Source: Streptomyces sp. SID12488 (GTDB lineage Bacteria; Actinomycetota; Actinomycetes; Streptomycetales; Streptomycetaceae). From it: a DNA stretch of 64,000 bases. The stretch's first letter is position 1. The number at the start of each line of letters is the position of its first letter. The notes beneath the pieces were generated by a model. It searched no databases. It saw only the letters and a program-made list of their open reading frames with translations, and was not told the DNA's origin. The position numbers and the translations under genes were made by a program. The stretch is from contig NZ_JAAGLT010000005.1 of the NCBI RefSeq assembly GCF_010548275.1, positions 124,001 through 188,000 on the forward strand. Direction: 5' to 3'. This document shows positions 1 to 64,000 of this stretch, in pieces.

Positions 1-90
1 GGCCTGCTGGCCTTCCCATCCGACGTCCCCGTACAACGGGTCCTCCGGATGCCACGGTTCGGAGCCTGGGCCCCGGCCATACTCAGTCAT
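1..90 (-). CDS. mltG: endolytic transglycosylase MltG, N-terminal fragment
   Basis: Only the first 30 codons are in the window; the gene runs off the left edge. The ATG at 88-90 opens a peptide starting MTEYGRGPGSEPWHPEDP, which matches my recollection of the N-terminal start of Streptomyces MltG proteins. An AGGGG box lies just upstream of the ATG. MltG is a membrane-anchored YceG-family enzyme that cuts nascent peptidoglycan strands. Its place directly downstream of alaS and ruvX on the same strand agrees with the usual actinobacterial order alaS-ruvX-mltG. The catalytic domain is not visible here, so the call rests on the N-terminus and the neighbours. Bases 91-215 are a short non-coding spacer. 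Confidence 0.7.
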   Translation of the reverse strand, partial: MTEYGRGPGSEPWHPEDPLYGDVGWEGQQA

Positions 91-215
91 CGATCCCCTA
101 GAGCCGCGAGGCGGCCGATCACGCGGCCCCCACATCGCCGCTACCGTTCCGCCTCTTACTGTGCGGCTACTGTTCGAACAGAGCCACAATCGCGCGGAAC
201 GTTACCGTATCGCGA

Positions 216-701
216 TCAGATGACCACTTCGACGCCCTCGCCGGGTGCTTTACCTGACACCCGTTCGGATTCCAGGGCCTGCTGCAGGATGATCACGGCT
301 GCGGCCTGGTCAATGACCGATCTGCCCTTTTTCGATTTCACGCCCGAGGCGCGCAGTCCCTGACTGGCCGTCACCGTCGTCATACGCTCGTCCACCAGCC
401 GGACCGGGATCGGCGCGATCAGGCGGGCCAGCTGCTGGGTGAAGCCGCGGACCTTCACGGCGGCGGGGCCCTCGCTCCCCTTGAGGGAGCGAGGGAGGCC
501 GACGACGACCTCGATGGGTTCGTACTCGTCGACGAGTTGCTTCAGCCTGCGCTGAGCTGCGGGAACGTCTCTGCCCGGGACCGTCTCCACCGGGGTGGCG
601 AGGATCCCGTCGGGGTCGCACGAGGCGACCCCGATCCGGGCGTCCCCGACGTCGATCGCGAGTCGACGGCCGCGCCGCATGGTGTTGCCGTCGACGCTCA
701 C
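216..701 (-). CDS. ruvX: Holliday junction resolvase-like RuvX (YqgF family)
   Basis: A 161-residue protein, normal for the YqgF/RuvX family. It has the RNase H-like fold signatures: [12 protein letters not shown] near residues 15-26 carrying the first acidic residue, [11 protein letters not shown] in the middle, LVDERMTT, and a C-terminal [10 protein letters not shown] helix with the last Asp. Family members act in the cytoplasm on 16S rRNA 5' maturation and possibly on branched DNA. The chosen GTG start at 699-701 overlaps the alaS stop (GTGA), so translation is probably coupled. An ATG seven codons later ([12 protein letters not shown]) is an alternative. It is followed by mltG. Confidence 0.93.
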
Positions 702-3370
702 TTGGCCGTTTCCGCCACGAGGCGCTCGACGGCGTCGACGGCCTCACCGATGGCGGCCGGGTTCTGGCCACCGCCCTGGGCGACGTCCGACTTGCCGCCA
801 CCGCCGCCGCCGAGGGTCTTGGCGGCCGTACGAACCAGGTCGCCCGCCTTGAGACCGCGCTCGCGGGCGGCCTCGTTGGTGGCGATGACCGTCAACGGCT
901 TCCCGTTGGCCGTGGTGAAGAGGGCGACCACGGCAGCACGGCCGCCCTGGATCCGACCCCGCACGTCGAGGACCAGCTTGCGCAGGTCGTCGGCGCTCGT
1001 GCCGTCCGGGACCTGGCCGGTGACGAGGGCGACCCCCTTGACGTCCTTGGCGCCCTGGGCGAGACCGGCGGCGGCCTGGAGGACCTTCTCGGCGCGGAAC
1101 TTCTCGATCTCCTTCTCGGCGTCCTTCAGCTTGCCGAGCATGGCCGAGATCTTCTCCGGGAGCTCCTCCGGGCGGCCCTTGACCAGCTCCTGGAGCTGGG
1201 CGACGACCGTGTGCTCCCGGGCCAGGAAGTTGTAGGCATCCACGCCGACCAGGGCCTCGATACGCCGGACACCCGAACCGATGGACGACTCGCCGAGCAG
1301 CTTGACCAGGCCGAGCTGCGAGGTGTTGTGGACGTGCGTACCGCCGCACAGCTCCTTGGAGAAGTCGCCGATCGTCACTACGCGCACGCGCTCGCCGTAC
1401 TTCTCGCCGAACTCGGCGATGGCGCCCTGTTTCTTGGCCTCGTCGAGGCTGAGGATCTCGGCGTGCACGTCCAGGTCGCGGGCGAGCACCTCGTTGATCT
1501 GCTGCTCGACGTCGGTCATCACGGTCGTCGGGACGGCGGACGGGGAGCCGAAGTCGAAGCGGAAGCGACCGGGCTGGTTCTCGGAACCGGCCTGGGCGGC
1601 CGTCGGGCCGAGAGCGTCGCGCAGGGCCTGGTGGGTGAGGTGGGTGGCCGAGTGGGCGCGGGCGATGGCCGTGCGGCGGCGCACGTCGATGGCGGCCTGG
1701 GCCTTGGCGCCGACGGTCACCTCGCCGACCTGGACGACGCCCTTGTGGACGTAGACGCCGGGAACCGGCTTCTGGCAGTCACGGACCTCGATCACGGCAC
1801 CGGTGTCGATCCTGATGCGGCCGGTGTCGCCGATCTGGCCGCCGCCCTCGGCGTAGAACGGGGTGCGGTCGAGGACGATCTCGACCTCGTCGCCCTCGGT
1901 GGCGGCCGGGGAGGACACACCGTCGACGAGGATGCCGACGACCGTCGACTCGCCCTCGGTGCGGTCGTACCCGAAGAACTCGGTCTCACCGGAGGCGTCG
2001 GAGATCTCGCGGTAGGCGCCCATGTCGGCGTGCCCGGTCTTCTTGGCCCTGGCGTCGGCCTTGGCGCGGTCCCGCTGTTCCGTCATCAGGCGCCGGAAGC
2101 CGTCCTCGTCCACGGAAAGGCCCTGTTCGGCGGCCATTTCGAGGGTGAGGTCGATCGGGAAGCCCCAGGTGTCGTGGAGCAGGAAGGCCTTCTCGCCGGC
2201 GAGGATACTGCCGCCGGCGGCCTTGGTCTCCGTGACGGCGGTGTCGAGGATGTTGGTGCCGCCCTTGAGGGCCTTGAGGAAGGCGGCCTCCTCGGCGAGG
2301 GCGACGGTCTCGATGCGCTTGCGGTCGGTGACGAGCTCCGGGTACTGCTGGCCCATCATCGCGATCACGACGTCGATGAGGTCCTGGACCACCGGGCCTG
2401 TGGCGCCCAGCAGTCGCATGTTGCGGATGGCTCGGCGCATGATGCGGCGCAGCACATAGCCGCGGCCCTCGTTGCCGGGCGAGACGCCGTCGCCGATGAG
2501 CATCACGGACGTACGCATGTGGTCGGTGACCACGCGCAGGGAGACGTCCGAGTCGTGGGCGTCGCCGTAGCGGACACCGGTCAGCTCGGTGGCCTTGTCG
2601 ATCACGGCCATGGAGGTGTCGATCTCGTACAGATTCTGCACGCCCTGCAGAATCATGGCGAGCCGCTCCAGTCCGAGGCCCGTGTCGATGTTCTTGCTCG
2701 GCAGGTCGCCGAGGATCTCGAAGTCCTCCTTCGAGGTGCCCTCGCCCCGCTCGTACTGCATGAAGACGAGGTTCCAGATCTCCACGTACCGCTCGTCGTT
2801 GACGGCCGGGCCGCCCTCGACGCCGAACTCGGGGCCGCGGTCGTAGTTGATCTCGGAGCAGGGTCCGCACGGGCCCGGGACGCCCATGGACCAGAAGTTG
2901 TCCTTCTTCCCCAGACGCTGGATGCGCTCGGCCGGAACGCCGATCTGCTCGCGCCAGATCTGCTCGGCCTCGTCGTCGTCGAGGTAGACGGTGATCCAGA
3001 GCTTCTCGGGCTCAAGGCCGTAGCCACCGTCCGCGACGGAGTTGGTGAGCAGGTCCCAGGCGTACCGGATGGCTCCTTCCTTGAAGTAGTCACCGAAGGA
3101 GAAGTTGCCGCACATCTGGAAGAAGGTGCCGTGCCGGGTGGTCTTGCCGACCTCTTCGATGTCGGGCGTACGCACGCACTTCTGCACGCTGGTGGCGCGC
3201 GGGGCGGGCGGCTTCGTCTCACCGAGGAAGTACGGCTTGAAGGGGACCATGCCGGCGTTGACCAGGAGCAGAGTCGGGTCGTCCGCGATGAGCGACGCCG
3301 AAGGAACGACGGTGTGCCCGCGCTCCTCGTAGAAGCTCAACCAGCGGCGACGAATCTCGGCCGACTCCAT
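698..3370 (-). CDS. alaS: alanine--tRNA ligase
   Basis: A full-length 890-residue class II alanyl-tRNA synthetase that charges tRNA-Ala in the cytoplasm. The N-terminal catalytic core is clear ([18 protein letters not shown] at residues 8-25, then [16 protein letters not shown] at 83-98). The editing domain has [11 protein letters not shown] (507-517) and the zinc-binding HSATHLTH (573-580) and CGGTHV (675-680). The C-Ala tail ends in a Gly-rich GGGGGG segment typical of the family. The ATG overlaps the stop of the upstream DUF6167 gene (TGATG), and the stop overlaps the ruvX GTG, so these genes form one coupled unit. Confidence 0.98.
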
Positions 3371-3729
3371 CAGTGGTCCTCATTCCGGTTGTACGAGTGC
3401 TTGTTGTCCAGCATCCCGTAGTGCTTCTCATCGTGCTTCTGGTTTTCCGGCCTGCGGTCGAGGGCGGCGAGCCGCCGCTGCGGGGGCAGGCCTCGGCCCG
3501 GGGTTTCGGCGATCCCGAGGGCCTCGCCCAGCTCTGCCTCGCGCTGGGCCATCCCGGCCCGCACGTCGAGGGCGAAGTCCTTGACCCGGTGGCCGGCCTC
3601 GATCGCCTTGTTGGCGGCCTGCGCGGCCAGGTGCTCGGGGGTCAGCTGCCGGATCTTGCGGTTGACCTTGGTGGTGGCCCACACACCGGCCGCGGCGCCC
3701 GCGGTGAACCAGAACGTACGGCGGAACAT
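3370..3729 (-). CDS. small DUF6167-type membrane protein
   Basis: A 119-residue protein opening with [20 protein letters not shown], which looks like one short membrane segment followed by a basic stretch. A mostly helical, charged region follows, with a His/Asn/Glu-rich tail. I recognise it as the DUF6167 family often found between a DUF948 gene and alaS in Streptomyces; no function is known. The ATG at 3727-3729 is the only start giving the hydrophobic N-terminus. Its TGA shares one base with the alaS ATG, and the DUF948 gene ends 8 bases upstream, so the three genes are probably co-transcribed. Confidence 0.82.
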
Positions 3730-3737
3730 GGCGGGGT

Positions 3738-4184
3738 TCAGCCCTTCTGCCTGCGGCGCTTTTGGCCCTTCGGGCCCGATACGGTACGGCCGACGATGAC
3801 GGTGCGCCGGGCCCGCTCGGGCTCGGGCGCCTCGTCGGCCCTGGTGCGGCTCATCGCCCGGCGTACGCCGTAGCCGAACGCGGCGACCTTGACGAGCGGG
3901 CCGCCGAAGGTCGAGGCGACGGTGGTGGACAGCGCCGACGCGTTGGAGGTGACCTCCTGGACGTCGGTCGCGATGGCATCCACCCGGTCGATCTGTGTCT
4001 GTGCGGAGCGCACGGCCTGGGAGGCGTCGGCCAGCAGCGGCACCGCCTGTTCCGTCACCTCCGCGACCAGCTTGGTGGTCGCCCTGAGCGTCTGGGCCAG
4101 CCTCACCAGCGCCACGGCGAGGAAGGAGACCAGGATCGCCCAGAAGACGGCCACCAGGATCCCGGCAACCTCTCCACCGGTCAC
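3738..4184 (-). CDS. DUF948 domain-containing membrane protein
   Basis: A 148-residue protein starting at the GTG at 4182-4184 (VTGGEVAGILVAVFWAILVSF), which is one N-terminal membrane helix. A long amphipathic region with heptad-like Ala, Val and Leu follows, as in DUF948 proteins, where the soluble part resembles methyl-accepting chemotaxis coiled coils. The tail is very basic and ends KGQKRRRQKG. An upstream in-frame ATG at 4235 would add 17 polar residues before the helix; I prefer the GTG because of the family shape. It heads the DUF948-DUF6167-alaS-ruvX group. Function unknown. Confidence 0.85.
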   Translation of the reverse strand: MTGGEVAGILVAVFWAILVSFLAVALVRLAQTLRATTKLVAEVTEQAVPLLADASQAVRSAQTQIDRVDAIATDVQEVTSNASALSTTVASTFGGPLVKVAAFGYGVRRAMSRTRADEAPEPERARRTVIVGRTVSGPKGQKRRRQKG

Positions 4185-4321
4185 ACCGCACCGCTCTCTG
4201 CGCTCGTAGATCGACTGAAGTTCGGGGTACTTCACTTCAGTTCCGGATACTTCGAAAGTCGCCCCCGACCCTATCGCGCCGGAGGTGGCTGTCCGTACCC
4301 GGACGGGGCCTGCCGGGACGG

Positions 4322-4368
4322 CGGTCGTACGCGGACGAGGCGGTCGTACGTGGACGAGGTCGTACGCG
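4322..4368. repeat. 19-bp imperfect tandem repeat
   Basis: Two 19-base units at 4322-4340 and 4341-4359 differ at one position, and a third, partial unit (TCGTACGCG) follows to 4368. Each unit holds a GGTCGTACG core. The repeat lies in the 271-base stretch between the DUF948 start and the end of rpsD, so it could be part of the promoter or leader region of the DUF948-alaS group. Apart from this repeat and the rpsD hairpin I see no gene in 4185-4455. Confidence 0.6.
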
Positions 4369-4382
4369 AAAGCCCGCCGCTC

Positions 4383-4402
4383 CCCCGCCGGTGAGGGCGG
4401 GG
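4383..4402 (-). terminator. hairpin downstream of rpsD
   Basis: A perfect 7-bp GC stem, CCCCGCC at 4383-4389 paired with GGCGGGG at 4396-4402, with a 6-base loop GGTGAG. It lies 53 bases past the rpsD stop in the direction of rpsD transcription. There is no T-run, as is usual in Streptomyces. Confidence 0.5.
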
Positions 4403-4455
4403 AAACGACGGGCCGAGGCGCGAAGCCGGTGGTACCGGGTACTACAACCGCTGGA

Positions 4456-5070
4456 TCAGCGGGCGTAGTACTCGACGACGAGCTGCTCGTCGCAGATCAC
4501 CGGGATCTCCTTGCGGTTCGGCTCGCGGTCCAGGCGGAAGGCCAGGGCGCCGAGGTTCACCTGCAGGTAGCGCGGGGTCTCGCCGTCGGGGGCGAAGCCA
4601 CCGGCGCGGGAGACCTCGAACAGCGTCTTGCTGCGGCTGCGCTCGCGGACCATCACGACGTCGTCGGGACGGACACGGAACGACGGCTTGTCGACCTTGC
4701 CGCCGTTGACCTCGATGTGGCCGTGAACGACCATCTGGCGGGCCTGGTAGATCGTGCGGGCGATGCCCGAACGGAGAACCAGGGCGTCGAGACGACGCTC
4801 CAGCTCGATGACCAGGGCCTCACCGGTCTTGCCCTGCGTCTTGGCGGCACGCTCGTAGGCGCGGACGAGCTGACGCTCGGACACGTCGTACTGCGCGCGC
4901 AGACGCTGCTTCTCCAGCAGACGGACCTTGTAGTCCGAGTTCTGCTTGCGGCCACGACCGTGCTCGCCGGGCGGGTAGGGGCGGGCCTCGAAGTACTTGA
5001 CTGCCTTCGGGGTCAGCGCGATGCCGAGGGCACGCGACTTCTTGACCTTGGGGCGGGGCTGGTTGGCCAC
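4456..5070 (-). CDS. rpsD: 30S ribosomal protein S4
   Basis: A 204-residue S4 protein, a primary 16S rRNA binder in the small subunit. The N-terminal part ([15 protein letters not shown]) lacks the four-Cys zinc knuckle of some S4 forms, so this is the zinc-independent type. The central S4 RNA-binding domain ([15 protein letters not shown], then [15 protein letters not shown]) and the C-terminal [13 protein letters not shown] region are intact. The GTG at 5068-5070 follows an unusual purine run (AAGGAAAAGGAAAAG) that must supply the ribosome binding site. It is a stand-alone gene here, outside the main ribosomal operons, as in other Streptomyces. Confidence 0.98.
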
Positions 5071-5369
5071 TTCTTTTCCTTTTCCTTTTCGGCTGCCTCA
5101 GGGTTACGGGAGGTCGCATCCGCAGCCGGGGATTCCCGGCAGGTCCACGAGGGACTTGCCAGGCAGCCGTTCCCCTGTGCTGGGCACATATGTGCAACAC
5201 ACGAACGGCCCACCGACCGTTCCCGGAAGCCGGGTGGTGGTGGGCTGCCCGCGACACCTACGAAGGTGCGCGACGCTCCTGGATCAGAAGATCCGGCTGA
5301 TTGTCCCGCCTGAGGCGCCGACCGAAGCCGGACACGGGACGCAGCACTGCGCAGGATTCTACAGCGTGC
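5071..5369 (-). promoter_or_regulatory. rpsD upstream region with a 12-bp palindrome
   Basis: This 299-base gap between rarA and rpsD has no convincing gene. It carries a perfect palindrome GCACATATGTGC at 5184-5195, an imperfect dyad GAACGG/CCGTTC close by, and a TAGAAT hexamer (minus strand, about 5357-5362) just past the rarA stop that could be a -10 box without a good -35. The long leader could hold rpsD control, but I cannot fold a recognised S4-binding leader by eye. Confidence 0.35.
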
Positions 5370-6725
5370 TCAGGACCGCTTGCGACCAAGGTGTTTCCTG
5401 GTCCACTCGACCGCGTCCGCGTACCTGGCCTCGGCTCCGTGCCGGGTCGGTTCGTAGTACGTACGGTCCTTGAGTTCCTCCGGGGCGTACTGCTGCTCGG
5501 CGATTCCCTCCGGCAGGTCGTGCGGGTACACGTACCCCTGCGCATGGCCGAGTTTCGCGGCGCCCTTGTAGTGCCCGTCGCGCAGGTGCATCGGCACGGG
5601 GCCGGCGTGGCCCTTGCGTACGTCCTCCATGGCGGCGCCGATCGCCATGGTCGCGGCGTTGGACTTGGGGGCCAGGGCGAGGGCGATGGTGGCGTGGCTG
5701 AGGGTGAGGGCGGCCTCCGGGAAGCCGATCATGGCGACGGCCTGCGCGGCGGCGACGGCTATCGGCAGGGCGTTCGGATCGGCGAGGCCGATGTCCTCGC
5801 TGGCGGAGATCATCAGACGGCGGGCGATGAAGCGGGGGTCCTCGCCTGCATCGATCATCCGGGCGAGGTAGTGCAGGGCCGCGTCGACGTCGGAGCCCCG
5901 GATGGACTTGATGAGGGCACTGGCCACGTCGTAGTGCTGGTCGCCGTCACGGTCGTACGTCACGGCCGCCCGGTCGACGGTCTCCTCCAGGGTCTGGAGG
6001 GTGATGTCCGCGTCGCCCTTGTCGAGTGCGGCTCCGGCGGCGGCCTCCAGGGCGGTCAGGGCCCGGCGGGCGTCTCCGCCGGCGATCCGCAGCAGGTGTT
6101 CCTCGGCGTCCTCGGGCAGCGTGACGGCGCTCTTGAGACCACGCTCGTCGGCGACCGCGCGGCGCAGCAGGCTGCGCAGATCGTCGTCCGTGAGGGGTTC
6201 GAGGGTGAGGAGGAGGGAGCGGGAGAGAAGGGGCGAGATCACCGAGAAGTACGGGTTCTCGGTGGTCGCCGCGATCAGGGTCACCCAGCGGTTCTCGACG
6301 GCGGGGAGCAGGGAGTCCTGCTGGGCCTTGCTGAAGCGGTGGATCTCGTCGAGGAAGAGGACGGTCTCCTTGCCGAAGCCGCCGGTGGCGCGGCGAGCCC
6401 CGTCGATGACCGCGCGGACCTCCTTGACGCCCGCGGTGATCGCCGACAGTTCGACGAAGCGCTTCTGGGTGGCCTTCGACACGACGTACGCCAGGGTGGT
6501 CTTGCCGGTGCCGGGTGGCCCCCAGAGGATCACGGAGGAGGGGCCGGCGGGTCCGCCCTCGCTCTCACCGACGAGTCTGCGCAGCGGCGACCCCGGTTTC
6601 AGCAGATGCTGCTGGCCCACGACCTCGTCGAGGACACGCGGGCGCATCCGCACGGCCAGGGGGCTTCCGGAAGGGTCCTTCTCCTGGCGTGCTTCTGCTG
6701 CGGCGGTGAAAAGGTCGGGCTCCAC
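5370..6725 (-). CDS. rarA: replication-associated recombination protein A (RarA/MgsA AAA+ ATPase)
   Basis: A 451-residue AAA+ protein of the clamp-loader-like RarA family, acting at stalled replication forks in the cytoplasm. Visible motifs are the N-terminal [17 protein letters not shown], Walker A GPPGTGKT (69-76), Walker B FLDEIHRF (125-131), sensor [10 protein letters not shown] and the C-terminal MGS1-type domain with [20 protein letters not shown]. The start is the GTG at 6723-6725 ([13 protein letters not shown]), where family similarity begins; the frame stays open far upstream, but that part reads as a shadow of the VKOR gene. It ends 299 bases before rpsD. Confidence 0.95.
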
Positions 6726-6769
6726 GTCCAAAACCCTATGCCACGCCACTGACAGTGGGACCGGCACTG

Positions 6770-7429
6770 TCAGCTGGTCCAGAACTCCCACCAGCGAGTC
6801 AGGATCAGCATCCCGATGATGCCGATGTGCAGGACCGGTACGACCCAGGTGAACTCGCCGAAGAAGCTCCTGAGCCACTTCGGGGCTGGGATGAAGCCGT
6901 TCCTGACGTTGAACGAGGTGACGTACCAGAACATGATGATCGTCGCGACCCAGGCCAGGGAGCACCACAGGCACAGCGCGTTGATCCGGTACAGGGACTG
7001 GAACTGCAGCCAGGTGCAGAATCCGACGCCGAAGAGGGTGCCCGCGTTGAAGGTGAGCCAGTACCAGCGCGGGAAGCGGGCCCGGCCGAGCAGGCTCATG
7101 CCGACGCAGATGACGACGCCGTAGGCGACGAGGCCGAGCATCGGGTTCGGGAACCCGAAGGCGGCGGCCTGCTTGCTCTCCATCACGCTGCCGCAGGACA
7201 CCACGGGGTTGAGGCTGCAGCCGGGCGTGAACGTCGTGCCCGCGACCTTGGCTTCCAGCAGCTTGAACTTGTCGATCGTGATGACCCACGCCGCCAGCAG
7301 TCCGGCCGCACCGGTGAGCAACAGCATCACGGCGAACGCACGGCTGCCGCCCACGGAGCCCGAGGCCTCGGCGGGGGGCTCGGGCTGGTCGGTGGAGACG
7401 CCGTCCTTCAGCACTGTCGTCTTGGTCAT
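6770..7429 (-). CDS. vitamin K epoxide reductase (VKOR) family membrane protein
   Basis: A 219-residue integral membrane thiol oxidoreductase. Four to five hydrophobic segments surround the loop cysteine pair CSLNPVVSC (71-79) and the redox motif CLWC (153-156), the two hallmarks of bacterial VKOR proteins that reoxidise DsbA-like proteins with quinone. The chosen ATG at 7427-7429 gives a short acidic cytoplasmic N-terminus ([18 protein letters not shown]) before the first helix. No DsbA-type partner is adjacent; a CPDC thioredoxin-like gene at 52723 is far away and has no signal peptide. An unusual palindrome lies in its upstream region. Confidence 0.9.
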
Positions 7430-7494
7430 CACGCCGTTCCGTTGCTTCGAGAGGGGGCTGGCGGGCACGGTCATTGTGCCGCACGCGGGCGCGT

Positions 7495-7519
7495 GTCCAC
7501 CGTTCGGTGGACATAAGTA
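7495..7519 (-). promoter_or_regulatory. palindrome with an adjacent -10-like box upstream of the VKOR gene
   Basis: GTCCACCG at 7495-7502 and CGGTGGAC at 7505-7512 form a perfect 8-bp dyad with a 2-base centre. On the minus strand it directly follows TACTTAT (7513-7519), which could be a -10 box. The site is 66-90 bases upstream of the VKOR start. This fits an operator at the transcription start, but I found no -35 box and cannot name a regulator. Confidence 0.35.
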
Positions 7520-7687
7520 GGTACGCACGGCCGTCCCGGAGGGTCCGGTTCGGGGTGAGGCTCGACGGCAGGTCAGCAGGCGCGCACGACGTCGCGGTGG
7601 CCCTAGGGGGACGTGACCGTCGTGACAACGCGCGTGGCGTGCACCAAGTTGACGGCGCGCGAAACCGAACGTCATTTCGCCCCCGAA

Positions 7688-7830
7688 CCCCCGCTCCTCA
7701 AACGCCGGAGGGGCTGGATCTTTCAGCCCGTCCGGCGTTTGAGGACGAGGCCCCTTCAGGGCCGAAGCGGGGGTCTGGGGGCGCAGCCCCCAGGAACAGG
7801 ACGGGACGGGTAGTGGCGGCGGGGGCGAAA
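7688..7830. repeat. dispersed GC-rich intergenic repeat, copy A
   Basis: This copy has a long hairpin (21-base arms 7696-7716 and 7724-7744, one mismatch) built around AACGCCGGA...CCGGCGTTTGAGG. It continues through GGACGAGGCC and GCGGGGGTCTGGGGG, has a second perfect 8-bp hairpin CTGGGGGC/GCCCCCAG (7775-7793), and ends in a CGGGACGGGTAGTGGCGGCG tail. The same blocks occur at 25699, 33046 and 58203. It sits just past the hisS stop and may act as a terminator. The rest of the 7430-7852 gap holds only the VKOR upstream region. Confidence 0.85.
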
Positions 7831-7852
7831 GAACCCCTCGCCGCCTCAGGCC

Positions 7853-9115
7853 TCAGCCCAGCCTCGACTCCAGTTCCGCCACGATCTCGTTCACGCCGAT
7901 CGCCGTCTGCTCCCCGGACTCCATGTCCTTCAGCTGGACCACACCCTCCGCGAGGTCCCGCTCACCGGCGACGATCGTGTACCGCGCCCCACTCCGGTTC
8001 GCGTTCTTCATCGCCCCCTTGAGCCCCTTGGCGCCGTAGGAGAAGTCCGCCGCGACCCCCACCTTGCGCAGCTCCGTGACCTTCGCGAACAGCACCCGGC
8101 GAGCCTCTTCGCCCAGCGGCACCGCGAACACGCTTGTCGCGGACGGGAGTTCGAGTTCGACGCCCTCCGCCTCGAGCGCCAGCACCGTCCGGTCGACGCC
8201 GAGCGCCCAGCCCACGGACGGCAGCGCGGGACCGCCGAGCATCTCGGAGAGGCCGTCGTAGCGCCCACCGCCGCCCACCGCGGACTGCGAGCCCAGTCCG
8301 TCGTGGACGAACTCGAAGGTCGTACGGGTGTAGTAGTCGAGGCCACGGACCAGCTTCGGGTCGTCCTCGAAAGCGACGCCCGCCTCGGTGATCAGGTCCC
8401 GGACCTCTTCGTGGTACGCCTTGCACGAGTCGCAGAGGTAGTCCCGCAGCAGCGGCGCCCCGACCAGCTGCTTCTGGACGTCGTCCCGCTTGTCGTCCAG
8501 CACGCGCAGCGGGTTGATGTCGGCCCGGCGCAGCGTCTCCTCGTCCAGGTCGAGACCACGCAGGAAGTCCTGCAGTGCCGTCCGGTAGACCGGGCGGCAC
8601 TCCTTGTCGCCCAGCGAGTTCAGCAGGATGCGGAAGTTCCGCAGACCCAACGTCCGGTACGCCTGGTCCGCCAGGATGATCAGCTCGGCGTCGAGCGCCG
8701 GATCCTCCGCGCCGATCGCCTCCGCGCCCACCTGCGAGAAGTGGCGGTAGCGCCCCTTCTGGGGGCGCTCGTAGCGGTAGTACGAGCCTGAGTACCAGAG
8801 CTTGACCGGGAGGTTGCCCAGCTTGTGGAGGTTGGCCTCCAGCGCAGCTCGCAGGACCGACGCCGTGCCCTCGGGGCGCAGGGCCAGCCTGTCGCCGCCC
8901 TTGGTCTCGAAGGCGTACATCTCCTTCGTCACGATGTCCGTCGATTCACCGACGCCCCGGGCGAACAGCTCGACGTTCTCGAAGCCAGGCGTCTCGATGT
9001 AGCCGTAGCCGGAGTTGCGCAGCGGCGCGGCGATGGCTTCCCGTACCGCCAGGAACTTCGCGCTCTCCGGCGGGATCAGGTCGTACGTGCCCTTGGGGGC
9101 CTTGAAGGTGCTCAC
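7853..9115 (-). CDS. hisS: histidine--tRNA ligase
   Basis: A 420-residue class II synthetase that charges tRNA-His. It opens with [17 protein letters not shown], has motif 2 ([23 protein letters not shown]) and the HisA-type signatures [15 protein letters not shown] and GGGGRYDGL, and ends in an anticodon-binding domain ([21 protein letters not shown]). The GTG at 9113-9115 is chosen because family similarity starts there, though the bases just upstream do not give a good ribosome binding site. The MBL hydrolase gene ends 13 bases upstream, so the two are likely co-transcribed. Confidence 0.97.
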
Positions 9116-9128
9116 GGGAGGTATCTCG

Positions 9129-9851
9129 TCACATTCCTCGTCGGTGAGGGGGGTTCGATCCCTCGCCGCGATCTTGAAGGCCGGCCGCCACCTGCCGCAG
9201 ATACGGGTTGGTGGCGCGCTCCTGGCCGATGGTCGTCTGGGCGCCGTGGCCGGACAGCACCACGGTCGAGTCGTCGAGCGGCAGGCACACGCGGGCCAGC
9301 GAGTCGAGTATCTCGGCCATGTCACCGCCGGGCAGGTCGGTGCGTCCGATGGAGCCGGCGAAGAGCAGGTCGCCCGAGAAGAACACGGACGGGATGTCCG
9401 TCCGCTCCGGCATCCTGAACGTCACCGACCCCTTGGTATGGCCCGGTGCGTGCGCCACACTCAGCTCCAGTCCCGCCAGTTCCAGCCGTGCGCCGTCCGT
9501 CAGTTCCTTGACGTCGTCCGGTTCCCCGATGGTCAGCTCGCCCATCAGCTGCATGCCGATGGACCGGCCGAGCGCCTTCTCCGGGTCGCTCATCATGTAG
9601 CGGTCGTCGGGGTGGATCCACGCCGGGACACCGTGCGCGCCGCACACCGGGACGACCGAGGCCACATGGTCGAGATGGCCATGGGTGAGGACGACCGCGA
9701 CGGGCTTGAGCCGATGCTTCTTCAGCGTCTCCTCGACTCCCTCGGCAGCCTGGTGGCCCGGGTCGATGATCACGCACTCCTCACCGGCGGCGGGGGCGAC
9801 GAGATAACAGTTCGTCCCCCAGGCGCCGGCCGGGAACCCGGCAATGAGCAC
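9129..9851 (-). CDS. MBL-fold metallo-hydrolase (glyoxalase II-like)
   Basis: A 240-residue metallo-beta-lactamase-fold hydrolase. The zinc ligand motif THGHLDH is at 56-62, followed by [11 protein letters not shown] and [20 protein letters not shown] and a late SGHG histidine, the usual ligand set of hydroxyacylglutathione-hydrolase-like proteins. The GTG at 9849-9851 gives the typical start ([17 protein letters not shown]). It precedes hisS with a 13-base gap and is divergent from the cyclophilin gene at 10030. The true substrate cannot be read from sequence; many actinobacterial members hydrolyse thioesters. Confidence 0.9.
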
Positions 9852-10029
9852 GATCGTCCTTCGATTTGTGGCGTACGTGGTCGTACGGGGCGGATGGCAG
9901 TGACGCAGAGCCTACCGGCGCTGCCGTTTCCTCAGCGAACCCATATACGGTACGGGGCACACGCAGGCGATCGGCACACAAGACGCAAGCGTCCCAGTTG
10001 ACGTACGAGACGCATGAGGAGAAAACCCG

Positions 10030-10848
10030 GTGGTCACCCAGGAGCAGCGGCGGCGTCAGCTCGCCCGGGAGAAGTTCTTGCGGCAGCAGCAGCGGCGTAC
10101 GGCCGCGCGGCGCAAGTCGAACGTGCGCAACTCGGTGATCGGGTCGGTCCTCGGCGTGATCGTCGTGGGCAGTGTGGTGTCGTATGCGACCGGGGTCTTC
10201 AAGAACGACGACAGCAAGTCGAACGCGAGCGCGGAGGTCACTCCGAGCGCCTCGCCCAGCAAGGCCCCCGACCCCTGCGAGAAGGCGGCTGCGGGGAAGG
10301 TGAAGTCGCTGAGCTGGAAGAAGGAGCCGGCGATGACCATCGACAAGTCGGCGAAGTACGACCTGAAGCTCGCGACGACCTGCGGCGACATCGACATCGC
10401 CCTGAAGACGGCCGCGGCCCCGCACACGGTGAACTCGTTCGACTTCCTGGCGCGCGAGGGCTACCTCGATCACACCAAGTGCCACCGGCTCACCACGAAC
10501 GGCATCTACGTGCTGCAGTGCGGTGACCCGAAGGGCACCGGTATGGGCGGCCCCGGCTACACCCTCCCGGACGAGAACCTGAAGGACAAAACCCTCAAGA
10601 ACAACACCTACCCGGCGGGCACGATCGCCATGGCCAACACGGGCCAGGCGCACACCGGCGGCAGCCAGTTCTTCCTGGTCTACCAGGACAGCTCGCTTCC
10701 GCCCAGCTACACACCGTTCGGCACGATTTCCGCGTCGGGCATGAAGGTCCTGAAGAAGATCGCCGCGGCCGGTGAGGCCACGGGACAGGGCGACGGCGCA
10801 CCGAATGCGACCGTTGTGATCAACAAGGCGACAGTAACGAAATCCTGA
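10030..10848 (+). CDS. membrane-anchored peptidyl-prolyl cis-trans isomerase (cyclophilin type)
   Basis: A 272-residue protein with a basic cytoplasmic N-terminus (residues 1-34), one membrane helix (about 36-55), a Ser/Lys-rich linker and a C-terminal cyclophilin domain facing outside. Domain marks are NSFDFLAREGYLD, CHRLTTNGIYVLQCGDP, GGPGYTLPDE, AMANTGQAHTGGSQFFLVY and the YTPFGTIS segment. It probably assists folding of exported proteins. The GTG at 10030 follows GAGGAGAAAACCCG, a good ribosome binding site. The 178-base region to the divergent MBL gene should hold both promoters; a TATACG hexamer near 9953 is a possible -10. Confidence 0.92.
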   Translation: MVTQEQRRRQLAREKFLRQQQRRTAARRKSNVRNSVIGSVLGVIVVGSVVSYATGVFKNDDSKSNASAEVTPSASPSKAPDPCEKAAAGKVKSLSWKKEPAMTIDKSAKYDLKLATTCGDIDIALKTAAAPHTVNSFDFLAREGYLDHTKCHRLTTNGIYVLQCGDPKGTGMGGPGYTLPDENLKDKTLKNNTYPAGTIAMANTGQAHTGGSQFFLVYQDSSLPPSYTPFGTISASGMKVLKKIAAAGEATGQGDGAPNATVVINKATVTKS

Positions 10849-10982
10849 CCGCCAACTGCGAAACTTCGGTCGCGCGGGATGCGGACAGCATCCCTGCCGG
10901 TCGCCTATGTTGGCCGTGACGAAACTGTGGACGATGCCCGGGGGTGCAGAGCCCTCCGCAGGCATCATGTGGAGGAGGCGCT

Positions 10983-12212
10983 GTGAGCAGCGACCCGTGG
11001 GGCCGCGTCGACGAGACGGGGACCGTGTACGTGCGTACTGCCGACGGTGAGCAGGTCGTCGGTTCCTGGCAGGCCGGCTCCCCCGAGGAGGCGTTGGCCT
11101 ACTTCGAGCGCAAGTACGAGGGCCTGGTTGTCGAGATCGGCCTCCTCGAAAAGCGAGTCAAGACCACCGACCTGTCCGCGAAGGACGCCCAGGTGGCGAT
11201 CGACCACATCCGCGAGCAGGTGGACGCCCACCACGCGGTCGGCGATCTGGTCGCGCTGAGGGTCCGGCTGGACAAGCTCGTCGAGACGGTCGAGACCCGC
11301 CGCGAGGAGCGCAAGCAGCAGCGGGCCAAGCAGTCCGACGAGGCGCGGGGCGCCAAGGAGGCGCTTGTCGTCGAGGCGGAGGAGCTGGCGCAGTCCGATC
11401 AGTGGCGGTCCGCCGGTGAGCGGCTGCGCGCGCTGGTGGACACCTGGAAGGGGCTGCCTCGGCTCGACCGGAAGTCGGACGACGAGCTGTGGCACCGCTT
11501 CTCGCACGCCCGCTCGGCGTTCTCCAAGCGCCGCAAGGCGCACTTCGCGTCCCTGGACGCGCAGCGTGAGGACGCCCGCAAGACCAAGGAGAAGCTGGTC
11601 GCGGAGGCCGAGGGACTGTCGGCGTCGACCGACTGGGGTCCTACGGCGGCGCGCTACCGCGAGCTGATGACGGACTGGAAGGCCGCGGGCCGTGCCCAGC
11701 GCGAGCACGAGGACGACCTGTGGAACCGCTTCCGCGGCGCCCAGGACGTGTTCTTCGCAGCGCGCAGTTCGGTCTTCGCCGAGCGGGACGCGGAGCAGAC
11801 CGAGAACCTCAAGCTCAAGGAGGAGCTGGCCGAGGAGGCCGAGAAGCTCCTGCCTATCAGCGACCTGAAGGCGGCGCGGGCAGCCTTCCGTTCGATCAAC
11901 GAGCGCTGGGAGGCCATCGGTCATGTGCCGCGCGACTCGCGGCCGAAGGTCGAGGGCCGGTTGCACACGGTCGAGCGGGCCCTTCAGGAGTCCGAGGACA
12001 CCGAGTGGCGCCGGACGAACCCGGAGGCACGCGCGCGTGCCGAGGGTCTGACCGGTCAGCTCCAGGCGGCCGTGGACAAGCTCGGGGGCCAGATCGAGAC
12101 GGCCCGCGCGCAGGGCAACAACGCCAGGGCCGACAAGCTCCAGAAGGAGCTGGACGGCCGTCAGGCGCTGCTGGACCAAGCGCTCAAGGCCGTACAGGAG
12201 TTCGGCGGCTAG
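10983..12212 (+). CDS. DUF349 domain-containing protein
   Basis: A 409-residue, highly charged, mostly alpha-helical protein made of repeated DUF349 units, each with a W-x-x-x-G or W-x-A-(A/I)-G core (WRSAGERLRALVDTWKGL, WKAAGRAQREHEDDLWNRF, RWEAIGHVPRD). The N-terminal part (SSDPWGRVDETGTVYVRT) is typical of the actinobacterial form. Function is unknown. The GTG at 10983 is preceded by GGAGGAGGCGCT, a strong ribosome binding site; an upstream in-frame extension is not needed. It converges on rel, from which it is separated by a very strong hairpin. Confidence 0.93.
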   Translation: MSSDPWGRVDETGTVYVRTADGEQVVGSWQAGSPEEALAYFERKYEGLVVEIGLLEKRVKTTDLSAKDAQVAIDHIREQVDAHHAVGDLVALRVRLDKLVETVETRREERKQQRAKQSDEARGAKEALVVEAEELAQSDQWRSAGERLRALVDTWKGLPRLDRKSDDELWHRFSHARSAFSKRRKAHFASLDAQREDARKTKEKLVAEAEGLSASTDWGPTAARYRELMTDWKAAGRAQREHEDDLWNRFRGAQDVFFAARSSVFAERDAEQTENLKLKEELAEEAEKLLPISDLKAARAAFRSINERWEAIGHVPRDSRPKVEGRLHTVERALQESEDTEWRRTNPEARARAEGLTGQLQAAVDKLGGQIETARAQGNNARADKLQKELDGRQALLDQALKAVQEFGG

Positions 12213-12243
12213 GTCTTCCCCGCCGGTTTTCTCGCACGCTGTC

Positions 12244-12288
12244 ACGCAGAGGGGCTCCCGTACATCTCGTACGGGAGCCCCTCTGCGT
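12244..12288. terminator. bidirectional terminator between the DUF349 gene and rel
   Basis: A perfect 20-bp inverted repeat: ACGCAGAGGGGCTCCCGTAC at 12244-12263 pairs with its exact complement at 12269-12288 around a 5-base loop ATCTC. It lies between two convergent stops (12212 plus strand, 12320 minus strand), so it can end transcription from both sides. Confidence 0.92.
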
Positions 12289-12319
12289 AGTTACGTGCGT
12301 ACCTGTGTACCGCTTGTGG

Positions 12320-14848
<2,529 letters not shown>

Positions 14849-14905
14849 GAGGACTCCTCGTGCGCGATCCGGGTCCCCAGGTCAGGCTCCGGAGCACCCA
14901 TGGTA

Positions 14906-14928
14906 GCGATCCCGCGCTCCGGGATCGC
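14906..14928 (-). promoter_or_regulatory. inverted repeat upstream of rel
   Basis: GCGATCCCG at 14906-14914 and CGGGATCGC at 14920-14928 form a perfect 9-bp dyad with a 5-base centre, 58-80 bases upstream of the rel TTG. Next to it on the rel side is TACCAT, a possible -10. It could be an operator or a leader hairpin. I see nothing else in 14849-15034. Confidence 0.4.
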
Positions 14929-15034
14929 CTTCAGGCCACTGTGAGAGCGGTCTACCGGTGGAAACCCCGGAGGCGGTCGCCGGATTCCTCCGGCCGCCCC
15001 ATGGGTGGGCGAGCCGTGCGTCGGGCACAACGGA

Positions 15035-15068
15035 ACGGGCGCCCCGGGAGGAATCCCGGGGCGCCCGT
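15035..15068 (-). terminator. terminator of the small secreted-protein gene
   Basis: A perfect 15-bp stem, ACGGGCGCCCCGGGA at 15035-15049 with TCCCGGGGCGCCCGT at 15054-15068, and a 4-base GGAA loop. It starts 12 bases after the stop of the secreted-protein gene and isolates it from rel. Confidence 0.88.
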
Positions 15069-15080
15069 CAGGCGAAAGGA

Positions 15081-15506
15081 TCAGGCGACGGTGTCGCCCG
15101 TCCTGCAGTTCCGCGGCGCCTGACCGGCCTGGGTGTGGCAGACCTTGAGGGTCACCTTGGTGTTCTCCCTGAGGTCGCCCGTCTTCCAGGGGCTGCAGTA
15201 GTCCGCGGAGTGACCGCTGGTCGTGGCGGAGCGGTCCCAGGTTCCGTCGCGGTTGACGTCCAACCAGGCGGTGACTCCCCAGGTGTCCCCCGTGAAGTCA
15301 CAGGCTCGGATGGCGTCCCCGGGCACATCCTGGCTCTCGCCGGGGTGGTCGACCGGGTCCTGGTTGAAGTTGCCCCAGTCGGTGGAGTTGCCGACGGGGC
15401 GCACCCCGAGGAGCAGGCCCGTGCCCGCCTGTGCGGGGCTCGTCGCGAGCCCGAGGAAGGTGGCGGCGGCAACCGCGGTGACGACTGGCAAAGCTCGCAG
15501 ACGCAT
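15081..15506 (-). CDS. small secreted protein, function unknown
   Basis: A 141-residue protein with a clear Sec signal peptide (RLRALPVVTAVAAATFLGLATSPAQA, cut after AQA near residue 27). The mature part of about 115 residues is rich in Gly, Asp, Thr and Trp, has three Cys in its C-terminal half and two near the middle, and includes a calcium-loop-like DVNRDGTWD. I do not recognise the family. The ATG at 15504-15506 is preceded by AGGGGGATTTTTT, a strong ribosome binding site. It has its own candidate promoter and a strong terminator, and lies between apt and rel, which are often adjacent in Streptomyces. Confidence 0.8.
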   Translation of the reverse strand: MRLRALPVVTAVAAATFLGLATSPAQAGTGLLLGVRPVGNSTDWGNFNQDPVDHPGESQDVPGDAIRACDFTGDTWGVTAWLDVNRDGTWDRSATTSGHSADYCSPWKTGDLRENTKVTLKVCHTQAGQAPRNCRTGDTVA

Positions 15507-15646
15507 AAAAAATCCCCCTAGATCATTTACCACAAGGCCATCGGGGGATGACGAAGAGCACGCCATAGGGCGTCGGCATACACCTGTTCTCTCGTTCCCC
15601 CTGCGCCTCGACCAGTGGTCATCTGGTCAATGTGGCGCGCGATCAT

Positions 15647-15674
15647 CAAATACTAATGGATCCGTACATGTCAA
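15647..15674 (-). promoter_or_regulatory. candidate vegetative promoter for the secreted-protein gene
   Basis: On the minus strand a perfect TTGACA (15669-15674) is followed after 16 bases by TATTTG (15647-15652), inside a locally AT-rich patch that is unusual for this genome. Transcription would start about 130 bases before the secreted-protein ATG. Between them lies GACCAG-N7-CTGGTC (15610-15628), a weak dyad. Confidence 0.5.
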
Positions 15675-15743
15675 TCACGTTCTTGAGTGCTGCTCGACCA
15701 GGCACTGAGTATGTTTCGCGGAGGAACACGAAGGGGGCGAAAA

Positions 15744-15795
15744 GACCTGTGCTTCCGCAGTACGCCGATATCAGCGCACTGCGGAAGCACAGGTC
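15744..15795 (-). terminator. terminator of the secF-apt unit
   Basis: A perfect 18-bp inverted repeat, GACCTGTGCTTCCGCAGT at 15744-15761 and its complement at 15778-15795, around a 16-base loop. It begins 20 bases past the apt stop, so it ends the yajC-secD-secF-apt transcripts. It may also stop plus-strand transcription. Confidence 0.9.
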
Positions 15796-15814
15796 ATGGG
15801 CCGTCAGAGTCCGT

Positions 15815-16354
15815 TCAGAGCAGGATCAGCGACTCCAGCGGAGCGCCGTCCAACACGGACTCCAGCCGTTCCCGGCCGGCCAGGAAGCCCAGCTCCATGA
15901 GGACCGCCACGCCCGCGACCTCGGCGCCCGCGCGGCGGATCAGCTGGAGGGATGCCTCGGCGGTGCCGCCCGTGGCCAGTACGTCGTCGATCACCAGGAC
16001 GCGGTCTCCCGCGTTCAGGTCCTCGGCGTGCACCTCGATCTCGGCGGAGCCGTACTCCAGGTCGTACGCCTGGCTGAGCGTGGCTCCGGGGAGCTTGCCC
16101 GCCTTGCGTACGGGGATGAAGCCCAGGCCGGCCCGGACCGCCACCGGGGCGCCCAGGATGAAGCCGCGGGCCTCCAGGCCGACGATCTTCGTGGCACCGC
16201 TGCGGACAGCGATGTCGGCCAAGGCGTCGGTGAGTGCGGTGAACGCCGCGGGGTCCGCCAGGAGCGGTGTGATGTCCTTGAACATCACACCCGGCTTCGG
16301 GTAGTCCGCCACATCACGGATACGGCTGAGCAGCAGCTCCTTGACCGCGGTCAT
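15815..16354 (-). CDS. apt: adenine phosphoribosyltransferase
   Basis: A 179-residue type I phosphoribosyltransferase that salvages adenine to AMP with PRPP. The PRPP-binding motif VLVIDDVLATGGTAEA is intact, as are YPKPGVMFKDITPLL and GLEARGFILGAPVA. Its ATG at 16352-16354 overlaps the secF stop (ATGA), so it is translationally coupled to secF. Apt downstream of secDF and near rel is the normal Streptomyces order. The hairpin at 15744-15795 follows. Confidence 0.97.
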   Translation of the reverse strand: MTAVKELLLSRIRDVADYPKPGVMFKDITPLLADPAAFTALTDALADIAVRSGATKIVGLEARGFILGAPVAVRAGLGFIPVRKAGKLPGATLSQAYDLEYGSAEIEVHAEDLNAGDRVLVIDDVLATGGTAEASLQLIRRAGAEVAGVAVLMELGFLAGRERLESVLDGAPLESLILL

Positions 16355-17466
16355 CGGCGCTTGCCCGAGGGCCGGCCCCGACCCCGGTTGCGGGAGGCCG
16401 GCTGGTTGCGCGGACCGACGACCGCCGGAGCGGCGTCGTCGTCCTCGTCGTACGGCTGCTCGTCACTGACCCGGGACGCCGGGGCATCACCCTGCGCCGC
16501 GGCCTGCGCCCTCTTGGCCAGGACTCGCTTCCTGAGGGCCTTCATCTGCGGCTCGCGCTCCTTGAGGTCGGCGACGAGCGGCGTGGCGATGAAGATCGAG
16601 GAGTACGCACCGGCCGCGAGGCCGACGAACAGCGACAGCGAGATGTCGTTGAGCATGCCAGCGCCGAGCACACCGCCACCGATGAACAGCAGGCCGGCGA
16701 CCGGGAGGAGCGCGACCACCGTGGTGTTGATGGAGCGGACCAGGGTGCCGTTGATCGACCGGTCGGCGATCTCGCTGTAGGTCCAGCGGGTCTGCTTGGT
16801 GATGTCCTTGGTCTGCTCCTTGAGACTGTCGAAGACGACGACCGTGTCGTAGAGCGAGTAACCGAGGATCGTGAGCAGACCGATCACCGTGCCTGGCGTG
16901 ACCTCGAAGCCGACGAGGGCGTAGATGCCGACCGTGATGGTGATGTCGTGGATGAGCGCCACGAGCGCCGCGATGGCCATGCGCCATTCGAAGGCGATGG
17001 CTAGATAGATCACCACAAGGATCATGAAGATCACCAGGCCCTGCCAGGCCTTGTTCGCGACCTGGTCACCCCAACTGGGGCCGACCAGCTCGCCGGTGAT
17101 GTCCTTCTCCGGAATGCCGAAGTCGGTGGCGAGCTTCGCCGAGACCTTGTCCGCCGCCGCCGTGTCGATGGTGGCGACCTGGATGCGCAGGCCGTCCTTG
17201 CCGAGCTTCTGCACGATCGCGTCGTGGCCGGAAGCCGCTTCCGCGTACTTCTCGGCCTGGCTCACCGAGACGCTGGTCTTTTCGATGGTGAAGACGGCGC
17301 CGCCCTCGAACTCGATGCCCATGTTCAGGCCGCGCACCGACAGGCCGAGGATGGCCGTGATGGTGATCAGGATCGAGATGCCGTACCAGATGAAACGCTT
17401 GCCGACGAAGTCGTAGCCGATCTCGCCGCGGTGGAGCCGGGCGCCGAGTGTGCCGAGTTTCGACAT
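16351..17466 (-). CDS. secF: protein translocase subunit SecF
   Basis: A 371-residue six-helix membrane protein that works with SecD to pull exported proteins across the membrane using proton flow. Seen: the first helix FIWYGISILITITAILGLSVRGL, the periplasmic GIEFEGGAVF motif, and the C-terminal helix cluster with LIHDITITVGIYALVGFEVTPGTV and YDTVVVFDSL. A hydrophilic tail of about 70 residues, rich in Arg, Asp and Gly, ends the protein. Its start is one base from the secD stop, and its stop overlaps apt. Confidence 0.97.
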   Translation of the reverse strand: MSKLGTLGARLHRGEIGYDFVGKRFIWYGISILITITAILGLSVRGLNMGIEFEGGAVFTIEKTSVSVSQAEKYAEAASGHDAIVQKLGKDGLRIQVATIDTAAADKVSAKLATDFGIPEKDITGELVGPSWGDQVANKAWQGLVIFMILVVIYLAIAFEWRMAIAALVALIHDITITVGIYALVGFEVTPGTVIGLLTILGYSLYDTVVVFDSLKEQTKDITKQTRWTYSEIADRSINGTLVRSINTTVVALLPVAGLLFIGGGVLGAGMLNDISLSLFVGLAAGAYSSIFIATPLVADLKEREPQMKALRKRVLAKRAQAAAQGDAPASRVSDEQPYDEDDDAAPAVVGPRNQPASRNRGRGRPSGKRR

Positions 17467-17467
17467 C

Positions 17468-19228
17468 TCACGCCTCCTTCATGTCGACGGGCGCGGACGC
17501 GCGACGGGTGCGACGGAGCGGCGGTTGGGCGCCCAGGCGCTGCGGGTCGAGGCCGGACCAGCGGTGGCCCTCCGCGAAGAACTTCTTGCGGGCGAGGATC
17601 GTCATCAGCGGCTTGGTGAAGAAGAAGACGACGACCACGTCGAGCAGGGTGGTCAGACCGAGCGTGAACGCGAAGCCCTGGACCTTGCCGACGGTGACGA
17701 TGAAGAGCACCGCGGCGGCCAGGAAGGACACGAAGTCGGAGACCAGGATGGTGCGCCGGGCGCGCGGCCAGGCCCGCTCGACGGCGGGCCGCAGCGTACG
17801 GCCCTCCCGGATCTCGTCCCGGATGCGTTCGAAGAACACGATGAACGAGTCCGCGGTGATACCGATCGCGACGATCGCACCACAGACGGCCGGCAGGTTC
17901 AGCGCGAAGCCGATGGCTGGACCGAGCAGCGACATGATCACGTACGTGAGGGCAGCAGAGACCAGGAGGGAGGCGATGGCGACGGTCGACAGGCCCCGGT
18001 AGTAGACCACCAGGTAGATGACGACCAGGGCCAGGCCGATCGCACCCGCGATCAGACCCGCGTGCAACTGCTCGCCGCCGAGCGCGGGGCTCACCGTGCT
18101 GACGCTGTCCGTCTTGAAGGTGAGCGGCAGGGCACCGTACGACAGCATGTTCGCCAGGTCCTGGGCTTCGGTCTGGCTGAAGCTGCCGGAGATCTGCGCG
18201 GAGCCGCCCGAGATCGATGTGCTCACATACGGGTTGGAGACGACCTCACCGTCGAGGACGATGCCGAACTCGTTCTGCGGGGCCTGGTTCTGGGCGAGGC
18301 GGCCGGTGACATCGGCGAACTGCTTGCTTCCCTTGGACGTGAAGTCCATGGTGACCTGCCAGCCGGCGGCACCCTGCGTGTCGAAGACGGCCTGGGCCTT
18401 CTTGACCTCGGTGCCGGACACCTCGGCCGGGCCCAGGATGAACTTCTGCCACTGGCCCTGCGAGTCCTTGCCACAGGCCACGGTGGGCTCGGTGGGCTTG
18501 ACGCCGTCACCGGTGACGGCGCGGACGGCCCTCTTGGTGCAGTCGAGCGCCGCGTACTTCGCCTGGAGCGCCGCGGTCGCCGCGTCGGGCGTGACGGCAG
18601 CCGAGGGCGACGTGCTGGCGTCCGCGGACTGCGTACCGCTCGGCGTGGGGGTCGCATCGGCCTTCAGGGCGTCGGTGACCGGGCGGCCCTGAGAGGTGGC
18701 GCTGGCCGACGGGCTGGGCGAGCCGGAAGACGACGAGGTCGCCTTGTCACCGGTTGCCGAGGCCGACGGCGAAGGGCTGCCGGACGTGCTCGCGCTCGGC
18801 GTGGGGCTGGCCGTCGCGGCGCCGCCCTGGACCTCCAGAGCCAGAACCGGTCGGAAGTAGAGCTTGGCGGTGGTGCCTACCTGATCCCGGGCCTGCTTGG
18901 AGTTCGTGCCCTTGGGGATGTTGACGATGATGTTGCGATCGCCCTGTGTCTGCACCTCGGCCTCGGAGACGCCCAGACCGTTGACACGGCGGTTCATGAT
19001 GTCGACCGCGATGTCCATGTTGGTCTTGTTGATGGCGGATTCCTGGCCGCTCTTGGCACCGAGCGTGATGCTCGTACCACCGGCCAGGTCGATACCGAGA
19101 CGCGGAGTCGTGTGCCCCGAGAGGAACATGCCTCCGGTGAGCGCCACGATGGCGATCAGAATGAGGGCCAGCGAGCGTCCTGGCTTGCTCTGGGAGCTTG
19201 CGCTCCGGCCCTTCTTAGGTGCTGCCAC
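17468..19228 (-). CDS. secD: protein translocase subunit SecD
   Basis: A 586-residue SecD. It has an N-terminal helix (19-37), the LGIDLAGGTSITLGA motif, two periplasmic regions and a C-terminal five-helix block (AIGITADSFIVFFERIRDEIREGRTLRPAVE, then TTLLDVVVVFFFTKPLM). Residues about 137-220 are a Ser/Pro/Thr/Ala-rich, low-complexity insert in the first periplasmic domain, making the protein longer than enterobacterial or Bacillus SecD core regions; Streptomyces SecD proteins often carry such inserts. It sits between yajC and secF in one export operon. Confidence 0.96.
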   Translation of the reverse strand: MAAPKKGRSASSQSKPGRSLALILIAIVALTGGMFLSGHTTPRLGIDLAGGTSITLGAKSGQESAINKTNMDIAVDIMNRRVNGLGVSEAEVQTQGDRNIIVNIPKGTNSKQARDQVGTTAKLYFRPVLALEVQGGAATASPTPSASTSGSPSPSASATGDKATSSSSGSPSPSASATSQGRPVTDALKADATPTPSGTQSADASTSPSAAVTPDAATAALQAKYAALDCTKRAVRAVTGDGVKPTEPTVACGKDSQGQWQKFILGPAEVSGTEVKKAQAVFDTQGAAGWQVTMDFTSKGSKQFADVTGRLAQNQAPQNEFGIVLDGEVVSNPYVSTSISGGSAQISGSFSQTEAQDLANMLSYGALPLTFKTDSVSTVSPALGGEQLHAGLIAGAIGLALVVIYLVVYYRGLSTVAIASLLVSAALTYVIMSLLGPAIGFALNLPAVCGAIVAIGITADSFIVFFERIRDEIREGRTLRPAVERAWPRARRTILVSDFVSFLAAAVLFIVTVGKVQGFAFTLGLTTLLDVVVVFFFTKPLMTILARKKFFAEGHRWSGLDPQRLGAQPPLRRTRRASAPVDMKEA

Positions 19229-19373
19229 CTTCTCGTACTCCCTCTCGGGCCGCCTCGCGCCGGGTCAGCGCGGTCGGCGGCCATGACATGGTGTCGGGAC
19301 TCCTGGCGAGAACCGCACGTGCCGGGGTACGTAACGCGAGCGGATCGCGCCGCGCTCCTCCCCCGGAACACGG

Positions 19374-19877
19374 CTACTTCGCGTCGGACTCGCCGTCGGT
19401 CTTCTTCGGCTCTTCTTCCGCCTTCACCTCGGCGGCCTCGGTCTCTTCGGCCGGGTCGTCGGCCGCGTCCTTCTTGCCGAGGTCGATGGGCTTGTCGTCG
19501 GAAGCGGCGGAAGCGTCGTCGGAGGGCTCGTCGGTCTCGGTGAGGGAGGAGGCGTCGTCCGGGACGACGGCTTCGTCGGTCTTCAGGTCGTGCTCGATGC
19601 CGTGAACGATGCGGTTGTACTCGTCATCGCCGAGGACGGCGCCGATGGAGTTCTTCGCGAAGAGAAGCTCCACACCCGGGCCCGCGTCAAGGAGGACCGT
19701 CTCCTCGTTGACCTCCTTGACCGTCGCGTACATGCCCCCGATCGTGCGGACACCAGTGCCGGGCTGCATGTCGTTGCGCATCTGCGCGGCGGCCTGCTGC
19801 TTGCGCTTGGCCGAGCGGGTCATCAGGAACATGGCCCCGATGAGCACGATGAACGGGAGGAGGGTCACAGGATTCAC
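19374..19877 (-). CDS. yajC: preprotein translocase subunit YajC
   Basis: A 167-residue YajC. It has one N-terminal membrane helix (NPVTLLPFIVLIGAMFLMTR) and the family core MRNDMQPGTGVRTIGGMYATV followed by LLFAKNSIG. The last 80 or so residues are an acidic, low-complexity tail (Asp, Glu, Ala, Ser) absent from short YajC proteins. YajC joins SecDF in the membrane. The GTG at 19875-19877 is chosen because it gives the helix at the very N-terminus; AAGGAAA lies upstream. It starts the yajC-secD-secF-apt operon. Confidence 0.93.
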   Translation of the reverse strand: MNPVTLLPFIVLIGAMFLMTRSAKRKQQAAAQMRNDMQPGTGVRTIGGMYATVKEVNEETVLLDAGPGVELLFAKNSIGAVLGDDEYNRIVHGIEHDLKTDEAVVPDDASSLTETDEPSDDASAASDDKPIDLGKKDAADDPAEETEAAEVKAEEEPKKTDGESDAK

Positions 19878-20052
19878 GGGACGGGATTTCCTTCGCACTA
19901 CCGCGGCGGTGAGCGGCCTGTTGGATGGGGGTGTGGTCGGCGCCACCTGCAAAGCTACAAAGGCGGCATCGGCGGAGTCTAAGCGAGTCCGCACTCCAGG
20001 AACAACGCTCAGCATGGCACCACGGTTCCTGAGCCTGCGAGCAGCCGCGCCC

Positions 20053-21126
20053 TCACGCCCCGAACAGGTCCTGTTGTCCGCTTCCCCCCGTTGTGGAACG
20101 TGGCGGCGTGAGGCCGAGATGCGCCCATGCGGCGGGCGTCGCGACTCGTCCGCGCGGGGTACGGGCCAGCAGTCCCTCCCGTACGAGGAAGGGCTCGGCG
20201 ACCTCCTCGACGGTCTCCCGCTCCTCCCCCACCGCGATGGCCAGCGTGGAGAGCCCGACCGGGCCGCCGCCGAACAGCTTGAGCAGCGCTTCGAGAACAC
20301 CTCTGTCGAGGCGATCGAGACCGCGGGCGTCGACCTCGTAGACCTTCAGGGCCGCCCGCGCGATGTCGGGCGTGATGACGCCGTCGGCCTTCACCTGCGC
20401 GTAGTCCCGGACGCGGCGCAGTAGGCGGTTGGCGATACGGGGGGTACCGCGCGAGCGGCCGGCGATCTCGGCGGCGCCGTCGGCACCGATCTCCACGTCG
20501 AGGAGGTTCGCGGAGCGGTGGATGACGCGCTGCAGCTCGGCCGGTTCGTAGAACTCCATGTGCGCGGTGAAGCCGAAGCGGTCGCGCAGCGGGGGCGGCA
20601 GCAGTCCCGCGCGCGTGGTGGCGCCGACCAGTGTGAACGGGGGCAGTTCGAGGGGGATGGCGGTGGCTCCCGGGCCCTTGCCGACGATCACGTCGACGCG
20701 GAAGTCCTCCATCGCCATGTAGAGCATCTCCTCGGCCGGCCGGGACATGCGGTGGATCTCGTCGAGGAAGAGGACCTCTCCCTCCTGGAGGGAGGAGAGG
20801 ATCGCCGCGAGGTCGCCGGCGTGCTGGATGGCGGGGCCGCTGGTGATGCGGATGGGGGCGCCCATCTCGGCCGCGATGATCATCGACAGGGTGGTCTTGC
20901 CGAGGCCGGGGGCACCGGAGAGCAGCACGTGGTCGGCGGTGGCGCCACGCGCGCGTGCGGCACGCAGGACGAGGTCGAGCTGTGCGCGGACCTTCTCCTG
21001 GCCGATGAACTCGTCCAGGTCCTTGGGACGCAGGGCGGCATCGACGGCCTGGTCCTCGCCGTCGGCGGACGCGGCGACGAGCCGCTCGGAGGCGGTGCTC
21101 TCGTCGGTCGTGTCGTCCCAGTTCAT
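20053..21126 (-). CDS. ruvB: Holliday junction branch migration DNA helicase RuvB
   Basis: A 357-residue AAA+ motor that drives branch migration with RuvA. Motifs: [15 protein letters not shown], Walker A GAPGLGKT (71-78), Walker B FLDEIHRM, the sensor loop [18 protein letters not shown], and a C-terminal winged helix with [17 protein letters not shown] and [16 protein letters not shown]. It is last in ruvC-ruvA-ruvB, with an 89-base gap after ruvA. Confidence 0.98.
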
Positions 21127-21215
21127 GCGTGTGCCTCGCGGTCGGGGTCGGTCGGGTGGTTCGTGCGGAGAGGCGTGCGGCGGTGGGGGCGCCCCAGCTC
21201 AGCCGGCTCCGTCGG

Positions 21216-21824
21216 TCAGCGGGCTCTGTTGAGGGTCTGCAGGGCCGCCTTCAGCAACTGGCCGATCTGGGGCGCGCCTTCGGCGGCCTCGGCCTGGGGC
21301 GTCACGGCGGCCACGGCCTCGTCGGCCTCACGGGTCGCGTACCCGAGGCCGATCAGAGCGGCGTGCAGCTGGTCGCGCCAGCCGGTGGTGACCGGGGAGC
21401 CGATGGCAGGGCCGGTGCCGAGGGGGGCGCCGAGGCGGTCCTTCAGCTCCAGGAGCAGCTTCTGGGCGCCCCTCTTACCGATACCGGGCACGGCGATCAG
21501 CGCCTTCTCGTCCGCCGTGGACACCGCGCGGCGCAGGGCGTCCGGCGAGTGGACGGCCAGCATGGCCTGAGCCAGGCGGGGGCCGACACCGCTCGCGGTC
21601 TGGAGCAGTTCGAAGGTCCGCCGCTCGTCGTCGTCCTGGAAGCCGTAAAGGGTCAGGGAGTCCTCGCGGACCACCAGGGAGGTGGCGAGTCTGGCCTGCT
21701 GTCCCATCCTGAGTCCGGAAAGGGTGTTGGGGGCGCACTGGACGGCGATGCCGATCCCGCCCACCTCGACCACCGCGGAGTCGGGAGCGAGGGCGGCGAC
21801 CGGGCCGCTGACGAAGGCGATCAT
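21216..21824 (-). CDS. ruvA: Holliday junction branch migration complex subunit RuvA
   Basis: A 202-residue RuvA, the tetrameric junction-binding partner of RuvB. Visible: the N-terminal OB fold ([33 protein letters not shown]), helix-hairpin-helix repeats ([12 protein letters not shown] and [18 protein letters not shown]) and the C-terminal RuvB-binding domain ([21 protein letters not shown]). The ATG at 21822-21824 overlaps the ruvC stop (ATGA). Confidence 0.97.
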
Positions 21825-22447
21825 GCGGGGCGGCCTTTCGAGGCGGGTGCTGTTGGCGATACGTGTGCTGTTGTCGATGCGGTTGCGTTGGCGGCCTGCG
21901 CCTTGTGAAGGGCGACAGCCTGCTGGAACCGGTTCTGTGCGACGGCCTGCTGCAGGCGCGTCTGCGCGGGTGCGCGCCAGATGTGGCAGATGGCGAGCGC
22001 GAGGGCGTCGGCGGCATCGGCCGGTTTGGGCGGCGCGTCGAGCCGGAGCAGCCGGGTCACCATCGCGCCGACCTGGGCCTTGTCGGCTCGTCCACTGCCG
22101 GTGACGGCGGCCTTGACCTCGCTGGGAGTGTGCAGGGCGACGGGGATGCCACGCCGGGCCGCACACAGCATCGCGACGGCACTGGCCTGGGCCGTGCCCA
22201 TCACCGTACGGACGTTGTGCTGGCTGAACACCCGCTCCACAGCGACGAATTCGGGCCGGTGTTCATCGAGCCACTGCTCGATGCCCTGCTCGATCGCGAC
22301 CAGCCGCAGGCCCAACTCGGCATCGGCGGGCGTGCGTACGACTCCGACACCGACCATCGTCAACGGGCGCCCGGGGACGCCCTCCACGACACCGATCCCG
22401 CAACGGGTCAGTCCCGGGTCAACTCCGAGTACGCGCACCCGCCCCAC
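21821..22447 (-). CDS. ruvC: crossover junction endodeoxyribonuclease RuvC
   Basis: A 208-residue RuvC that nicks Holliday junctions symmetrically. The acidic catalytic site is present: Asp10 in [14 protein letters not shown], a Glu in [11 protein letters not shown], and the late D-A-A-D-A-L-A-L-A acid pair. Family members are usually about 160-180 residues; here a tail from about residue 160 adds a near-repeat (TRLQQAVA then NRFQQAVA) and an Ala/Thr-rich end. The GTG at 22445-22447 is chosen to include the RVLGVDPG strand. Its stop overlaps ruvA. Confidence 0.96.
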
Positions 22448-22520
22448 CCCTCTGTCCGGTCGCGGTCCGTCGACGGTGATCTTTGACTGCCGTCAGGCTA
22501 TCCGCTGCCACTGACAACAG

Positions 22521-22556
22521 CGGCGGGCCGGTAGGACGTGTCCCACCGGCCCGCCG
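22521..22556 (-). terminator. terminator after the YebC gene
   Basis: A perfect 12-bp stem CGGCGGGCCGGT (22521-22532) with ACCGGCCCGCCG (22545-22556), 23 bases past the YebC stop. It separates the pdxS-pdxT-yebC group from ruvCAB, whose promoter should lie in the remaining bases before 22447. Confidence 0.82.
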
Positions 22557-22579
22557 GAACCGCTCGCTTCGAGTCGGCG

Positions 22580-23332
22580 CTACGCGTCGACCTTCTCCAT
22601 GACCTCGTCGCTGACGTCGAAGTTGGCGAAGACGTTCTGCACGTCGTCGCTGTCCTCGAGCGCGTCGATCAGCTTGAAGATCTTCCTGGCACCGTCCTCG
22701 TCGAGCTCGACCTGCATGGTCGGGACGAAGTTGGCGTCGGCGGAGTCGTAGTCGATACCGGCCTCCTGGAGCGCGGTGCGCACCGCGACCAGGTCGGTGG
22801 CCTCGGAGATGACCTCGAAGGAGTCACCGTGGTCGTTGACCTCCTCGGCGCCTGCCTCCAGCACGGCGCCCAGGACGTCGTCCTCGGCCAGCTCACCCTT
22901 GGGGACGACGATGACGCCCTTGCGGTGGAAGAGGTACGAGACGGAGCCCGGGTCGGCCATGTTGCCGCCGTTGCGCGTCATGGCGACGCGGACGTCCGAG
23001 GCGGCGCGGTTGCGGTTGTCGGTGAGGCACTCGATGAGTACCGCGACACCGTTGGGGCCGTAGCCCTCGTACATGATCGTCTCGTAGTCGGCGCCACCGG
23101 CTTCGAGGCCGGCGCCGCGCTTGACAGCGGAGTCGATGTTCTTGTTCGGTACCGAGCTCTTCTTGGCCTTCTGGATGGCGTCGAACAGCGTGGGGTTGCC
23201 GGACACATCGGCGCCACCCGTACGCGCCGCGACCTCGATGTTTTTGATCATCTTCGCGAAGAGCTTGCCGCGCTTGGCGTCGATCACGGCCTTCTTGTGC
23301 TTCGTCGTAGCCCATTTAGAGTGGCCGGACAT
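22580..23332 (-). CDS. YebC/PmpR family DNA-binding regulatory protein
   Basis: A 250-residue protein with the full YebC (TACO1) family pattern: [31 protein letters not shown] at the start, [34 protein letters not shown], and an acidic C-terminal domain. Some relatives bind DNA as regulators near ruvC and others help ribosomes through polyproline stretches; sequence cannot decide which applies. It lies between pdxT and ruvC, the common placement. Confidence 0.95.
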
Positions 23333-23380
23333 CTGCCTGTCTCCTTCGCGTAACCCATCTCTGTACGAACCCCAGAGATC

Positions 23381-24022
23381 CTACAAGGACTCCGCTGTAC
23401 GGTCCGCGCCCACCGCGCGTGCCATGTGGGCCCGCACCATGCCGACGAACAGGGAGTGGACGCGGTGGTCGCCGGTCAGTTCCGGGTGGAACGACGTGGC
23501 GAGCGCGTTGCCCTGGCGTACGGCGACGATGTGACCGGCGTGCTCGGCGAGCACCTCGGCCTCGGCGCCCACGGACTCGACCCAGGGGGCACGGATGAAG
23601 ACGCCTTCTACAGGATCGCCCTCCACGCCCTTCACGTCGACCACCGCTTCGAAGGACTCGTTCTGGCGTCCGAAGGCGTTGCGGCGCACGATCATGTCGA
23701 TGCCGCCGACGGTTTCCTGCCCCGAACGCGGGTCGAGGATCTTGTCGGCGAGCATGATCATGCCGGCGCAGGTGCCGTACACGGGCATTCCGGCGCGCAC
23801 GCGCGCGCGGAGGGGCTCCATCACGCCGAAGAGGACGGCCAGCTTGGAGATGGTGGTGGACTCACCGCCGGGGATGATCAGGCCGTCCACCTCGGCCAGT
23901 TCCTCGGGGCGCCGCACCGGCCTGGCCAGGGCGTCCGCCTCGGCCAGGGCGATGAGGTGCTCCTGCACGTCGCCCTGGAGCGCCAGGACGCCGATGACGG
24001 GAGTGTCGTACACGGATGACAT
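23381..24022 (-). CDS. pdxT: pyridoxal 5'-phosphate synthase glutaminase subunit PdxT
   Basis: A 213-residue class I glutaminase that feeds ammonia to PdxS for vitamin B6 synthesis. It has the nucleophile Cys85 in YGTCAGMI, the oxyanion region IIPGGEST (49-56) and the His/Glu pair in [13 protein letters not shown]. The start lies 5 bases after the pdxS stop, so the two subunits are co-translated. Confidence 0.97.
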
Positions 24023-24027
24023 GAGTG

Positions 24028-24942
24028 CTACCAGCCCCGGTTCGCGTAGCGCTCGGCCTCGGGGAGGGTGTCGCAGTTGATGCCGACCATGGCCTCGCCG
24101 AGGTTTCGGGACGCGTCCGCGATGATCTTCGGGTCGTCGTAGAAGGTGGTCGCCTTCACGATGGCGGCGGCGCGCTTGGCGGGGTCGCCGGACTTGAAGA
24201 TGCCGGAGCCGACGAAGACGCCCTCGGCGCCCAGCTGGCGCATGAGCGCGGCGTCGGCGGGGGTCGCGACACCGCCGGCGGAGAACAGCACGACCGGCAG
24301 CTTGCCGAGCTCGGCGACTTCCTGGACGAGCTCGTACGGGGCGCGCAGGTCCTTGGCGGCGGCGTACAGCTCGTTGTTGTCGTAGCCGCGCAGACGGGCG
24401 ATCTCGTTCTTGATCTGCCTCAGGTGGCGGACGGCCTCGACGACGTTGCCGGTACCGGCCTCGCCCTTGGAACGGATCATCGCGGCGCCCTCGGCGATAC
24501 GGCGCAGGGCCTCACCGAGGTTGGTGGCACCACAGACGAAGGGGGTGGTGAAGGCCCACTTGTCGGAGTGGTTGACCTCGTCGGCGGGGGTCAGCACCTC
24601 GGACTCGTCGATGTAGTCGACGCCGAGGGACTGCAGGACCTGGGCCTCGACGAAGTGGCCGATGCGGGACTTCGCCATGACCGGGATGGACACGGCCTCG
24701 ATGATGCCCTCGATCATGTCCGGGTCGGACATCCGGGCCACGCCGCCGTCCTTGCGGATGTCCGCCGGGACGCGCTCCAGGGCCATGACGGCGACGGCGC
24801 CGGCGTCCTCGGCGATCTTGGCCTGCTCGGCGTTGACCACGTCCATGATCACACCGCCCTTGAGCTGCTCGGCCATGCCGCGCTTCACGCGGGCGGTGCC
24901 GGTCTCGGGCGACTGGGCGAAGTTGGAGAGCGTGCTGGACAC
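24028..24942 (-). CDS. pdxS: pyridoxal 5'-phosphate synthase lyase subunit PdxS
   Basis: A 304-residue (beta/alpha)8 enzyme that builds PLP from ribose 5-phosphate, glyceraldehyde 3-phosphate and ammonia. Family segments are complete: [58 protein letters not shown] and [29 protein letters not shown]. The GTG at 24940-24942 follows GAGTGAGGTCAAACC. It heads the pdxS-pdxT-yebC group; the 151 bases upstream hold its promoter, but I see no clear hexamers. Confidence 0.98.
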
Positions 24943-25093
24943 GGTTTGACCTCACTCGGTGAAAGAGGGCTGCTGCAGTACCGAGCAAACGGGAGGGAAC
25001 CAGTCCACAGCAAGAGCCAATGGGGAGCCGGTGGATCGTTTTCGCCCCCGAGGCTGATTTTCGGCCCGTCCCGCGGGGGCAGGGAAACCGCAT

Positions 25094-25648
25094 CTACGCC
25101 GGCGCGCGCTCCGCCAGAGCCGTCGGCGCCTCGTCGTCCATCTCGAACGCCAGTGGGAACGCAGCATGCCCCGCCAGCCGGAACCACCGCACCTTCCGAT
25201 GCCGCCGCAACGCCCGCGCCGCCCGCACCGCGTCGTTGTGGAACCGCCGGGCCATCGGCACCCTGCGCACCGCCTCGGTCAGCTCCCGCGCCGCCGCCTC
25301 CCCGCCGGGCACCTCCCGCAGCGCCTCGACCTGCGCCACCTCCCCGAAGACGGCACGCAGCGCCTGGCTCAACTCGCTCTCGGCGACCTCACGCTGCTCC
25401 TCCTCGGCCTGCCGCGCGGCGTGCGCCGCCTCGTACAGCACGATCGAGGCGGCCGGGTCGAGGACACCCGACGTCGCCAGTTCCTGGGCGACGGAAGCCC
25501 GGCGCAGCAACTGCGCGTCGAGACCCGCGCGCGTGGCGTCGATGCGGGCGTGCAGCCGGTCGAGCCGCCCTGCGGTCCAGCTCAGGTAGAGGCCGATCGC
25601 GACGAGCCCGACAAGGATCCAGATGAGGGTTGGGGTCACGGGCGGCAA
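25094..25648 (-). CDS. LemA-like membrane protein
   Basis: A 184-residue protein with one N-terminal membrane helix (TLIWILVGLVAIGLYLSW) and a long helical soluble part. RLDRLHARIDATRAGLDAQLLRRASVAQELA resembles the conserved start of LemA helical bundles, and ARRFHNDAVRAARA resembles the LemA Y/F-N segment. LemA function is unknown. It lies between the PIM lipid genes and pdxS on the same strand. The family call is from pattern memory, not a search. Confidence 0.72.
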   Translation of the reverse strand: MPPVTPTLIWILVGLVAIGLYLSWTAGRLDRLHARIDATRAGLDAQLLRRASVAQELATSGVLDPAASIVLYEAAHAARQAEEEQREVAESELSQALRAVFGEVAQVEALREVPGGEAAARELTEAVRRVPMARRFHNDAVRAARALRRHRKVRWFRLAGHAAFPLAFEMDDEAPTALAERAPA

Positions 25649-25698
25649 CGCTACATGGGCGCTCCGCTGGCTCCGTGGAGTCCCTCACCTGGGCGCCC

Positions 25699-25769
25699 CC
25701 TGGGGGCTGCCGCCCCCAGACCCCCGCTTCGGCCTGAACGGCCTCGTCCTCGAGCGCCGGACGGGCTGG
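25699..25769. repeat. dispersed GC-rich intergenic repeat, copy B
   Basis: Reads CCTGGGGGCTGCCGCCCCC, then GACCCCCGCTTCGGCCTGAA, CGGCCTCGTCCTC and GCCGGACGGGCTG, the reverse complement of the blocks in copy A. It fills most of the 157-base gap between pimA and the LemA-like gene. Its first part is a G5/C5 hairpin. Confidence 0.85.
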
Positions 25770-25805
25770 ATGGTGCCCGCCGACCGCTGAGGGGTGCGTC
25801 CTCCC

Positions 25806-26975
25806 TCAGTCCCGGGCCGCCAACCCCAGCCGCGCCCGCAGCCCCGTCGCCGTGCGCTCGTCCGCCGCGACGGCAGTCGTGCCGTCCGTCACCGTCTCGT
25901 ACACGGACAGGATGTCCGCCCCCACCGTCGACCAGTCGAACCGCCGCACATGGGCGCTGCCCCGCTGCCGCAGCTCGGCCCGGCGGGCGGGGTCGCCCAG
26001 CAGCCGTACGGCCGCGTCGGCCAGGGCGTCCGCGTCCTCGTTCGTGAAAAGCTCGCCCGCCGCTCCCTGGTCCAGGACCTGGACGAAGGCGTCGAGATCC
26101 GAGGCCAGGACCGGTGCGCCCGCCGACAGCGCCTCGACCAGGATGATGCCGAAGCTCTCGCCGCCGGTGTTGGGGGCGATGTACACGTCCACGCTGCGCA
26201 GCAGCCGTGCCTTGTCCTCGTCGCTGACCATGCCCAGGAACTCGACGCGCGAGCGCAGCTCCGACGGCAGGCCCTCCAGTGCCTCCTCCTCGTCGCCGCG
26301 GCCCGCGATCAGCAACCTCGTCTCGGGACGGGCGGCGAGAATCTTCGGAAGCGCCTTCATCAGGACCGGCAGACCCTTGCGGGGTTCGTTGATGCGGCCG
26401 ATGAAGCCGATCGTGTCGCCCTGCCACTCGGGTTTCGGCTTGGCGCCTGCGAACGAGTCGACGTCGACACCGTTCGGGATGACGACCGCGTCACCGCCCA
26501 GGTGTTCGACCAGCGTGCGCCGGGCGTACTCGCTCACCGCGATCCGGGCACTGATCTTCTCCAGGGCGGCCTGCAGCATCGAGTACGCGGCGATCATGGC
26601 CCGGGAGCGCGGATTCGAGGTGTGGAAGGTGGCCACGATCGGGCCCTGCGCCGCCCAGCAGGCCAGCAGGCCGAGCGAGGGCGAGGCCGGCTCATGGATG
26701 TGGAGCACGTCGAACGCGCCGTCGTGCAGCCACCGCCGCACCCGGGCCGCCGACAGGAAGCCGAAGTTGAGGCGGGCCACCGAGCCGTTGTACGGCACCG
26801 GGATGGCACGACCCGCCGAGACGACGTACGGCGGCAGGGGGGTGTCGTCATCGGCGGGGGCGAGGACGGAGACGTCGTGGCCCAGGCGGATGAAGTACTC
26901 GGCCAGGTCGCGAATGTGGAACTGGACGCCCCCCGGCACGTCCCAGGAGTACGGGCAGACGATGCCGATCTTCAC
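25806..26975 (-). CDS. pimA: GT4 glycosyltransferase, probable phosphatidylinositol alpha-mannosyltransferase (PimA)
   Basis: A 389-residue GT-B enzyme that transfers mannose from GDP-mannose to phosphatidylinositol at the inner membrane face. It opens with KIGIVCPYSWDVPGGVQFHI, has HIHEPASPSLGL and the sugar-nucleotide site GRINEPRKGLPVL, and the E-x7-E motif in GGESFGIILVEALSAG. The GTG at 26973-26975 overlaps the stop of the acyltransferase gene, and that gene overlaps pgsA. The pgsA-acyltransferase-pimA order matches the mycobacterial PIM locus, which supports the specific call. Confidence 0.9.
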   Translation of the reverse strand: MKIGIVCPYSWDVPGGVQFHIRDLAEYFIRLGHDVSVLAPADDDTPLPPYVVSAGRAIPVPYNGSVARLNFGFLSAARVRRWLHDGAFDVLHIHEPASPSLGLLACWAAQGPIVATFHTSNPRSRAMIAAYSMLQAALEKISARIAVSEYARRTLVEHLGGDAVVIPNGVDVDSFAGAKPKPEWQGDTIGFIGRINEPRKGLPVLMKALPKILAARPETRLLIAGRGDEEEALEGLPSELRSRVEFLGMVSDEDKARLLRSVDVYIAPNTGGESFGIILVEALSAGAPVLASDLDAFVQVLDQGAAGELFTNEDADALADAAVRLLGDPARRAELRQRGSAHVRRFDWSTVGADILSVYETVTDGTTAVAADERTATGLRARLGLAARD

Positions 26976-27919
26976 GGGGTCCCCTTCGCCGGATCCTTGG
27001 CGGAATCCTTGACGGGATCCTTCGCGGGGTCGAGATCCGCGAGCCACAGTCGCTGCAGCATGTGCCAGTCCTCCGGGTGGTCGGCGATTCCCGTGGCGAA
27101 GGCATCGGCCAGCGCCTGTGTCATGACTGACGTCTTTTCGGCCTTCGTACCTGTCTCGGGTACCTCGATCGGGGGATAGACACGGCCTTTCATGATCGGA
27201 GAGTCGTCGAACCACAGGGTCACCGGGAGCAGGAGCGCGCCGGTCTGCTGGGCCAGCAGGGCCGGACCGGCGGGCATCCGGGCCGCGTCGCCGAAGAACT
27301 TCACCTCGACGCCCGAGGCTGACAGGTCCCGGTCGGCGACCAGGCAGACCAGTCCGCCGTCCCGCAGCCGCCGCGCCAGGGTGCCGAACGTGGTGCCGCC
27401 GCTGTGCGGCAGGACCTCCATGCCCAGGCTCTCGCGGTAGGCGACGAAACGGTCGTACACCGTCTCCGGCTTCAGCCGCTCGGCGACCGTCGTGAACGGT
27501 GTCTCCAGTTTGGTGGTCACCCAGGCACCGGCCAGGTCCCAGTTGCCCAGGTGCGGAAGCGCGAGGATCACCCCCCGGCCCGAGGCCAGACCGTCGGTCA
27601 GGTGGTGCATGTCCGTACCGTCGAAGCCCGCCTTCACCCGCTCCGGGCTCCACGCGGGCAGTCGGAAGGACTCCATCCAGTAGCGCAGGTACGAACGCAT
27701 ACCCGCGCGGGACAGTTCGGCGAGGCGCTCCGGTGTCGCGTCGGGCACCACGCGCGCGTAGTTCGACTCGAGCCGCAGGACGCGCTCCCCACGCCGTTTC
27801 CAGGCGAGGTCGGCGATGGTCCGCCCGAGCCGGACGGCGACGGGCTCCGGGAGCTTCTTGACGACGCTCCAGCCCACCGCGTAGGCCCCGTCGGTCAGCC
27901 GGTCCCGCAGGTCGCTCAC
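26972..27919 (-). CDS. phosphatidylinositol mannoside acyltransferase (LpxL/HtrB family)
   Basis: A 315-residue lysophospholipid-acyltransferase-fold protein that probably acylates the mannose of PIM (PatA-like). The HtrB motif appears as GVILALPHLGNWDLAGAW (H-x4-D), followed by ERLKPETVYDRFVAYRESLGMEVL and LVCLVADRDLSASGVEVKFFG. The C-terminus carries a short repeat of KDP/KDS units. Start GTG at 27917-27919 overlaps the pgsA stop; its own stop overlaps pimA. The three overlaps suggest a tightly coupled operon. Confidence 0.9.
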   Translation of the reverse strand: MSDLRDRLTDGAYAVGWSVVKKLPEPVAVRLGRTIADLAWKRRGERVLRLESNYARVVPDATPERLAELSRAGMRSYLRYWMESFRLPAWSPERVKAGFDGTDMHHLTDGLASGRGVILALPHLGNWDLAGAWVTTKLETPFTTVAERLKPETVYDRFVAYRESLGMEVLPHSGGTTFGTLARRLRDGGLVCLVADRDLSASGVEVKFFGDAARMPAGPALLAQQTGALLLPVTLWFDDSPIMKGRVYPPIEVPETGTKAEKTSVMTQALADAFATGIADHPEDWHMLQRLWLADLDPAKDPVKDSAKDPAKGTP

Positions 27920-28593
27920 GATGCCGTCCCGCTGCTCTGCGTGGTGCTCCCGCTCTCGGCTGCCGCGTCCGCCTCCGCGGACTCCCGGCGGACCGTGACG
28001 ACACGCTGGATCAGCGTGACCAGGCTGCCGACGGCGACGATCCACAGGGCGACCGGCAGCAGGTACTGGATGCCGGGCACCCCGAACTTGTGCATACCCG
28101 AGAGACCGGCCGCGACCAGGGAGATCACCAGGCGCTCGGCGCGCTCGATCAGGCCGTTGACGGCGACCGGCAGGCCGATCGACTCGCCCCGCGCCTTGGT
28201 GTACGAGACCACCTGGCCGCTGGTCAGACAGAAGATGGAGACCGCGCACAGGACGATGTCGTTCCCGCCGCCCGCGTACCAGAGGGCGAAGCCGCCGAAG
28301 ACCGCGCCGTCGGCCACCCGGTCGAGGGTGGAGTCCAGGAAGGCGCCCCAACGACTGGAACGGCCCAGCTGGCGAGCCATGTTGCCGTCGACGAGGTCCG
28401 AGAAGACGAACAGCGTGATGACGATCGTGCCCCAGAAGAGCTCGCCCCTGGGGTAGAAGACCAGCGCGCCCGCGATCACTCCGGCGGTGCCGAGGAGCGT
28501 GACCGTGTCGGGGCTGACGCCCCGGCGGATGAGAAACGCTGCGAACGGTGTGAGGACACGCGTGAAGAATGCACGCGCGTACTTGTTCAGCAT
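27916..28593 (-). CDS. pgsA: CDP-alcohol phosphatidyltransferase, probable phosphatidylinositol phosphate synthase
   Basis: A 225-residue, six-helix membrane enzyme. It carries the CDP-alcohol phosphotransferase motif D-G-x2-A-R-x8-G-x3-D-x3-D (in FSDLVDGNMARQLGRSSRWG and FLDSTLDRVAD). Gene context (PIM acyltransferase and PimA directly downstream, overlapping) points to inositol phosphate as acceptor, giving phosphatidylinositol phosphate for PIM synthesis. The ATG at 28591-28593 (LNKYARAFFTRVLTPF) is the natural start; a longer open frame upstream is not coding-like. The symbol follows mycobacterial usage. Confidence 0.9.
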   Translation of the reverse strand: MLNKYARAFFTRVLTPFAAFLIRRGVSPDTVTLLGTAGVIAGALVFYPRGELFWGTIVITLFVFSDLVDGNMARQLGRSSRWGAFLDSTLDRVADGAVFGGFALWYAGGGNDIVLCAVSIFCLTSGQVVSYTKARGESIGLPVAVNGLIERAERLVISLVAAGLSGMHKFGVPGIQYLLPVALWIVAVGSLVTLIQRVVTVRRESAEADAAAESGSTTQSSGTAS

Positions 28594-28915
28594 GGCCTTC
28601 CCGAGGGTCGGTGTGGCCGCGCGGCCCCTAGTGGCCACCGGCTGGCCCATCGTAGCCACGCGCGCGCATGTGCGACGTTCGGGCACCCGCACCCCCGTGT
28701 CACGGCCTGACGCCATCCGGGTCACAGCGGGATGTCGGCAGCCCGGATCACCGCACGCACTTCGTCCCGTCCGCGCGATCACGTCCGTCGTATGGACGCA
28801 CCGTGACCCGAGTGCAAAGCTCGAAAGCACCGCGGGCGTCACCGGAGCCGCCACCGCACGCGGCTTCGGCACGTCCGCGCCCACAGTGACCTCACCGTGC
28901 ACGGGAGGCAGGACC
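28594..28915. other. divergent promoter region, no gene seen
   Basis: These 322 bases separate pgsA (minus) and the EF-G-like gene (plus) and must hold both promoters. Frames here are open only because of high GC. I found no strong inverted repeat and no convincing -10/-35 pair. Confidence 0.4.
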
Positions 28916-31114
28916 ATGGGCGACAAGGCGAACGCACACCCCGGAGCCGCCGGCAGGGCTACGGCGGCCGACCACCCCGCGTCCATACGGAATGTGGTGC
29001 TGGTCGGCCACTCCGGATCGGGCAAGACGACTCTGGTGGAGGCTCTCGCGCTGACTGCGGGGGCCGTCAACCGGGCGGGCCGTGTGGAGGACGGCGGCAC
29101 CGTCTCCGACTACGACGAGATCGAGCACCGGCAGCACCGCTCGGTACAGCTCTCGCTGGTACCCGTCGAATGGGGCGGATACAAGATCAATATTCTGGAC
29201 ACTCCCGGATACGCCGACTTCGTCGGGGAGCTCAGGGCCGGTCTGCGCGCGGCGGACGCGGCCCTTTTCGTCGTCTCGGCCGCGGACGGGGTGGACGGCT
29301 CGACGCGGATGGTGTGGGAGGAGTGCGCGGCAGTAGGCATGCCGCGGGCCATCGTCGTCACGCATCTGGAGTCAGCGCGCGCGGACTTCGACGACATGAC
29401 CCGCACCTGCGCGGAGGCCTTCGGCGCGGACGACCCCGACGCCGTACTGCCGCTCTATCTGCCGCTGCACGGCGCGCCCGGGCCGGACGGGCACGCGCCC
29501 GTGACCGGGCTGACCGGGCTGCTCTCGCGGAAGCTTTTCGACTACTCCACCGGGGAGCGCAAGGAGGCCGAACCGGGCCCCGACCAGCTCCCGGCCATCG
29601 AGGAGGCACGCAACCGGCTCATCGAGGGGATCATCGCGGAGAGCGAGGACGAGACCCTCATGGACCGCTATCTGGGCGGCGAGGAGATCGGCTTCGGCAC
29701 GCTGGTCGAGGACCTGGAGCGCGCCGTCGCGCGCGGAACCTTCTTCCCCGTGCTCGCCGCCGCCCCCGCCGCCGAGGGTGCCCGGCAGGGTCTGGGCACG
29801 GTGGAACTGCTGGAACTGGTCACCGGGGGCTTCCCGACCCCGCTGGAGCGCGCGGCGCCCGGGGTCACCACGGTGGACGGCCGCCCGCGCGAGCTGAAGC
29901 TCTGCGATCCGGACGGCCCGCTGGTCGCGGAGGTCGTGAAGACGGCCAGCGACCCCTACGTGGGCCGGGTGTCGCTCGTCCGCGTCTTCTCCGGCACCCT
30001 GCGGCCCGACGCGACGGTCCATGTCTCCGGGCACGGGCTCGCCGACCGCGGCCACGAGGACCACGATGTCGACGAGCGCGTCGGCGCCCTGTCCGCGCCC
30101 TTCGGCAAGCAGCAGCGCGCGCTCACGCACTGCATCGCGGGCGACCTCGCCTGCGTGGCGAAGCTGAACCACGCGGAGACCGGCGACACCCTCTCCGCGA
30201 AGAACGACCCGCTGCTGATGGAACCGTGGGAGATGCCCGACCCGCTGCTGCCGCTCGCCATCCAGGCGCACAGCAAGGCGGACGAGGACAAGCTCTCCCA
30301 GGGCCTCGGCCGGCTCGTCGCCGAGGACCCCACCATGCGCCTCGAACAGAACCCGGACACCCATCAGGTGGTCCTGTGGTGCCTGGGCGAGGCCCACGCC
30401 GACGTCGCCCTGGAACGGCTGCGCAACCGGTACGGCGTCCAGGTCGACGTCGTACCGCACAGGGTCTCCCTGCGGGAGACGTTCGGCGGCCGGTCGGCGG
30501 GGCGCGGACGCCATGTGAAGCAGTCCGGCGGGCACGGACAGTTCGCGATCTGCGCGATCGAGGTGGAGCCGTTGCCCGGCGGGTCGGGCATCGAGTTCGT
30601 GGACAAGGTCGTCGGGGGCGCCGTGCCCAGGCAGTTCATCCCGTCCGTGGAGAAGGGCGTCCGGGCCCAGGCCGGCAGGGGAGTCGCCGCCGGGTATCCG
30701 CTCATCGACATACGGATCACCCTGCTCGACGGCAAGGCGCACTCGGTGGACTCCTCCGACGCCGCCTTCCAGACCGCCGGCGCGCTCGCCCTGCGCGAGG
30801 CCGCTGCCGACGCGAAGATCCATCTCCTCGAACCCGTGGCCGAGGTGACGGTGCTGGTCGGCGACGACTACGTGGGGTCCGTGATGAGCGACCTGTCCGG
30901 GCGGCGCGGCCGGGTCGTCGGCACCGAGCAGGCGAGCGGCGGGCGGACCCTCGTACGGGCCGAGGTGCCCGAGATCGAGATCAGCCGGTACGCCGTCGAT
31001 CTGCGCTCCCTCTCGCACGGCACCGCCCGCTTCGACCGCAGGTACGCGCGGCACGAGCCGATGCCGCCGCAGATCGCCGAGAGGGTCCGCGAACAGGCCC
31101 AGGGCACCCCGTAG
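28916..31114 (+). CDS. elongation factor G-like protein (EF-G2 type)
   Basis: A 732-residue translational GTPase paralogue with the domain order of EF-G. The P-loop is GHSGSGKT (31-38) and G3 is DTPGYADF (95-102). The usual G4 NKxD is replaced by THLE (149-152), so guanine recognition looks altered. Domains II-V follow, with VKQSGGHGQFAICAIEVEP in domain IV and LVGDDYVGSVMSDLSGRRGRV in domain V. Such EF-G2 paralogues accompany a normal fusA elsewhere in actinobacteria and their role is unclear. The ATG at 28916 follows GGGAGGCAGGACC. Confidence 0.9.
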   Translation: MGDKANAHPGAAGRATAADHPASIRNVVLVGHSGSGKTTLVEALALTAGAVNRAGRVEDGGTVSDYDEIEHRQHRSVQLSLVPVEWGGYKINILDTPGYADFVGELRAGLRAADAALFVVSAADGVDGSTRMVWEECAAVGMPRAIVVTHLESARADFDDMTRTCAEAFGADDPDAVLPLYLPLHGAPGPDGHAPVTGLTGLLSRKLFDYSTGERKEAEPGPDQLPAIEEARNRLIEGIIAESEDETLMDRYLGGEEIGFGTLVEDLERAVARGTFFPVLAAAPAAEGARQGLGTVELLELVTGGFPTPLERAAPGVTTVDGRPRELKLCDPDGPLVAEVVKTASDPYVGRVSLVRVFSGTLRPDATVHVSGHGLADRGHEDHDVDERVGALSAPFGKQQRALTHCIAGDLACVAKLNHAETGDTLSAKNDPLLMEPWEMPDPLLPLAIQAHSKADEDKLSQGLGRLVAEDPTMRLEQNPDTHQVVLWCLGEAHADVALERLRNRYGVQVDVVPHRVSLRETFGGRSAGRGRHVKQSGGHGQFAICAIEVEPLPGGSGIEFVDKVVGGAVPRQFIPSVEKGVRAQAGRGVAAGYPLIDIRITLLDGKAHSVDSSDAAFQTAGALALREAAADAKIHLLEPVAEVTVLVGDDYVGSVMSDLSGRRGRVVGTEQASGGRTLVRAEVPEIEISRYAVDLRSLSHGTARFDRRYARHEPMPPQIAERVREQAQGTP

Positions 31115-31256
31115 TTGGCGGCCGGTGCCCGACAAGTGGCCTTCACGGAACGTTCCCCTCCGGATCGGCGGACGGTTTGTGCCGTCCGCCGCCCGATTGT
31201 CGGTGGCTGCGGATACGCTGATCACCTGATCAAGTTGTGACGAGATCAACGTGATG

Positions 31257-31271
31257 ACCTGTTCAACAGGT
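31257..31271. promoter_or_regulatory. 15-bp palindrome upstream of the 555-residue membrane protein gene
   Basis: ACCTGTT-C-AACAGGT is a perfect 7-bp dyad with a one-base centre, 63 bases before the downstream GTG. It lies in a locally AT-rich stretch (31218-31271) with further GATCA and GTGAT words, unusual for this genome, so a promoter with an operator is plausible. The regulator is unknown. Confidence 0.45.
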
Positions 31272-31333
31272 GTGCGGGGCAAGGAAGTCGGGAAAGGCCG
31301 CAGAAGCGGGTACGGCGGCGAGGGGGCGGCACA

Positions 31334-33001
31334 GTGGCGGACGACGGTTTCGATTTCAGTCCCGGGGCACAGGTGCCCCTTTCGGGTTCCGCGGGCCAGA
31401 CGGCGGCGACCTTCGCGCTGGCCTCGGCGGCCTACCGGGAGGACGACGAGGTCACCAAGATCCTGGAGGCGGACAACGAGTGGCACCAGTCGACGGTCAA
31501 GCCGCCCCGAGGCGCGTTCGGGAAGCTCTTCCGGCCCAAGCTCGGTGAGGCCTTCTCCCGGGCCGTGATCGACCGCATGCTGGGCGCCGGCCGCAAGCCG
31601 CTCATCCAGTCCTTCGGCACCGAGCCGCAGGTCATCGTCGAGCACGCCCTCGCGGCCCACCGCATCCGGCGCGACCGCGACAACCTGCTCTCCGCGGTGA
31701 CGGTGCTGTGCGGGGTGCTCTTCCTCCCCGGCCTCCTGCTGTGGCTGCTGGTCTTCGTCGGCCGCGCGAGCGTCTCCAGGCGCGCGGACAAACGGGCCTC
31801 CGCCCTCGCCACCACCCTGCTGGTCGCCGTGGGCGCCTTCGCCGTGATCTTCCTGATCAAGATGCCGTTCACCGGCTTCTGGGCCTGGTACGCACGCGCG
31901 TGCGTCGTCCTGCCGGTCGTCGGCTGGCTGTGGGCCAAGCAGATCTGCGAGCGCACCGCGCAGGACCTCCGCGACCGCTGGGCCGGCCTGCTGTCAGGCG
32001 GTGGCGTCGGCGCCAGGATCCCCGAGGCGGTGCCCGGCAGCCCCGGCGAGACGGCCGCCGAACACCTGCGCAAGGAGCTGGCCCGGCTCAGCGCCGAGCA
32101 GCAGTCCAACTCCGTCTTCTACGCCGGCCCCAAGGGCATACTCGGCATGGGCACCCGGTGGGGCAGCTGGCAGCTCGCCGAGGACCTGGTCCCCCGGGAC
32201 GCCGGCAAGGAGATCCACCCCTTCCGCAGCTGGGACGTCATACGTTCCATCCACGACCAGCTGCGCATGCTGGAGCGCGGCCCGCTCAACACCGGCGGGT
32301 TCACCAAGCCGTCCCTGAAGCACTGGATCGTCACGCCCGTCGGCGAGGGCGCGAAGGAGGTCTCCCGGCCCAGCGGCACGGACGTGGACGCCTACATGAT
32401 CAAGAACCACGCGATACAGGACATCTGCAACAAGCAGCAGTTCGGCAGTGGTCAGCGCCACTACCTCGGGGTCCAGTGGACGCTCTGGGACGGCCAGTTG
32501 ATCATCACGATGCTCATCACCGTCACCGTGCTGCACGAGACCCTGCGCATCGAGGTGACCGGGCACGCGCTCGGTCCGGTGCACTCCCTGTTCACCAGCA
32601 AGCCCGCGGCCAAGGAGAAGGAGGTCCAGAAGTCGGTCAGGTTCTGGGAGACCCGGAAGGTCAAGCTGCCCCTGGTCGACGCGGACGAGGTCGTACGGCT
32701 CGCCGCGCGTGCGCCGCTGACCTGGTACCCGCCGCTGCTGAACTGGCTGGGCGGCTCACTGGGCCTGCCGGAACCCTTCGGGCTGCGTCACTCGTGGGCG
32801 GACCAGCCGTGGCGGCACCGCTTCATGGCCGACGACGCGCTGCGGGCGGCCACGCCGGTACTGCGGGTCGTGCACGCGGCGGCGATGAAGGTCCTGGAGG
32901 AGAACGGCGTGGACACGGAGAAGTTCGGCAACCGCTCGTCGTTCCTCAGCACGGCGGTACAGGACGCGACGCCCCGCAAGGCCGACGTCTACGACGCGTA
33001 G
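31334..33001 (+). CDS. integral membrane protein of unknown function
   Basis: A 555-residue protein. The N-terminal 110 residues are soluble and include a conserved-looking FGKLFRPKLGEAFSRAVIDRML. Three hydrophobic segments follow (about 119-142, 158-175, 182-200). The long C-terminal part has a moderately hydrophobic LIITMLITVTVLHETLRIEV strand region. No enzyme motif is visible. The GTG at 31334 is preceded by AGGGGGCGGCACA. Its neighbours are the EF-G-like gene upstream and a convergent HIT gene; I cannot assign a role. Confidence 0.85.
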   Translation: MADDGFDFSPGAQVPLSGSAGQTAATFALASAAYREDDEVTKILEADNEWHQSTVKPPRGAFGKLFRPKLGEAFSRAVIDRMLGAGRKPLIQSFGTEPQVIVEHALAAHRIRRDRDNLLSAVTVLCGVLFLPGLLLWLLVFVGRASVSRRADKRASALATTLLVAVGAFAVIFLIKMPFTGFWAWYARACVVLPVVGWLWAKQICERTAQDLRDRWAGLLSGGGVGARIPEAVPGSPGETAAEHLRKELARLSAEQQSNSVFYAGPKGILGMGTRWGSWQLAEDLVPRDAGKEIHPFRSWDVIRSIHDQLRMLERGPLNTGGFTKPSLKHWIVTPVGEGAKEVSRPSGTDVDAYMIKNHAIQDICNKQQFGSGQRHYLGVQWTLWDGQLIITMLITVTVLHETLRIEVTGHALGPVHSLFTSKPAAKEKEVQKSVRFWETRKVKLPLVDADEVVRLAARAPLTWYPPLLNWLGGSLGLPEPFGLRHSWADQPWRHRFMADDALRAATPVLRVVHAAAMKVLEENGVDTEKFGNRSSFLSTAVQDATPRKADVYDA

Positions 33002-33045
33002 GCCTCCGGCGGTTCGGCGGTTCCGGTTGGCGGGGGTGGGCGTCT

Positions 33046-33117
33046 CCGGGGGCTGCGCCCCCAGACCCCGCTACGGCCCTGAACGGGCCTTGTCCTCAAA
33101 CGCCGGACGGGCTGGGG
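33046..33117. repeat. dispersed GC-rich intergenic repeat, copy C
   Basis: Contains CCGGGGGCTGCGCCCCCAG, ACCCCGCTACGGCCCTGAAC, GGGCCTTGTCCTCAAACGCC and GGACGGGCTG in the same orientation as copies B and D. It lies between convergent stops of the membrane protein gene (33001) and the HIT gene (33122), where its G5/C5 hairpin could serve as a shared terminator. Confidence 0.85.
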
Positions 33118-33121
33118 GTGC

Positions 33122-33697
33122 CTAGGCCGGGCTCGGGGTGCCCGGGTCCGCACTCGACGGCCACGCCTCCGCCAGCATCTTTCTTGTGTCCCCCAGCAGT
33201 TGGGGGAGCACCTTCGTGTGGCCCACCACCGGCATGAAGTTCGTGTCGCCGCCCCAGCGCGGGACGATGTGCTGGTGCAGGTGGGCCGCGATACCCGCGC
33301 CCGCCACCGTGCCCTGGTTCATCCCGATGTTGAAGCCGTGCGCGCCGGACGCCCTGCGCAGGGCCGTCATCGCCTGCTTGGTCAGCTCGGCCAGTTCGGC
33401 GGTCTCGGAGTCCGTCAGATCCGTGTAGTCGGCGACATGCCGGTACGGCACGACCATCAGATGGCCGCCCGTGTACGGGTACAGATTCAGCACGGCGTAG
33501 ACCTGCTCGCCGCGCTGGAGGATGAGGCCGTCCTCGTCGGACTTGGCCGGGATCGAGCAGAAGGGACAGCCGTCGTCGGCGCCCGGACCGGTGGGCTTGT
33601 TCTCGCCCTGGATGTACGCCATTCGGTGAGGCGTCCACAGGCGCTGAAACGCGTCCTGCGTCCCGACTCCGATCTGCTGCTCCGGCTCACTCGTCAT
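33122..33697 (-). CDS. HIT family protein
   Basis: A 191-residue histidine-triad protein, a family of nucleotide phosphohydrolases and transferases. The triad HLHQHIV is at 139-145, preceded by GFNIGMNQGTVAGAGIAAH. The N-terminal CPFCSIP (44-50) is a common HIT start. The chosen ATG at 33695-33697 (TSEPEQQIGVG) has an alternative four codons upstream at 33709 (MLHG). It lies downstream of thrS but with the plus-strand channel gene between. AP4A-phosphorylase-like activity is possible but not shown. Confidence 0.92.
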   Translation of the reverse strand: MTSEPEQQIGVGTQDAFQRLWTPHRMAYIQGENKPTGPGADDGCPFCSIPAKSDEDGLILQRGEQVYAVLNLYPYTGGHLMVVPYRHVADYTDLTDSETAELAELTKQAMTALRRASGAHGFNIGMNQGTVAGAGIAAHLHQHIVPRWGGDTNFMPVVGHTKVLPQLLGDTRKMLAEAWPSSADPGTPSPA

Positions 33698-33776
33698 GCC
33701 ATGCAGCATATTGCTTCGCCCATATGGAGCGTGTCGCCGGGGCACGCGCCTGGACACACACGGCCAAGCTGGCGGA

Positions 33777-34460
33777 ATGGACGACGACAGCCGTACGGAA
33801 CACTGGGAGCGGCGCACCGAGGTCCCGCTCGGGGTGGCGTCACTGCTCTTTCTCGCCGCGTACGCGGTCCGCGTACTCGCCCTCGACCCGTCCGACGCCG
33901 GACAGGTCCTCTGCCTGGCCGTGCTGCTGGCAGCCTGGGCGGTATTCGCGCTCGACTACGCGGTGCGCTGGCGGCTGAGCGGCGAAGGCGCCCGGTTCGT
34001 ACGCACGCACTGGCTGGACACCCTCGTCCTGCTGCTGCCCCTGTTGCGCCCGCTGCGTGTCGTCAGGGTGTACGAGGCCGTACTGCACCGGCATGGCAGG
34101 CCCCGGCTCGCGCTGCACGCGCGCGTGATCGTGTACGCCGGTCTGTCGGTGGCACTGCTCGGGTTCGCGGGCGCCCTGGCCGTGTACCAGCAGGAGCATG
34201 CCGAGCCCGGCGCGACGATCCGGACGTTCGGCGACGCCGTGTGGTGGACCTGCGCCACGCTCTCGACCGTCGGGTACGGCGATGTCTCTCCCGTGACTCC
34301 GGTCGGCCGGCTGGTCGCGGTGGGCCTGATGGCGTGTGGTCTCGCGCTGTTGGGGGCGGTGACGGGGTCGTTCTCGTCGTGGCTGCTGCAGGTGTTCTCG
34401 CAGGAGGACGAGCCGACGCGGGAGGGGCCCGGGGACGCCGAAGGGCCCCCGGGGAAGTGA
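33777..34460 (+). CDS. potassium channel family protein
   Basis: A 227-residue ion channel subunit. Five hydrophobic helices are visible, with an Arg-rich RPLRVVRVYEAVLHRHGRPR after the third that resembles a reduced S4 voltage sensor. The selectivity filter TLSTVGYGD (161-169) sits between the last two helices. The acidic C-terminal tail is short, with no RCK domain. The ATG at 33777 is chosen because the N-terminus then runs directly into the first helix; the ribosome binding site is weak. Its stop codon lies inside a hairpin shared with the convergent thrS side. Confidence 0.88.
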   Translation: MDDDSRTEHWERRTEVPLGVASLLFLAAYAVRVLALDPSDAGQVLCLAVLLAAWAVFALDYAVRWRLSGEGARFVRTHWLDTLVLLLPLLRPLRVVRVYEAVLHRHGRPRLALHARVIVYAGLSVALLGFAGALAVYQQEHAEPGATIRTFGDAVWWTCATLSTVGYGDVSPVTPVGRLVAVGLMACGLALLGAVTGSFSSWLLQVFSQEDEPTREGPGDAEGPPGK

Positions 34461-34476
34461 CTTCCCCAAGGGCCCC
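34443..34476. terminator. hairpin overlapping the channel gene stop codon
   Basis: GGGGAAGT (34451-34458) pairs exactly with ACTTCCCC (34460-34467), leaving a single central base, and GGGCCC words outside (34443 on, and to 34476) extend the stem after a CC/AA mismatch. The TGA at 34458-34460 is in the loop. It lies between convergent channel and thrS genes. Confidence 0.7.
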
Positions 34477-34511
34477 GGTCAGCCGTCCGTCGGCCACCGA
34501 CCAGCTGCCGA

Positions 34512-36488
34512 TCAGACCTGCGCCCGCTCCTCGACCACCTTCGCGATCTTCGCGATGGCGTCCGCGAAGGGAATGCCGTTCTCCTGCGAGCCGTCCCGGT
34601 AGCGGAAGGACACCGTCTCGCCGTTCATGTCGTCGTCGCCGACGATGACCATGAACGGCACCTTCTGCTTCTGGGCGTTGCGGATCTTCTTCTGCATACG
34701 GTCGGACGACGAGTCCACCTCGACCCGCAGCCCCTGCTTCTTCGCCTCCGCGGCGAACTTCTGCAGGTAGTCCACGTGCCCGTCACCGATCGGGATACCG
34801 ACCGCCTGGACGGGCGCCAGCCACGCCGGGAACGCGCCCGCGTAGTGCTCGAGGAGCACGGCGAAGAACCGCTCGATGGAGCCGAACAGGGCGCGGTGGA
34901 TCATCACCGGGCGCTGCTTCGACCCGTCGGGGCCGGTGTACTCCAGGTCGAACCGCTCGGGCAGGTTGAAGTCGAGCTGGACCGTCGACATCTGCCAGGT
35001 CCGGCCGATCGCGTCCTTCGTCTGGACGGAGATCTTCGGACCGTAGAAGGCAGCGCCGCCCGGGTCGGGTACGAGAGGCAGCCCCTGCTTCTCGGCCACC
35101 TGCCGCAGTGTCTCCGTGGCCTCTTCCCAGACCTCGTCCGAGCCGACGAACTTCTCCGGGTCCTTGGTGGACAGCTCAAGGTAGAAGTCCGTCAGGCCGT
35201 AGTCGCGCAGCAGCCCGAGCACGAAGGTGAGCGTGCGGTCGAGCTCGTCCGCCATCTGCTCACGCGTGCAGTAGATGTGCGCGTCGTCCTGGGTGAAGCC
35301 CCGGGCACGGGTGAGACCGTGCACGACGCCGGACTTCTCGTACCGGTACACGGTCCCGAACTCGAAGAGGCGCAGCGGGAGTTCACGGTAGGAACGGCCA
35401 CGCGCGTCGAAGATCAGGTTGTGCATCGGACAGTTCATGGGCTTGAGGTAGTAGTCCACGCCCTCGTCGAGCTGCATGGGCGGGTACATGCCGTCGGCGT
35501 ACCAGTCCAGGTGGCCCGAGGTCTCGAAGAGCTTCCCCTTCGTCGCGTGCGGGGTGTAGACGAACTCGTAGCCCTCCTCCTCGTGCCGGCGGCGCGAGTA
35601 GTCCTCCATCACGCGGCGGATGACGCCGCCCTTGGGGTGGAAGACGGCGAGGCCGGAGCCGATCTGCTCCGGGATCGAGAACAGGTCCAGCTCGTTGCCC
35701 AGCTTGCGGTGGTCGCGCTTCTCCGCCTCGACGAGGAAGTCGAGGTGCGCCTTCAACTCCTCCTTGGTGGGCCAGGCGGTGCCGTAGATGCGCTGGAGCA
35801 TCGGGTTCTTCTCGCTGCCCCGCCAGTAGGCGGCGGCGTTGCGCATCAGCTTGAAGGCCGGGATGTTCCGGGTGGTGGGCAGGTGAGGACCGCGGCAGAG
35901 ATCCTTCCAGCACAGGTCGCCGGTCTTGGCGTCGAGGTTGTCGTAGATGGTCAGCTCACCGGAGCCGACCTCGACGTTGGCGCCGTCGTCGGTCGAGGCG
36001 GAGCCCTTGATGCCGATCAGCTCCAGCTTGTACGGCTCCGACGCCAGCTCCTCGCGAGCCGCCTCGTCGGTCACCACACGGCGGGAGAACCGCTGCCCGC
36101 GCTTCTGGATCTCCTGCATCTTCTTCTCGATGACCTTGAGGTCCTCGGGAGTGAACGGCTTCTCGACGTCGAAGTCGTAGTAGAAGCCGTCCTTGACCGG
36201 CGGGCCGATACCGAGCTTGGCCTCCGGGAACAGCTCCTGCACGGCCTGGGCCATGACATGGGCGGTGGAGTGGCGCAGGATGTTCAGGCCGTCCTCGGAG
36301 GAGATCTCGACCGGCTCGACCTCCTCGCCGTCCGCCACCGCGTACGCGAGGTCCTTGAGCTCCCCGCCCACCCGCGCGGCGACGATCGAACGTTCGCCCG
36401 CGAAGAGGTCGGCGGCCGTAGTCCCCGTCGTCACCACGCGCTCTTCCCGCTCGGAATCGCGATGGATGATTACACGGACGTCTGACAC
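34512..36488 (-). CDS. thrS: threonine--tRNA ligase
   Basis: A 658-residue class II synthetase. In order: an N-terminal TGS domain ([21 protein letters not shown]), the editing domain with [17 protein letters not shown], the catalytic core with the zinc region NCPMHNLIF and motif 2 [26 protein letters not shown], motif 3 [19 protein letters not shown], and the anticodon-binding domain ending VVEERAQV. No T-box leader was recognised in the 122 bases upstream. Confidence 0.98.
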
Positions 36489-36610
36489 CGGTCTCTCCTG
36501 ACTGCAGGTGGGTGCGGCGCCATACCGAGAGCGCGCGCAAGGGAGGATCGTACCGACCCATGCCCGCCCACCGCTAAACAGATAAACCGGAAGCCCTCGT
36601 CACGCCGCCC

Positions 36611-37834
36611 TCAGTCGTCCCCGCTGCACGCCTCCTCGAAGAAGTCGAGGTTCTCCTGCAGCGACTTCATCAGCCGGTCCCGCTCCGCCTCGTCGACCTG
36701 TACGGGTACGACCCCGGAGGCCTGGGTCAGCCGGCGGAAGCCGCCCCGGCTCTCCAGCCGGCCGTGCACCCGCACCGGCAGCCCGACGAGGTGCGCGTGC
36801 CCGGCGATCCGGTACGCCTCCTCGTCCAGCGTCATCCGGACGTGCGGGATCTCGGCGCCGGCCAGCACCCGCAGACGTACGGCGCCTTCGCCGTGCGGCC
36901 CCGACCTGCGCATCCGTACCACCGTGCCGGTGATCCGGACCGGAACCGACGGTTCCTCGCGAAGGTAACGGCCACCGGCCGCGCGCAGGGCGGGCAGGTC
37001 GCCGGGTGAGAACTCGACGGGTTCGGTGCGGGCCGAGCAGCCCTCGGGGACCTCCGCGCCGGGTGCCCACTCGACGGCGATCCGGGCGCCTTCCGCACCG
37101 CGTACGAGGGCGACGAGGGCCTCCGTCAGCTCGTGGCTGACGCCTGCCTCGACGGCGCCGTCGAAGGCGTCCATGCCACCGGTGGCCCGGTGGTAGTCGA
37201 TGGCCTCGCGGGCCGCGTAGAGGGCCTGGTGGAGGCGTACGGCGAGGGGGCGGCCAGTGTCGACGGGGACGAACGCGGTGAGGCTGCGCCCTGCCGGAGC
37301 GGCGCCGACGAGTACGTGTTCGAGGAGGGCGTCGGCGGTCCTGCGGTGGCGGGCGCCGTAGTAGCCGGCACGCGCGCGCGTGGCGAGTGCTCCGGCGAGC
37401 ATCATCCGGCGGGCGGCCGAGCGCAGTTGTTCCTCGACCGGCCAGGAGGCGACGCCTGCGGGGCCGGTCGGGACGTCACGCCACCAGCGGATCTCGTCGC
37501 TGGGCACAGCTAGGCCGACGAGCACCTCGCGTGCGGAGGGCGACCCGCTGCGGGCGAGCGCGACAAGGGCCTCGGCGAGCAGGTCGTCACTGTCGGGGAA
37601 GGCCCGGCTCTCGGGCACGAGGAGGCTCGTGCCGTTGCCGCCGGGCCCGGGTGGGGTCCAGCGACCGTACCGTCCGGCGGCTCCCCCGCGCCGCTGCCAG
37701 CCGTGCCGGCGCAGGAGAGCGCCGAGCACGGCGGGGTCGACCTGTTCGGGCGCGGGCGGTTCGTCGTGCCAGGGGGTGTCAACAGGGTGCGGCCGGACGG
37801 GCCGCAGGGGGTCCTCGGTGGGCCGGTGCGTCAC
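36611..37834 (-). CDS. hypothetical protein coupled to the DUF4365 gene
   Basis: A 407-residue protein with no family I can name. The N-terminal half is rich in Pro, Arg and Gly and includes HGWQRRGGAAGRYGRWTPPG, which resembles a small winged or AsnC-like start. Residues about 300-380 have beta-rich segments (VPVRITGTVVRMRRSG, LVGLPVRVHGRLES) that look like an OB-type barrel. The acidic tail is short. The GTG at 37832-37834 overlaps the DUF4365 stop (GTGA), so the two proteins are made together and may form a complex; that is inference. Confidence 0.8.
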   Translation of the reverse strand: MTHRPTEDPLRPVRPHPVDTPWHDEPPAPEQVDPAVLGALLRRHGWQRRGGAAGRYGRWTPPGPGGNGTSLLVPESRAFPDSDDLLAEALVALARSGSPSAREVLVGLAVPSDEIRWWRDVPTGPAGVASWPVEEQLRSAARRMMLAGALATRARAGYYGARHRRTADALLEHVLVGAAPAGRSLTAFVPVDTGRPLAVRLHQALYAAREAIDYHRATGGMDAFDGAVEAGVSHELTEALVALVRGAEGARIAVEWAPGAEVPEGCSARTEPVEFSPGDLPALRAAGGRYLREEPSVPVRITGTVVRMRRSGPHGEGAVRLRVLAGAEIPHVRMTLDEEAYRIAGHAHLVGLPVRVHGRLESRGGFRRLTQASGVVPVQVDEAERDRLMKSLQENLDFFEEACSGDD

Positions 37835-38397
37835 GGTCTGCCTCCCGTCCCGACGCGCGTCATGATCTCGCAGAGCGCGCGGTCGTCGAAGATGCGTGAG
37901 GTCGGTATCCGCACGGTGGTCCGGTACCGGCCGGTGATCCGCTGGCCGGCGAGGTTGATCCAGTAGCAGCAGTGCCGCAGGTCGAGGCGGTCGTGGCCGG
38001 CGCGCAGCCAGTCGTCCTGCGCGCGCGGTACGAGCATCACGACCAGGATCTTGTGCACCGATACCGGGGTGCGGGCGAGTTTCGTCAGGTGGGCGTTGTC
38101 GAGCGTGAAGGAGAAGTACGGGCCCGGCGGGTTCGGTGCGATCTGGTACGTGCACTTCAGCTGGACCTTGATGGTGACCTCGTCGTCGACCGTGTGCCCG
38201 GGGGCGCCGTGGCTGACGTGCCAGTCGATGCCGTTGTCGGGGAACGGCTGGGACAGCGAGCAGCCGGCCGCCGCGGCGACGGCGTGCAGATAACCCACCT
38301 GCAGTGTCTCCATGCAGGCGGTGGTGGCGAGGTTGCCTCGATGGGGTGCCGTCCGCTCGGGCAGCAGCCCGCCCCGTTCGGGCTGCGCTATCGCCAT
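37831..38397 (-). CDS. DUF4365 domain-containing protein
   Basis: A 188-residue DUF4365 protein. Family signs are the N-terminal RGNLATTACMETLQVGYLHAVAAAAG, then DNGIDWHVSH and VQLKCT, which together give an acidic-residue plus Q-x-K pattern like the PD-(D/E)xK nuclease fold, and the late WINLAGQ. Whether it cuts DNA is unknown. The ATG at 38395-38397 has GGAAGG at a good distance; an in-frame TTG six bases upstream is less likely. It is divergent from a DEDDh exonuclease gene, with 168 bases between. Confidence 0.85.
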   Translation of the reverse strand: MAIAQPERGGLLPERTAPHRGNLATTACMETLQVGYLHAVAAAAGCSLSQPFPDNGIDWHVSHGAPGHTVDDEVTIKVQLKCTYQIAPNPPGPYFSFTLDNAHLTKLARTPVSVHKILVVMLVPRAQDDWLRAGHDRLDLRHCCYWINLAGQRITGRYRTTVRIPTSRIFDDRALCEIMTRVGTGGRP

Positions 38398-38565
38398 GAC
38401 CAAATGCCTTCCAAACCAGGTGAATTACGGTGACAGGCTGGTGAAGTGCGTAAACCTGTATCTCTGTTGTCTCCTTCCGGCGTACGGCGCAAACAGCCCG
38501 GGTATCACCAAACGGGCAGAAGACGGTGCGTCAGCTGCCGCGGGTGAACGAGGAGTTGCATACGT

Positions 38566-39291
38566 ATGACGTGCTGGTACGAGGGCCCCTTGGCCGCGTT
38601 CGACACGGAGACCACGGGTGTGGACGTCGAGACCGACCGGATCGTGTCGGCTTCCGTCGTGGTCCAGGAAGGTCCGGCCATCCGGCCGCGGGTCAGCCGC
38701 TGGCTGATCAACCCGGGTGTGCCCGTGCCCGCTTCGGCGACGGCGGTGCACGGGCTGACGGACGAACATCTACAGCGCAACGGCCGCTGGCCGGCCCCTG
38801 TGATGGAGGAGATAGCCCGGGTGCTGGCGGAGCAGGCGGCGGCGGGCCGCCCACTGGTCATCATGAACGCGCCCTTCGATCTGACCATGCTGGACCGGGA
38901 GTTGCGCCGCCATCGCGCCTCGTCGCTCGACCGCTGGTTCGACTCGACACCGCTGCTGGTGCTGGATCCCCGGGTCCTGGACAAGCACCTGGACCGCTAC
39001 CGCAAGGGCCGCCGCACCCTCACGGACCTGTGCGCGCACTACGGCGTCACACTGGAGGGCGCCCATGACGCGGCGGCGGACGCGACGGCCTCACTGGAGC
39101 TCGTACGGGCGGTCGGGCGCCGTTTCGCGACCCGTCTGGAGCGCCTCTCCCCCGCCGAACTGCACACCCTCCAGGCGGTGTGGCACGCGGCGCAGGCACG
39201 CGGCCTGCAGGCGTGGTTCGCGAAGAGCGGTACGCCGGAGGCGGTCGATCCGGCGTGGCCACTGCGCCCGGAGATGCCGGCGGCGGCATAG
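38566..39291 (+). CDS. DnaQ-like DEDDh 3'-5' exonuclease
   Basis: A 241-residue exonuclease-domain protein. The ExoI motif is FDTETTG (12-18), ExoII NAPFDLTML (101-109) and ExoIII with HDAAADA (167-173), including the DEDDh-type histidine. VHGLTDEH is also typical of epsilon-like exonucleases. The last 60 residues extend past the nuclease fold. A stand-alone protein of this type could trim DNA or RNA 3' ends; its substrate is not evident. The ATG at 38566 follows GAGGAG by ten bases. Confidence 0.92.
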   Translation: MTCWYEGPLAAFDTETTGVDVETDRIVSASVVVQEGPAIRPRVSRWLINPGVPVPASATAVHGLTDEHLQRNGRWPAPVMEEIARVLAEQAAAGRPLVIMNAPFDLTMLDRELRRHRASSLDRWFDSTPLLVLDPRVLDKHLDRYRKGRRTLTDLCAHYGVTLEGAHDAAADATASLELVRAVGRRFATRLERLSPAELHTLQAVWHAAQARGLQAWFAKSGTPEAVDPAWPLRPEMPAAA

Positions 39292-39336
39292 CCGTACGAC
39301 GCATACCCGTACGACAGATGGCCGTACGACAGATGT
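39292..39336. repeat. 15-bp tandem repeat after the exonuclease gene
   Basis: CCGTACGAC occurs at 39292-39300, 39307-39315 and 39322-39330, with similar six-base spacers, giving three 15-base units right after the stop codon. Confidence 0.65.
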
Positions 39337-39354
39337 GCGAGCGCATGAAAAAAA

Positions 39355-39377
39355 CCGGTCCGTCGATGACGGACCGG
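39355..39377 (-). terminator. rho-independent terminator of tRNA-Val(CAC) copy 1
   Basis: CCGGTCCGTC (39355-39364) pairs exactly with GACGGACCGG (39368-39377) around a 3-base loop. On the minus strand the stem is followed by seven T residues (A-run at 39348-39354), a classical intrinsic terminator and rare in this genome. It lies 11 bases past the tRNA 3' end. Confidence 0.92.
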
Positions 39378-39388
39378 CCTTCTCCCGG

Positions 39389-39460
39389 TGGGCGATACTG
39401 GGTTCGAACCAGTGACCTCTTCGGTGTGAACGAAGCGCTCTCCCACTGAGCTAATCGCCC
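39389..39460 (-). tRNA. tRNA-Val (CAC), copy 1
   Basis: A 72-base cloverleaf. The acceptor GGGCGAT pairs with ATCGCCC, the D-arm is GCTC...GAGC, the anticodon arm CTTCG-TTCACAC-CGAAG gives anticodon CAC, and the T-arm CTGG-TTCGAAC-CCAG is standard. Discriminator A. CCA is not fully encoded. The sequence is identical to the copy at 49630. It has a strong promoter just upstream and an intrinsic terminator downstream. Confidence 0.97.
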
Positions 39461-39473
39461 GGGAACGCACCGA

Positions 39474-39503
39474 ACAATACAGGTCCGGACGGGCTTCGTT
39501 CAA
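39474..39503 (-). promoter_or_regulatory. promoter of tRNA-Val(CAC) copy 1
   Basis: On the minus strand TTGAAC (39498-39503), 18-base spacer, TATTGT (39474-39479), a good match to the Streptomyces vegetative sigma factor. Transcription would begin about 7 bases before the tRNA. The -35 box overlaps the stop codon of the SRPBCC gene. Confidence 0.7.
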
Positions 39504-39946
39504 ACCGCTTGAAGGTGTGCGGTCAGTCCGCGTCGCCCCGCGCGCATCATCAGGGCGTGGTTGGCGCGGAAAACGGGCCGTCCGGGCACGGCGAGGCGGC
39601 GCATCAGCGGCTTGGTGACGTCGACCTCCTGGTCGTAGCGGGCGAGGGTGCCGGTGCCGGCCGCGGTGAGTGTCCAGCGCGCCCAGCCTTCGAGGTCGCC
39701 GGTCATGGCGATCTCCAGGACTCCGGCCGCCGGATCACGGCGCACCTCGCGTGCGGTGAAGGTCAGGTCGTACGGCAGCAGGGAGCGGATACGGATGACT
39801 CCACTGGTGTCGTCGACGCGGTCGACCTCGCGTACCTGCGGCCACCAGCGCGGATACTCCTCGGCCCGTTCAAGGGCGTCGTACACGACGGCGGGGGCCG
39901 CGGGCAGCCGCCACCGGCTGCGAAAGCGGTAGTGGGTCCATTCCAT
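39500..39946 (-). CDS. SRPBCC (polyketide cyclase/START-like) family protein
   Basis: A 148-residue protein with the SRPBCC fold pattern: FRSRWRLPAAPAVVYDALERAEEYPRWWPQV at the start, then a series of beta strands and a final long helix (PVFRANHALMMRAGRRGL). Such proteins bind hydrophobic ligands; no catalytic residue stands out. The ATG at 39944-39946 is chosen at the family start; an upstream GTG-free extension of 12 residues is possible. It is upstream of tRNA-Val copy 1 and divergent from the large membrane protein. Confidence 0.85.
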   Translation of the reverse strand: MEWTHYRFRSRWRLPAAPAVVYDALERAEEYPRWWPQVREVDRVDDTSGVIRIRSLLPYDLTFTAREVRRDPAAGVLEIAMTGDLEGWARWTLTAAGTGTLARYDQEVDVTKPLMRRLAVPGRPVFRANHALMMRAGRRGLTAHLQAV

Positions 39947-40047
39947 GAGCGGAGTGTGCCCCGGACGGAGGCCCAGAGGCACATCTGAGTACGTACTGAG
40001 TACGCAGACTCATGCCGTACGAAGTGGCGCGAACCACACTCGTCAGC

Positions 40048-42480
40048 ATGACGCATTTTCCGCCCCCGGCCGAGGAGCTGCGGCTCATCGACGCCGAGCT
40101 GTGGCAACTGGACGCCCGCCGGACCCAGTTGCTGACGCGCCGCGCCTGGCTGGTCGCGGCCCTGCACCAGGCACGGCCGACGCCTGTCGCGCCGCCCCGC
40201 CCCGAGTCGTCCGCGCCGAGCGTCCAGAACGTGCTGCTCCTGCTCGGCGGTGTTCTGCTCACCATCGCGGCGATGGTGTTCACACTGGTCAGCTGGGGTC
40301 ATCTGGGAATCACCGGGCGGGCCCTGGTGCTGGGCGCGGTCACGCTGGCCACGCTCGCCACTCCGGTGGTGCTGCTGAAGCGGGGACTGCGCTCGACGGC
40401 CGAGTCGGTGGCGGGCCTCGGGCTCACGCTGATGGTGCTGGACGCCTACGCGCTCCACGCGGCGGCGCTCGCGGGCACCGACGGCACGGGATACGCGGCG
40501 GTCGCGGCGGCCGTGCTCGCGGTGATGTGGGCCGGGTACGGCCTGCTGCCCGCCACCCGCGGCCTGCGGCTGCCCCTGCCCGCCGCCCTGGCCTCGGCCC
40601 AACTCCCGCTGCTGCTCTGGGCGCTGGCCGGCGACGCGGTGCCCTACGGGGTCACGGTCGCGCTCCTGCTCACGGCTGTGTTCGATACCGCTGTGGCGCT
40701 CCGGGTGACGGCCCGTTCGATACGGGTCGTCGCGGCGATCGGCGCGTACGGCATGGGCGGCTGGGGTGTACTGGCCGCCGGCTGGCTGTCCTGGACGGCC
40801 ACCGGCCCGAGCGCCGTCGCCCGTGCGGCGGCGCTCCTCCTCCTCGCGGCGGCCACAGCGCTGGGCGCCTCCTGGCACGGCAGCCTGTCGGAGGCGCGCA
40901 CCGACGAGCACGGCCCCGGCCGGAAGGGCGCCCTCGGCCTCGCAGTGACCGCAGGGCTGCTCGTCGTCGCGGCCCTCGGCGGTGCGGTGCGCCCGGCGCT
41001 GCCGGAGGCGTGGACCGTTCCGGTCCATCTGGCGTGCGGGATCGCCCTGTTGGCGACGCTCCGGGCCGGGCGACTGCCTGCGGCGGTGCGGCACGGCTTT
41101 GTGTGGGCCTCGGGCACCGTGCAGGCGCTGGCCGTGCTGTGGGCGCTGCCCGTGGTCGGTCTGGCGCTGCTCGGGCCGGTCGGCTGGGTGGATCGCGCCT
41201 GGACCGGCGCCCCGTCGGACGCCCGTGCCGGGGTGTCGCTCGGCACCCCCTGGCCGCAACACACGGAGACGGCTCCCGTCGTCCTGGCGGCCGTCGCGGC
41301 CGTGCTCCTCCTGACCGTCCGGGCGGGCGTCCGGCAGCCTCAGGCGCTGTGCGGCGCGCCGGCCCTGCTGTGGGCGACGGCGGTCGCGCTTCCGGCGGTA
41401 CTCGAACTCCCCTATGCGGCAGCTCTGCTCACCCACGGCGTCATGACAGCCGGGGCGCTCGCGGCGACGGTGTACGTCCGCCGAGGCGCGCACGTCCCGC
41501 CAGCGGCAACGCCGGTCCGTCCGTTCACTCCGCCTCGGCTCACCGCCCTCGTCCTCGCCCTGGTCGGCTCCCTCAGCCTCGCCTTCCTCTCCCTCGCCTC
41601 GCAGTCGGCGACCCTCGCCGTGCTGTCCACCCTGACCGCGCTGTTCACGGCGGCCTCGTGGCACCCGCGTCTGGCCCCTGTCACAGCGCCGGCCGCACTC
41701 GGGTACGCCGCCGCACTCGCCTGCGCGACCGGCGCCGCCCTGGACTGGCAGCTCTCGCACACCGCGCTGCTCGTGCTCGCCGTCCCCGCGACCGCGGCCC
41801 TGTCGGCCGCACGCCGGGGCAACGCCCGGGCGGTCGTGCCGGTCGAGATCACGGGCGCGGTCGGCGGGCTGCTCGCGGTCGGGCTCGCGCTCACCGACCC
41901 ACCGCTGCTGGCCCTGGTGCTGGCCCTGTGCGCGGTGATCGCAGGGGGCACGGCGATCCGCCCGGACCGCCGCCCCGTGGGCTACGCGGCCGCCGCCCTG
42001 TTCGTGCTGGCCACCTGGGTACGCCTGGCGGCCTGGGACGTCGAGACGCCCGAGGTGTACACGCTTCCGGTCACCGTCCTGGCGCTGCTGCTCGGTGCCC
42101 TGCGCCGGCGTCGCGACCCGCAGGCGTCGTCCTGGACGGCGTACGGTCCCGGCCTGGCCGCCACCCTCGTGCCGAGCCTGGTCGCGGCCTGGGGCGACAC
42201 GCACTGGACCCGCCCCCTGCTGCTGGGCCTGGCGGCGTTGCTGGTCACCCTGCTGGGCGCCCGGCACCGCCTCCAGGCTCTCCTCGTGCTCGGCGGTTCG
42301 GTGCTGGTCCTGGACACGCTGCACGAACTCGCGCCCTACCTCGTCCAGGTCACCGATGCTCTCCCCCGCTGGATCCCTCCCGCCCTCGCCGGACTGCTGC
42401 TGCTCGTACTCGGAGCGACGTACGAGCGGCGGATCCGCGATGTCCGGCGGGTGCGGGAGGTCCTGGGAAGGATGAACTAG
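40048..42480 (+). CDS. polytopic membrane protein, SCO7613-type
   Basis: An 810-residue protein that is almost wholly membrane: more than twenty hydrophobic helices separated by short loops. The soluble N-terminus LRLIDAELWQLDARRTQLLTRR matches my recollection of the actinobacterial SCO7613 C-terminal domain family. Function unknown. The ATG at 40048 is preferred because family similarity begins there, but neither it nor the in-frame ATG at 40012 has a good ribosome binding site. Its stop is only 7 bases from the end of the convergent lyase gene. Confidence 0.82.
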   Translation: MTHFPPPAEELRLIDAELWQLDARRTQLLTRRAWLVAALHQARPTPVAPPRPESSAPSVQNVLLLLGGVLLTIAAMVFTLVSWGHLGITGRALVLGAVTLATLATPVVLLKRGLRSTAESVAGLGLTLMVLDAYALHAAALAGTDGTGYAAVAAAVLAVMWAGYGLLPATRGLRLPLPAALASAQLPLLLWALAGDAVPYGVTVALLLTAVFDTAVALRVTARSIRVVAAIGAYGMGGWGVLAAGWLSWTATGPSAVARAAALLLLAAATALGASWHGSLSEARTDEHGPGRKGALGLAVTAGLLVVAALGGAVRPALPEAWTVPVHLACGIALLATLRAGRLPAAVRHGFVWASGTVQALAVLWALPVVGLALLGPVGWVDRAWTGAPSDARAGVSLGTPWPQHTETAPVVLAAVAAVLLLTVRAGVRQPQALCGAPALLWATAVALPAVLELPYAAALLTHGVMTAGALAATVYVRRGAHVPPAATPVRPFTPPRLTALVLALVGSLSLAFLSLASQSATLAVLSTLTALFTAASWHPRLAPVTAPAALGYAAALACATGAALDWQLSHTALLVLAVPATAALSAARRGNARAVVPVEITGAVGGLLAVGLALTDPPLLALVLALCAVIAGGTAIRPDRRPVGYAAAALFVLATWVRLAAWDVETPEVYTLPVTVLALLLGALRRRRDPQASSWTAYGPGLAATLVPSLVAAWGDTHWTRPLLLGLAALLVTLLGARHRLQALLVLGGSVLVLDTLHELAPYLVQVTDALPRWIPPALAGLLLLVLGATYERRIRDVRRVREVLGRMN

Positions 42481-42487
42481 CCGTCCG

Positions 42488-45220
42488 CTACGGCATCTTG
42501 TGGCCCAGCAGGGCGAGGTTCTCGATGGCGGCGAGACCGTAGAGGGCGGTGTCGTTGGTGTACACCCAGTTGGCCTCGCTGCCCGGGACCAGCGCGACCG
42601 GGCCGCTCACCGGCTCGGTCTTCCAGGGGGCCGACTCCTTGTAGCCGTCGGAGTTGTAGAACTTGTCCCACGCGCGCGTGACAAGCTTCGCGTCACCGGT
42701 CTGTACGGCCGCGTACGCGTCGAGCCGCGAGTGACCCTGGAAGAGGAGCAGCGTGCCGAAGTTGGAGCCGTAGCGGGCCGCCTGCTCGGCCTTGGTGGCG
42801 TTGAAGTAGCGGCAGTAGTCGAGGTACGCCTCCTTGAACTTCGGCATCTCGACCAGGTCGATCAGTTCCGCGCACAGCTCGTTGAGCCCGAAGACCGCGG
42901 AGAGGTGCGAGACGCCGACGACGGGCGCCGCGGCGACGGCGAACTTCCCGGTGTCGAGGTCGTACAGGCCGCTGCCCTGCACGAAGCCGTTGGGCTGGGC
43001 GGCGATGGTCTCCATGGTGGACAGGACCCGCGCCTTGGCCTTCTCCCACTTGGGGCCCTTGCGCTCCCACTCGGTCAGCCAGGCCGACACGAGCCCGCTC
43101 CAGTCGGTGCCGAAGCCGATCGACAGGGCGTGCCGGTCGGGTGTGTACGGCTCGGTGCGGATCTTGCGCAACGGGTCGAGGGCGAGGAACGTCTCGTCGC
43201 TGTCGACGTTGGCGTGCATGAGGTCGCCGACGCGTTCGTCACCGGTGAGGAAGTAGTAGTAGCGGCGGTAGGTGGTGTTCGCGATGCGCTGCTGCTTGGC
43301 GCTGTCGGCGTAGTGCTGCACGCCGTGCCGGGTGCCGAGGCCTGCCCACTGCCCGAGGTGGTAGACGTCCACCTCCCCGGTGTGCCGGGTCATCGCCTCG
43401 GCGAAGCGGAAGATGTCGGCGCGGCCGGAGCGCAGGTACGCGAACCAGAGCCAGAGGTCGGGCGACAGTTCGGAGTTGTCCCACGCGTAGCCGCCGACGT
43501 CGTACCGCCACTGGTGCCTGACGGGGTCGTACGAGTGCATGATGTCGCCGTAGTCCCAGAAGCCGTACCAACGGCGCATCTCCACCTGGTCCTTGTAGTA
43601 GGTGAAGAGGAAGTCGAGGTGGTCCTCGATCTTGGCCTTGGCTGGCGTGGAACGGTCGGGCTCGGAGTAGAGGCCGGGGCCGAAGACCTGGGCCTTGATG
43701 AGCTGCCTGGGCGGGGCGGCGAGCTGCGGCAGCACCCGTACGGCTTCGACCTGTTCGGCGAGTTTCTCGGCGGTCGGGGTCGACTCGTTGGCCCAGAAGA
43801 GGAGTTCGGAGGTGCGGGCGATGCCGTAGGGGGTGCCGAAGCCGGGTTCGTAGTCCTCGTAGGTGATGTTGAGGCCTTCGAGCTGTTCGGCGTACGTGTC
43901 CTGGCCCATGCCGTCGTGGTAGAAGCGCAGGTCCATGGGCTGGGCCTCGGGCGACCAGAGCCAGAGGGTGACCTCGGCCTCGTCGGTCTGGGCGTCGCGG
44001 ATGTCGAGCTGGGCGGGGTGCTTCTCCCAGAAGTCCCTCAGCCCGAAGGAGAATCCGCCGCTCGCCCCGCCGACGTAGCCGAATCCGGAGGCGCGCTTGC
44101 CGCCGCCGGCGCCGATCCAGCCGTGTCCCTTCTTCGTGCGCTTGCGGAGGGTGAAGCCGTCGGCGGAGAGCTGGGAGAGGGTGTAGTCGCCCCACTCGGG
44201 GATGTACTGGAGGCGGGTGGTGACGCGCTGGTCCCAGGTCGAGGGGTCGGCCAGCTTCTCCCCCGCGAACTGGGCGGCCTGGACGGTCGCTCCGGGGTCG
44301 CGCCGCTGCCCGGTGATGCCCTTGACGGCCTCGCGCAGCAGTCCGGTGCCGTCGCCGCCGATCCGGATGTGCCGGTCATAGGAGGCGTCCCGCATCGGCA
44401 CGGTGAAACGGACCCCGATGCCGCGGATGAAGTCCCCGCTGGCCTTGCCGGGTTCCTGGGTGCCGTCGAACGTGATGGTGTGGACCATGCGGAAGGAGTC
44501 GGCGCCGGCGTAGAAGTAGAGGCGGACCGAGAACGGGAGCCAACTGCGGCTGCCCTTGCGGTGCTTGCCGTCGATGCGGACAACTGCCCTTACGGGACCG
44601 TCCTGTTCGACCTCGACCTTGCCGATGGCGCTCTCGAAGCGCTCGAACTTGGTGGCGCCCTGGTCCTCGTCCTCGATCTCGGGCTGGCGGATGAGGACGA
44701 GCCGCCCGTTCTTCGCGATCTCGGTGGAGCCGCGTTTCACCGACTTCACCAGCGTGGAGCCGGACTTGCCAATGCGCGCGGTGATGACTCCGGTCGATAT
44801 GTCGATGGTTCCGCCGCTCTTGTCGACGGTGACCTTCGCGGCGGGGGCCGCAGGCGCCCCGGCGGCGAGCGTCAGCTTGCCGGAGCCCGAACTCACTGCG
44901 TGCGCGGTCCACTTGAGGGAGCCGTCGGGCCAGTAGGCGAGCGGCCAGGACTGCACGGGTACGGCCGTGCCGGTGGCGTCCGTGAGCGCGAAGGTCTGGC
45001 TCGCGTCGTAGGTGCCCTTGGGCCAGGGCACGCCGACCGTGGAGCCGGGTGCGGCGCCGAGGCCGCCGTCCTCCAGCCAGTCCAGGGTCACGGGATCGGC
45101 GTCGGCCTCGGCGGCTGCGGGCGCGGCCTGCGCGGTCGAACCGAGGGCCCAGCTGAACTGGGCGGCGGCTCCGGCGACTGCGGCGGCCTTGAGGAGTGAC
45201 CTGCGGGGGATGGGAGACAT
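42488..45220 (-). CDS. Tat-exported exo-rhamnogalacturonan lyase-like protein (YetA/PcRGLX family)
   Basis: A 910-residue secreted enzyme. The N-terminus has a twin-arginine signal (PRRSLLKAAAVAGAAAQ, cut near AQAAPA). The mature protein resembles the PcRGLX/YetA family of exo-rhamnogalacturonan lyases that remove disaccharides from pectin backbones. A beta-rich N-terminal half (DWLEDGGLGAAPGSTVGVPWPKG) is followed by an alpha-rich half with RRWYGFWDYGDIMHSYD, GGYAWDNSE and FQGHSRLDAYA. It is last in the sugar-uptake operon, after a 132-base gap with a tandem repeat. Substrate is inferred from family and neighbours. Confidence 0.85.
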   Translation of the reverse strand: MSPIPRRSLLKAAAVAGAAAQFSWALGSTAQAAPAAAEADADPVTLDWLEDGGLGAAPGSTVGVPWPKGTYDASQTFALTDATGTAVPVQSWPLAYWPDGSLKWTAHAVSSGSGKLTLAAGAPAAPAAKVTVDKSGGTIDISTGVITARIGKSGSTLVKSVKRGSTEIAKNGRLVLIRQPEIEDEDQGATKFERFESAIGKVEVEQDGPVRAVVRIDGKHRKGSRSWLPFSVRLYFYAGADSFRMVHTITFDGTQEPGKASGDFIRGIGVRFTVPMRDASYDRHIRIGGDGTGLLREAVKGITGQRRDPGATVQAAQFAGEKLADPSTWDQRVTTRLQYIPEWGDYTLSQLSADGFTLRKRTKKGHGWIGAGGGKRASGFGYVGGASGGFSFGLRDFWEKHPAQLDIRDAQTDEAEVTLWLWSPEAQPMDLRFYHDGMGQDTYAEQLEGLNITYEDYEPGFGTPYGIARTSELLFWANESTPTAEKLAEQVEAVRVLPQLAAPPRQLIKAQVFGPGLYSEPDRSTPAKAKIEDHLDFLFTYYKDQVEMRRWYGFWDYGDIMHSYDPVRHQWRYDVGGYAWDNSELSPDLWLWFAYLRSGRADIFRFAEAMTRHTGEVDVYHLGQWAGLGTRHGVQHYADSAKQQRIANTTYRRYYYFLTGDERVGDLMHANVDSDETFLALDPLRKIRTEPYTPDRHALSIGFGTDWSGLVSAWLTEWERKGPKWEKAKARVLSTMETIAAQPNGFVQGSGLYDLDTGKFAVAAAPVVGVSHLSAVFGLNELCAELIDLVEMPKFKEAYLDYCRYFNATKAEQAARYGSNFGTLLLFQGHSRLDAYAAVQTGDAKLVTRAWDKFYNSDGYKESAPWKTEPVSGPVALVPGSEANWVYTNDTALYGLAAIENLALLGHKMP

Positions 45221-45260
45221 GGGAGACCAGCCTTTCCTTTCCGTGCGGATGCAGGGGTGA

Positions 45261-45299
45261 TGGTCAGGGGTAGTGGTCAGAGGTGGCGGTCAGGGGCAT
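45261..45299. repeat. 13-bp tandem repeat in the leader of the lyase gene
   Basis: Three 13-base units (45261-45273, 45274-45286, 45287-45299) share a GGTCAG(G/A)GG core. They fill the middle of the 132-base gap between the DUF624 gene and the lyase gene. No hairpin terminator was found there. Confidence 0.65.
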
Positions 45300-45352
45300 G
45301 ACAGAGAGGGGTGCGACGCCCGGGCGCCGACCTTGCGCGAGGGCGCCGCCCG

Positions 45353-45961
45353 TCAGCGGCGCCGGTACCGCTCCTCCACGGCGACGGCCGCCGCCTCGAC
45401 GGCCCCGAGGACGGGAACCGCCAGCGGCGGAAGAAACCCTGCGGACAGCACCACCACGGCCAGCCCGCAGACGACCAGCAAGGACCCGGCGGGATCGCGC
45501 AGCGTTCGGCGCCCGGCGTCCGCGAGCAGCGCCCGCCAGGGGGCGCCCGGCGTCCAGACGGCCGCCGCCCGCAGCAGGGCCACGGCGAGCCCGATCAGCG
45601 CGAAGATGCCGACGGCCCCGACGAACCGCCCGCCGGGAATCCCGGCCCGTGCGGCCAGGACGTCCACCCAGACCGCGGCGGCCAGCGCCCAGCCGACGAG
45701 CCCGACGGCCCACCCGCCGCGCACGGCCGCCCGGAAGTCCGCGATGAACTCCCGCAGGCCACCGCTCACGTGGGTGGTACGACGCCGCAGATGCCGTGCG
45801 CCGGCGGCGAAGGCCGCGGGGTAGGTGACGACCCCGAGGCAGGCCACGGCGATCCACACCCCGGTGAGCAGGCACTCGGCGAAGAGCGCGAATCGCTCGC
45901 CGAACACGGACTCCTTGCGCGCATTGCGCGGGGGGCGTGCCTTCACGCGTGTCTGGGCCAT
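45353..45961 (-). CDS. DUF624 (YesL) family membrane protein
   Basis: A 202-residue protein with about five hydrophobic helices and the DUF624 start pattern (FALFAECLLTGVWIAVACLGVVTYPAAFAA). YesL-type proteins accompany rhamnogalacturonan uptake transporters in Bacillus and other pectin users. Their role is unclear but they may help the permease. It begins 10 bases after the stop of the second permease and is followed by the lyase gene, so it belongs to the same operon. Confidence 0.88.
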   Translation of the reverse strand: MAQTRVKARPPRNARKESVFGERFALFAECLLTGVWIAVACLGVVTYPAAFAAGARHLRRRTTHVSGGLREFIADFRAAVRGGWAVGLVGWALAAAVWVDVLAARAGIPGGRFVGAVGIFALIGLAVALLRAAAVWTPGAPWRALLADAGRRTLRDPAGSLLVVCGLAVVVLSAGFLPPLAVPVLGAVEAAAVAVEERYRRR

Positions 45962-45971
45962 GGTGGCCGCC

Positions 45972-46847
45972 TCAGCCCTTCAGTCCGGAGGTCGCCATAC
46001 CGTCGATGAGGTAGCGCTGGAAGGCCATGAAGAAGGCGACGACCGGCACCAGCGCCACCAGCGACATGGCGATCATGCTGCCGTAGTTGGAGATGCCCTC
46101 CTGGTCGCGGAACATCATCAGACCGAGCGAAACGGTGTACTTGGAAGGGGTGTTGAGGTAGATCAACGGCCCCATGAAGTCGTTCCACGCGTTGATGAAG
46201 GTGAAGATCGCGCTGGTGATGATGGCAGGCCGGCTGAGCGGCAGCACGATGGACCAGTAGGTCCGCAGGTGCCCGCACCCGTCGAGCTTGGCGGCCTCGT
46301 CCAGCTCGCGCGGCAGCCCACGCATGAACTGGACCATCAGGAAGACGAAGAACGCCTCCGTGGCGAGGAACTTGCCCGCGACGAGCGGCACGAGCGTGTC
46401 GATGTAGCCGAGGTTGCGGAACAGCACGTACTGCGGGATGAGCAGCACGTGGTACGGCAGCAGCAGGGTGCCGATCATCAGCGTGAACAGCAGGTTCCGC
46501 CCGGCGAACCGGATCTTGGCGAAGGCGTACGCGGTCAGCGAGCTGGAGATCACCACACCGACCACGGCCAGGCCCGCGTACATCAGCGAGTTGCTGAAGA
46601 AGCTGCCGATGGAGATGCCGGAGATGCCGTCGGCGAGCCCGGAGAAGTTCGCCCAGACCGGCTTGGTGGGCAGCAGGTCGAGGCTGGCGATGATGTCCTT
46701 GCTCGGCTTGAACGAGGCGCCGAGCACCCAGATCACCGGGTAGAGGACGACCGCGAGCACGAGCAGCGCGCCCACGTGCCAGACGAGGGAGCCGATGCGC
46801 CGCCGCTCGGTGGCGGAGCTCGCAACAGGGCTGGTGGCACTGGTCAC
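45972..46847 (-). CDS. carbohydrate ABC transporter permease (MalG-like)
   Basis: A 291-residue inner-membrane permease with six helices. The EAA loop that contacts the ATPase is ELDEAAKLDGCGHLRTYWSIVLPLSRP. It begins at the GTG at 46845-46847, which overlaps the stop of the first permease. Together with that protein it forms the membrane channel for the sugar bound by the upstream solute-binding protein. No ATPase gene is present in the cluster. Confidence 0.93.
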   Translation of the reverse strand: MTSATSPVASSATERRRIGSLVWHVGALLVLAVVLYPVIWVLGASFKPSKDIIASLDLLPTKPVWANFSGLADGISGISIGSFFSNSLMYAGLAVVGVVISSSLTAYAFAKIRFAGRNLLFTLMIGTLLLPYHVLLIPQYVLFRNLGYIDTLVPLVAGKFLATEAFFVFLMVQFMRGLPRELDEAAKLDGCGHLRTYWSIVLPLSRPAIITSAIFTFINAWNDFMGPLIYLNTPSKYTVSLGLMMFRDQEGISNYGSMIAMSLVALVPVVAFFMAFQRYLIDGMATSGLKG

Positions 46848-47800
46848 TTGGCGGCCTCCTCGTAGTGCACCCACTTCTTCTGCGACCAGAACAGGACCGC
46901 CGTCACGAGCGCCACCGCGATCACCAGCGTCCAGGCCATCGCGGAGGCGAAGCCCATCTGGGCCTCCTTGAAGCCCTTCTGGTAGAGGTAGCAGGTGTAG
47001 ACGAGGGTGGCGTCGGCGGGCCCGCACCGGGTGTCGGAGACGACATAGGCGGAGCCGAACACCTGGAACGCGTGGATGGACTCCAGCAGCACATTGAAGA
47101 ACAGCACCGGGGAGATCATCGGCAGCGTGATGTTCCAGAACCGCCGGAAGGGACCGGCTCCGTCCATCTCGGCGGCCTCGTACAGCTCCTGCGGCACCTG
47201 CTTGAGCCCGGCGAGGAAGATGACCATCGGCGCGCCGAACTGCCAGATGCTCAGCGCCACCAGGGCGTACAGGACATAGTCCGGGTTGCCGATCCAGCCG
47301 CCGACGTCGAGCCCGAAGACCTTCTGCGTACGGTCCACGACGGCGTCGTCGGAGAACAGCGCCCGCCAGACGAAGCCCACGGACACGCTGGCGCCGATGA
47401 GCGACGGCAGGTAGAACGCCGCCCGGTACAGGGCCTGTCCGCGCCGGCTCTGCGCGAGCAGCAGTGCCACGCCGAGCGCGAGGAGCAGCTTCAGCGGTGT
47501 GGCCACGACGACGTACTTCAGCGTGACCTCGACCGACTTCTGCCAGCGCGGGTCCTGGAACATCGTCGTGAAGTTGTCCAGCCCCACCCACTGGGGCGGC
47601 GTGAACAGGTTGTAGCTGGTGAACGCGTAGTAGAGCGACGCGATCATCGGCCCCGCCGTGAGCAGCAGGAACCCCGCGATCCACGGCGACATGAAGAGAT
47701 AGCCGGCGAGGTTCTCGCGGCGCCGCCCGCGCCGCCCGGCGACAGGAGCGGCGGACCGCTTCTGCACCGGGCGCGCGGGCGCTTCTTTGACGAGCGTCAT
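46844..47800 (-). CDS. carbohydrate ABC transporter permease (MalF-like)
   Basis: A 318-residue permease with six helices after a basic N-terminus. The EAA loop is ELYEAAEMDGAGPFRRFWNITLPMISP. The cytoplasmic start MTLVKEAPARPVQKRS is followed by the first helix LFMSPWIAGFLLLTAGPMIASLYYA. The ATG at 47798-47800 has GAGGGG upstream and starts 14 bases after the solute-binding gene stop. Confidence 0.94.
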   Translation of the reverse strand: MTLVKEAPARPVQKRSAAPVAGRRGRRRENLAGYLFMSPWIAGFLLLTAGPMIASLYYAFTSYNLFTPPQWVGLDNFTTMFQDPRWQKSVEVTLKYVVVATPLKLLLALGVALLLAQSRRGQALYRAAFYLPSLIGASVSVGFVWRALFSDDAVVDRTQKVFGLDVGGWIGNPDYVLYALVALSIWQFGAPMVIFLAGLKQVPQELYEAAEMDGAGPFRRFWNITLPMISPVLFFNVLLESIHAFQVFGSAYVVSDTRCGPADATLVYTCYLYQKGFKEAQMGFASAMAWTLVIAVALVTAVLFWSQKKWVHYEEAAK

Positions 47801-47814
47801 GGTCGTACGTCCCC

Positions 47815-49101
47815 TCAGCCCGCGAACGCGGCCTTGGCCTCGCTGAACAGCGCCTTCGCACCGTCGGCCGGCTTGGTCTTGCCCTGGGCGATCTCGGCGC
47901 CGATACGCAGGAAGGCGGCCTCGACGACGTCCGCGCCGGACGGGTGCGGGGTGATCTTCCCGAGCACGCCGGCCTTGGCGACCTCGTCCTCGTAGGCCGC
48001 GACGCCCTTGTTGTTGGGATCGGTCGGCTTGAACGCGTCGAACTGCTCGGTGGTGGCGAGGATGCCGCGGTCGTAGCCCATGATCTTGCCGACCTCGGGG
48101 TCGTGGACCATGAAGCTGATGAACTGGGCGACCTCCTTGGGGTGCTTGGTCCCCGAGAAGGCACTCATCATCAGCGAACCGAGGTACTGGCCGGTGTCCT
48201 TGCCGTCCGTGGTGGGGATCGGCGCGAGCCCGTAGTCGGACTCCCCCTCGCCCTCGTAACGGATGGAGAAGTTGTCCCAGGTGAACTCGGACGCGGCGAG
48301 CCCCGCCGACAGACCGGACTTGGGCGCGACCTGCTCGATCTTCTTGGGGTCGGCGACCAGGCCTGACTTCACGCGCTTGTAGCCGTCCGTCCACCACTGC
48401 GTGAGATCGTCCTCGGTGAACCCGAGATCGCTGTCGGTGAAGAAGGCCTTGCCGTTCTGGCGCAGGTACAGGTCGTACAGGTACATGATGCCGAAGTAGC
48501 CGGTGTCACCGGCGATCTTCAGCTTGTCCTGGATCTTCTGCAGCGCGGCGAAGTACTCGTCCCAGGTCCAGCCGAACTTCGCCTCGACGCCCGCCTTCTC
48601 GAAGGCCTTGAGGTCGATGACGAGCGCCATGGTGTTGGCGCCGACGGGAATGCCGAGCTGCTTGCCGTCGACCTGACCGTTCGCCAGAACACCGTTGCGG
48701 AAGTTCTCCAGGTCCAGATTCCCGGCGTCCGCCTGCGTCTTGAGATCCAGCAGAACGCCGCGCTTGTCGTACTTGCGCAAAAAGCCGACAGCATTCTGGA
48801 AAACGTCCGGCGGATTACCACCGGAGGCCTGCGTCTGGAACTTCTCCCAGAACGCCGCGTAGTCGGTGAATTCCGGCTTGATCTTGATCTTCGGGTACTT
48901 CTTCTCGAAGAGCGCGATCGACTTCTTGATGGCGATGGTGCGCGGTTCGCCACCCCACCACGCATAACGGAGCGTCACATTCCCGTCTCCGGCACCACTG
49001 TCGCCACCACATCCGGTCGTCGTCGCCAGCCCCAGCACGGCCGCCGACGCTCCGGCCGCCTTGAGGATGGTTCGCCTCTCAACATTTCCGTTCTTAGGCA
49101 C
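47815..49101 (-). CDS. sugar ABC transporter substrate-binding lipoprotein
   Basis: A 428-residue extracellular solute-binding protein. It has a Tat-like ERRTILKAAG N-terminus and a lipobox ending in TTTGCGG (Cys near residue 31), so it is probably lipid-anchored outside the membrane. The mature part (LRYAWWGGEPRTIAIKKSIALFEKKYP, then GVPVGANTMAL-like segments and MYLYDLYLRQNG) fits family 1 sugar-binding proteins. The GTG at 49099-49101 is preceded by GGGGAGGGCCCACT. It is the first gene of the operon that ends with the rhamnogalacturonan-lyase-like enzyme. Confidence 0.93.
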   Translation of the reverse strand: MPKNGNVERRTILKAAGASAAVLGLATTTGCGGDSGAGDGNVTLRYAWWGGEPRTIAIKKSIALFEKKYPKIKIKPEFTDYAAFWEKFQTQASGGNPPDVFQNAVGFLRKYDKRGVLLDLKTQADAGNLDLENFRNGVLANGQVDGKQLGIPVGANTMALVIDLKAFEKAGVEAKFGWTWDEYFAALQKIQDKLKIAGDTGYFGIMYLYDLYLRQNGKAFFTDSDLGFTEDDLTQWWTDGYKRVKSGLVADPKKIEQVAPKSGLSAGLAASEFTWDNFSIRYEGEGESDYGLAPIPTTDGKDTGQYLGSLMMSAFSGTKHPKEVAQFISFMVHDPEVGKIMGYDRGILATTEQFDAFKPTDPNNKGVAAYEDEVAKAGVLGKITPHPSGADVVEAAFLRIGAEIAQGKTKPADGAKALFSEAKAAFAG

Positions 49102-49148
49102 AGTGGGCCCTCCCCGCGACGTCGTTGGCGCCCGCGTGAATCGTTTCA

Positions 49149-49196
49149 AGTAAGCGCTTGCTGGCACAAGCTACGGAGGGCCTCGGAATGCGTCAA
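49149..49196 (-). promoter_or_regulatory. promoter with LacI-type operator for the sugar/pectin operon
   Basis: On the minus strand TTGACG (49191-49196), exactly 17 bases, TAGCTT (49168-49173), close to the vegetative consensus. The expected start point falls in AGTAAGCGCTTGCT (49149-49162), a near-perfect dyad around AAGCGCTT, the typical core of LacI-family operators. The solute-binding gene starts 48 bases further on. A repressor bound here would block initiation. No LacI-type gene is in the window. Confidence 0.72.
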
Positions 49197-49583
49197 TGAT
49201 TCGGACAGGATTTTTCTGTGAGCGGGCTGGGCGCGGGCAGCGCGCGGGTCGACCCGGGCCTCCGGAAAGGAGGTTGACGTTGCAGGTGAGGCGCCCGGGG
49301 TCGACCGGCCGAACATCGGCGGGCGCCCGGTGTTTATTTGGGACGAGGCCGAAATGCGCCTGCCGGGTGGGAAGTTGACGCCGGGCAGGGCGGACGCTCG
49401 AACAGGACGATGTCGGTATCGACGACAACGGGAGGGCATTTGCCGGAGGGCTCACGGCGGTCCCGCCGGGTCGCACGACGCGGCCACGAGGAGGGCCGCG
49501 AGGGTGTACGGGGTGGAGTTGTCGGGCCGGGCCGTACTAGCGCGACCGGTCTGCGCGGAACAGGCGATGCCGAACGAAAAATA
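49197..49583. other. intergenic region, no gene seen
   Basis: About 390 bases between the operon promoter and the tRNA terminator. Open frames here lack ribosome binding sites and family features. I see no further repeat or promoter worth reporting. Confidence 0.4.
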
Positions 49584-49617
49584 CGGCCCGTGTCCACATT
49601 TCCGTGGACACGGGCCG
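49584..49617 (-). terminator. rho-independent terminator of tRNA-Val(CAC) copy 2
   Basis: CGGCCCGTGTCCAC (49584-49597) pairs perfectly with GTGGACACGGGCCG (49604-49617) around a 6-base loop. On the minus strand it is followed by TATTTTTC. It lies 12 bases past the tRNA 3' end. Confidence 0.92.
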
Positions 49618-49629
49618 CACTCGATCCGG

Positions 49630-49701
49630 TGGGCGATACTGGGTTCGAACCAGTGACCTCTTCGGTGTGAACGAAGCGCTCTCCCACTGAGCTAATCGCC
49701 C
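49630..49701 (-). tRNA. tRNA-Val (CAC), copy 2
   Basis: Identical over all 72 bases except the unpaired discriminator context to the copy at 39389: acceptor GGGCGAT/ATCGCCC, anticodon loop TTCACAC with anticodon CAC. Discriminator A. A TAATGT hexamer lies about 17 bases upstream but no good -35 box is seen. A strong terminator follows. Confidence 0.97.
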
Positions 49702-49755
49702 GGACGCAGGGAGAACATTACCCCATGTCAGGGGGTGCCCCGGACATGCGCCGGA

Positions 49756-50208
49756 TCACTGATCCTTGATCTTCCAGGGCATTTCCAGCCCGAACTTCCA
49801 CACGTAGATCCCGACGAGAACCGACACGATCACCAGGCCGACCGTCGTCAGAATGATGTTGCGGCGGCGCACCCTGGGATCGAGTGCGCGCTGTGTCGCC
49901 TCGGTGACCTTGCGCTTCGTCCAGCGCAGTACCAGCTGCGCCCAGACGAACTCGGTCGCCCAGATCGCCATGCCGCCGAAGATCACCAGCCAGCCCGGCC
50001 CGGGCAGCGGCAGCATGACGATGCCGGCGCCCACCACCGCGAGGCCCACGACGAAGACGCCGACCTGCCAGCTCACATGCAGCATGCGGCGCGCCTTGAT
50101 GAATTCCGGTGCTCTCGACCCGAGCTCACGCTCACCCGTGGCCGCACCGGCCCCGGTCTCATCTGGTGTCACGACAGCCTCGACCGGCTTGTCACTCCCC
50201 GTATTCAT
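49756..50208 (-). CDS. PGPGW-motif transmembrane protein (TIGR02611 family)
   Basis: A 150-residue membrane protein. It has an acidic N-terminus, a helix pair around GVFVVGLAVVGAGIVMLPLPGPGWLVIFGGMAIWATEF with the diagnostic PGPGW motif, a basic loop (RWTKRKVTEATQRALDPRVRRR) and a final helix (NIILTTVGLVIVSVLVGIYVW). It is conserved next to ssgB in Streptomyces; function unknown. The ATG at 50206-50208 is preferred over an in-frame start 11 codons upstream. Confidence 0.88.
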   Translation of the reverse strand: MNTGSDKPVEAVVTPDETGAGAATGERELGSRAPEFIKARRMLHVSWQVGVFVVGLAVVGAGIVMLPLPGPGWLVIFGGMAIWATEFVWAQLVLRWTKRKVTEATQRALDPRVRRRNIILTTVGLVIVSVLVGIYVWKFGLEMPWKIKDQ

Positions 50209-50399
50209 ACAGCCAAACCCTACCGGACAGAAACCGGTCACCGGAATGGTCGAAGCCGACGAACCGGCCCTCGGCCGGAAGAGTTACGTAAAGGCACGCA
50301 AAACACTCAGAGGGGTTTACAACGGCACCGTAGGTGGCATGTCGATTTCGCCGACGTGCGAATCCCCGAGCGCACACTGAGCGAAAGGCCTTGGCGCTT

Positions 50400-50813
50400 A
50401 TGAACACCACGGTCAGCTGCGAGCTGCACCTGCGCCTCGTTGTGTCGAGCGAGTCCTCACTGCCCGTTCCCGCAGGACTGCGGTATGACACGGCCGATCC
50501 CTACGCCGTGCACGCCACCTTCCACACCGGAGCCGAGGAAACCGTCGAGTGGGTGTTCGCCCGCGACTTGCTCGCGGAGGGCCTCCACCGACCCACCGGC
50601 ACCGGCGACGTCCGAGTCTGGCCGTCCCGGAGCCACGGTCAGGGCGTTGTCTGCATCGCTCTCAGCTCCCCAGAGGGTGAGGCCCTGCTCGAAGCCCCCG
50701 CACGAGCCCTGGAGTCCTTTCTGAAGCGAACGGACGCCGCCGTGCCACCCGGCACGGAACACCGCCACTTCGACCTCGACCAGGAACTGTCACACATCCT
50801 GGCGGAAAGCTAG
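50400..50813 (+). CDS. ssgB: sporulation-specific cell division activator SsgB
   Basis: A 137-residue SsgA-like protein whose sequence, as I remember it, is essentially the highly conserved SsgB: NTTVSCELHLRLVVSSESSL at the start, then YAVHATFHTGAEETVEWVFARDLL and DLDQELSHILAES at the end. SsgB recruits FtsZ to future septum sites in aerial hyphae and is required for sporulation. Its presence is strong evidence for Streptomyces. The ATG at 50400 gives the standard length. In S. coelicolor it depends on developmental sigma factors; I could not place the promoter confidently in the 191 bases upstream. Confidence 0.97.
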   Translation: MNTTVSCELHLRLVVSSESSLPVPAGLRYDTADPYAVHATFHTGAEETVEWVFARDLLAEGLHRPTGTGDVRVWPSRSHGQGVVCIALSSPEGEALLEAPARALESFLKRTDAAVPPGTEHRHFDLDQELSHILAES

Positions 50814-50887
50814 GACGAGGGACCCCCACTGAGCCGCCCGGCGCCGTCCACTCGGGGAGACGGCTCGGGTGACAACCGCATATGGCA

Positions 50888-50929
50888 CACCGCCGCCGCC
50901 CCGCGGGTTTCCGCGGGGCGGCGGCGGTG
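50888..50929 (+). terminator. terminator of ssgB
   Basis: A perfect 19-bp GC stem, arms 50888-50906 and 50911-50929, with a 4-base GTTT loop. It lies 75 bases past the ssgB stop and before the next plus-strand gene at 51070. Confidence 0.9.
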
Positions 50930-51069
50930 CGTCCGCATGTCCTTCCCGGGCCACTTACCCGACCCCCGCCGAACACCGGCGCCGACCTCCGTCGCTGTGA
51001 GCCACTACCATCGGCCAGCATCGGCGGCGGGCGCCCGCCCGACCGCCCAGGCAGGCCAGGGAGAGCAAC

Positions 51070-51627
51070 GTGCTGATCACCCACGACACCCGGTGCGCCC
51101 TCGACACCGTGGTCGATCTGGTGAACACCGCGCCGGAGGACGACTCGGCGGACGGACTGCCCGATGTCGACGCGCTCGAGGATTTCGTACGAAACCACAA
51201 AATCAGCGACATCGGCGTGCTGTCGGAGTTCGACCTCGCCGCCGTGCGCAGCATCCGCGGACGGTTCGCCGGGGTGTTCGCGACCCAGGACGCCCGGACC
51301 GCCGCCACTGTCATCAACGAGCTGGTCGCCGCCGCGGGCACCACGCCCCGGCTCACCGACCACGACGGCTACGACTGGCACGTGCACTACTTCGCCCCCG
51401 GCGCGTCCATCGCCGACCACCTCGCCGCCGACTGCGGGATGGCGCTCGCGTTCTTCGTGGTCGCCGGCGAGCAGGAACGGCTACGGCGCTGCGAGGCTCC
51501 GGACTGCCGGCACGCCTTCGTCGACGTCTCCCGCAACCGGTCGCGCCGCTACTGCGACAGCCGCACCTGCGGAAACCGGCTTCACGTGGCGGCCTACCGG
51601 GCGCGCCGCAAGGAGTCGGCGGGCTGA
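51070..51627 (+). CDS. CGNR zinc finger domain-containing protein
   Basis: A 185-residue protein. The N-terminal part is the ABATE-like alpha domain (LDTVVDLVNTAPEDD, VDALEDFVRNHKISDIG). The C-terminal CGNR finger has Cys141, Cys146, Cys162 and Cys167 with the motif RYCDSRTCGNR. Such proteins are thought to bind DNA and regulate transcription. The GTG at 51070 is preceded by GGGAGAGCAAC. It follows ssgB but is separated by that gene's terminator. Confidence 0.93.
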   Translation: MLITHDTRCALDTVVDLVNTAPEDDSADGLPDVDALEDFVRNHKISDIGVLSEFDLAAVRSIRGRFAGVFATQDARTAATVINELVAAAGTTPRLTDHDGYDWHVHYFAPGASIADHLAADCGMALAFFVVAGEQERLRRCEAPDCRHAFVDVSRNRSRRYCDSRTCGNRLHVAAYRARRKESAG

Positions 51628-51680
51628 CGGGAGGCGGACGGACAGGAGAGCTGGTCCTGATCCTGGTCCTGGTGCTGACG

Positions 51681-51709
51681 CAGTCCCCGGCGGGTGACGC
51701 CGGGGACTG
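51681..51709. terminator. hairpin between the CGNR gene and the 50-residue ORF
   Basis: CAGTCCCCGGCG (51681-51692) pairs perfectly with CGCCGGGGACTG (51698-51709), 5-base loop. It lies between two convergent stops (51627 and 51721) and can serve both. Confidence 0.85.
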
Positions 51710-51720
51710 GCGTGTACAGC

Positions 51721-51873
51721 TCATAGCAACAGCAGATCGTGCAACGAAGCCATGAGGAGCAGACACCCGATCACCGCAAGGAAGATCATCAGCGGTGGCT
51801 GGGAAAGGGCGAAGAGGCACCCGCGCGGCTCGTCCTTCGGCGGCACGGCCTCGCTCTGTGTTGTGTCCAGCAT
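51721..51873 (-). CDS. small membrane protein of 50 residues
   Basis: An ORF starting MLDTTQSEAVPPKDEPRG. It has a charged N-terminus followed by one long hydrophobic helix (PLMIFLAVIGCLLLMASLHD) and ends in LLLL. The frame is coding-like, with C or G at most third positions, and it ends just before a bidirectional terminator, as a real gene would. The ATG at 51871-51873 has only a weak GGCGAG directly before it. No known family is recognised. The rest of 51874-52077 shows nothing else. Confidence 0.55.
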   Translation of the reverse strand: MLDTTQSEAVPPKDEPRGCLFALSQPPLMIFLAVIGCLLLMASLHDLLLL

Positions 51874-52077
51874 CTCGCCGCGATGATGACGCAGCCGACA
51901 CCCTCTACGCGATCAACACGCCTGGAATGCGCGGTAGTTCGCCGAATTCCTTAATGTCCCCAGCGTGTCATGATCGCTTCGGAGCGACCTCCGTCGTCTC
52001 CCGGCCGTTTGTGTCGTTTCAGTACGTCACCTGTCGTACCCCGTCATACGCGGCACTTCTTCATATGCCGTGCTTCT

Positions 52078-52542
52078 TCATATGCCGTGCTTCTTCAGGA
52101 TCGCCTCCAGGTCACTGAAGTCGTCCCCGGCACCACCACCGCGCGGCTTGGCCGCGGGCTGGGCCGCCGGGCGGGAGGTCTTGCCCCTGCCCTGCCCCAG
52201 CGAGGGTGCGGAGGCCGCCGGGGCCACCGCCTCGGGCCGCGCGACCTGTATCTCCCCGGTCCCCCCGCGCTCCTGCCGGGTGCCGCCCCTTCGCCGCTCC
52301 ACCGCGCGGGTGGTCGTGAAGAGCAGCCAGGCGCCGCCGAGCACGCCGAAGCCCGCCCAGGCAGAGGGGCTGAAGGCGGTGTCGGCCGCCCACCCGACCA
52401 CCCCGGTCATCACCAGGCCCACGGGAACCAGCGAGTACGCGGCGATCCGGGCAGCCGCGAGAAAACGCTTGCGGTACGCCGTGACCACCGCGATGCCCAG
52501 GCCGGCCGCGGAGACGGCGGAACAGACGGTCTCGGCAATCAT
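52078..52542 (-). CDS. hypothetical membrane protein
   Basis: A 154-residue protein with about three hydrophobic segments (ETVCSAVSAAGLGIAVVTAY, RIAAYSLVPVGLVMTGVVGW, AGFGVLGGAWLLFTTTRAV) and a basic, Gly/Ala/Pro-rich tail ending DLEAILKKHGI. The ATG at 52540-52542 follows GGAGGACCGG, a very good ribosome binding site, so the long open frame upstream is not used. Function unknown. It is divergent from the DsbA-like gene, with 180 bases between. Confidence 0.82.
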   Translation of the reverse strand: MIAETVCSAVSAAGLGIAVVTAYRKRFLAAARIAAYSLVPVGLVMTGVVGWAADTAFSPSAWAGFGVLGGAWLLFTTTRAVERRRGGTRQERGGTGEIQVARPEAVAPAASAPSLGQGRGKTSRPAAQPAAKPRGGGAGDDFSDLEAILKKHGI

Positions 52543-52722
52543 CCGGTCCTCCAGGCAGGGTTCGGTCGCGCATGGTGCGCTTCGTCCCTTCCATCCTGCA
52601 CCGCCCGGTCCCCCGGATGCCATGCTCCGGCCCGACATCAGGGACATCTCCGGGTCGGCTCCTCCACAGGTCCCGGTGCCCCTCGTACGACGGACCCGGC
52701 CGCGGCTGGGAAACTGGTGCCC

Positions 52723-53265
52723 ATGAGCGACTCCTCCCCCGCGCCCGCCGGCGCTCCTGCCCCGGCCTCCGTCCCCGTCCTGGATCTCTGGTGCGAGCTC
52801 CAGTGCCCGGACTGCCGCACGGCCCTGGACGACGTACGCGCGCTGCGTGCCCGCTACGGCGACCGGCTGGAGGTGCGCCTGCGGCACTTCCCGCTGGAGC
52901 GGCACAAGCACGCCTTCGCCGCCGCGCAGGCCGCCGAGGAGGCGGCGGAGCAGGGGCAGGCGTGGCCGTACGTCGAGGCCGTGCTCGGTCGGGTCGAGGA
53001 GCTGGACCGTAAGGGCGAACCCTTCCTGGTCGAGGTGGCCGGTGAACTCGGTCTGGACGCCGAGGAGTTCGACACCGCGCTGATCGACGGCCGGCACATC
53101 CTGATCGTCGACGCCGACCAGGCCGAGGGCAAGGCGATCGGCGTGACCGGTACACCGACGTACGTCGTCGCAGGTGAGCGTCTCGACGGCGGCAAGAGCC
53201 AGGACGGGCTGCGGGAACGGATCGAGGAGATCGTGGACCGGCTGCTGGCCGGGCAGGACGTCTGA
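52723..53265 (+). CDS. DsbA-family thioredoxin-fold oxidoreductase
   Basis: A 180-residue thioredoxin-fold protein. The active site is CPDC (28-31) after LDLWCELQ, and the cis-Pro loop is GVTGTPTYVVAGERL. The N-terminal Ala/Pro-rich 16 residues are not a signal peptide, so it looks cytoplasmic. It resembles FrnE/2-hydroxychromene-2-carboxylate-isomerase-like DsbA relatives. The ATG at 52723 gives a normal length; the ribosome binding site is weak. Substrate unknown. Confidence 0.88.
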   Translation: MSDSSPAPAGAPAPASVPVLDLWCELQCPDCRTALDDVRALRARYGDRLEVRLRHFPLERHKHAFAAAQAAEEAAEQGQAWPYVEAVLGRVEELDRKGEPFLVEVAGELGLDAEEFDTALIDGRHILIVDADQAEGKAIGVTGTPTYVVAGERLDGGKSQDGLRERIEEIVDRLLAGQDV

Positions 53266-53299
53266 CGCCGCCCACGCCCGGAGGTGACCGGCCGCCGTC

Positions 53300-54124
53300 C
53301 TACAGCAGGTCCTTGTACATGTGGTGGGTCACCGTCTCGTACCCCAACGACTCGTAGAGCCGTTCCGCCGGGGTGTTGCCCGCGAAGACATTCAGGGAGA
53401 CGGCCGGGCGCCCGACCGCGATCGACTGGGCCTCCGCCAGGAGCATGAGGGCGCGGCCGTGCCCTCTGCCCCGATGATCCGCGTCGATCTCGACCTTGTA
53501 GACGAAGCCCAGGCCCTCGCGGGAACCCAGCCACAGGCTGCCGACCCGGGTGCCCTCGTGTTCCAGAACGCTGAGCGTCACGCCCTCGCTGGCCACGCCA
53601 CGCGGCAGCAGTTGCTCGTGGTCCCGTGCCGCCTTGGCGTGTGCCTCCGCGGCCGACACTCCCCGGTCGATCCAACTCTGCGCGTAGTCCAGCCTGCCCG
53701 CCGCCTGCCACCCAACGAACTCAGCCTCCGTCATGGGCCGGCCACGGCTTCCGGCGGGCAGTTCGGGCGAGGTGGCGCCGAGCGCCTTGTCCATACGGCG
53801 GTTGCGCAGCACGTAGCCGAGCGCGGTCGCGAGCCGTAGGGCCGCCGGCGCGTCGCCCGGAACGGACGCCTCGATGCGGCGGCAGCCCCAGCCGCGTGCC
53901 ACCTCCTCCGCGGCGAGTGCGGCCACCGTGGCCCGGCCCCGCCGCCGGTCGCGTTCGTCGATGCGGAGGTCAAGGATCTTCGCAACGGAGTCCCCGAAAA
54001 CGGGGTCGGTGCCAAGGTGTATCGCACCGACGGGACGGCTGTTCACGCACACCTGATAGCGCCGTGAAAGCGCCCCGTCGGCCTCGTGCTGCAGCGGCTC
54101 GGTCGGCCGCAGGGTGGTGGTCAT
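53300..54124 (-). CDS. double GNAT-domain N-acetyltransferase
   Basis: A 274-residue protein with two acetyl-CoA-binding GNAT regions. The first has LDLRIDERDRRRGRATVAALAAEE, the second KVEIDADHRGRGHGRALMLLAEAQ with the R-G-x-G-x-G/A pyrophosphate loop and the late NVFAGNTPAERLYESLGYE. The second domain looks complete; the first may be a degenerate copy. Acceptor unknown. The ATG at 54122-54124 is chosen where the first domain region begins. Confidence 0.85.
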   Translation of the reverse strand: MTTTLRPTEPLQHEADGALSRRYQVCVNSRPVGAIHLGTDPVFGDSVAKILDLRIDERDRRRGRATVAALAAEEVARGWGCRRIEASVPGDAPAALRLATALGYVLRNRRMDKALGATSPELPAGSRGRPMTEAEFVGWQAAGRLDYAQSWIDRGVSAAEAHAKAARDHEQLLPRGVASEGVTLSVLEHEGTRVGSLWLGSREGLGFVYKVEIDADHRGRGHGRALMLLAEAQSIAVGRPAVSLNVFAGNTPAERLYESLGYETVTHHMYKDLL

Positions 54125-54198
54125 CAGGGGTGTTCTACCCGCTGCGGCGTCCGGCGTCAGCCCATTTACATGCGGCTTCTCCAAACCCTGTCCCAGGA

Positions 54199-55020
54199 TC
54201 AGGGATCGAGGTCGTCCCCGGCCCGCTCGTCGAAGACCCGCATCGCCTTGGCCGTCACCGGGCCCGGTGCGTCAGGGAGTTGACGGTCGTCGACGCGCCG
54301 CACAGCCTGTACGTCCCTCAGGGTGGACGTCAGGAAGATCTCGTCGGCGTCCTCAAGGACGCCGAGCGGCAGGTCGGTCTCCTTGGCGCCCGTCCACTCG
54401 GCGACGAGGGCGCGCGTGACGCCGGCGAGGCAGCCGGAGGCGAGCGGCGGGGTGTGGATCTCGCCGCCCAGGACGACGAAGACGTTCGACCCCGTCCCCT
54501 CGCACAGTCGGCCGACCGTGTTGCCGAACAGCGCCTCGGACGCGCCCTGTTCGCGCGCCCTGGCGAGGGCGACGACGTTCTCGGCGTACGACGTGGTCTT
54601 CAGGCCGGTGACGGCGCCACGTTCGTTGCGCGTCCAGGGGACCGTGATCACGGCGGTCGAGTCGGGCCGCCGGGCGGAGTCACCGAGGGCGACGACCAGG
54701 GTCGGGCCGTGCTCCCCGCGATCGGAGCCGAGGGGCCCGTGACCACCGGTGTAGGTGATGCGCAGGCGGCCCAAGGACATCGGATTGGCGGCGAGTACGG
54801 CCGTACAGGCGCGCCGGACCTCGTCGAGGTCGGGGTCGGGCAGGCCGAGGCCGCGGGCCGAGCGGGTCAGCCGGTCCAGGTGCCGGGTGAGCGCGAACGG
54901 CCGGCCGTCGACGGCCTTCACCGTCTCGAAGATGCCGTCGCCCACGGTCAGTCCGTGGTCGAACACGGAGACACGGGCGGTCTCGATGTCCTGCAACCCG
55001 CCGTCGAGCCATAGCTTCAC
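54199..55020 (-). CDS. pabC: aminotransferase class IV, aminodeoxychorismate lyase (PabC)
   Basis: A 273-residue fold-type IV PLP enzyme. It has the family start KLWLDGGLQDIETARVSVFDHGLTVGDGIFET, the PLP lysine in GLKTTSYAENV, and the late DADEIFLTSTLRDVQAV. Directly coupled to pabB (GTGA overlap at 55017-55020), it is best read as 4-amino-4-deoxychorismate lyase making p-aminobenzoate for folate. A branched-chain aminotransferase is the main alternative, but the context argues against it. Confidence 0.88.
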   Translation of the reverse strand: MKLWLDGGLQDIETARVSVFDHGLTVGDGIFETVKAVDGRPFALTRHLDRLTRSARGLGLPDPDLDEVRRACTAVLAANPMSLGRLRITYTGGHGPLGSDRGEHGPTLVVALGDSARRPDSTAVITVPWTRNERGAVTGLKTTSYAENVVALARAREQGASEALFGNTVGRLCEGTGSNVFVVLGGEIHTPPLASGCLAGVTRALVAEWTGAKETDLPLGVLEDADEIFLTSTLRDVQAVRRVDDRQLPDAPGPVTAKAMRVFDERAGDDLDP

Positions 55021-56069
55021 GTCAACGATCCCTCTCCACTGGCCGCATACGCCCCCGACGCTACCGCGAGCAGCCGGGACGCCTTCAGCTCGGTCTCCCG
55101 CCACTCGGCCTCGGGGTCCGAACCCCAGGTGATGCCCGCTCCGGTGCCGAAGCGCAGCATGCCCTCGGCCCGGTCGATCCAGAACGTGCGGATGCCGACC
55201 GCCAGTTCGCCCGCACCCCGGTCCGCGTCGACCCAGCCGATACCTCCGCAGTAGGGCCCCCGGGGTGCCGTCTCCAGGGCGTCGATGATCCGCAGGGCGC
55301 TCGACTTGGGCGCGCCGGTGACCGAGCCGGGCGGAAAGGCCGCCGCCAACAGCTCCGGCCAGCCGGTGTGCGGGCGCAGCTCACCCCGTACCGTCGACAC
55401 GAGATGGACCAGCCCGGGGTGCTTCTCGACGACGCACAGTTCGGGGACGGTCACCGAGCCCGTCGCGCAGACGCGCCCGATGTCGTTGCGGACCAGGTCC
55501 ACGATCATCACGTTCTCGGCGTAGTCCTTCTCCAGGAGGTCCGCCTCGGTGCGTCCGGTGCCCTTGATCGGGCCGGATTCGACGGTCCGGCCCGCGCGGC
55601 GGAGGAAGAGTTCGGGGGACGCGGTGGCGATCTCGACGCCCTGCACGGGCAGGCGGATCGTTCCTGCAAACGGTGCCGGGTTGCCGTGCGCGAGCAGCGA
55701 GGTCAGGGCGTCCACGTCCGCCCCGGGCGCGACGGGCGCGGACAGTACCCGGCAGAGATTCGCCTGATAGACCTCGCCGGTCGCGATGTGTTCACGGATC
55801 CGGCGCACCCCCGCCGTGTACGCGGAGCGGTCGAGAGACGACGTCCAGTCACCGGCGGCCGGACCCCGCCACTCCCCCGGTCCCGACCTCGGCGCGGGCA
55901 CCGGTTCCTCTCGTACGTCCCGGAAGCGGGCGCAGGTCAGACGGCCGCCGTAGTCCGCGGACACGGCCCAGAAACCGGTGGAGTCGAGGGCGGTGGGATC
56001 GCTGGTGACATCGAGGAGACCGGTGGCGACACGACCGCCGAAGCGGGCGAGAGGAGCGAGATCGGACAC
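55017..56069 (-). CDS. pabB: chorismate-binding protein, aminodeoxychorismate synthase component I (PabB)
   Basis: A 350-residue chorismate-utilising enzyme. The core is clear: IATGEVYQANLCRVLSAP, SPELFLRR, PIKGTGRTEADLLEKDYAENVMIVDLVRNDIGRV, FPPGSVTGAPKSSALRIID and the late FGTGAGITWGSDPEAEW. With pabC coupled downstream it probably makes aminodeoxychorismate. No glutaminase (PabA) domain is fused and none is adjacent, so that subunit must come from elsewhere. The GTG at 56067-56069 is the likely start. Confidence 0.9.
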   Translation of the reverse strand: MSDLAPLARFGGRVATGLLDVTSDPTALDSTGFWAVSADYGGRLTCARFRDVREEPVPAPRSGPGEWRGPAAGDWTSSLDRSAYTAGVRRIREHIATGEVYQANLCRVLSAPVAPGADVDALTSLLAHGNPAPFAGTIRLPVQGVEIATASPELFLRRAGRTVESGPIKGTGRTEADLLEKDYAENVMIVDLVRNDIGRVCATGSVTVPELCVVEKHPGLVHLVSTVRGELRPHTGWPELLAAAFPPGSVTGAPKSSALRIIDALETAPRGPYCGGIGWVDADRGAGELAVGIRTFWIDRAEGMLRFGTGAGITWGSDPEAEWRETELKASRLLAVASGAYAASGEGSLT

Positions 56070-56155
56070 ACCGCCGAGTCTATGGCGGGTGTCCTGCGGG
56101 TGCCCTGACCATTGCTTCGAGCGGACACAGCGCAGCACGCTGCACAAACGCGTTT

Positions 56156-56183
56156 TTGTGCTGGCACCGGAATCCGCTAGAGT
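56156..56183 (+). promoter_or_regulatory. promoter of the Gly-Cys-Val tRNA cluster
   Basis: TTGTGC (56156-56161), 16-base spacer, TAGAGT (56178-56183), about 40 bases upstream of tRNA-Gly, in a T-rich patch. It fits the vegetative consensus reasonably. Confidence 0.55.
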
Positions 56184-56224
56184 TCAACTCGTCGCCGGGT
56201 CGCGAGAGCGCACCGAAACGACAT

Positions 56225-56297
56225 GCGGACGTAGCTCAGTTGGTAGAGCGCAACCTTGCCAAGGTTGAGGTCGCCAGTTCGAACCTGGTCGTCCGCT
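56225..56297 (+). tRNA. tRNA-Gly (GCC)
   Basis: A 73-base cloverleaf. Acceptor GCGGACG pairs with CGTCCGC, anticodon arm CAACC-TTGCCAA-GGTTG gives GCC, T-arm CCAG-TTCGAAC-CTGG. Discriminator T, with no encoded CCA. First of a five-tRNA cluster. Confidence 0.97.
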
Positions 56298-56336
56298 CGT
56301 AGGAAGTGGGGGATCTTCCCGAACCCCCGCACTCCT

Positions 56337-56407
56337 GGTGGAGTGGCCGAGAGGCGAGGCAACGGCCTGCAAAGCCGTCTACACGGGTTCAAATCCCGTC
56401 TCCACCT
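56337..56407 (+). tRNA. tRNA-Cys (GCA)
   Basis: A 71-base cloverleaf: acceptor GGTGGAG with CTCCACC, anticodon loop CTGCAAA giving GCA, T-loop TTCAAAT. Discriminator T, as expected for Cys, and CCA is encoded at 56408-56410. Confidence 0.97.
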
Positions 56408-56411
56408 CCAA

Positions 56412-56483
56412 GGACGATTAGCTCAGCGGGAGAGCGCTTCCCTGACACGGAAGAGGTCACTGGTTCAATCCCAGTATCGTCCA
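56412..56483 (+). tRNA. tRNA-Val (GAC), copy 1
   Basis: A 72-base cloverleaf: acceptor GGACGAT with ATCGTCC, anticodon arm CTTCC-CTGACAC-GGAAG giving GAC, T-loop TTCAATC. It starts 2 bases after the CCA of tRNA-Cys and has the same body as the next two copies. Confidence 0.97.
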
Positions 56484-56518
56484 CTGGTCCGCAAGGACCT
56501 TGATCCGCAAGGGTCCCC

Positions 56519-56590
56519 GCGCGATTAGCTCAGCGGGAGAGCGCTTCCCTGACACGGAAGAGGTCACTGGTTCAATCCCAGTATCGCGCA
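56519..56590 (+). tRNA. tRNA-Val (GAC), copy 2
   Basis: Same body as copy 1, but the acceptor stem is GCGCGAT with ATCGCGC. Both strands of the stem changed together, so the tRNA should still fold and be charged. Confidence 0.97.
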
Positions 56591-56632
56591 CGCAGTAGTC
56601 ACGAAATCACGGCCTTCGGGTCGTGGCCCCGA

Positions 56633-56704
56633 GGACGATTAGCTCAGCGGGAGAGCGCTTCCCTGACACGGAAGAGGTCACTGGTTCAATCCCAGTATCG
56701 TCCA
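56633..56704 (+). tRNA. tRNA-Val (GAC), copy 3
   Basis: Identical to copy 1 over 72 bases, including the GGACGAT/ATCGTCC acceptor. Last tRNA of the cluster; a strong terminator follows after 8 bases. Confidence 0.97.
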
Positions 56705-56712
56705 CACACCGA

Positions 56713-56747
56713 AAGCCCCCCGGCCGTCTCGAACGGCCGGGGGGCTT
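56713..56747 (+). terminator. terminator of the tRNA cluster
   Basis: A perfect 15-bp stem AAGCCCCCCGGCCGT (56713-56727) with ACGGCCGGGGGGCTT (56733-56747), 5-base loop, then CTTCGTGG. It sits between the tRNA cluster and the convergent zinc-ribbon gene. Confidence 0.9.
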
Positions 56748-56774
56748 CTTCGTGGTTCCAGCCAGTCGTTCCGG

Positions 56775-57071
56775 TCAGCTGGAGAACAGCATGTGGCCGA
56801 AGCTCTTGTGGCGCTTGTTGCCGTGGTGACCGCCATGGCCGCCGTAGTGGCCGCCCTGCGGGGCGCCCCAGGCGGGGGCGGGAGCGGTCGGGTAGGCCTG
56901 CGGGGCCTGGGGCGGCGGCGCGGCGGGCCCGGCCCACTGGGTCTCCACGCGGGTCAGCGCCTCCAGCTCGCCGTAGTCGAGGAAGATCCCCCGGCAACCG
57001 CTGCACTGCTCGATCTGGACTCCGTTGCGGTTGTACGTGTGCATCGGCGCATGGCACTTCGGACACTGCAT
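56775..57071 (-). CDS. zf-TFIIB domain-containing protein
   Basis: A 98-residue protein with a CxxC...CxxC ribbon (Cys3, Cys6, Cys23, Cys26) in the TFIIB-type form MQCPKCHAPM and EQCSGCRGIFLDYGELEALT. The rest is Pro/Ala/Gly/His-rich (GGHYGGHGGHHG), which may bind metal. The ATG at 57069-57071 is 12 bases past GGCGAGGAG. Upstream there is an in-frame basic tandem repeat; I treat it as leader. Function unknown. Confidence 0.88.
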   Translation of the reverse strand: MQCPKCHAPMHTYNRNGVQIEQCSGCRGIFLDYGELEALTRVETQWAGPAAPPPQAPQAYPTAPAPAWGAPQGGHYGGHGGHHGNKRHKSFGHMLFSS

Positions 57072-57093
57072 GCTCGGCTCAACTCCTCGCCGT

Positions 57094-57147
57094 CGGTACT
57101 GCTTCTTGATCCGGTACTGCTTCTTGATCCGGTTTTGCTTCTCGCCA
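57094..57147 (-). repeat. 18-bp tandem repeat upstream of the zf-TFIIB gene
   Basis: Two exact 18-base units (57094-57111 and 57112-57129) and a diverged third one. On the minus strand they read in frame with the zinc-ribbon gene as RIKKQY repeats, so they could be an N-terminal extension, though no start codon with a ribosome binding site is obvious upstream. Confidence 0.75.
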
Positions 57148-57181
57148 GGACAGACTCGGTCCGGCTCCGGTCGGTTGCACC

Positions 57182-58141
57182 CTACTTCGTGTTTTCGTGG
57201 GCCAACTCGGGTGGTACCGAACCCATTCGGGCACAGGCGTCGACCACGGCCCGCTGTACGTCGTCCAGCGGGCGGTCCGCCGCCGTCGCCTTGACGATCG
57301 CCAGGGCGGCCGTCTGCACGGTGAGGGCGCGGGCGGCGACGTCCAGGGCGGGCCAGGGGTCGCCGTCGGCGGGGACGGCCGGGCCGCCCGCTGTGCGGTA
57401 GGCGGTCAGAAAGCGGGTCCACTCGTCGGGCGGGAGCAGTCCGCAGGCGTACCAGGCGGCCGGGCGGGCCAGATCCCAGGCGGGTGCTCCGACGCCGAGA
57501 TCGTCCACGTCGATGAGCAGCCAGGGGCCGTCCGGGCTGGGGTGGCGTACGAGCTGGCCGAGGTGGAGGTCGCCGTGACAGAGGGTCGGGCGGAGCGCCT
57601 GGCCGGGGAGGTCGGGCATGGGGGCCTCGGCTCTGGCCCAGGCCGGGAGGGTCGCCCAGGCGCGCAGGACGGGTTCGGTGGCCGGCTGTGGGGTGGTGGC
57701 CCGGAGTCGGGCGATGGCGCGGGCCGCCTTGGCCGGGCCGCGCATGGGCGGCAGACCGGGCGGGGCGGGGGTCCGGTGGAGGCGGGCGAGGAGGGTGGCG
57801 GCCTCTTCCCAGGGTGCCGCGTCCGGGTCCTCCGGGTCGACCGGGTCGCCGTACGGCCAGAACGTCACGAGCCTGCCGTGCAGGTCGACGGGCGTCGGGC
57901 TGAGCGGGGGCAGGAGTACGCCGGGGAGGTGGGCGGCGAGAGTGAGGCGGGCGGTGAGGTCGGTGGGGGTGGTGTCCGGGGAGTGGGCCTTGGCGACGGT
58001 GTCCGCGTGGCGCACGACGGTGCCATCGGGGCGGTCGGTGAGGGTGGCTGCGCCGCAGGGGCACGGGGAGAGGTGGGTGCGGGAGTGGGCCTTGGCCTTG
58101 GCTCGGGTGGTGAGGTCGGAGAGCAAGGAGGTGGCGGTCAC
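57182..58141 (-). CDS. aminoglycoside phosphotransferase (APH) family protein
   Basis: A 319-residue kinase-fold phosphotransferase. The Brenner motif is CHGDLHLGQL (188-197) and the metal site IDVDDLGVGAPAWDLARP (210-227), both intact. The N-lobe is short and Pro/Thr-rich, with CPCG at 27-30. Family members phosphorylate antibiotics, choline, sugars or other small hydroxyl compounds; the substrate is unknown. The GTG at 58139-58141 is preceded by GGGAGCCCC. Confidence 0.87.
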   Translation of the reverse strand: MTATSLLSDLTTRAKAKAHSRTHLSPCPCGAATLTDRPDGTVVRHADTVAKAHSPDTTPTDLTARLTLAAHLPGVLLPPLSPTPVDLHGRLVTFWPYGDPVDPEDPDAAPWEEAATLLARLHRTPAPPGLPPMRGPAKAARAIARLRATTPQPATEPVLRAWATLPAWARAEAPMPDLPGQALRPTLCHGDLHLGQLVRHPSPDGPWLLIDVDDLGVGAPAWDLARPAAWYACGLLPPDEWTRFLTAYRTAGGPAVPADGDPWPALDVAARALTVQTAALAIVKATAADRPLDDVQRAVVDACARMGSVPPELAHENTK

Positions 58142-58202
58142 GGGGCTCCCTGGGGCGTGGGTGGGTCTGGTCGCGAGAGTACGGGCCGGTTGCGGTGGGT
58201 TG

Positions 58203-58331
58203 TTTCGCCCCCGCCGCCCCTACCCGTCCCATCCCAGGGGCTCCGCCCCTTCGACCCCGCCAGGGGCTGTGCCCCTGGACCCCCTTCGGCCTGAACGGCC
58301 TCGTCCTCAAACGCCGGACGGGCTGGGGGTG
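58203..58331. repeat. dispersed GC-rich intergenic repeat, copy D
   Basis: The longest copy with A. It includes TTTCGCCCCCGCCGCC and CTACCCGTCCC (matching the far end of copy A in reverse), then CAGGGGCTGTGCCCCTG (hairpin), GACCCCCTTCGGCCTGAA, CGGCCTCGTCCTCAAACGCC and GGACGGGCTG. It occupies the gap between the APH gene and a small membrane protein gene. Confidence 0.85.
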
Positions 58332-58358
58332 CGGGCCGGGGCTGAAAAGGGCAAGGCA

Positions 58359-58395
58359 ATGCCCGCGCAGCTCCCCAGCTGCGCGGGCATTTTTT
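58359..58395 (+). terminator. intrinsic terminator in plus orientation
   Basis: ATGCCCGCGCAGCT (58359-58372) pairs perfectly with AGCTGCGCGGGCAT (58377-58390) around CCCC, and the plus strand continues with a T-run to 58395. On the minus side it lies about 85 bases past the end of the small membrane protein gene and could also serve it. Confidence 0.85.
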
Positions 58396-58479
58396 GCCGT
58401 CCGCCGCACCCCCGTCCCCACGGGGTTTCATGGGTGGATGTCCCCGCCCGGACCGCTCTTCCGGGCCTGGGGTCGCCGC

Positions 58480-58689
58480 TCAGCGCCCCAGCATCACTCC
58501 CACGGACGACGCTTGTGTGACCACTGCTTCCCAGCCGCCGAAGACGACCACGAGCAGGGCTGCCAGGGGGAGGACCATGGCTGTCGCCACCAACGGGTGG
58601 CGTTGGCCCTGTCGGCGCGGACGGAACGCGGCGATGTACGCCTTGCGTCCCTGTGTGCGGAGCGCCGTCCGCGATGCCGTGTGGGCCAT
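58480..58689 (-). CDS. small membrane protein of 69 residues
   Basis: A basic N-terminal half (AHTASRTALRTQGRKAYIAAFRPRRQGQRHP) is followed by one hydrophobic helix (LVATAMVLPLAALLVVVFGGWEAVV) and a short outside tail. The ATG at 58687-58689 has GGAGAGGGACCA, a strong ribosome binding site. No family recognised. The 240 bases to the next gene hold its promoter and no other gene that I can support. Confidence 0.78.
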   Translation of the reverse strand: MAHTASRTALRTQGRKAYIAAFRPRRQGQRHPLVATAMVLPLAALLVVVFGGWEAVVTQASSVGVMLGR

Positions 58690-58929
58690 TGGTCCCTCTC
58701 CTGACCGTTCTCTTGTTGGTTGGCAGCGGCGAGTGTCTGACCTCGGGGGACGAGTGCTGCACCCGCCGCTTGACCTCAAATCTAGGCTGCCGAGACGTAG
58801 CGGTCGTCATGCCCTCGTACCGATTGCCGGGCCTCCCGGAGGATGACCTGTGACCTGCGGAGTACTCCCCTGGGTGGAGACGGGGTCCCAGGTCTCAGGG
58901 TCTTCCCGGAAGGGGCGCCCGGTGTGTCC

Positions 58930-59163
58930 CTACTGTTCCGAGCTGTCCTCCCTCGGCACCGGCTGCTCGACCAGGGCCAGGACACGGTTCGCCATGAAGC
59001 GGGCCGTGCGGACAACCGATCCGTTCCTCGTGACTTCGCTCACTTCCACGACACCTCGGCGTACCGCCGTCTCCACCCTGCGGCCCGCCCTGCTGGCCAC
59101 CACCTCATACGTACGTGTCGTGTCCCCGGCATCCACCACTATCTCCACGCGGTCACCCTTCAC
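58930..59163 (-). CDS. hypothetical protein of 77 residues
   Basis: A soluble, beta-rich protein (KGDRVEIVVDAGDTTRTYEV, then RRVETAVRRGVVEVSEVTRNG) with no visible domain that I can name. The GTG at 59161-59163 follows AAGGGGGATTGGACCC, a strong ribosome binding site, and the stop is TAG. Codon use is normal for the genome. Divergent from the kinase gene at 59360. Confidence 0.65.
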   Translation of the reverse strand: MKGDRVEIVVDAGDTTRTYEVVASRAGRRVETAVRRGVVEVSEVTRNGSVVRTARFMANRVLALVEQPVPREDSSEQ

Positions 59164-59359
59164 GGGTCCAATCCCCCTTCTGCGACGGGTGGTTGGGATC
59201 ACACCCACCGTCAAGCCGCCCTGCTCGCGCGCTCCCTGACCACCTTTCAAGTCTCCCACCCGGCACTGACAATCCATCGGGACGAGAGGGCGCGGCCTCT
59301 GCGCGCACCCGGCCGTGGAAACGTAAGCTGTCGCTCGTCAAACGGACCGGGCAGCGGGG

Positions 59360-60841
59360 ATGAACATGGCGATGATGCGCCTGAGGCGCGAGGACCCGCG
59401 CGTCGTCGGCTCGTTCAGGCTTCACAGACGGCTCGGCGCGGGCGGCATGGGCGTCGTCTACCTGGGCTCCGACAAGCGGGGGCAGCGCGTCGCGCTGAAG
59501 GTGATCCGGCCCGATCTGGCGGAGGATCAGGAGTTCCGTTCCCGGTTCGCGCGCGAGGTCTCGGCGGCCCGGCGGATCAGGGGCGGGTGCACCGCGCGGC
59601 TCGTCGCCGCGGATCTGGACGCGGACCGGCCGTGGTTCGCCACGCAGTACGTGCCGGGGCCCTCCCTGCACGACAAGGTCATGGACGAGGGATCGCTCAG
59701 TGCGGCAGACGTCGCCTCCATCGGCGCCGCCCTCGCCGAGGGGCTGGTCGCGGTGCACGAGGCCGGTGTCGTGCACCGGGACCTGAAGCCGTCCAACATC
59801 CTGCTGTCCCCCAAGGGGCCGCGGATCATCGACTTCGGCATCGCCTGGGCGACCGGGGCCTCGACACTCACCCACGTCGGTACGGCGGTCGGCTCGCCCG
59901 GCTTCCTCGCACCCGAACAGGTGCGCGGCGCGGCGGTCACGCCGGCCACGGACGTGTTCTCGCTCGGCGCCACTCTCGCGTACGCCTCGATGGCCGACTC
60001 GCCCTTCGGGCACGGCAGTTCCGAGGTGATGCTGTACCGGGTGGTCCACGAGGAGGCCCACCTGCAGGGCGTTCCGGACGCGCTGGCACCCCTCGTACGG
60101 GCGTGTCTGGCGAAGGATCCGGAGGAGCGTCCGAGCACGCTCCAACTGTCGCTGCGGCTCAAGGAGATCGCGGCGCGCGAGGCGCAGGGCATGGCGGACT
60201 CACGGCCGCCCGGGCCGCATGCGGCCGAGGCGGAGCGGCCGACGGGACGGCTCACCGAGAGCTATCCGGACCAGCGGCCCCCCTATCACTCCCAGACCCA
60301 GCCCCACTCGCAGTCCCCTTCCCCGTCACAGTCCCAGCGGCGTCCGCAGGGGCCGGCCTCGGGGGCGTCCGGGTCGCGCGGCGGCGTGCCGTCGCGGGGT
60401 GGCAGCGGTGCTTCTCGGGGGGAAAGTCCGTCGCGGGGTGGCGGGGCCTCGCGCGGTGGTGCCGCGTCGCCGCGTTCCGGGGCACGGCCGGTTCCCGGGG
60501 CGCGGAACACGAACCGTCCCGGTCCGCGCAGTGGCACCGGGCGTCCGGCGCCGCGTGGCACGGGCACCGGGCGGCGGCCCGCCAATCCGCGGCTCCTGCG
60601 GCAGCGGTTGTTCGTGTTCGTCGTGGTGACGCTGCTGGTGGCCCTCGGGATCGCGGCGGCTCAGGGATGCCAGGGCCCCAGCCGTGGGCTCGGGGACGAC
60701 AGTGGTCGTGGCGCAGGCGGGCAGGAACAACAGCAGCGGCAGGAGCAGGTGCGGCCGGACGACAAGCCCGGTGGTGGTGCCGGGTCGTTGGCACCCGCTC
60801 CGCCCCGGCCTCGGTCGAGCTCGGACGCGAACAGCGACTGA
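59360..60841 (+). CDS. serine/threonine protein kinase
   Basis: A 493-residue Hanks-type kinase. Glycine loop LGAGGMGVVY (25-34), catalytic Lys47 in VALKVI, HRDLKPSN (139-146), DFGIA (158-162) and the APEQ segment are all intact, so it should be active. From about residue 285 there is a long Ser/Gln/Pro/Gly/Arg-rich linker with SRGG repeats, then one membrane helix (LFVFVVVTLLVALGIAAAQG) and a short Gln/Asp/Pro-rich extracellular tail without PASTA repeats. Signal and targets unknown. The ATG at 59360 has a second ATG two codons later. Confidence 0.92.
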   Translation: MNMAMMRLRREDPRVVGSFRLHRRLGAGGMGVVYLGSDKRGQRVALKVIRPDLAEDQEFRSRFAREVSAARRIRGGCTARLVAADLDADRPWFATQYVPGPSLHDKVMDEGSLSAADVASIGAALAEGLVAVHEAGVVHRDLKPSNILLSPKGPRIIDFGIAWATGASTLTHVGTAVGSPGFLAPEQVRGAAVTPATDVFSLGATLAYASMADSPFGHGSSEVMLYRVVHEEAHLQGVPDALAPLVRACLAKDPEERPSTLQLSLRLKEIAAREAQGMADSRPPGPHAAEAERPTGRLTESYPDQRPPYHSQTQPHSQSPSPSQSQRRPQGPASGASGSRGGVPSRGGSGASRGESPSRGGGASRGGAASPRSGARPVPGARNTNRPGPRSGTGRPAPRGTGTGRRPANPRLLRQRLFVFVVVTLLVALGIAAAQGCQGPSRGLGDDSGRGAGGQEQQQRQEQVRPDDKPGGGAGSLAPAPPRPRSSSDANSD

Positions 60842-60889
60842 CGTCCGCCGGGACCTGAGGTTCTGGTCGTCGACTCGGGCTGACTCGGC

Positions 60890-61091
60890 ACAGGGGTGGG
60901 GCGGCTCGTCGCCACCACGTAGAGGGTGACCGTTGCCGCCGCGCCCACATCGAGGGAGTCGACGCCGTGGGCCATCGGGATGCGGATGTGTTCGTCGGCC
61001 GTCCCCAGGGCCTGGGTGGAGAGCTGTCGCCCTCCGCACCCAGGATCCAGGCGACGCGGTGCATCTTGTGCGGGGCCGTCTCGTCGAGGGT
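60890..61091 (-). pseudogene. remnant of a TrmH/SpoU RNA methyltransferase 3' end
   Basis: The minus strand reads TLDETAPHKMHRVAWILGAEG and then, after a 1-base frameshift near 61024-61034, QLSTQALGTADEHIRIPMAH and GVDSLDVGAAATVTLYVVAT. These are motifs 2 and 3 of the SpoU fold (LG-x-EG-x-G-L-S and I-P-M...S-L-(N/D)-V). The segment covers only the C-terminal third of the family and has no start codon, so it is a broken copy. It lies between the kinase stop and a 21-codon stub. It resembles the C-terminus of the intact gene at 62812 but is clearly diverged from it. Confidence 0.75.
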
Positions 61092-61157
61092 CTACTTGAT
61101 CTCGACCGTCACTTCGGAGGATCCGCACCCGACGACGGCCGGCACAATAACGCTCAC
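61092..61157 (-). pseudogene. 21-codon ORF stub coupled to the DUF6716 gene
   Basis: A GTG at 61155-61157 overlaps the DUF6716 stop (GTGA) and opens SVIVPAVVGCGSSEVTVEIK before a TAG. The start SVIVP is like that of family 2 glycosyltransferases, so this could be the truncated head of a lost downstream gene. It is too short to prove this. The TrmH remnant begins right after the TAG. Confidence 0.35.
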
Positions 61158-62446
61158 ACGGCCCCCCACCTGCGCAGCGTGGGGGCAACCCGCCGGGATC
61201 CGATGCGGTACAACTTCTTGGCCCCCCGCCCGGTGACCCGGCGTACGGCACTCTTCAGCGAACCGGGACCGGCGGTCCCCAGCGCAGTGGGCAGCGGGCG
61301 GCCCTTCTCGTCGATTCCATGGCGCTGCAGCAGGTCGCCCAGGTAGAACCCGGCGCGCTGCAGCGTGTAGTGCGGCCGCAGCGGTGGCAGCGGTCTGTCG
61401 GCGCGCAGGACGGCGAGGCGGGCGCGGGCGGTCGCGTACGGGTCGGTCTTGCCGATGCCCTGCGCGGTCACCCACTTCGGGTCGGGCTGGGGCAGGGCGC
61501 CGGCGTCGATCTCGTCCCAGGAGGCCAGGCAGCCGGAGTGCACGAAGTAGTGGTTGCCGTGAGCCTCGCGGACGCCGAAGTCGGTGAGGATCGCCGTCGG
61601 AATCCTGCGGTGCATCGACTCCAGGGCGGCCGTCGAACTGACGGTGACCAGCAGGTCGGTGCGGTCGAGGACCTCACCCATGTTGCCGTAGACCAGCTGG
61701 AGGTTGGCGGGGGCGGGCTCGGCCAGGTTGTCGATGAGCACCTGGTAGGGGTTGGCTTCGACGTGGGTGGTCCGCTCTCCGGGCAGACTTCGCAGCTTGA
61801 GCAGCACCAGCCGGTCCGGGTGGCGGCGGGCATGTGCGGCGACCCGCTCCAGGAGCCGAAGTCGGGACTCGCGCCCCTTCGGCACGGACGGCTGGACGGC
61901 GAAGGTGAGGGTGAACGGCCGGTCGTCGGACGGCCGGTAGGGCTCGCCGCCGAGGAAGGGCAGTGCGCACTCCACGACCGACTCCGGGTCGACCCCCACA
62001 CTCGCGAACGCGGAGCGGAAACGCCGGGCGTCGTAGGCGGAGTTGGCGAGGACGACATCCGTCCCCGCTCTCGTCATCAGGCCGTCGACCATCTTCTCGT
62101 AGACGACCCCGACATAGCCGGTGACAGTGATCGGGCGCTGCTCCAGCCCCTCCCACGCCAGACCCAGGCTGTGCGTGAGCGTGAGAATCGTGCCGCCGGC
62201 GATTGCCATCACCACGATGTCGGCGTCGGCCAGCTGCTCGTCGTCGACGAGTTCGACGGCGGACACCTCACGCTGGGTGTCGGGGACGATGCCGATCTCG
62301 GCGAGCTGCCGCTCCGTCGGGCACGAACGGCCGCGCAGGAAGAACGCGTCGAGAGCATGCCCGGGGGCGATCTCGCGGGCCACCGACGCCCCCCACTTCC
62401 ATCTCGTGTCCGAGTCGGCTAGTACGGCGATGCGTTTGGGAGGCAT
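61154..62446 (-). CDS. DUF6716 putative glycosyltransferase
   Basis: A 430-residue protein. It begins PKRIAVLADSDTRWKWGASVA, has a central segment with TVTGYVGVVYEKMVDGLMTRAGTDVVLANS and a C-terminal half with VTVSSTAALESMHRRIPTAILTDFGVREAHGNHYF that resembles the C-lobe of capsule-type GT-B enzymes. I recognise it as DUF6716, a putative glycosyltransferase family seen with cell-wall glycopolymer genes in Streptomyces. Here it stands alone, with no other sugar polymer gene beside it. AAGGGCGCTGAGCC precedes the ATG at 62444-62446. Confidence 0.8.
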   Translation of the reverse strand: MPPKRIAVLADSDTRWKWGASVAREIAPGHALDAFFLRGRSCPTERQLAEIGIVPDTQREVSAVELVDDEQLADADIVVMAIAGGTILTLTHSLGLAWEGLEQRPITVTGYVGVVYEKMVDGLMTRAGTDVVLANSAYDARRFRSAFASVGVDPESVVECALPFLGGEPYRPSDDRPFTLTFAVQPSVPKGRESRLRLLERVAAHARRHPDRLVLLKLRSLPGERTTHVEANPYQVLIDNLAEPAPANLQLVYGNMGEVLDRTDLLVTVSSTAALESMHRRIPTAILTDFGVREAHGNHYFVHSGCLASWDEIDAGALPQPDPKWVTAQGIGKTDPYATARARLAVLRADRPLPPLRPHYTLQRAGFYLGDLLQRHGIDEKGRPLPTALGTAGPGSLKSAVRRVTGRGAKKLYRIGSRRVAPTLRRWGAV

Positions 62447-62811
62447 GGCTCAGCGCCCTTTTCTGAAGTTGGTGCGGCAGGGTGAGCCGAGGCTAGAAGC
62501 GGAGCGTGGGTGTCCGATGAGGAGTTCCGAGGAATCTCCTGTGAACACGTGGTCCTCGAACGTCCTTGAACGTCCTTCATCACCCGGGGCCGCCGGTGCG
62601 CATCCTGTCGCTCTGGTCGTACGGACCCTTCCGAACGCGACAGAACCGTCCGCCGGTCCCGGGGGAGGTAGTGCCGGAAGACTCCCTGGCGGCACAGGAC
62701 GGGGGTGAGCTGTTCGCCGAGGTCCGTGGTGCGTTCGGGCGGCCTCACGACATGTGCAGGGCTACCCGCCAACACTCACGGACGGCACACGAACGGACGT
62801 CGGGCCTCCGG
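62447..62811. other. intergenic region between trmH and the DUF6716 gene
   Basis: A 365-base gap. It has a short tandem GAACGTCCTT pair near 62557-62576. No terminator hairpin of clear strength and no gene were found. Confidence 0.4.
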
Positions 62812-63708
62812 TCAGGCGGGCCTTGACCGAGTCGCGTAGAACGCGACGGCAGAAGCAGCCGCCACGTTGAGAGAGTCGATCCCGGCGGACATGGGAATGC
62901 GCACCCACTCATCCGCGGCCCGAAGAGCGAACGTGGACAGCCCATGCCCCTCCGACCCCAGCATGATGGCGCACCTCTCGAAATACTTCGGATCCAGCCT
63001 GTCCAGCGGAGTCGCCTTCTCGTCCGGGGTCATGGCCAGGATGTCGAACCCGGCCTCACGCACGAGATCGAGCCCCGCCGGCCACGCGTCGAACCGCGCA
63101 TAGGGAACCGAGAAGACAGCACCCATCGACACCTTGATCGCACGCCGGTACAAGGGATCCGCACAGTCCGGCGACAGCAGGATGCCCCTGATACCCAGAG
63201 CGGCGGCGCTACGGAACGCAGCCCCAAGATTCGCATGATCAACGAAACCCTCGAAGATCGCGATCCGCTGACCTGCGTCATCCTGCGGACCCGAAGCGAA
63301 CATCGCGCCGATGTCGGTGTGGTCGTTGACCGACTCCATGACCACCGTCCGGCGCGCGGTCTGCAGGAGTTCGTCCGCCGTCGGGAGCGGTTTGCGCTGC
63401 ATGGAGGCGAGGGCGCCACGGTGCACGTGGTAGCCGGTGACACGTTCGGCGAGCTCTGGGCTCACCGCGTACACCGGCGCCGGGAGTTCGTCGATGACGT
63501 CGCGCATGACGTCGACCCACTTCGCGGACAGGAGCATCGAACGCATCTCGTAACCGGCGTCCTTGGCCCGTCTGATGACCTTCTCGCCCTCGGCGATGAA
63601 CAGGCCCTCCGCGGGCTCGCGTTTGCGGCGCAGTTCGACGTCGGTCAGTCCCGTGTAGTCGCGCAGACGCGGGTCGTCGGGGTCCTCGACGGTGATGAGA
63701 TCGGCCAC
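62812..63708 (-). CDS. TrmH/SpoU family RNA methyltransferase, apparently chimeric
   Basis: A 298-residue RNA ribose methyltransferase. The substrate-binding N-terminus (RRKREPAEGLFIAEGEKVIRRA) and the SpoU motifs are present: motif 1 DHANLGAAFRSAAALG, motif 2 IMLGSEGHGLS, motif 3 VRIPMSAGIDSLNVAAASAV. About 24 residues earlier a second motif-1-like stretch occurs (VNDHTDIGAMFASG), then PQDDAGQ, so motif 1 is partly duplicated. Downstream of this point many codons end in T or A (GTT, GAT, CAT, AAT, CTT), unlike the 5' half. The GTG at 63706-63708 gives the usual start (ADLITVEDPDDPRLRDY). The target RNA is unknown. Confidence 0.88.
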   Translation of the reverse strand: MADLITVEDPDDPRLRDYTGLTDVELRRKREPAEGLFIAEGEKVIRRAKDAGYEMRSMLLSAKWVDVMRDVIDELPAPVYAVSPELAERVTGYHVHRGALASMQRKPLPTADELLQTARRTVVMESVNDHTDIGAMFASGPQDDAGQRIAIFEGFVDHANLGAAFRSAAALGIRGILLSPDCADPLYRRAIKVSMGAVFSVPYARFDAWPAGLDLVREAGFDILAMTPDEKATPLDRLDPKYFERCAIMLGSEGHGLSTFALRAADEWVRIPMSAGIDSLNVAAASAVAFYATRSRPA

Positions 63709-63773
63709 AGGGGTGATACTGCCTTGTCCTGGGTGCGGTGCCAACGGCTGGGAACGGATTGTGTTACCCGGGG

Positions 63774-64000
63774 TTACAGCAATGTCGTCGGGCCTACGTT
63801 CACGACCGCGCCGATCACGATCACCGCAGGGGGCTTCACGTCCTGCGTACGGACCGTCTCGGCGACCGTCGCGAGGGTCGCGTCTACACGCCGCTGGGCC
63901 GCGGTCGTGCCCTCCTGGACCAGGGCGACCGGCGTGTCCGGGGACTTGCCGTGCGCGACCAGGGTCTCCGCGATCCGGCCGATCTTGTCGACGCCCATGA
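63774..64000 (-). CDS. cobA: uroporphyrinogen-III C-methyltransferase, C-terminal fragment
   Basis: The 3' end of a gene that runs off the right edge; about 75 codons are visible. The piece MGVDKIGRIAETLVAHGKSP, then TPVALVQEGTTAAQRRVDATL, AVIVIGAVVNVG, matches the C-terminal part of SUMT enzymes (CobA/SirA type), which methylate uroporphyrinogen III for cobalamin and siroheme. The stop is TAA at 63774-63776, 65 bases before the trmH start. The call is confident for the family, less for the exact symbol. Confidence 0.88.
   Translation of the reverse strand, partial: MGVDKIGRIAETLVAHGKSPDTPVALVQEGTTAAQRRVDATLATVAETVRTQDVKPPAVIVIGAVVNVGPTTLL

What the first reader, a model, noticed from the sequence alone, without database searches (positions are those of the whole stretch)
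60890..63708. A chimeric TrmH gene with its displaced old 3' end 1.7 kb away
The intact RNA methyltransferase (62812-63708) has a partly duplicated motif 1 (DHTDIGAMFASG, then about 24 residues later DHANLGAAFRSA). Its codon use shifts there to many T- or A-ended codons. A frameshifted TrmH 3' remnant lies at 60890-61091 on the same strand, and a DUF6716 gene plus a 21-codon stub lie between. The simplest reading is that a segment entered the native gene, re-supplied a foreign 3' half that keeps it in frame, and pushed the native 3' end downstream. That is how site-specific elements entering the 3' part of a gene behave, yet no integrase is seen.
Basis: partly seen in the sequence, partly recalled or inferred. 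Interest (0 to 1): 0.75.

Follow-up and report, generated by a model that had tools for sequence, protein, structure and literature searches.

The report
Phage-supplied half of a methyltransferase gene
A Streptomyces RNA-methyltransferase gene seems to have had its catalytic half replaced by a version of the kind carried by temperate phages that insert into that gene, and the gene's original end still lies as a decaying fragment beyond the inserted DNA.

Summary
The trmH gene (62812-63744, minus) is a chimera: its 5' part is 95% identical in DNA to an empty-site relative (G091) up to one point, and its 3' part belongs to another TrmH lineage. The native 3' end lies displaced and frameshifted at 60880-61093, with 202 nt missing. 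The doubled motif 1 is a recombination scar.

The missing integrase turned up outside the window. Streptomyces phages Kamino and Sitrop carry a serine integrase gene beside an open frame for a complete TrmH catalytic (SPOUT) domain. Kamino's attP is TGTAGACC-N16-GG-N16-GGTCTACA. The window gene has GG-N16-GGTCCGCA at the break; five other fresh scars in Streptomyces trmH genes have the same spacing with 0-2 mismatches. Host and phage joined at that GG read in frame, with motif spacing within one residue of the bacterial genes.

trmH is a recurrent insertion site; others hold CRISPR-Cas genes, a biosynthetic cluster or other cargo, the window DUF6716. No integrase was found in the inserts, so the element that entered this genome is inferred. 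The mechanism class is known (e14 in icd); I found no report of this site or of whole-domain replacement there.

The parts
62812..63744 (-). chimeric trmH (SpoU/TrmH-family RNA methyltransferase), 310 codons from the first TTG; likely start GTG at 63708
   Evidence: ORF; Pfam SpoU_methylase residues 163-303; MRM3-like substrate-binding domain 38-104, just under its cut-off
63310..63744 (-). host (native, form A) 5' part of trmH, left arm of the inferred attB
   Evidence: 482/505 nt with G091 up to the break; protein identical to 7 form-A genes over 105 columns
63308..63309 (-). inferred crossover dinucleotide GG (CC on + strand)
   Evidence: centre of the perfect inverted repeat in 6 of 12 phage attP regions read, of an imperfect one in the other 6; host sequence kept on both sides of G155 and H27-C3 inserts overlaps on GGC
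63284..63291 (-). GGTCCGCA, attP-type right-arm repeat 16 nt from the GG (Kamino GGTCTACA; 2 mismatches)
63268..63307 (-). in-frame scar (residues 147-159, AMFASGPQDDAGQ) between the old motif 1 and the new domain
   Evidence: comparable scar in other genes and in the predicted Kamino/Sitrop fusions
62812..63267 (-). re-supplied SPOUT catalytic domain (from RIAIFEGF), foreign to the native lineage
   Evidence: groups with form C and contig L138 at 98/88, apart from form A at 100/98; SpoU_methylase 5-142/142 on the last 159 residues
61154..62446 (-). DUF6716 gene (putative glycosyltransferase), cargo of the insert
   Evidence: PF20471; 78-82% DNA identity over up to 61153-62499 with six relatives that carry it at another locus
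60880..61093 (-). displaced native trmH 3' end, frameshifted; far junction and 202 nt lost
   Evidence: 186/215 nt to G091; frames; no GGCGCSATCTTC left in 60701-63250; also found
59360..60841 (+). flanking Ser/Thr kinase gene, marker of the conserved locus
   Evidence: Pfam Pkinase; relatives
63774..64000 (-). flanking tetrapyrrole methylase gene (runs past the window), the other marker
   Evidence: L114 7775-9085; TP_methylase and NAD_binding_7

Best explanation
The window gene reads as the surviving attL of a past integration. An integrative element with a large serine integrase of Kamino/Sitrop specificity, most likely a temperate phage or its derivative, recombined with an attB inside native trmH at the GG of CATC-GG-CGCGATC, in the first motif of the catalytic domain. 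Beyond its attP the element carried an open frame for a complete SPOUT domain. Integration cut off the host's catalytic domain and fused the host N-terminal part, with the old first strand and motif and a 13-residue scar as linker, in frame to the element's domain. The host's 3' part was pushed to the far side. Later most of the element was lost, with attR and 202 nt of the displaced part; a DUF6716 gene came with it or afterwards; the unused native end frameshifted. Shown: chimera, break point, displaced end, empty site, shared scar, phage att regions with integrase and domain side by side, in-frame predicted fusion. Inferred: that an integrase made this junction, the identity of the element, its deletion, and that the chimera is an active enzyme.
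For: (1) Break against the empty site G091 and a displaced native 3' end. (2) The 3' half follows form C and contig L138, the 5' half form A. In G155 (strain ATexAB-D23) the displaced 3' half falls in form A, in an unresolved node beside G075, which is also the neighbour of G155's 5' half (80/80). (3) Two inserts keep both ends: G155 (native 3' half from the break on, 89% to form A, 11.5 kb away) and H27-C3 (88%, 4.6 kb away). (4) Kamino and Sitrop: serine integrase gene beside a complete SpoU domain. (5) Anchored on their shared GGGCGC, the att regions of 12 phages have 8-mer arms 16 nt either side of GG, with 0 inverted-repeat mismatches in six, 2 in three, 3 in three. (6) Six fresh bacterial scars have the right-arm 8-mer at offset 16 with 7 mismatches in 48 letters, against 27-44 at the 21 other offsets; random GG sites of the window reach <=2 mismatches at 67 of 13478. 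(7) Host and phage joined at GG stay open through the domain for Kamino and Sitrop; ten related phages without the domain stop early.
Against: No integrase was found in the inserts and no genus genome of 295 has a close Kamino-type integrase (best 42%), so no intact prophage was seen at trmH. The phage domains are 54-57% identical to the window's 3' half: neither phage is the donor. The attR left arm is recognisable in H27-C3 (TGTCTTCC-N16-GG; by eye 3 mismatches to Kamino, 2 to Sitrop) but not in G155, and is gone in the window. The six scars are not independent: G155 and A1277 are near-identical; H27-C3 and A1277 were found with a pattern that asked for part of the motif, the other four by protein similarity. 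Contig L138 was left out of the offset count; with its 3-nt shorter spacing it has 5 mismatches at offset 16. Decayed scars: G308 1 mismatch but GA for GG, G143 1, G070 2, G179 3, G158 4. Some phages read are close relatives of each other.
Confidence: 0.87

Rival explanations
1. Same mechanism, but the element was not a phage: an ICE, AICE, mobilizable or satellite element with an integrase of the same specificity and its own SPOUT-domain tail. (This shares the core of the best explanation; the odds overlap.)
For: The inserts hold varied cargo rather than recognised phage genes. Contig L138 and H27-C3 share a regulator next to the new trmH 3' half (86%). phiJoe's attB is occupied by small variable elements with a related integrase (PMC5311408, passages); an AICE sits in rlmN in Streptomyces and AICEs decay to cargo plus repeats (PMC9513070, passages).
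Against: The only carriers of integrase plus domain that I found are phages; relatives of the shared regulator lie in other contexts.
Confidence: 0.3
2. Homologous recombination with an incoming trmH allele replaced the 3' half, and a second illegitimate event left the old end downstream.
For: Forms A, B and C occupy the same locus in the genus, and genes without a scar (for example G046) also join an A-like 5' part to a B 3' part.
Against: The junction is out of register with the trmH alignment (two motif 1 copies), recurs at the same base with 3' halves of different lineages, and carries an attP-type repeat at fixed spacing. G155 and H27-C3 keep both ends of an insertion.
Confidence: 0.06
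3. Integrase-independent illegitimate insertion, or duplication and divergence within the gene.
For: No recombinase is present now; 202 nt are missing at the far junction.
Against: The new 3' half is of another lineage, and break point and scar recur.
Confidence: 0.03
4. Assembly artefact.
For: The genome is in 183 contigs.
Against: The same kind of chimera occurs in other assemblies, including G090 (1 contig), G179 (3) and G025 (4); the remnant is a decayed native end, not a copy of the intact gene.
Confidence: 0.01

Closest known systems
e14 element / phage 21 in icd (isocitrate dehydrogenase) of E. coli
   Same: Site-specific integration inside a coding gene; the element supplies the 3' end in frame and the displaced host end remains as a pseudogene (e14: PMC6379469, passages; phage 21 recalled).
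   Different: In icd a short 3' stretch (163 bp in that paper) is involved and the protein hardly changes. Here a whole catalytic domain (about 150 codons, 66-70% identical to the native kind) replaces the host's, with a scar. Recalled: icd elements use tyrosine integrases.
phiJoe and its attB in Streptomyces (serine integrase)
   Same: Related phage group; GG crossover at the centre of an imperfect inverted repeat; attB in a coding gene occupied by a mobile element of varied content (PMC5311408, passages).
   Different: Target is a radical-SAM gene, 74 bp from its end; no re-supplied domain in the passages read.
Phages with Kamino-type integrases (Camvirus, Likavirus: Kamino, Sitrop, phiScoe45, Amela, Aaronocolus)
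   Same: Same att architecture as the window scar; Kamino and Sitrop carry the SPOUT domain.
   Different: No attB is named in what I saw of PMC11536984, PMC10276819, PMC10656467 (passages) and PMC8407746 (whole text). The ten relatives read lack the domain and would truncate trmH.
AICE in rlmN of Streptomyces; AICE decay
   Same: Element inside an RNA methyltransferase gene; decayed elements leave cargo between repeats, with a partial integrase or none (PMC9513070, passages).
   Different: Another gene family; 11-nt repeats; no re-supplied domain described in the passages read.
[quoted passage not shown]
   Same: A SpoU-family gene as phage attachment site (PMC10654092, passages).
   Different: Insertion at the sixth codon; the authors leave open whether expression is reconstituted.

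Membership tests
attL half-site of Kamino/Sitrop specificity | host sequence continuous with an empty site up to the crossover, foreign after it | tested here: met
attL half-site of Kamino/Sitrop specificity | attP right half-site at the proper distance from the crossover dinucleotide | tested here: met
   GGTCCGCA at 16 nt, 2 of 8 mismatches to Kamino; null 67 of 13478
attL half-site of Kamino/Sitrop specificity | the integrase recombines attP with trmH attB | not testable with these tools
   needs an assay
intact integrated element (prophage, ICE) | matching attR | tested here: not met
   deleted in the window; left-arm-like sequence in H27-C3, not in G155
intact integrated element (prophage, ICE) | cognate integrase | tested here: not met
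   none in the insert or genome
intact integrated element (prophage, ICE) | phage structural or conjugation genes between the trmH pieces | tested here: not met
   in the 1718-bp insert the one gene recognised is DUF6716
gene-restoring integration (icd type) | in-frame replacement of the cut-off end supplied by the element | tested here: met
   open 310-codon chimera; predicted Kamino/Sitrop fusions open
gene-restoring integration (icd type) | displaced host end persists as a pseudogene | tested here: met
   60880-61093
TrmH/SpoU methyltransferase | complete SPOUT domain after the junction | tested here: met
   PF00588 5-142/142; PDB chains 1gz0 and 5kzk align from residues 161 and 158
TrmH/SpoU methyltransferase | enzymatic activity of the chimera | not testable with these tools
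   needs an assay

The most novel reading that the evidence does not exclude
trmH is a standing domain-exchange site in Streptomyces. Phages or elements carry spare SPOUT domains as the price of integrating in the gene, and after the element decays the host keeps a foreign catalytic domain, so a core RNA-modification enzyme is re-headed repeatedly. The same door lets cargo such as CRISPR-Cas, biosynthetic clusters and DUF6716 settle. The scar-free form C and some form-B genes may be older products of the same process.
Probability: 0.5. Interest if true: 0.82.

Novelty: new variant of a known kind. Interest (0 to 1): 0.72.

Why it matters
It suggests that a phage-type element can replace the whole catalytic domain of a housekeeping RNA methyltransferase while keeping the gene open, and that the replacement outlives the element. 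It gives a concrete, testable attB for a large family of Streptomyces phage serine integrases: 41 of the 90 phage records matched are at least 60% identical to Kamino's. [quoted passage not shown] It also explains an insertion hotspot with very different cargo, a CRISPR-Cas locus included.

Tried and rejected
Integrase relatives in 295 genus genomes: 23 genomes match at 33-42% identity. None of the 12 fetched loci (1.5 kb flanks) has a TrmH piece in it, so these look like other elements.

Regulator shared by H27-C3 and L138 as an element marker: 31 of 372 genomes have relatives at E<=1e-100. The five contexts I read are varied, and none of the 20 loci fetched shows the domain or the integrase in its flanks. 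Dropped.

attP pattern in viral contigs: one hit, L152, in an unrelated phage-like contig; taken as chance.

Structure prediction of the chimera from five sequences was poor (mean pLDDT 38.3) and is not used. Domain limits come from Pfam and PDB sequence matches.

Plasmid collection: 80 records match, all under 60% identity; I saw the 20 best (at most 57%) and did not look at the four Streptomyces records in the tally. Phage collection: 40 records match and 20 were listed; the faecal 'Bacteriophage sp.' records (up to 53.6%) were not followed.

Literature: 'TrmH + attachment site + prophage + integrase' gave 0 papers. 'SpoU + prophage + attB' gave 4, one of them relevant to another site. The listings of searches showed no trmH attachment site in Streptomyces. 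A 2026 paper on Streptomyces integration sites has no occurrence of TrmH, SpoU or methyltransferase in its main text (PMC12924846). Only open-licence papers are held.

Rows dropped: one of 63 loci prepared for the TrmH comparison gave no reading. L138 was left out of the offset count. The G155_displaced tree row had five residues added by hand. The displaced tail in G025, the 13-nt spacing in L138 and the H27-C3 left-arm mismatches were read by eye.
Full report
Terms. Form A is the commonest TrmH of the genus genomes compared (about 290 codons, one motif 1). Forms B and C have other catalytic halves (RxAxFEDIVDHxNLGAAFRN and RIAVFEGFVDHANLGAAFRS). These names are mine.

Check of the observation. 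The gene at 62812-63744 (minus) is open for 310 codons and ends in a SpoU methylase domain. It lies at a conserved locus between a tetrapyrrole methylase gene and a Ser/Thr kinase gene. Window DNA matches G091 at 482 of 505 positions from upstream of trmH to ...ACATCGGCGCGATSTTC, then stops. G091 nt 708-922, the end of its trmH region, reappear at 61093-60880 at 186 of 215 with a 1-nt gap; 202 nt in between are gone. The chimera's own 3' half matches G091 at only 277 of 386. GC3 falls from 0.93 to 0.60 at the junction and recovers further on.

Different ancestry of the halves. In trees of 63 rows (5' part) and 67 rows (3' part), the window's 5' part is identical in protein to G091 and six other form-A genes; its 3' part joins form C (G071, G134, G167, G078, G250) and contig L138 at 98/88, apart from form A at 100/98. 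The 5' tree is weakly resolved (5 of 44 inner branches starred).

It is not alone. Of 62 TrmH genes read from loci chosen by similarity (one more gave no reading), eight carry a native-type motif 1 remnant, in various states of decay, then a linker and a second motif 1: G090, G155, G025, G070, G179, G143, G158 and G308; G358 is doubtful. Of 16 genomes searched with the native 3' half, four have a displaced piece: the window's own, G155, G143 and G070. In G155 and H27-C3 the displaced native half is whole from the break on, 11.5 and 4.6 kb from the new stop codon; in A1277 residues 52-143 of it lie on another contig.

Cargo differs. G155: Cas3, Cse1, Cas5 and Cas2 genes. G070: about 34 kb with ketosynthase and EryCIII-like genes. 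G090: PGA_cap and Mur-ligase-like genes. G143: a frame with solute-binding and carbamoyltransferase C-terminal matches. H27-C3: an HTH regulator. Window: DUF6716. G179 and G158 keep a chimera but have under 1 kb between trmH and the kinase gene. A serine-integrase HMM finds nothing in 13 insert sequences from 11 loci.

The integrase. A protein search of phage records with the window's 3' half matched 40 records, with Streptomyces phages Kamino and Sitrop on top. In both, a serine integrase gene lies directly beside an open frame that covers SpoU_methylase positions 3-142 of 142. The Kamino integrase has relatives in 90 phage records at E<=1e-40; by the tallies of both searches only Kamino and Sitrop among these carry the domain. 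I read the att region of 12 phages (these two and ten chosen from the rows listed), anchored on a shared GGGCGC. The 8-mers 16 nt either side of the GG form an inverted repeat with 0 mismatches in six, two in three and three in three. I infer the crossover GG from this symmetry and from the host sequence (GGC) kept at both ends of the G155 and H27-C3 inserts.

The scar is an attP half-site. In the window, G155, A1277, H27-C3, G090 and G025 the 8-mer exactly 16 nt after the host GG differs from GGTCTACA by 2, 1, 0, 1, 1 and 2 letters: 7 of 48, against 27 to 44 at the 21 other offsets. Random GG sites in the window reach 2 or fewer mismatches at 67 of 13478. The other six tested: G308 1 (but GA for GG), G143 1, G070 2, G179 3, G158 4, L138 5 (3 nt shorter spacing; left out of the offset count). 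G155 and A1277 are near-identical, and H27-C3 and A1277 were found with a pattern that held part of this motif. H27-C3 has TGTCTTCC-N16-GG before the host right arm, resembling the phage left arm; G155 does not.

The fusion. Joined at the GG, host and Kamino read NDHTNIGAFSQFGLQRVAGQGRIAVFEDVVDHTNLGA and stay open for the whole domain. The bacterial genes read NDHTDIGAMFASGPQDDAGQRIAIFEGFVDHANLGA (window, 21 residues between the motifs) and NDHTNIGAMLPLGLQERAGQRRIAIFEDIVDHANLGA (G155, 22, as in the Kamino fusion). The ten other phages would stop 28 to 129 codons into the joined peptide. phiScoe45, with an integrase 98% identical to Kamino's, has the same outer arms but a stop codon in the linker and no domain.

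DUF6716. The window copy is 78-82% identical in DNA to copies in six relatives (of twelve genomes with close homologues) that sit at another, shared locus. In the window's genome that locus lacks the gene. Whether it came with the element or later is open.

Reading. Best explanation: the chimera is the surviving attL of a serine-integrase element, probably a phage, that brought its own SPOUT domain; the element is now mostly deleted. The donor is not Kamino or Sitrop (54-57% identity). Activity of the chimera is inferred from its open frame and complete domain. attR and a resident integrase are absent, so I claim a past gene-restoring integration, not a prophage.

Known and new. e14 in icd separates 163 bp of the gene and supplies its end (PMC6379469, passages). 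phiJoe's attB is filled by varied elements (PMC5311408, passages). An AICE sits in rlmN (PMC9513070, passages). A SpoU gene is an M. abscessus attB at its sixth codon (PMC10654092, passages). The Kamino paper (passages), the Sitrop announcement (whole text), the phiScoe paper (passages) and the Vanseggelen/Verabelle paper (passages) name no trmH site in what I saw. I found no report of whole-domain replacement in trmH in searches, of which I saw listings and the passages named.

Noticed in passing
L180 (phiScoe45) and L123 (Kamino): Integrases 98% identical and the same attP arms, but only Kamino carries the SPOUT domain and an open linker: a natural pair for testing what the domain is worth to a lysogen.
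   Followed up: partly
L153 2434-3678 of the reverse complement; L138: An HTH regulator gene (86% identical in the two) directly follows the new trmH 3' half in strain H27-C3 and in a viral-collection contig with a different trmH domain; the relatives read elsewhere sit in other contexts.
   Followed up: partly
L115 2.0-13.4 kb (G155, Streptomyces sp. ATexAB-D23): Cas3, Cse1, Cas5 and Cas2 genes sit between the two halves of trmH.
   Followed up: partly
G046, G002 and G021 trmH: Genes without a scar also join an A-like 5' part to a B-type 3' domain: older swaps whose scar is lost, or ordinary recombination.
   Followed up: no
L178 (G000:C98) and L108-L113: The accessory DUF6716 gene has a shared locus in six relatives, and that locus lacks the gene in the window's genome.
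   Followed up: partly
window 60783-60880: About 190 bp of G091 between the trmH end and the kinase gene's 3' end are absent here or inserted in G091 (BLASTN jump from G091 922 to 1115), next to the decaying remnant.
   Followed up: no
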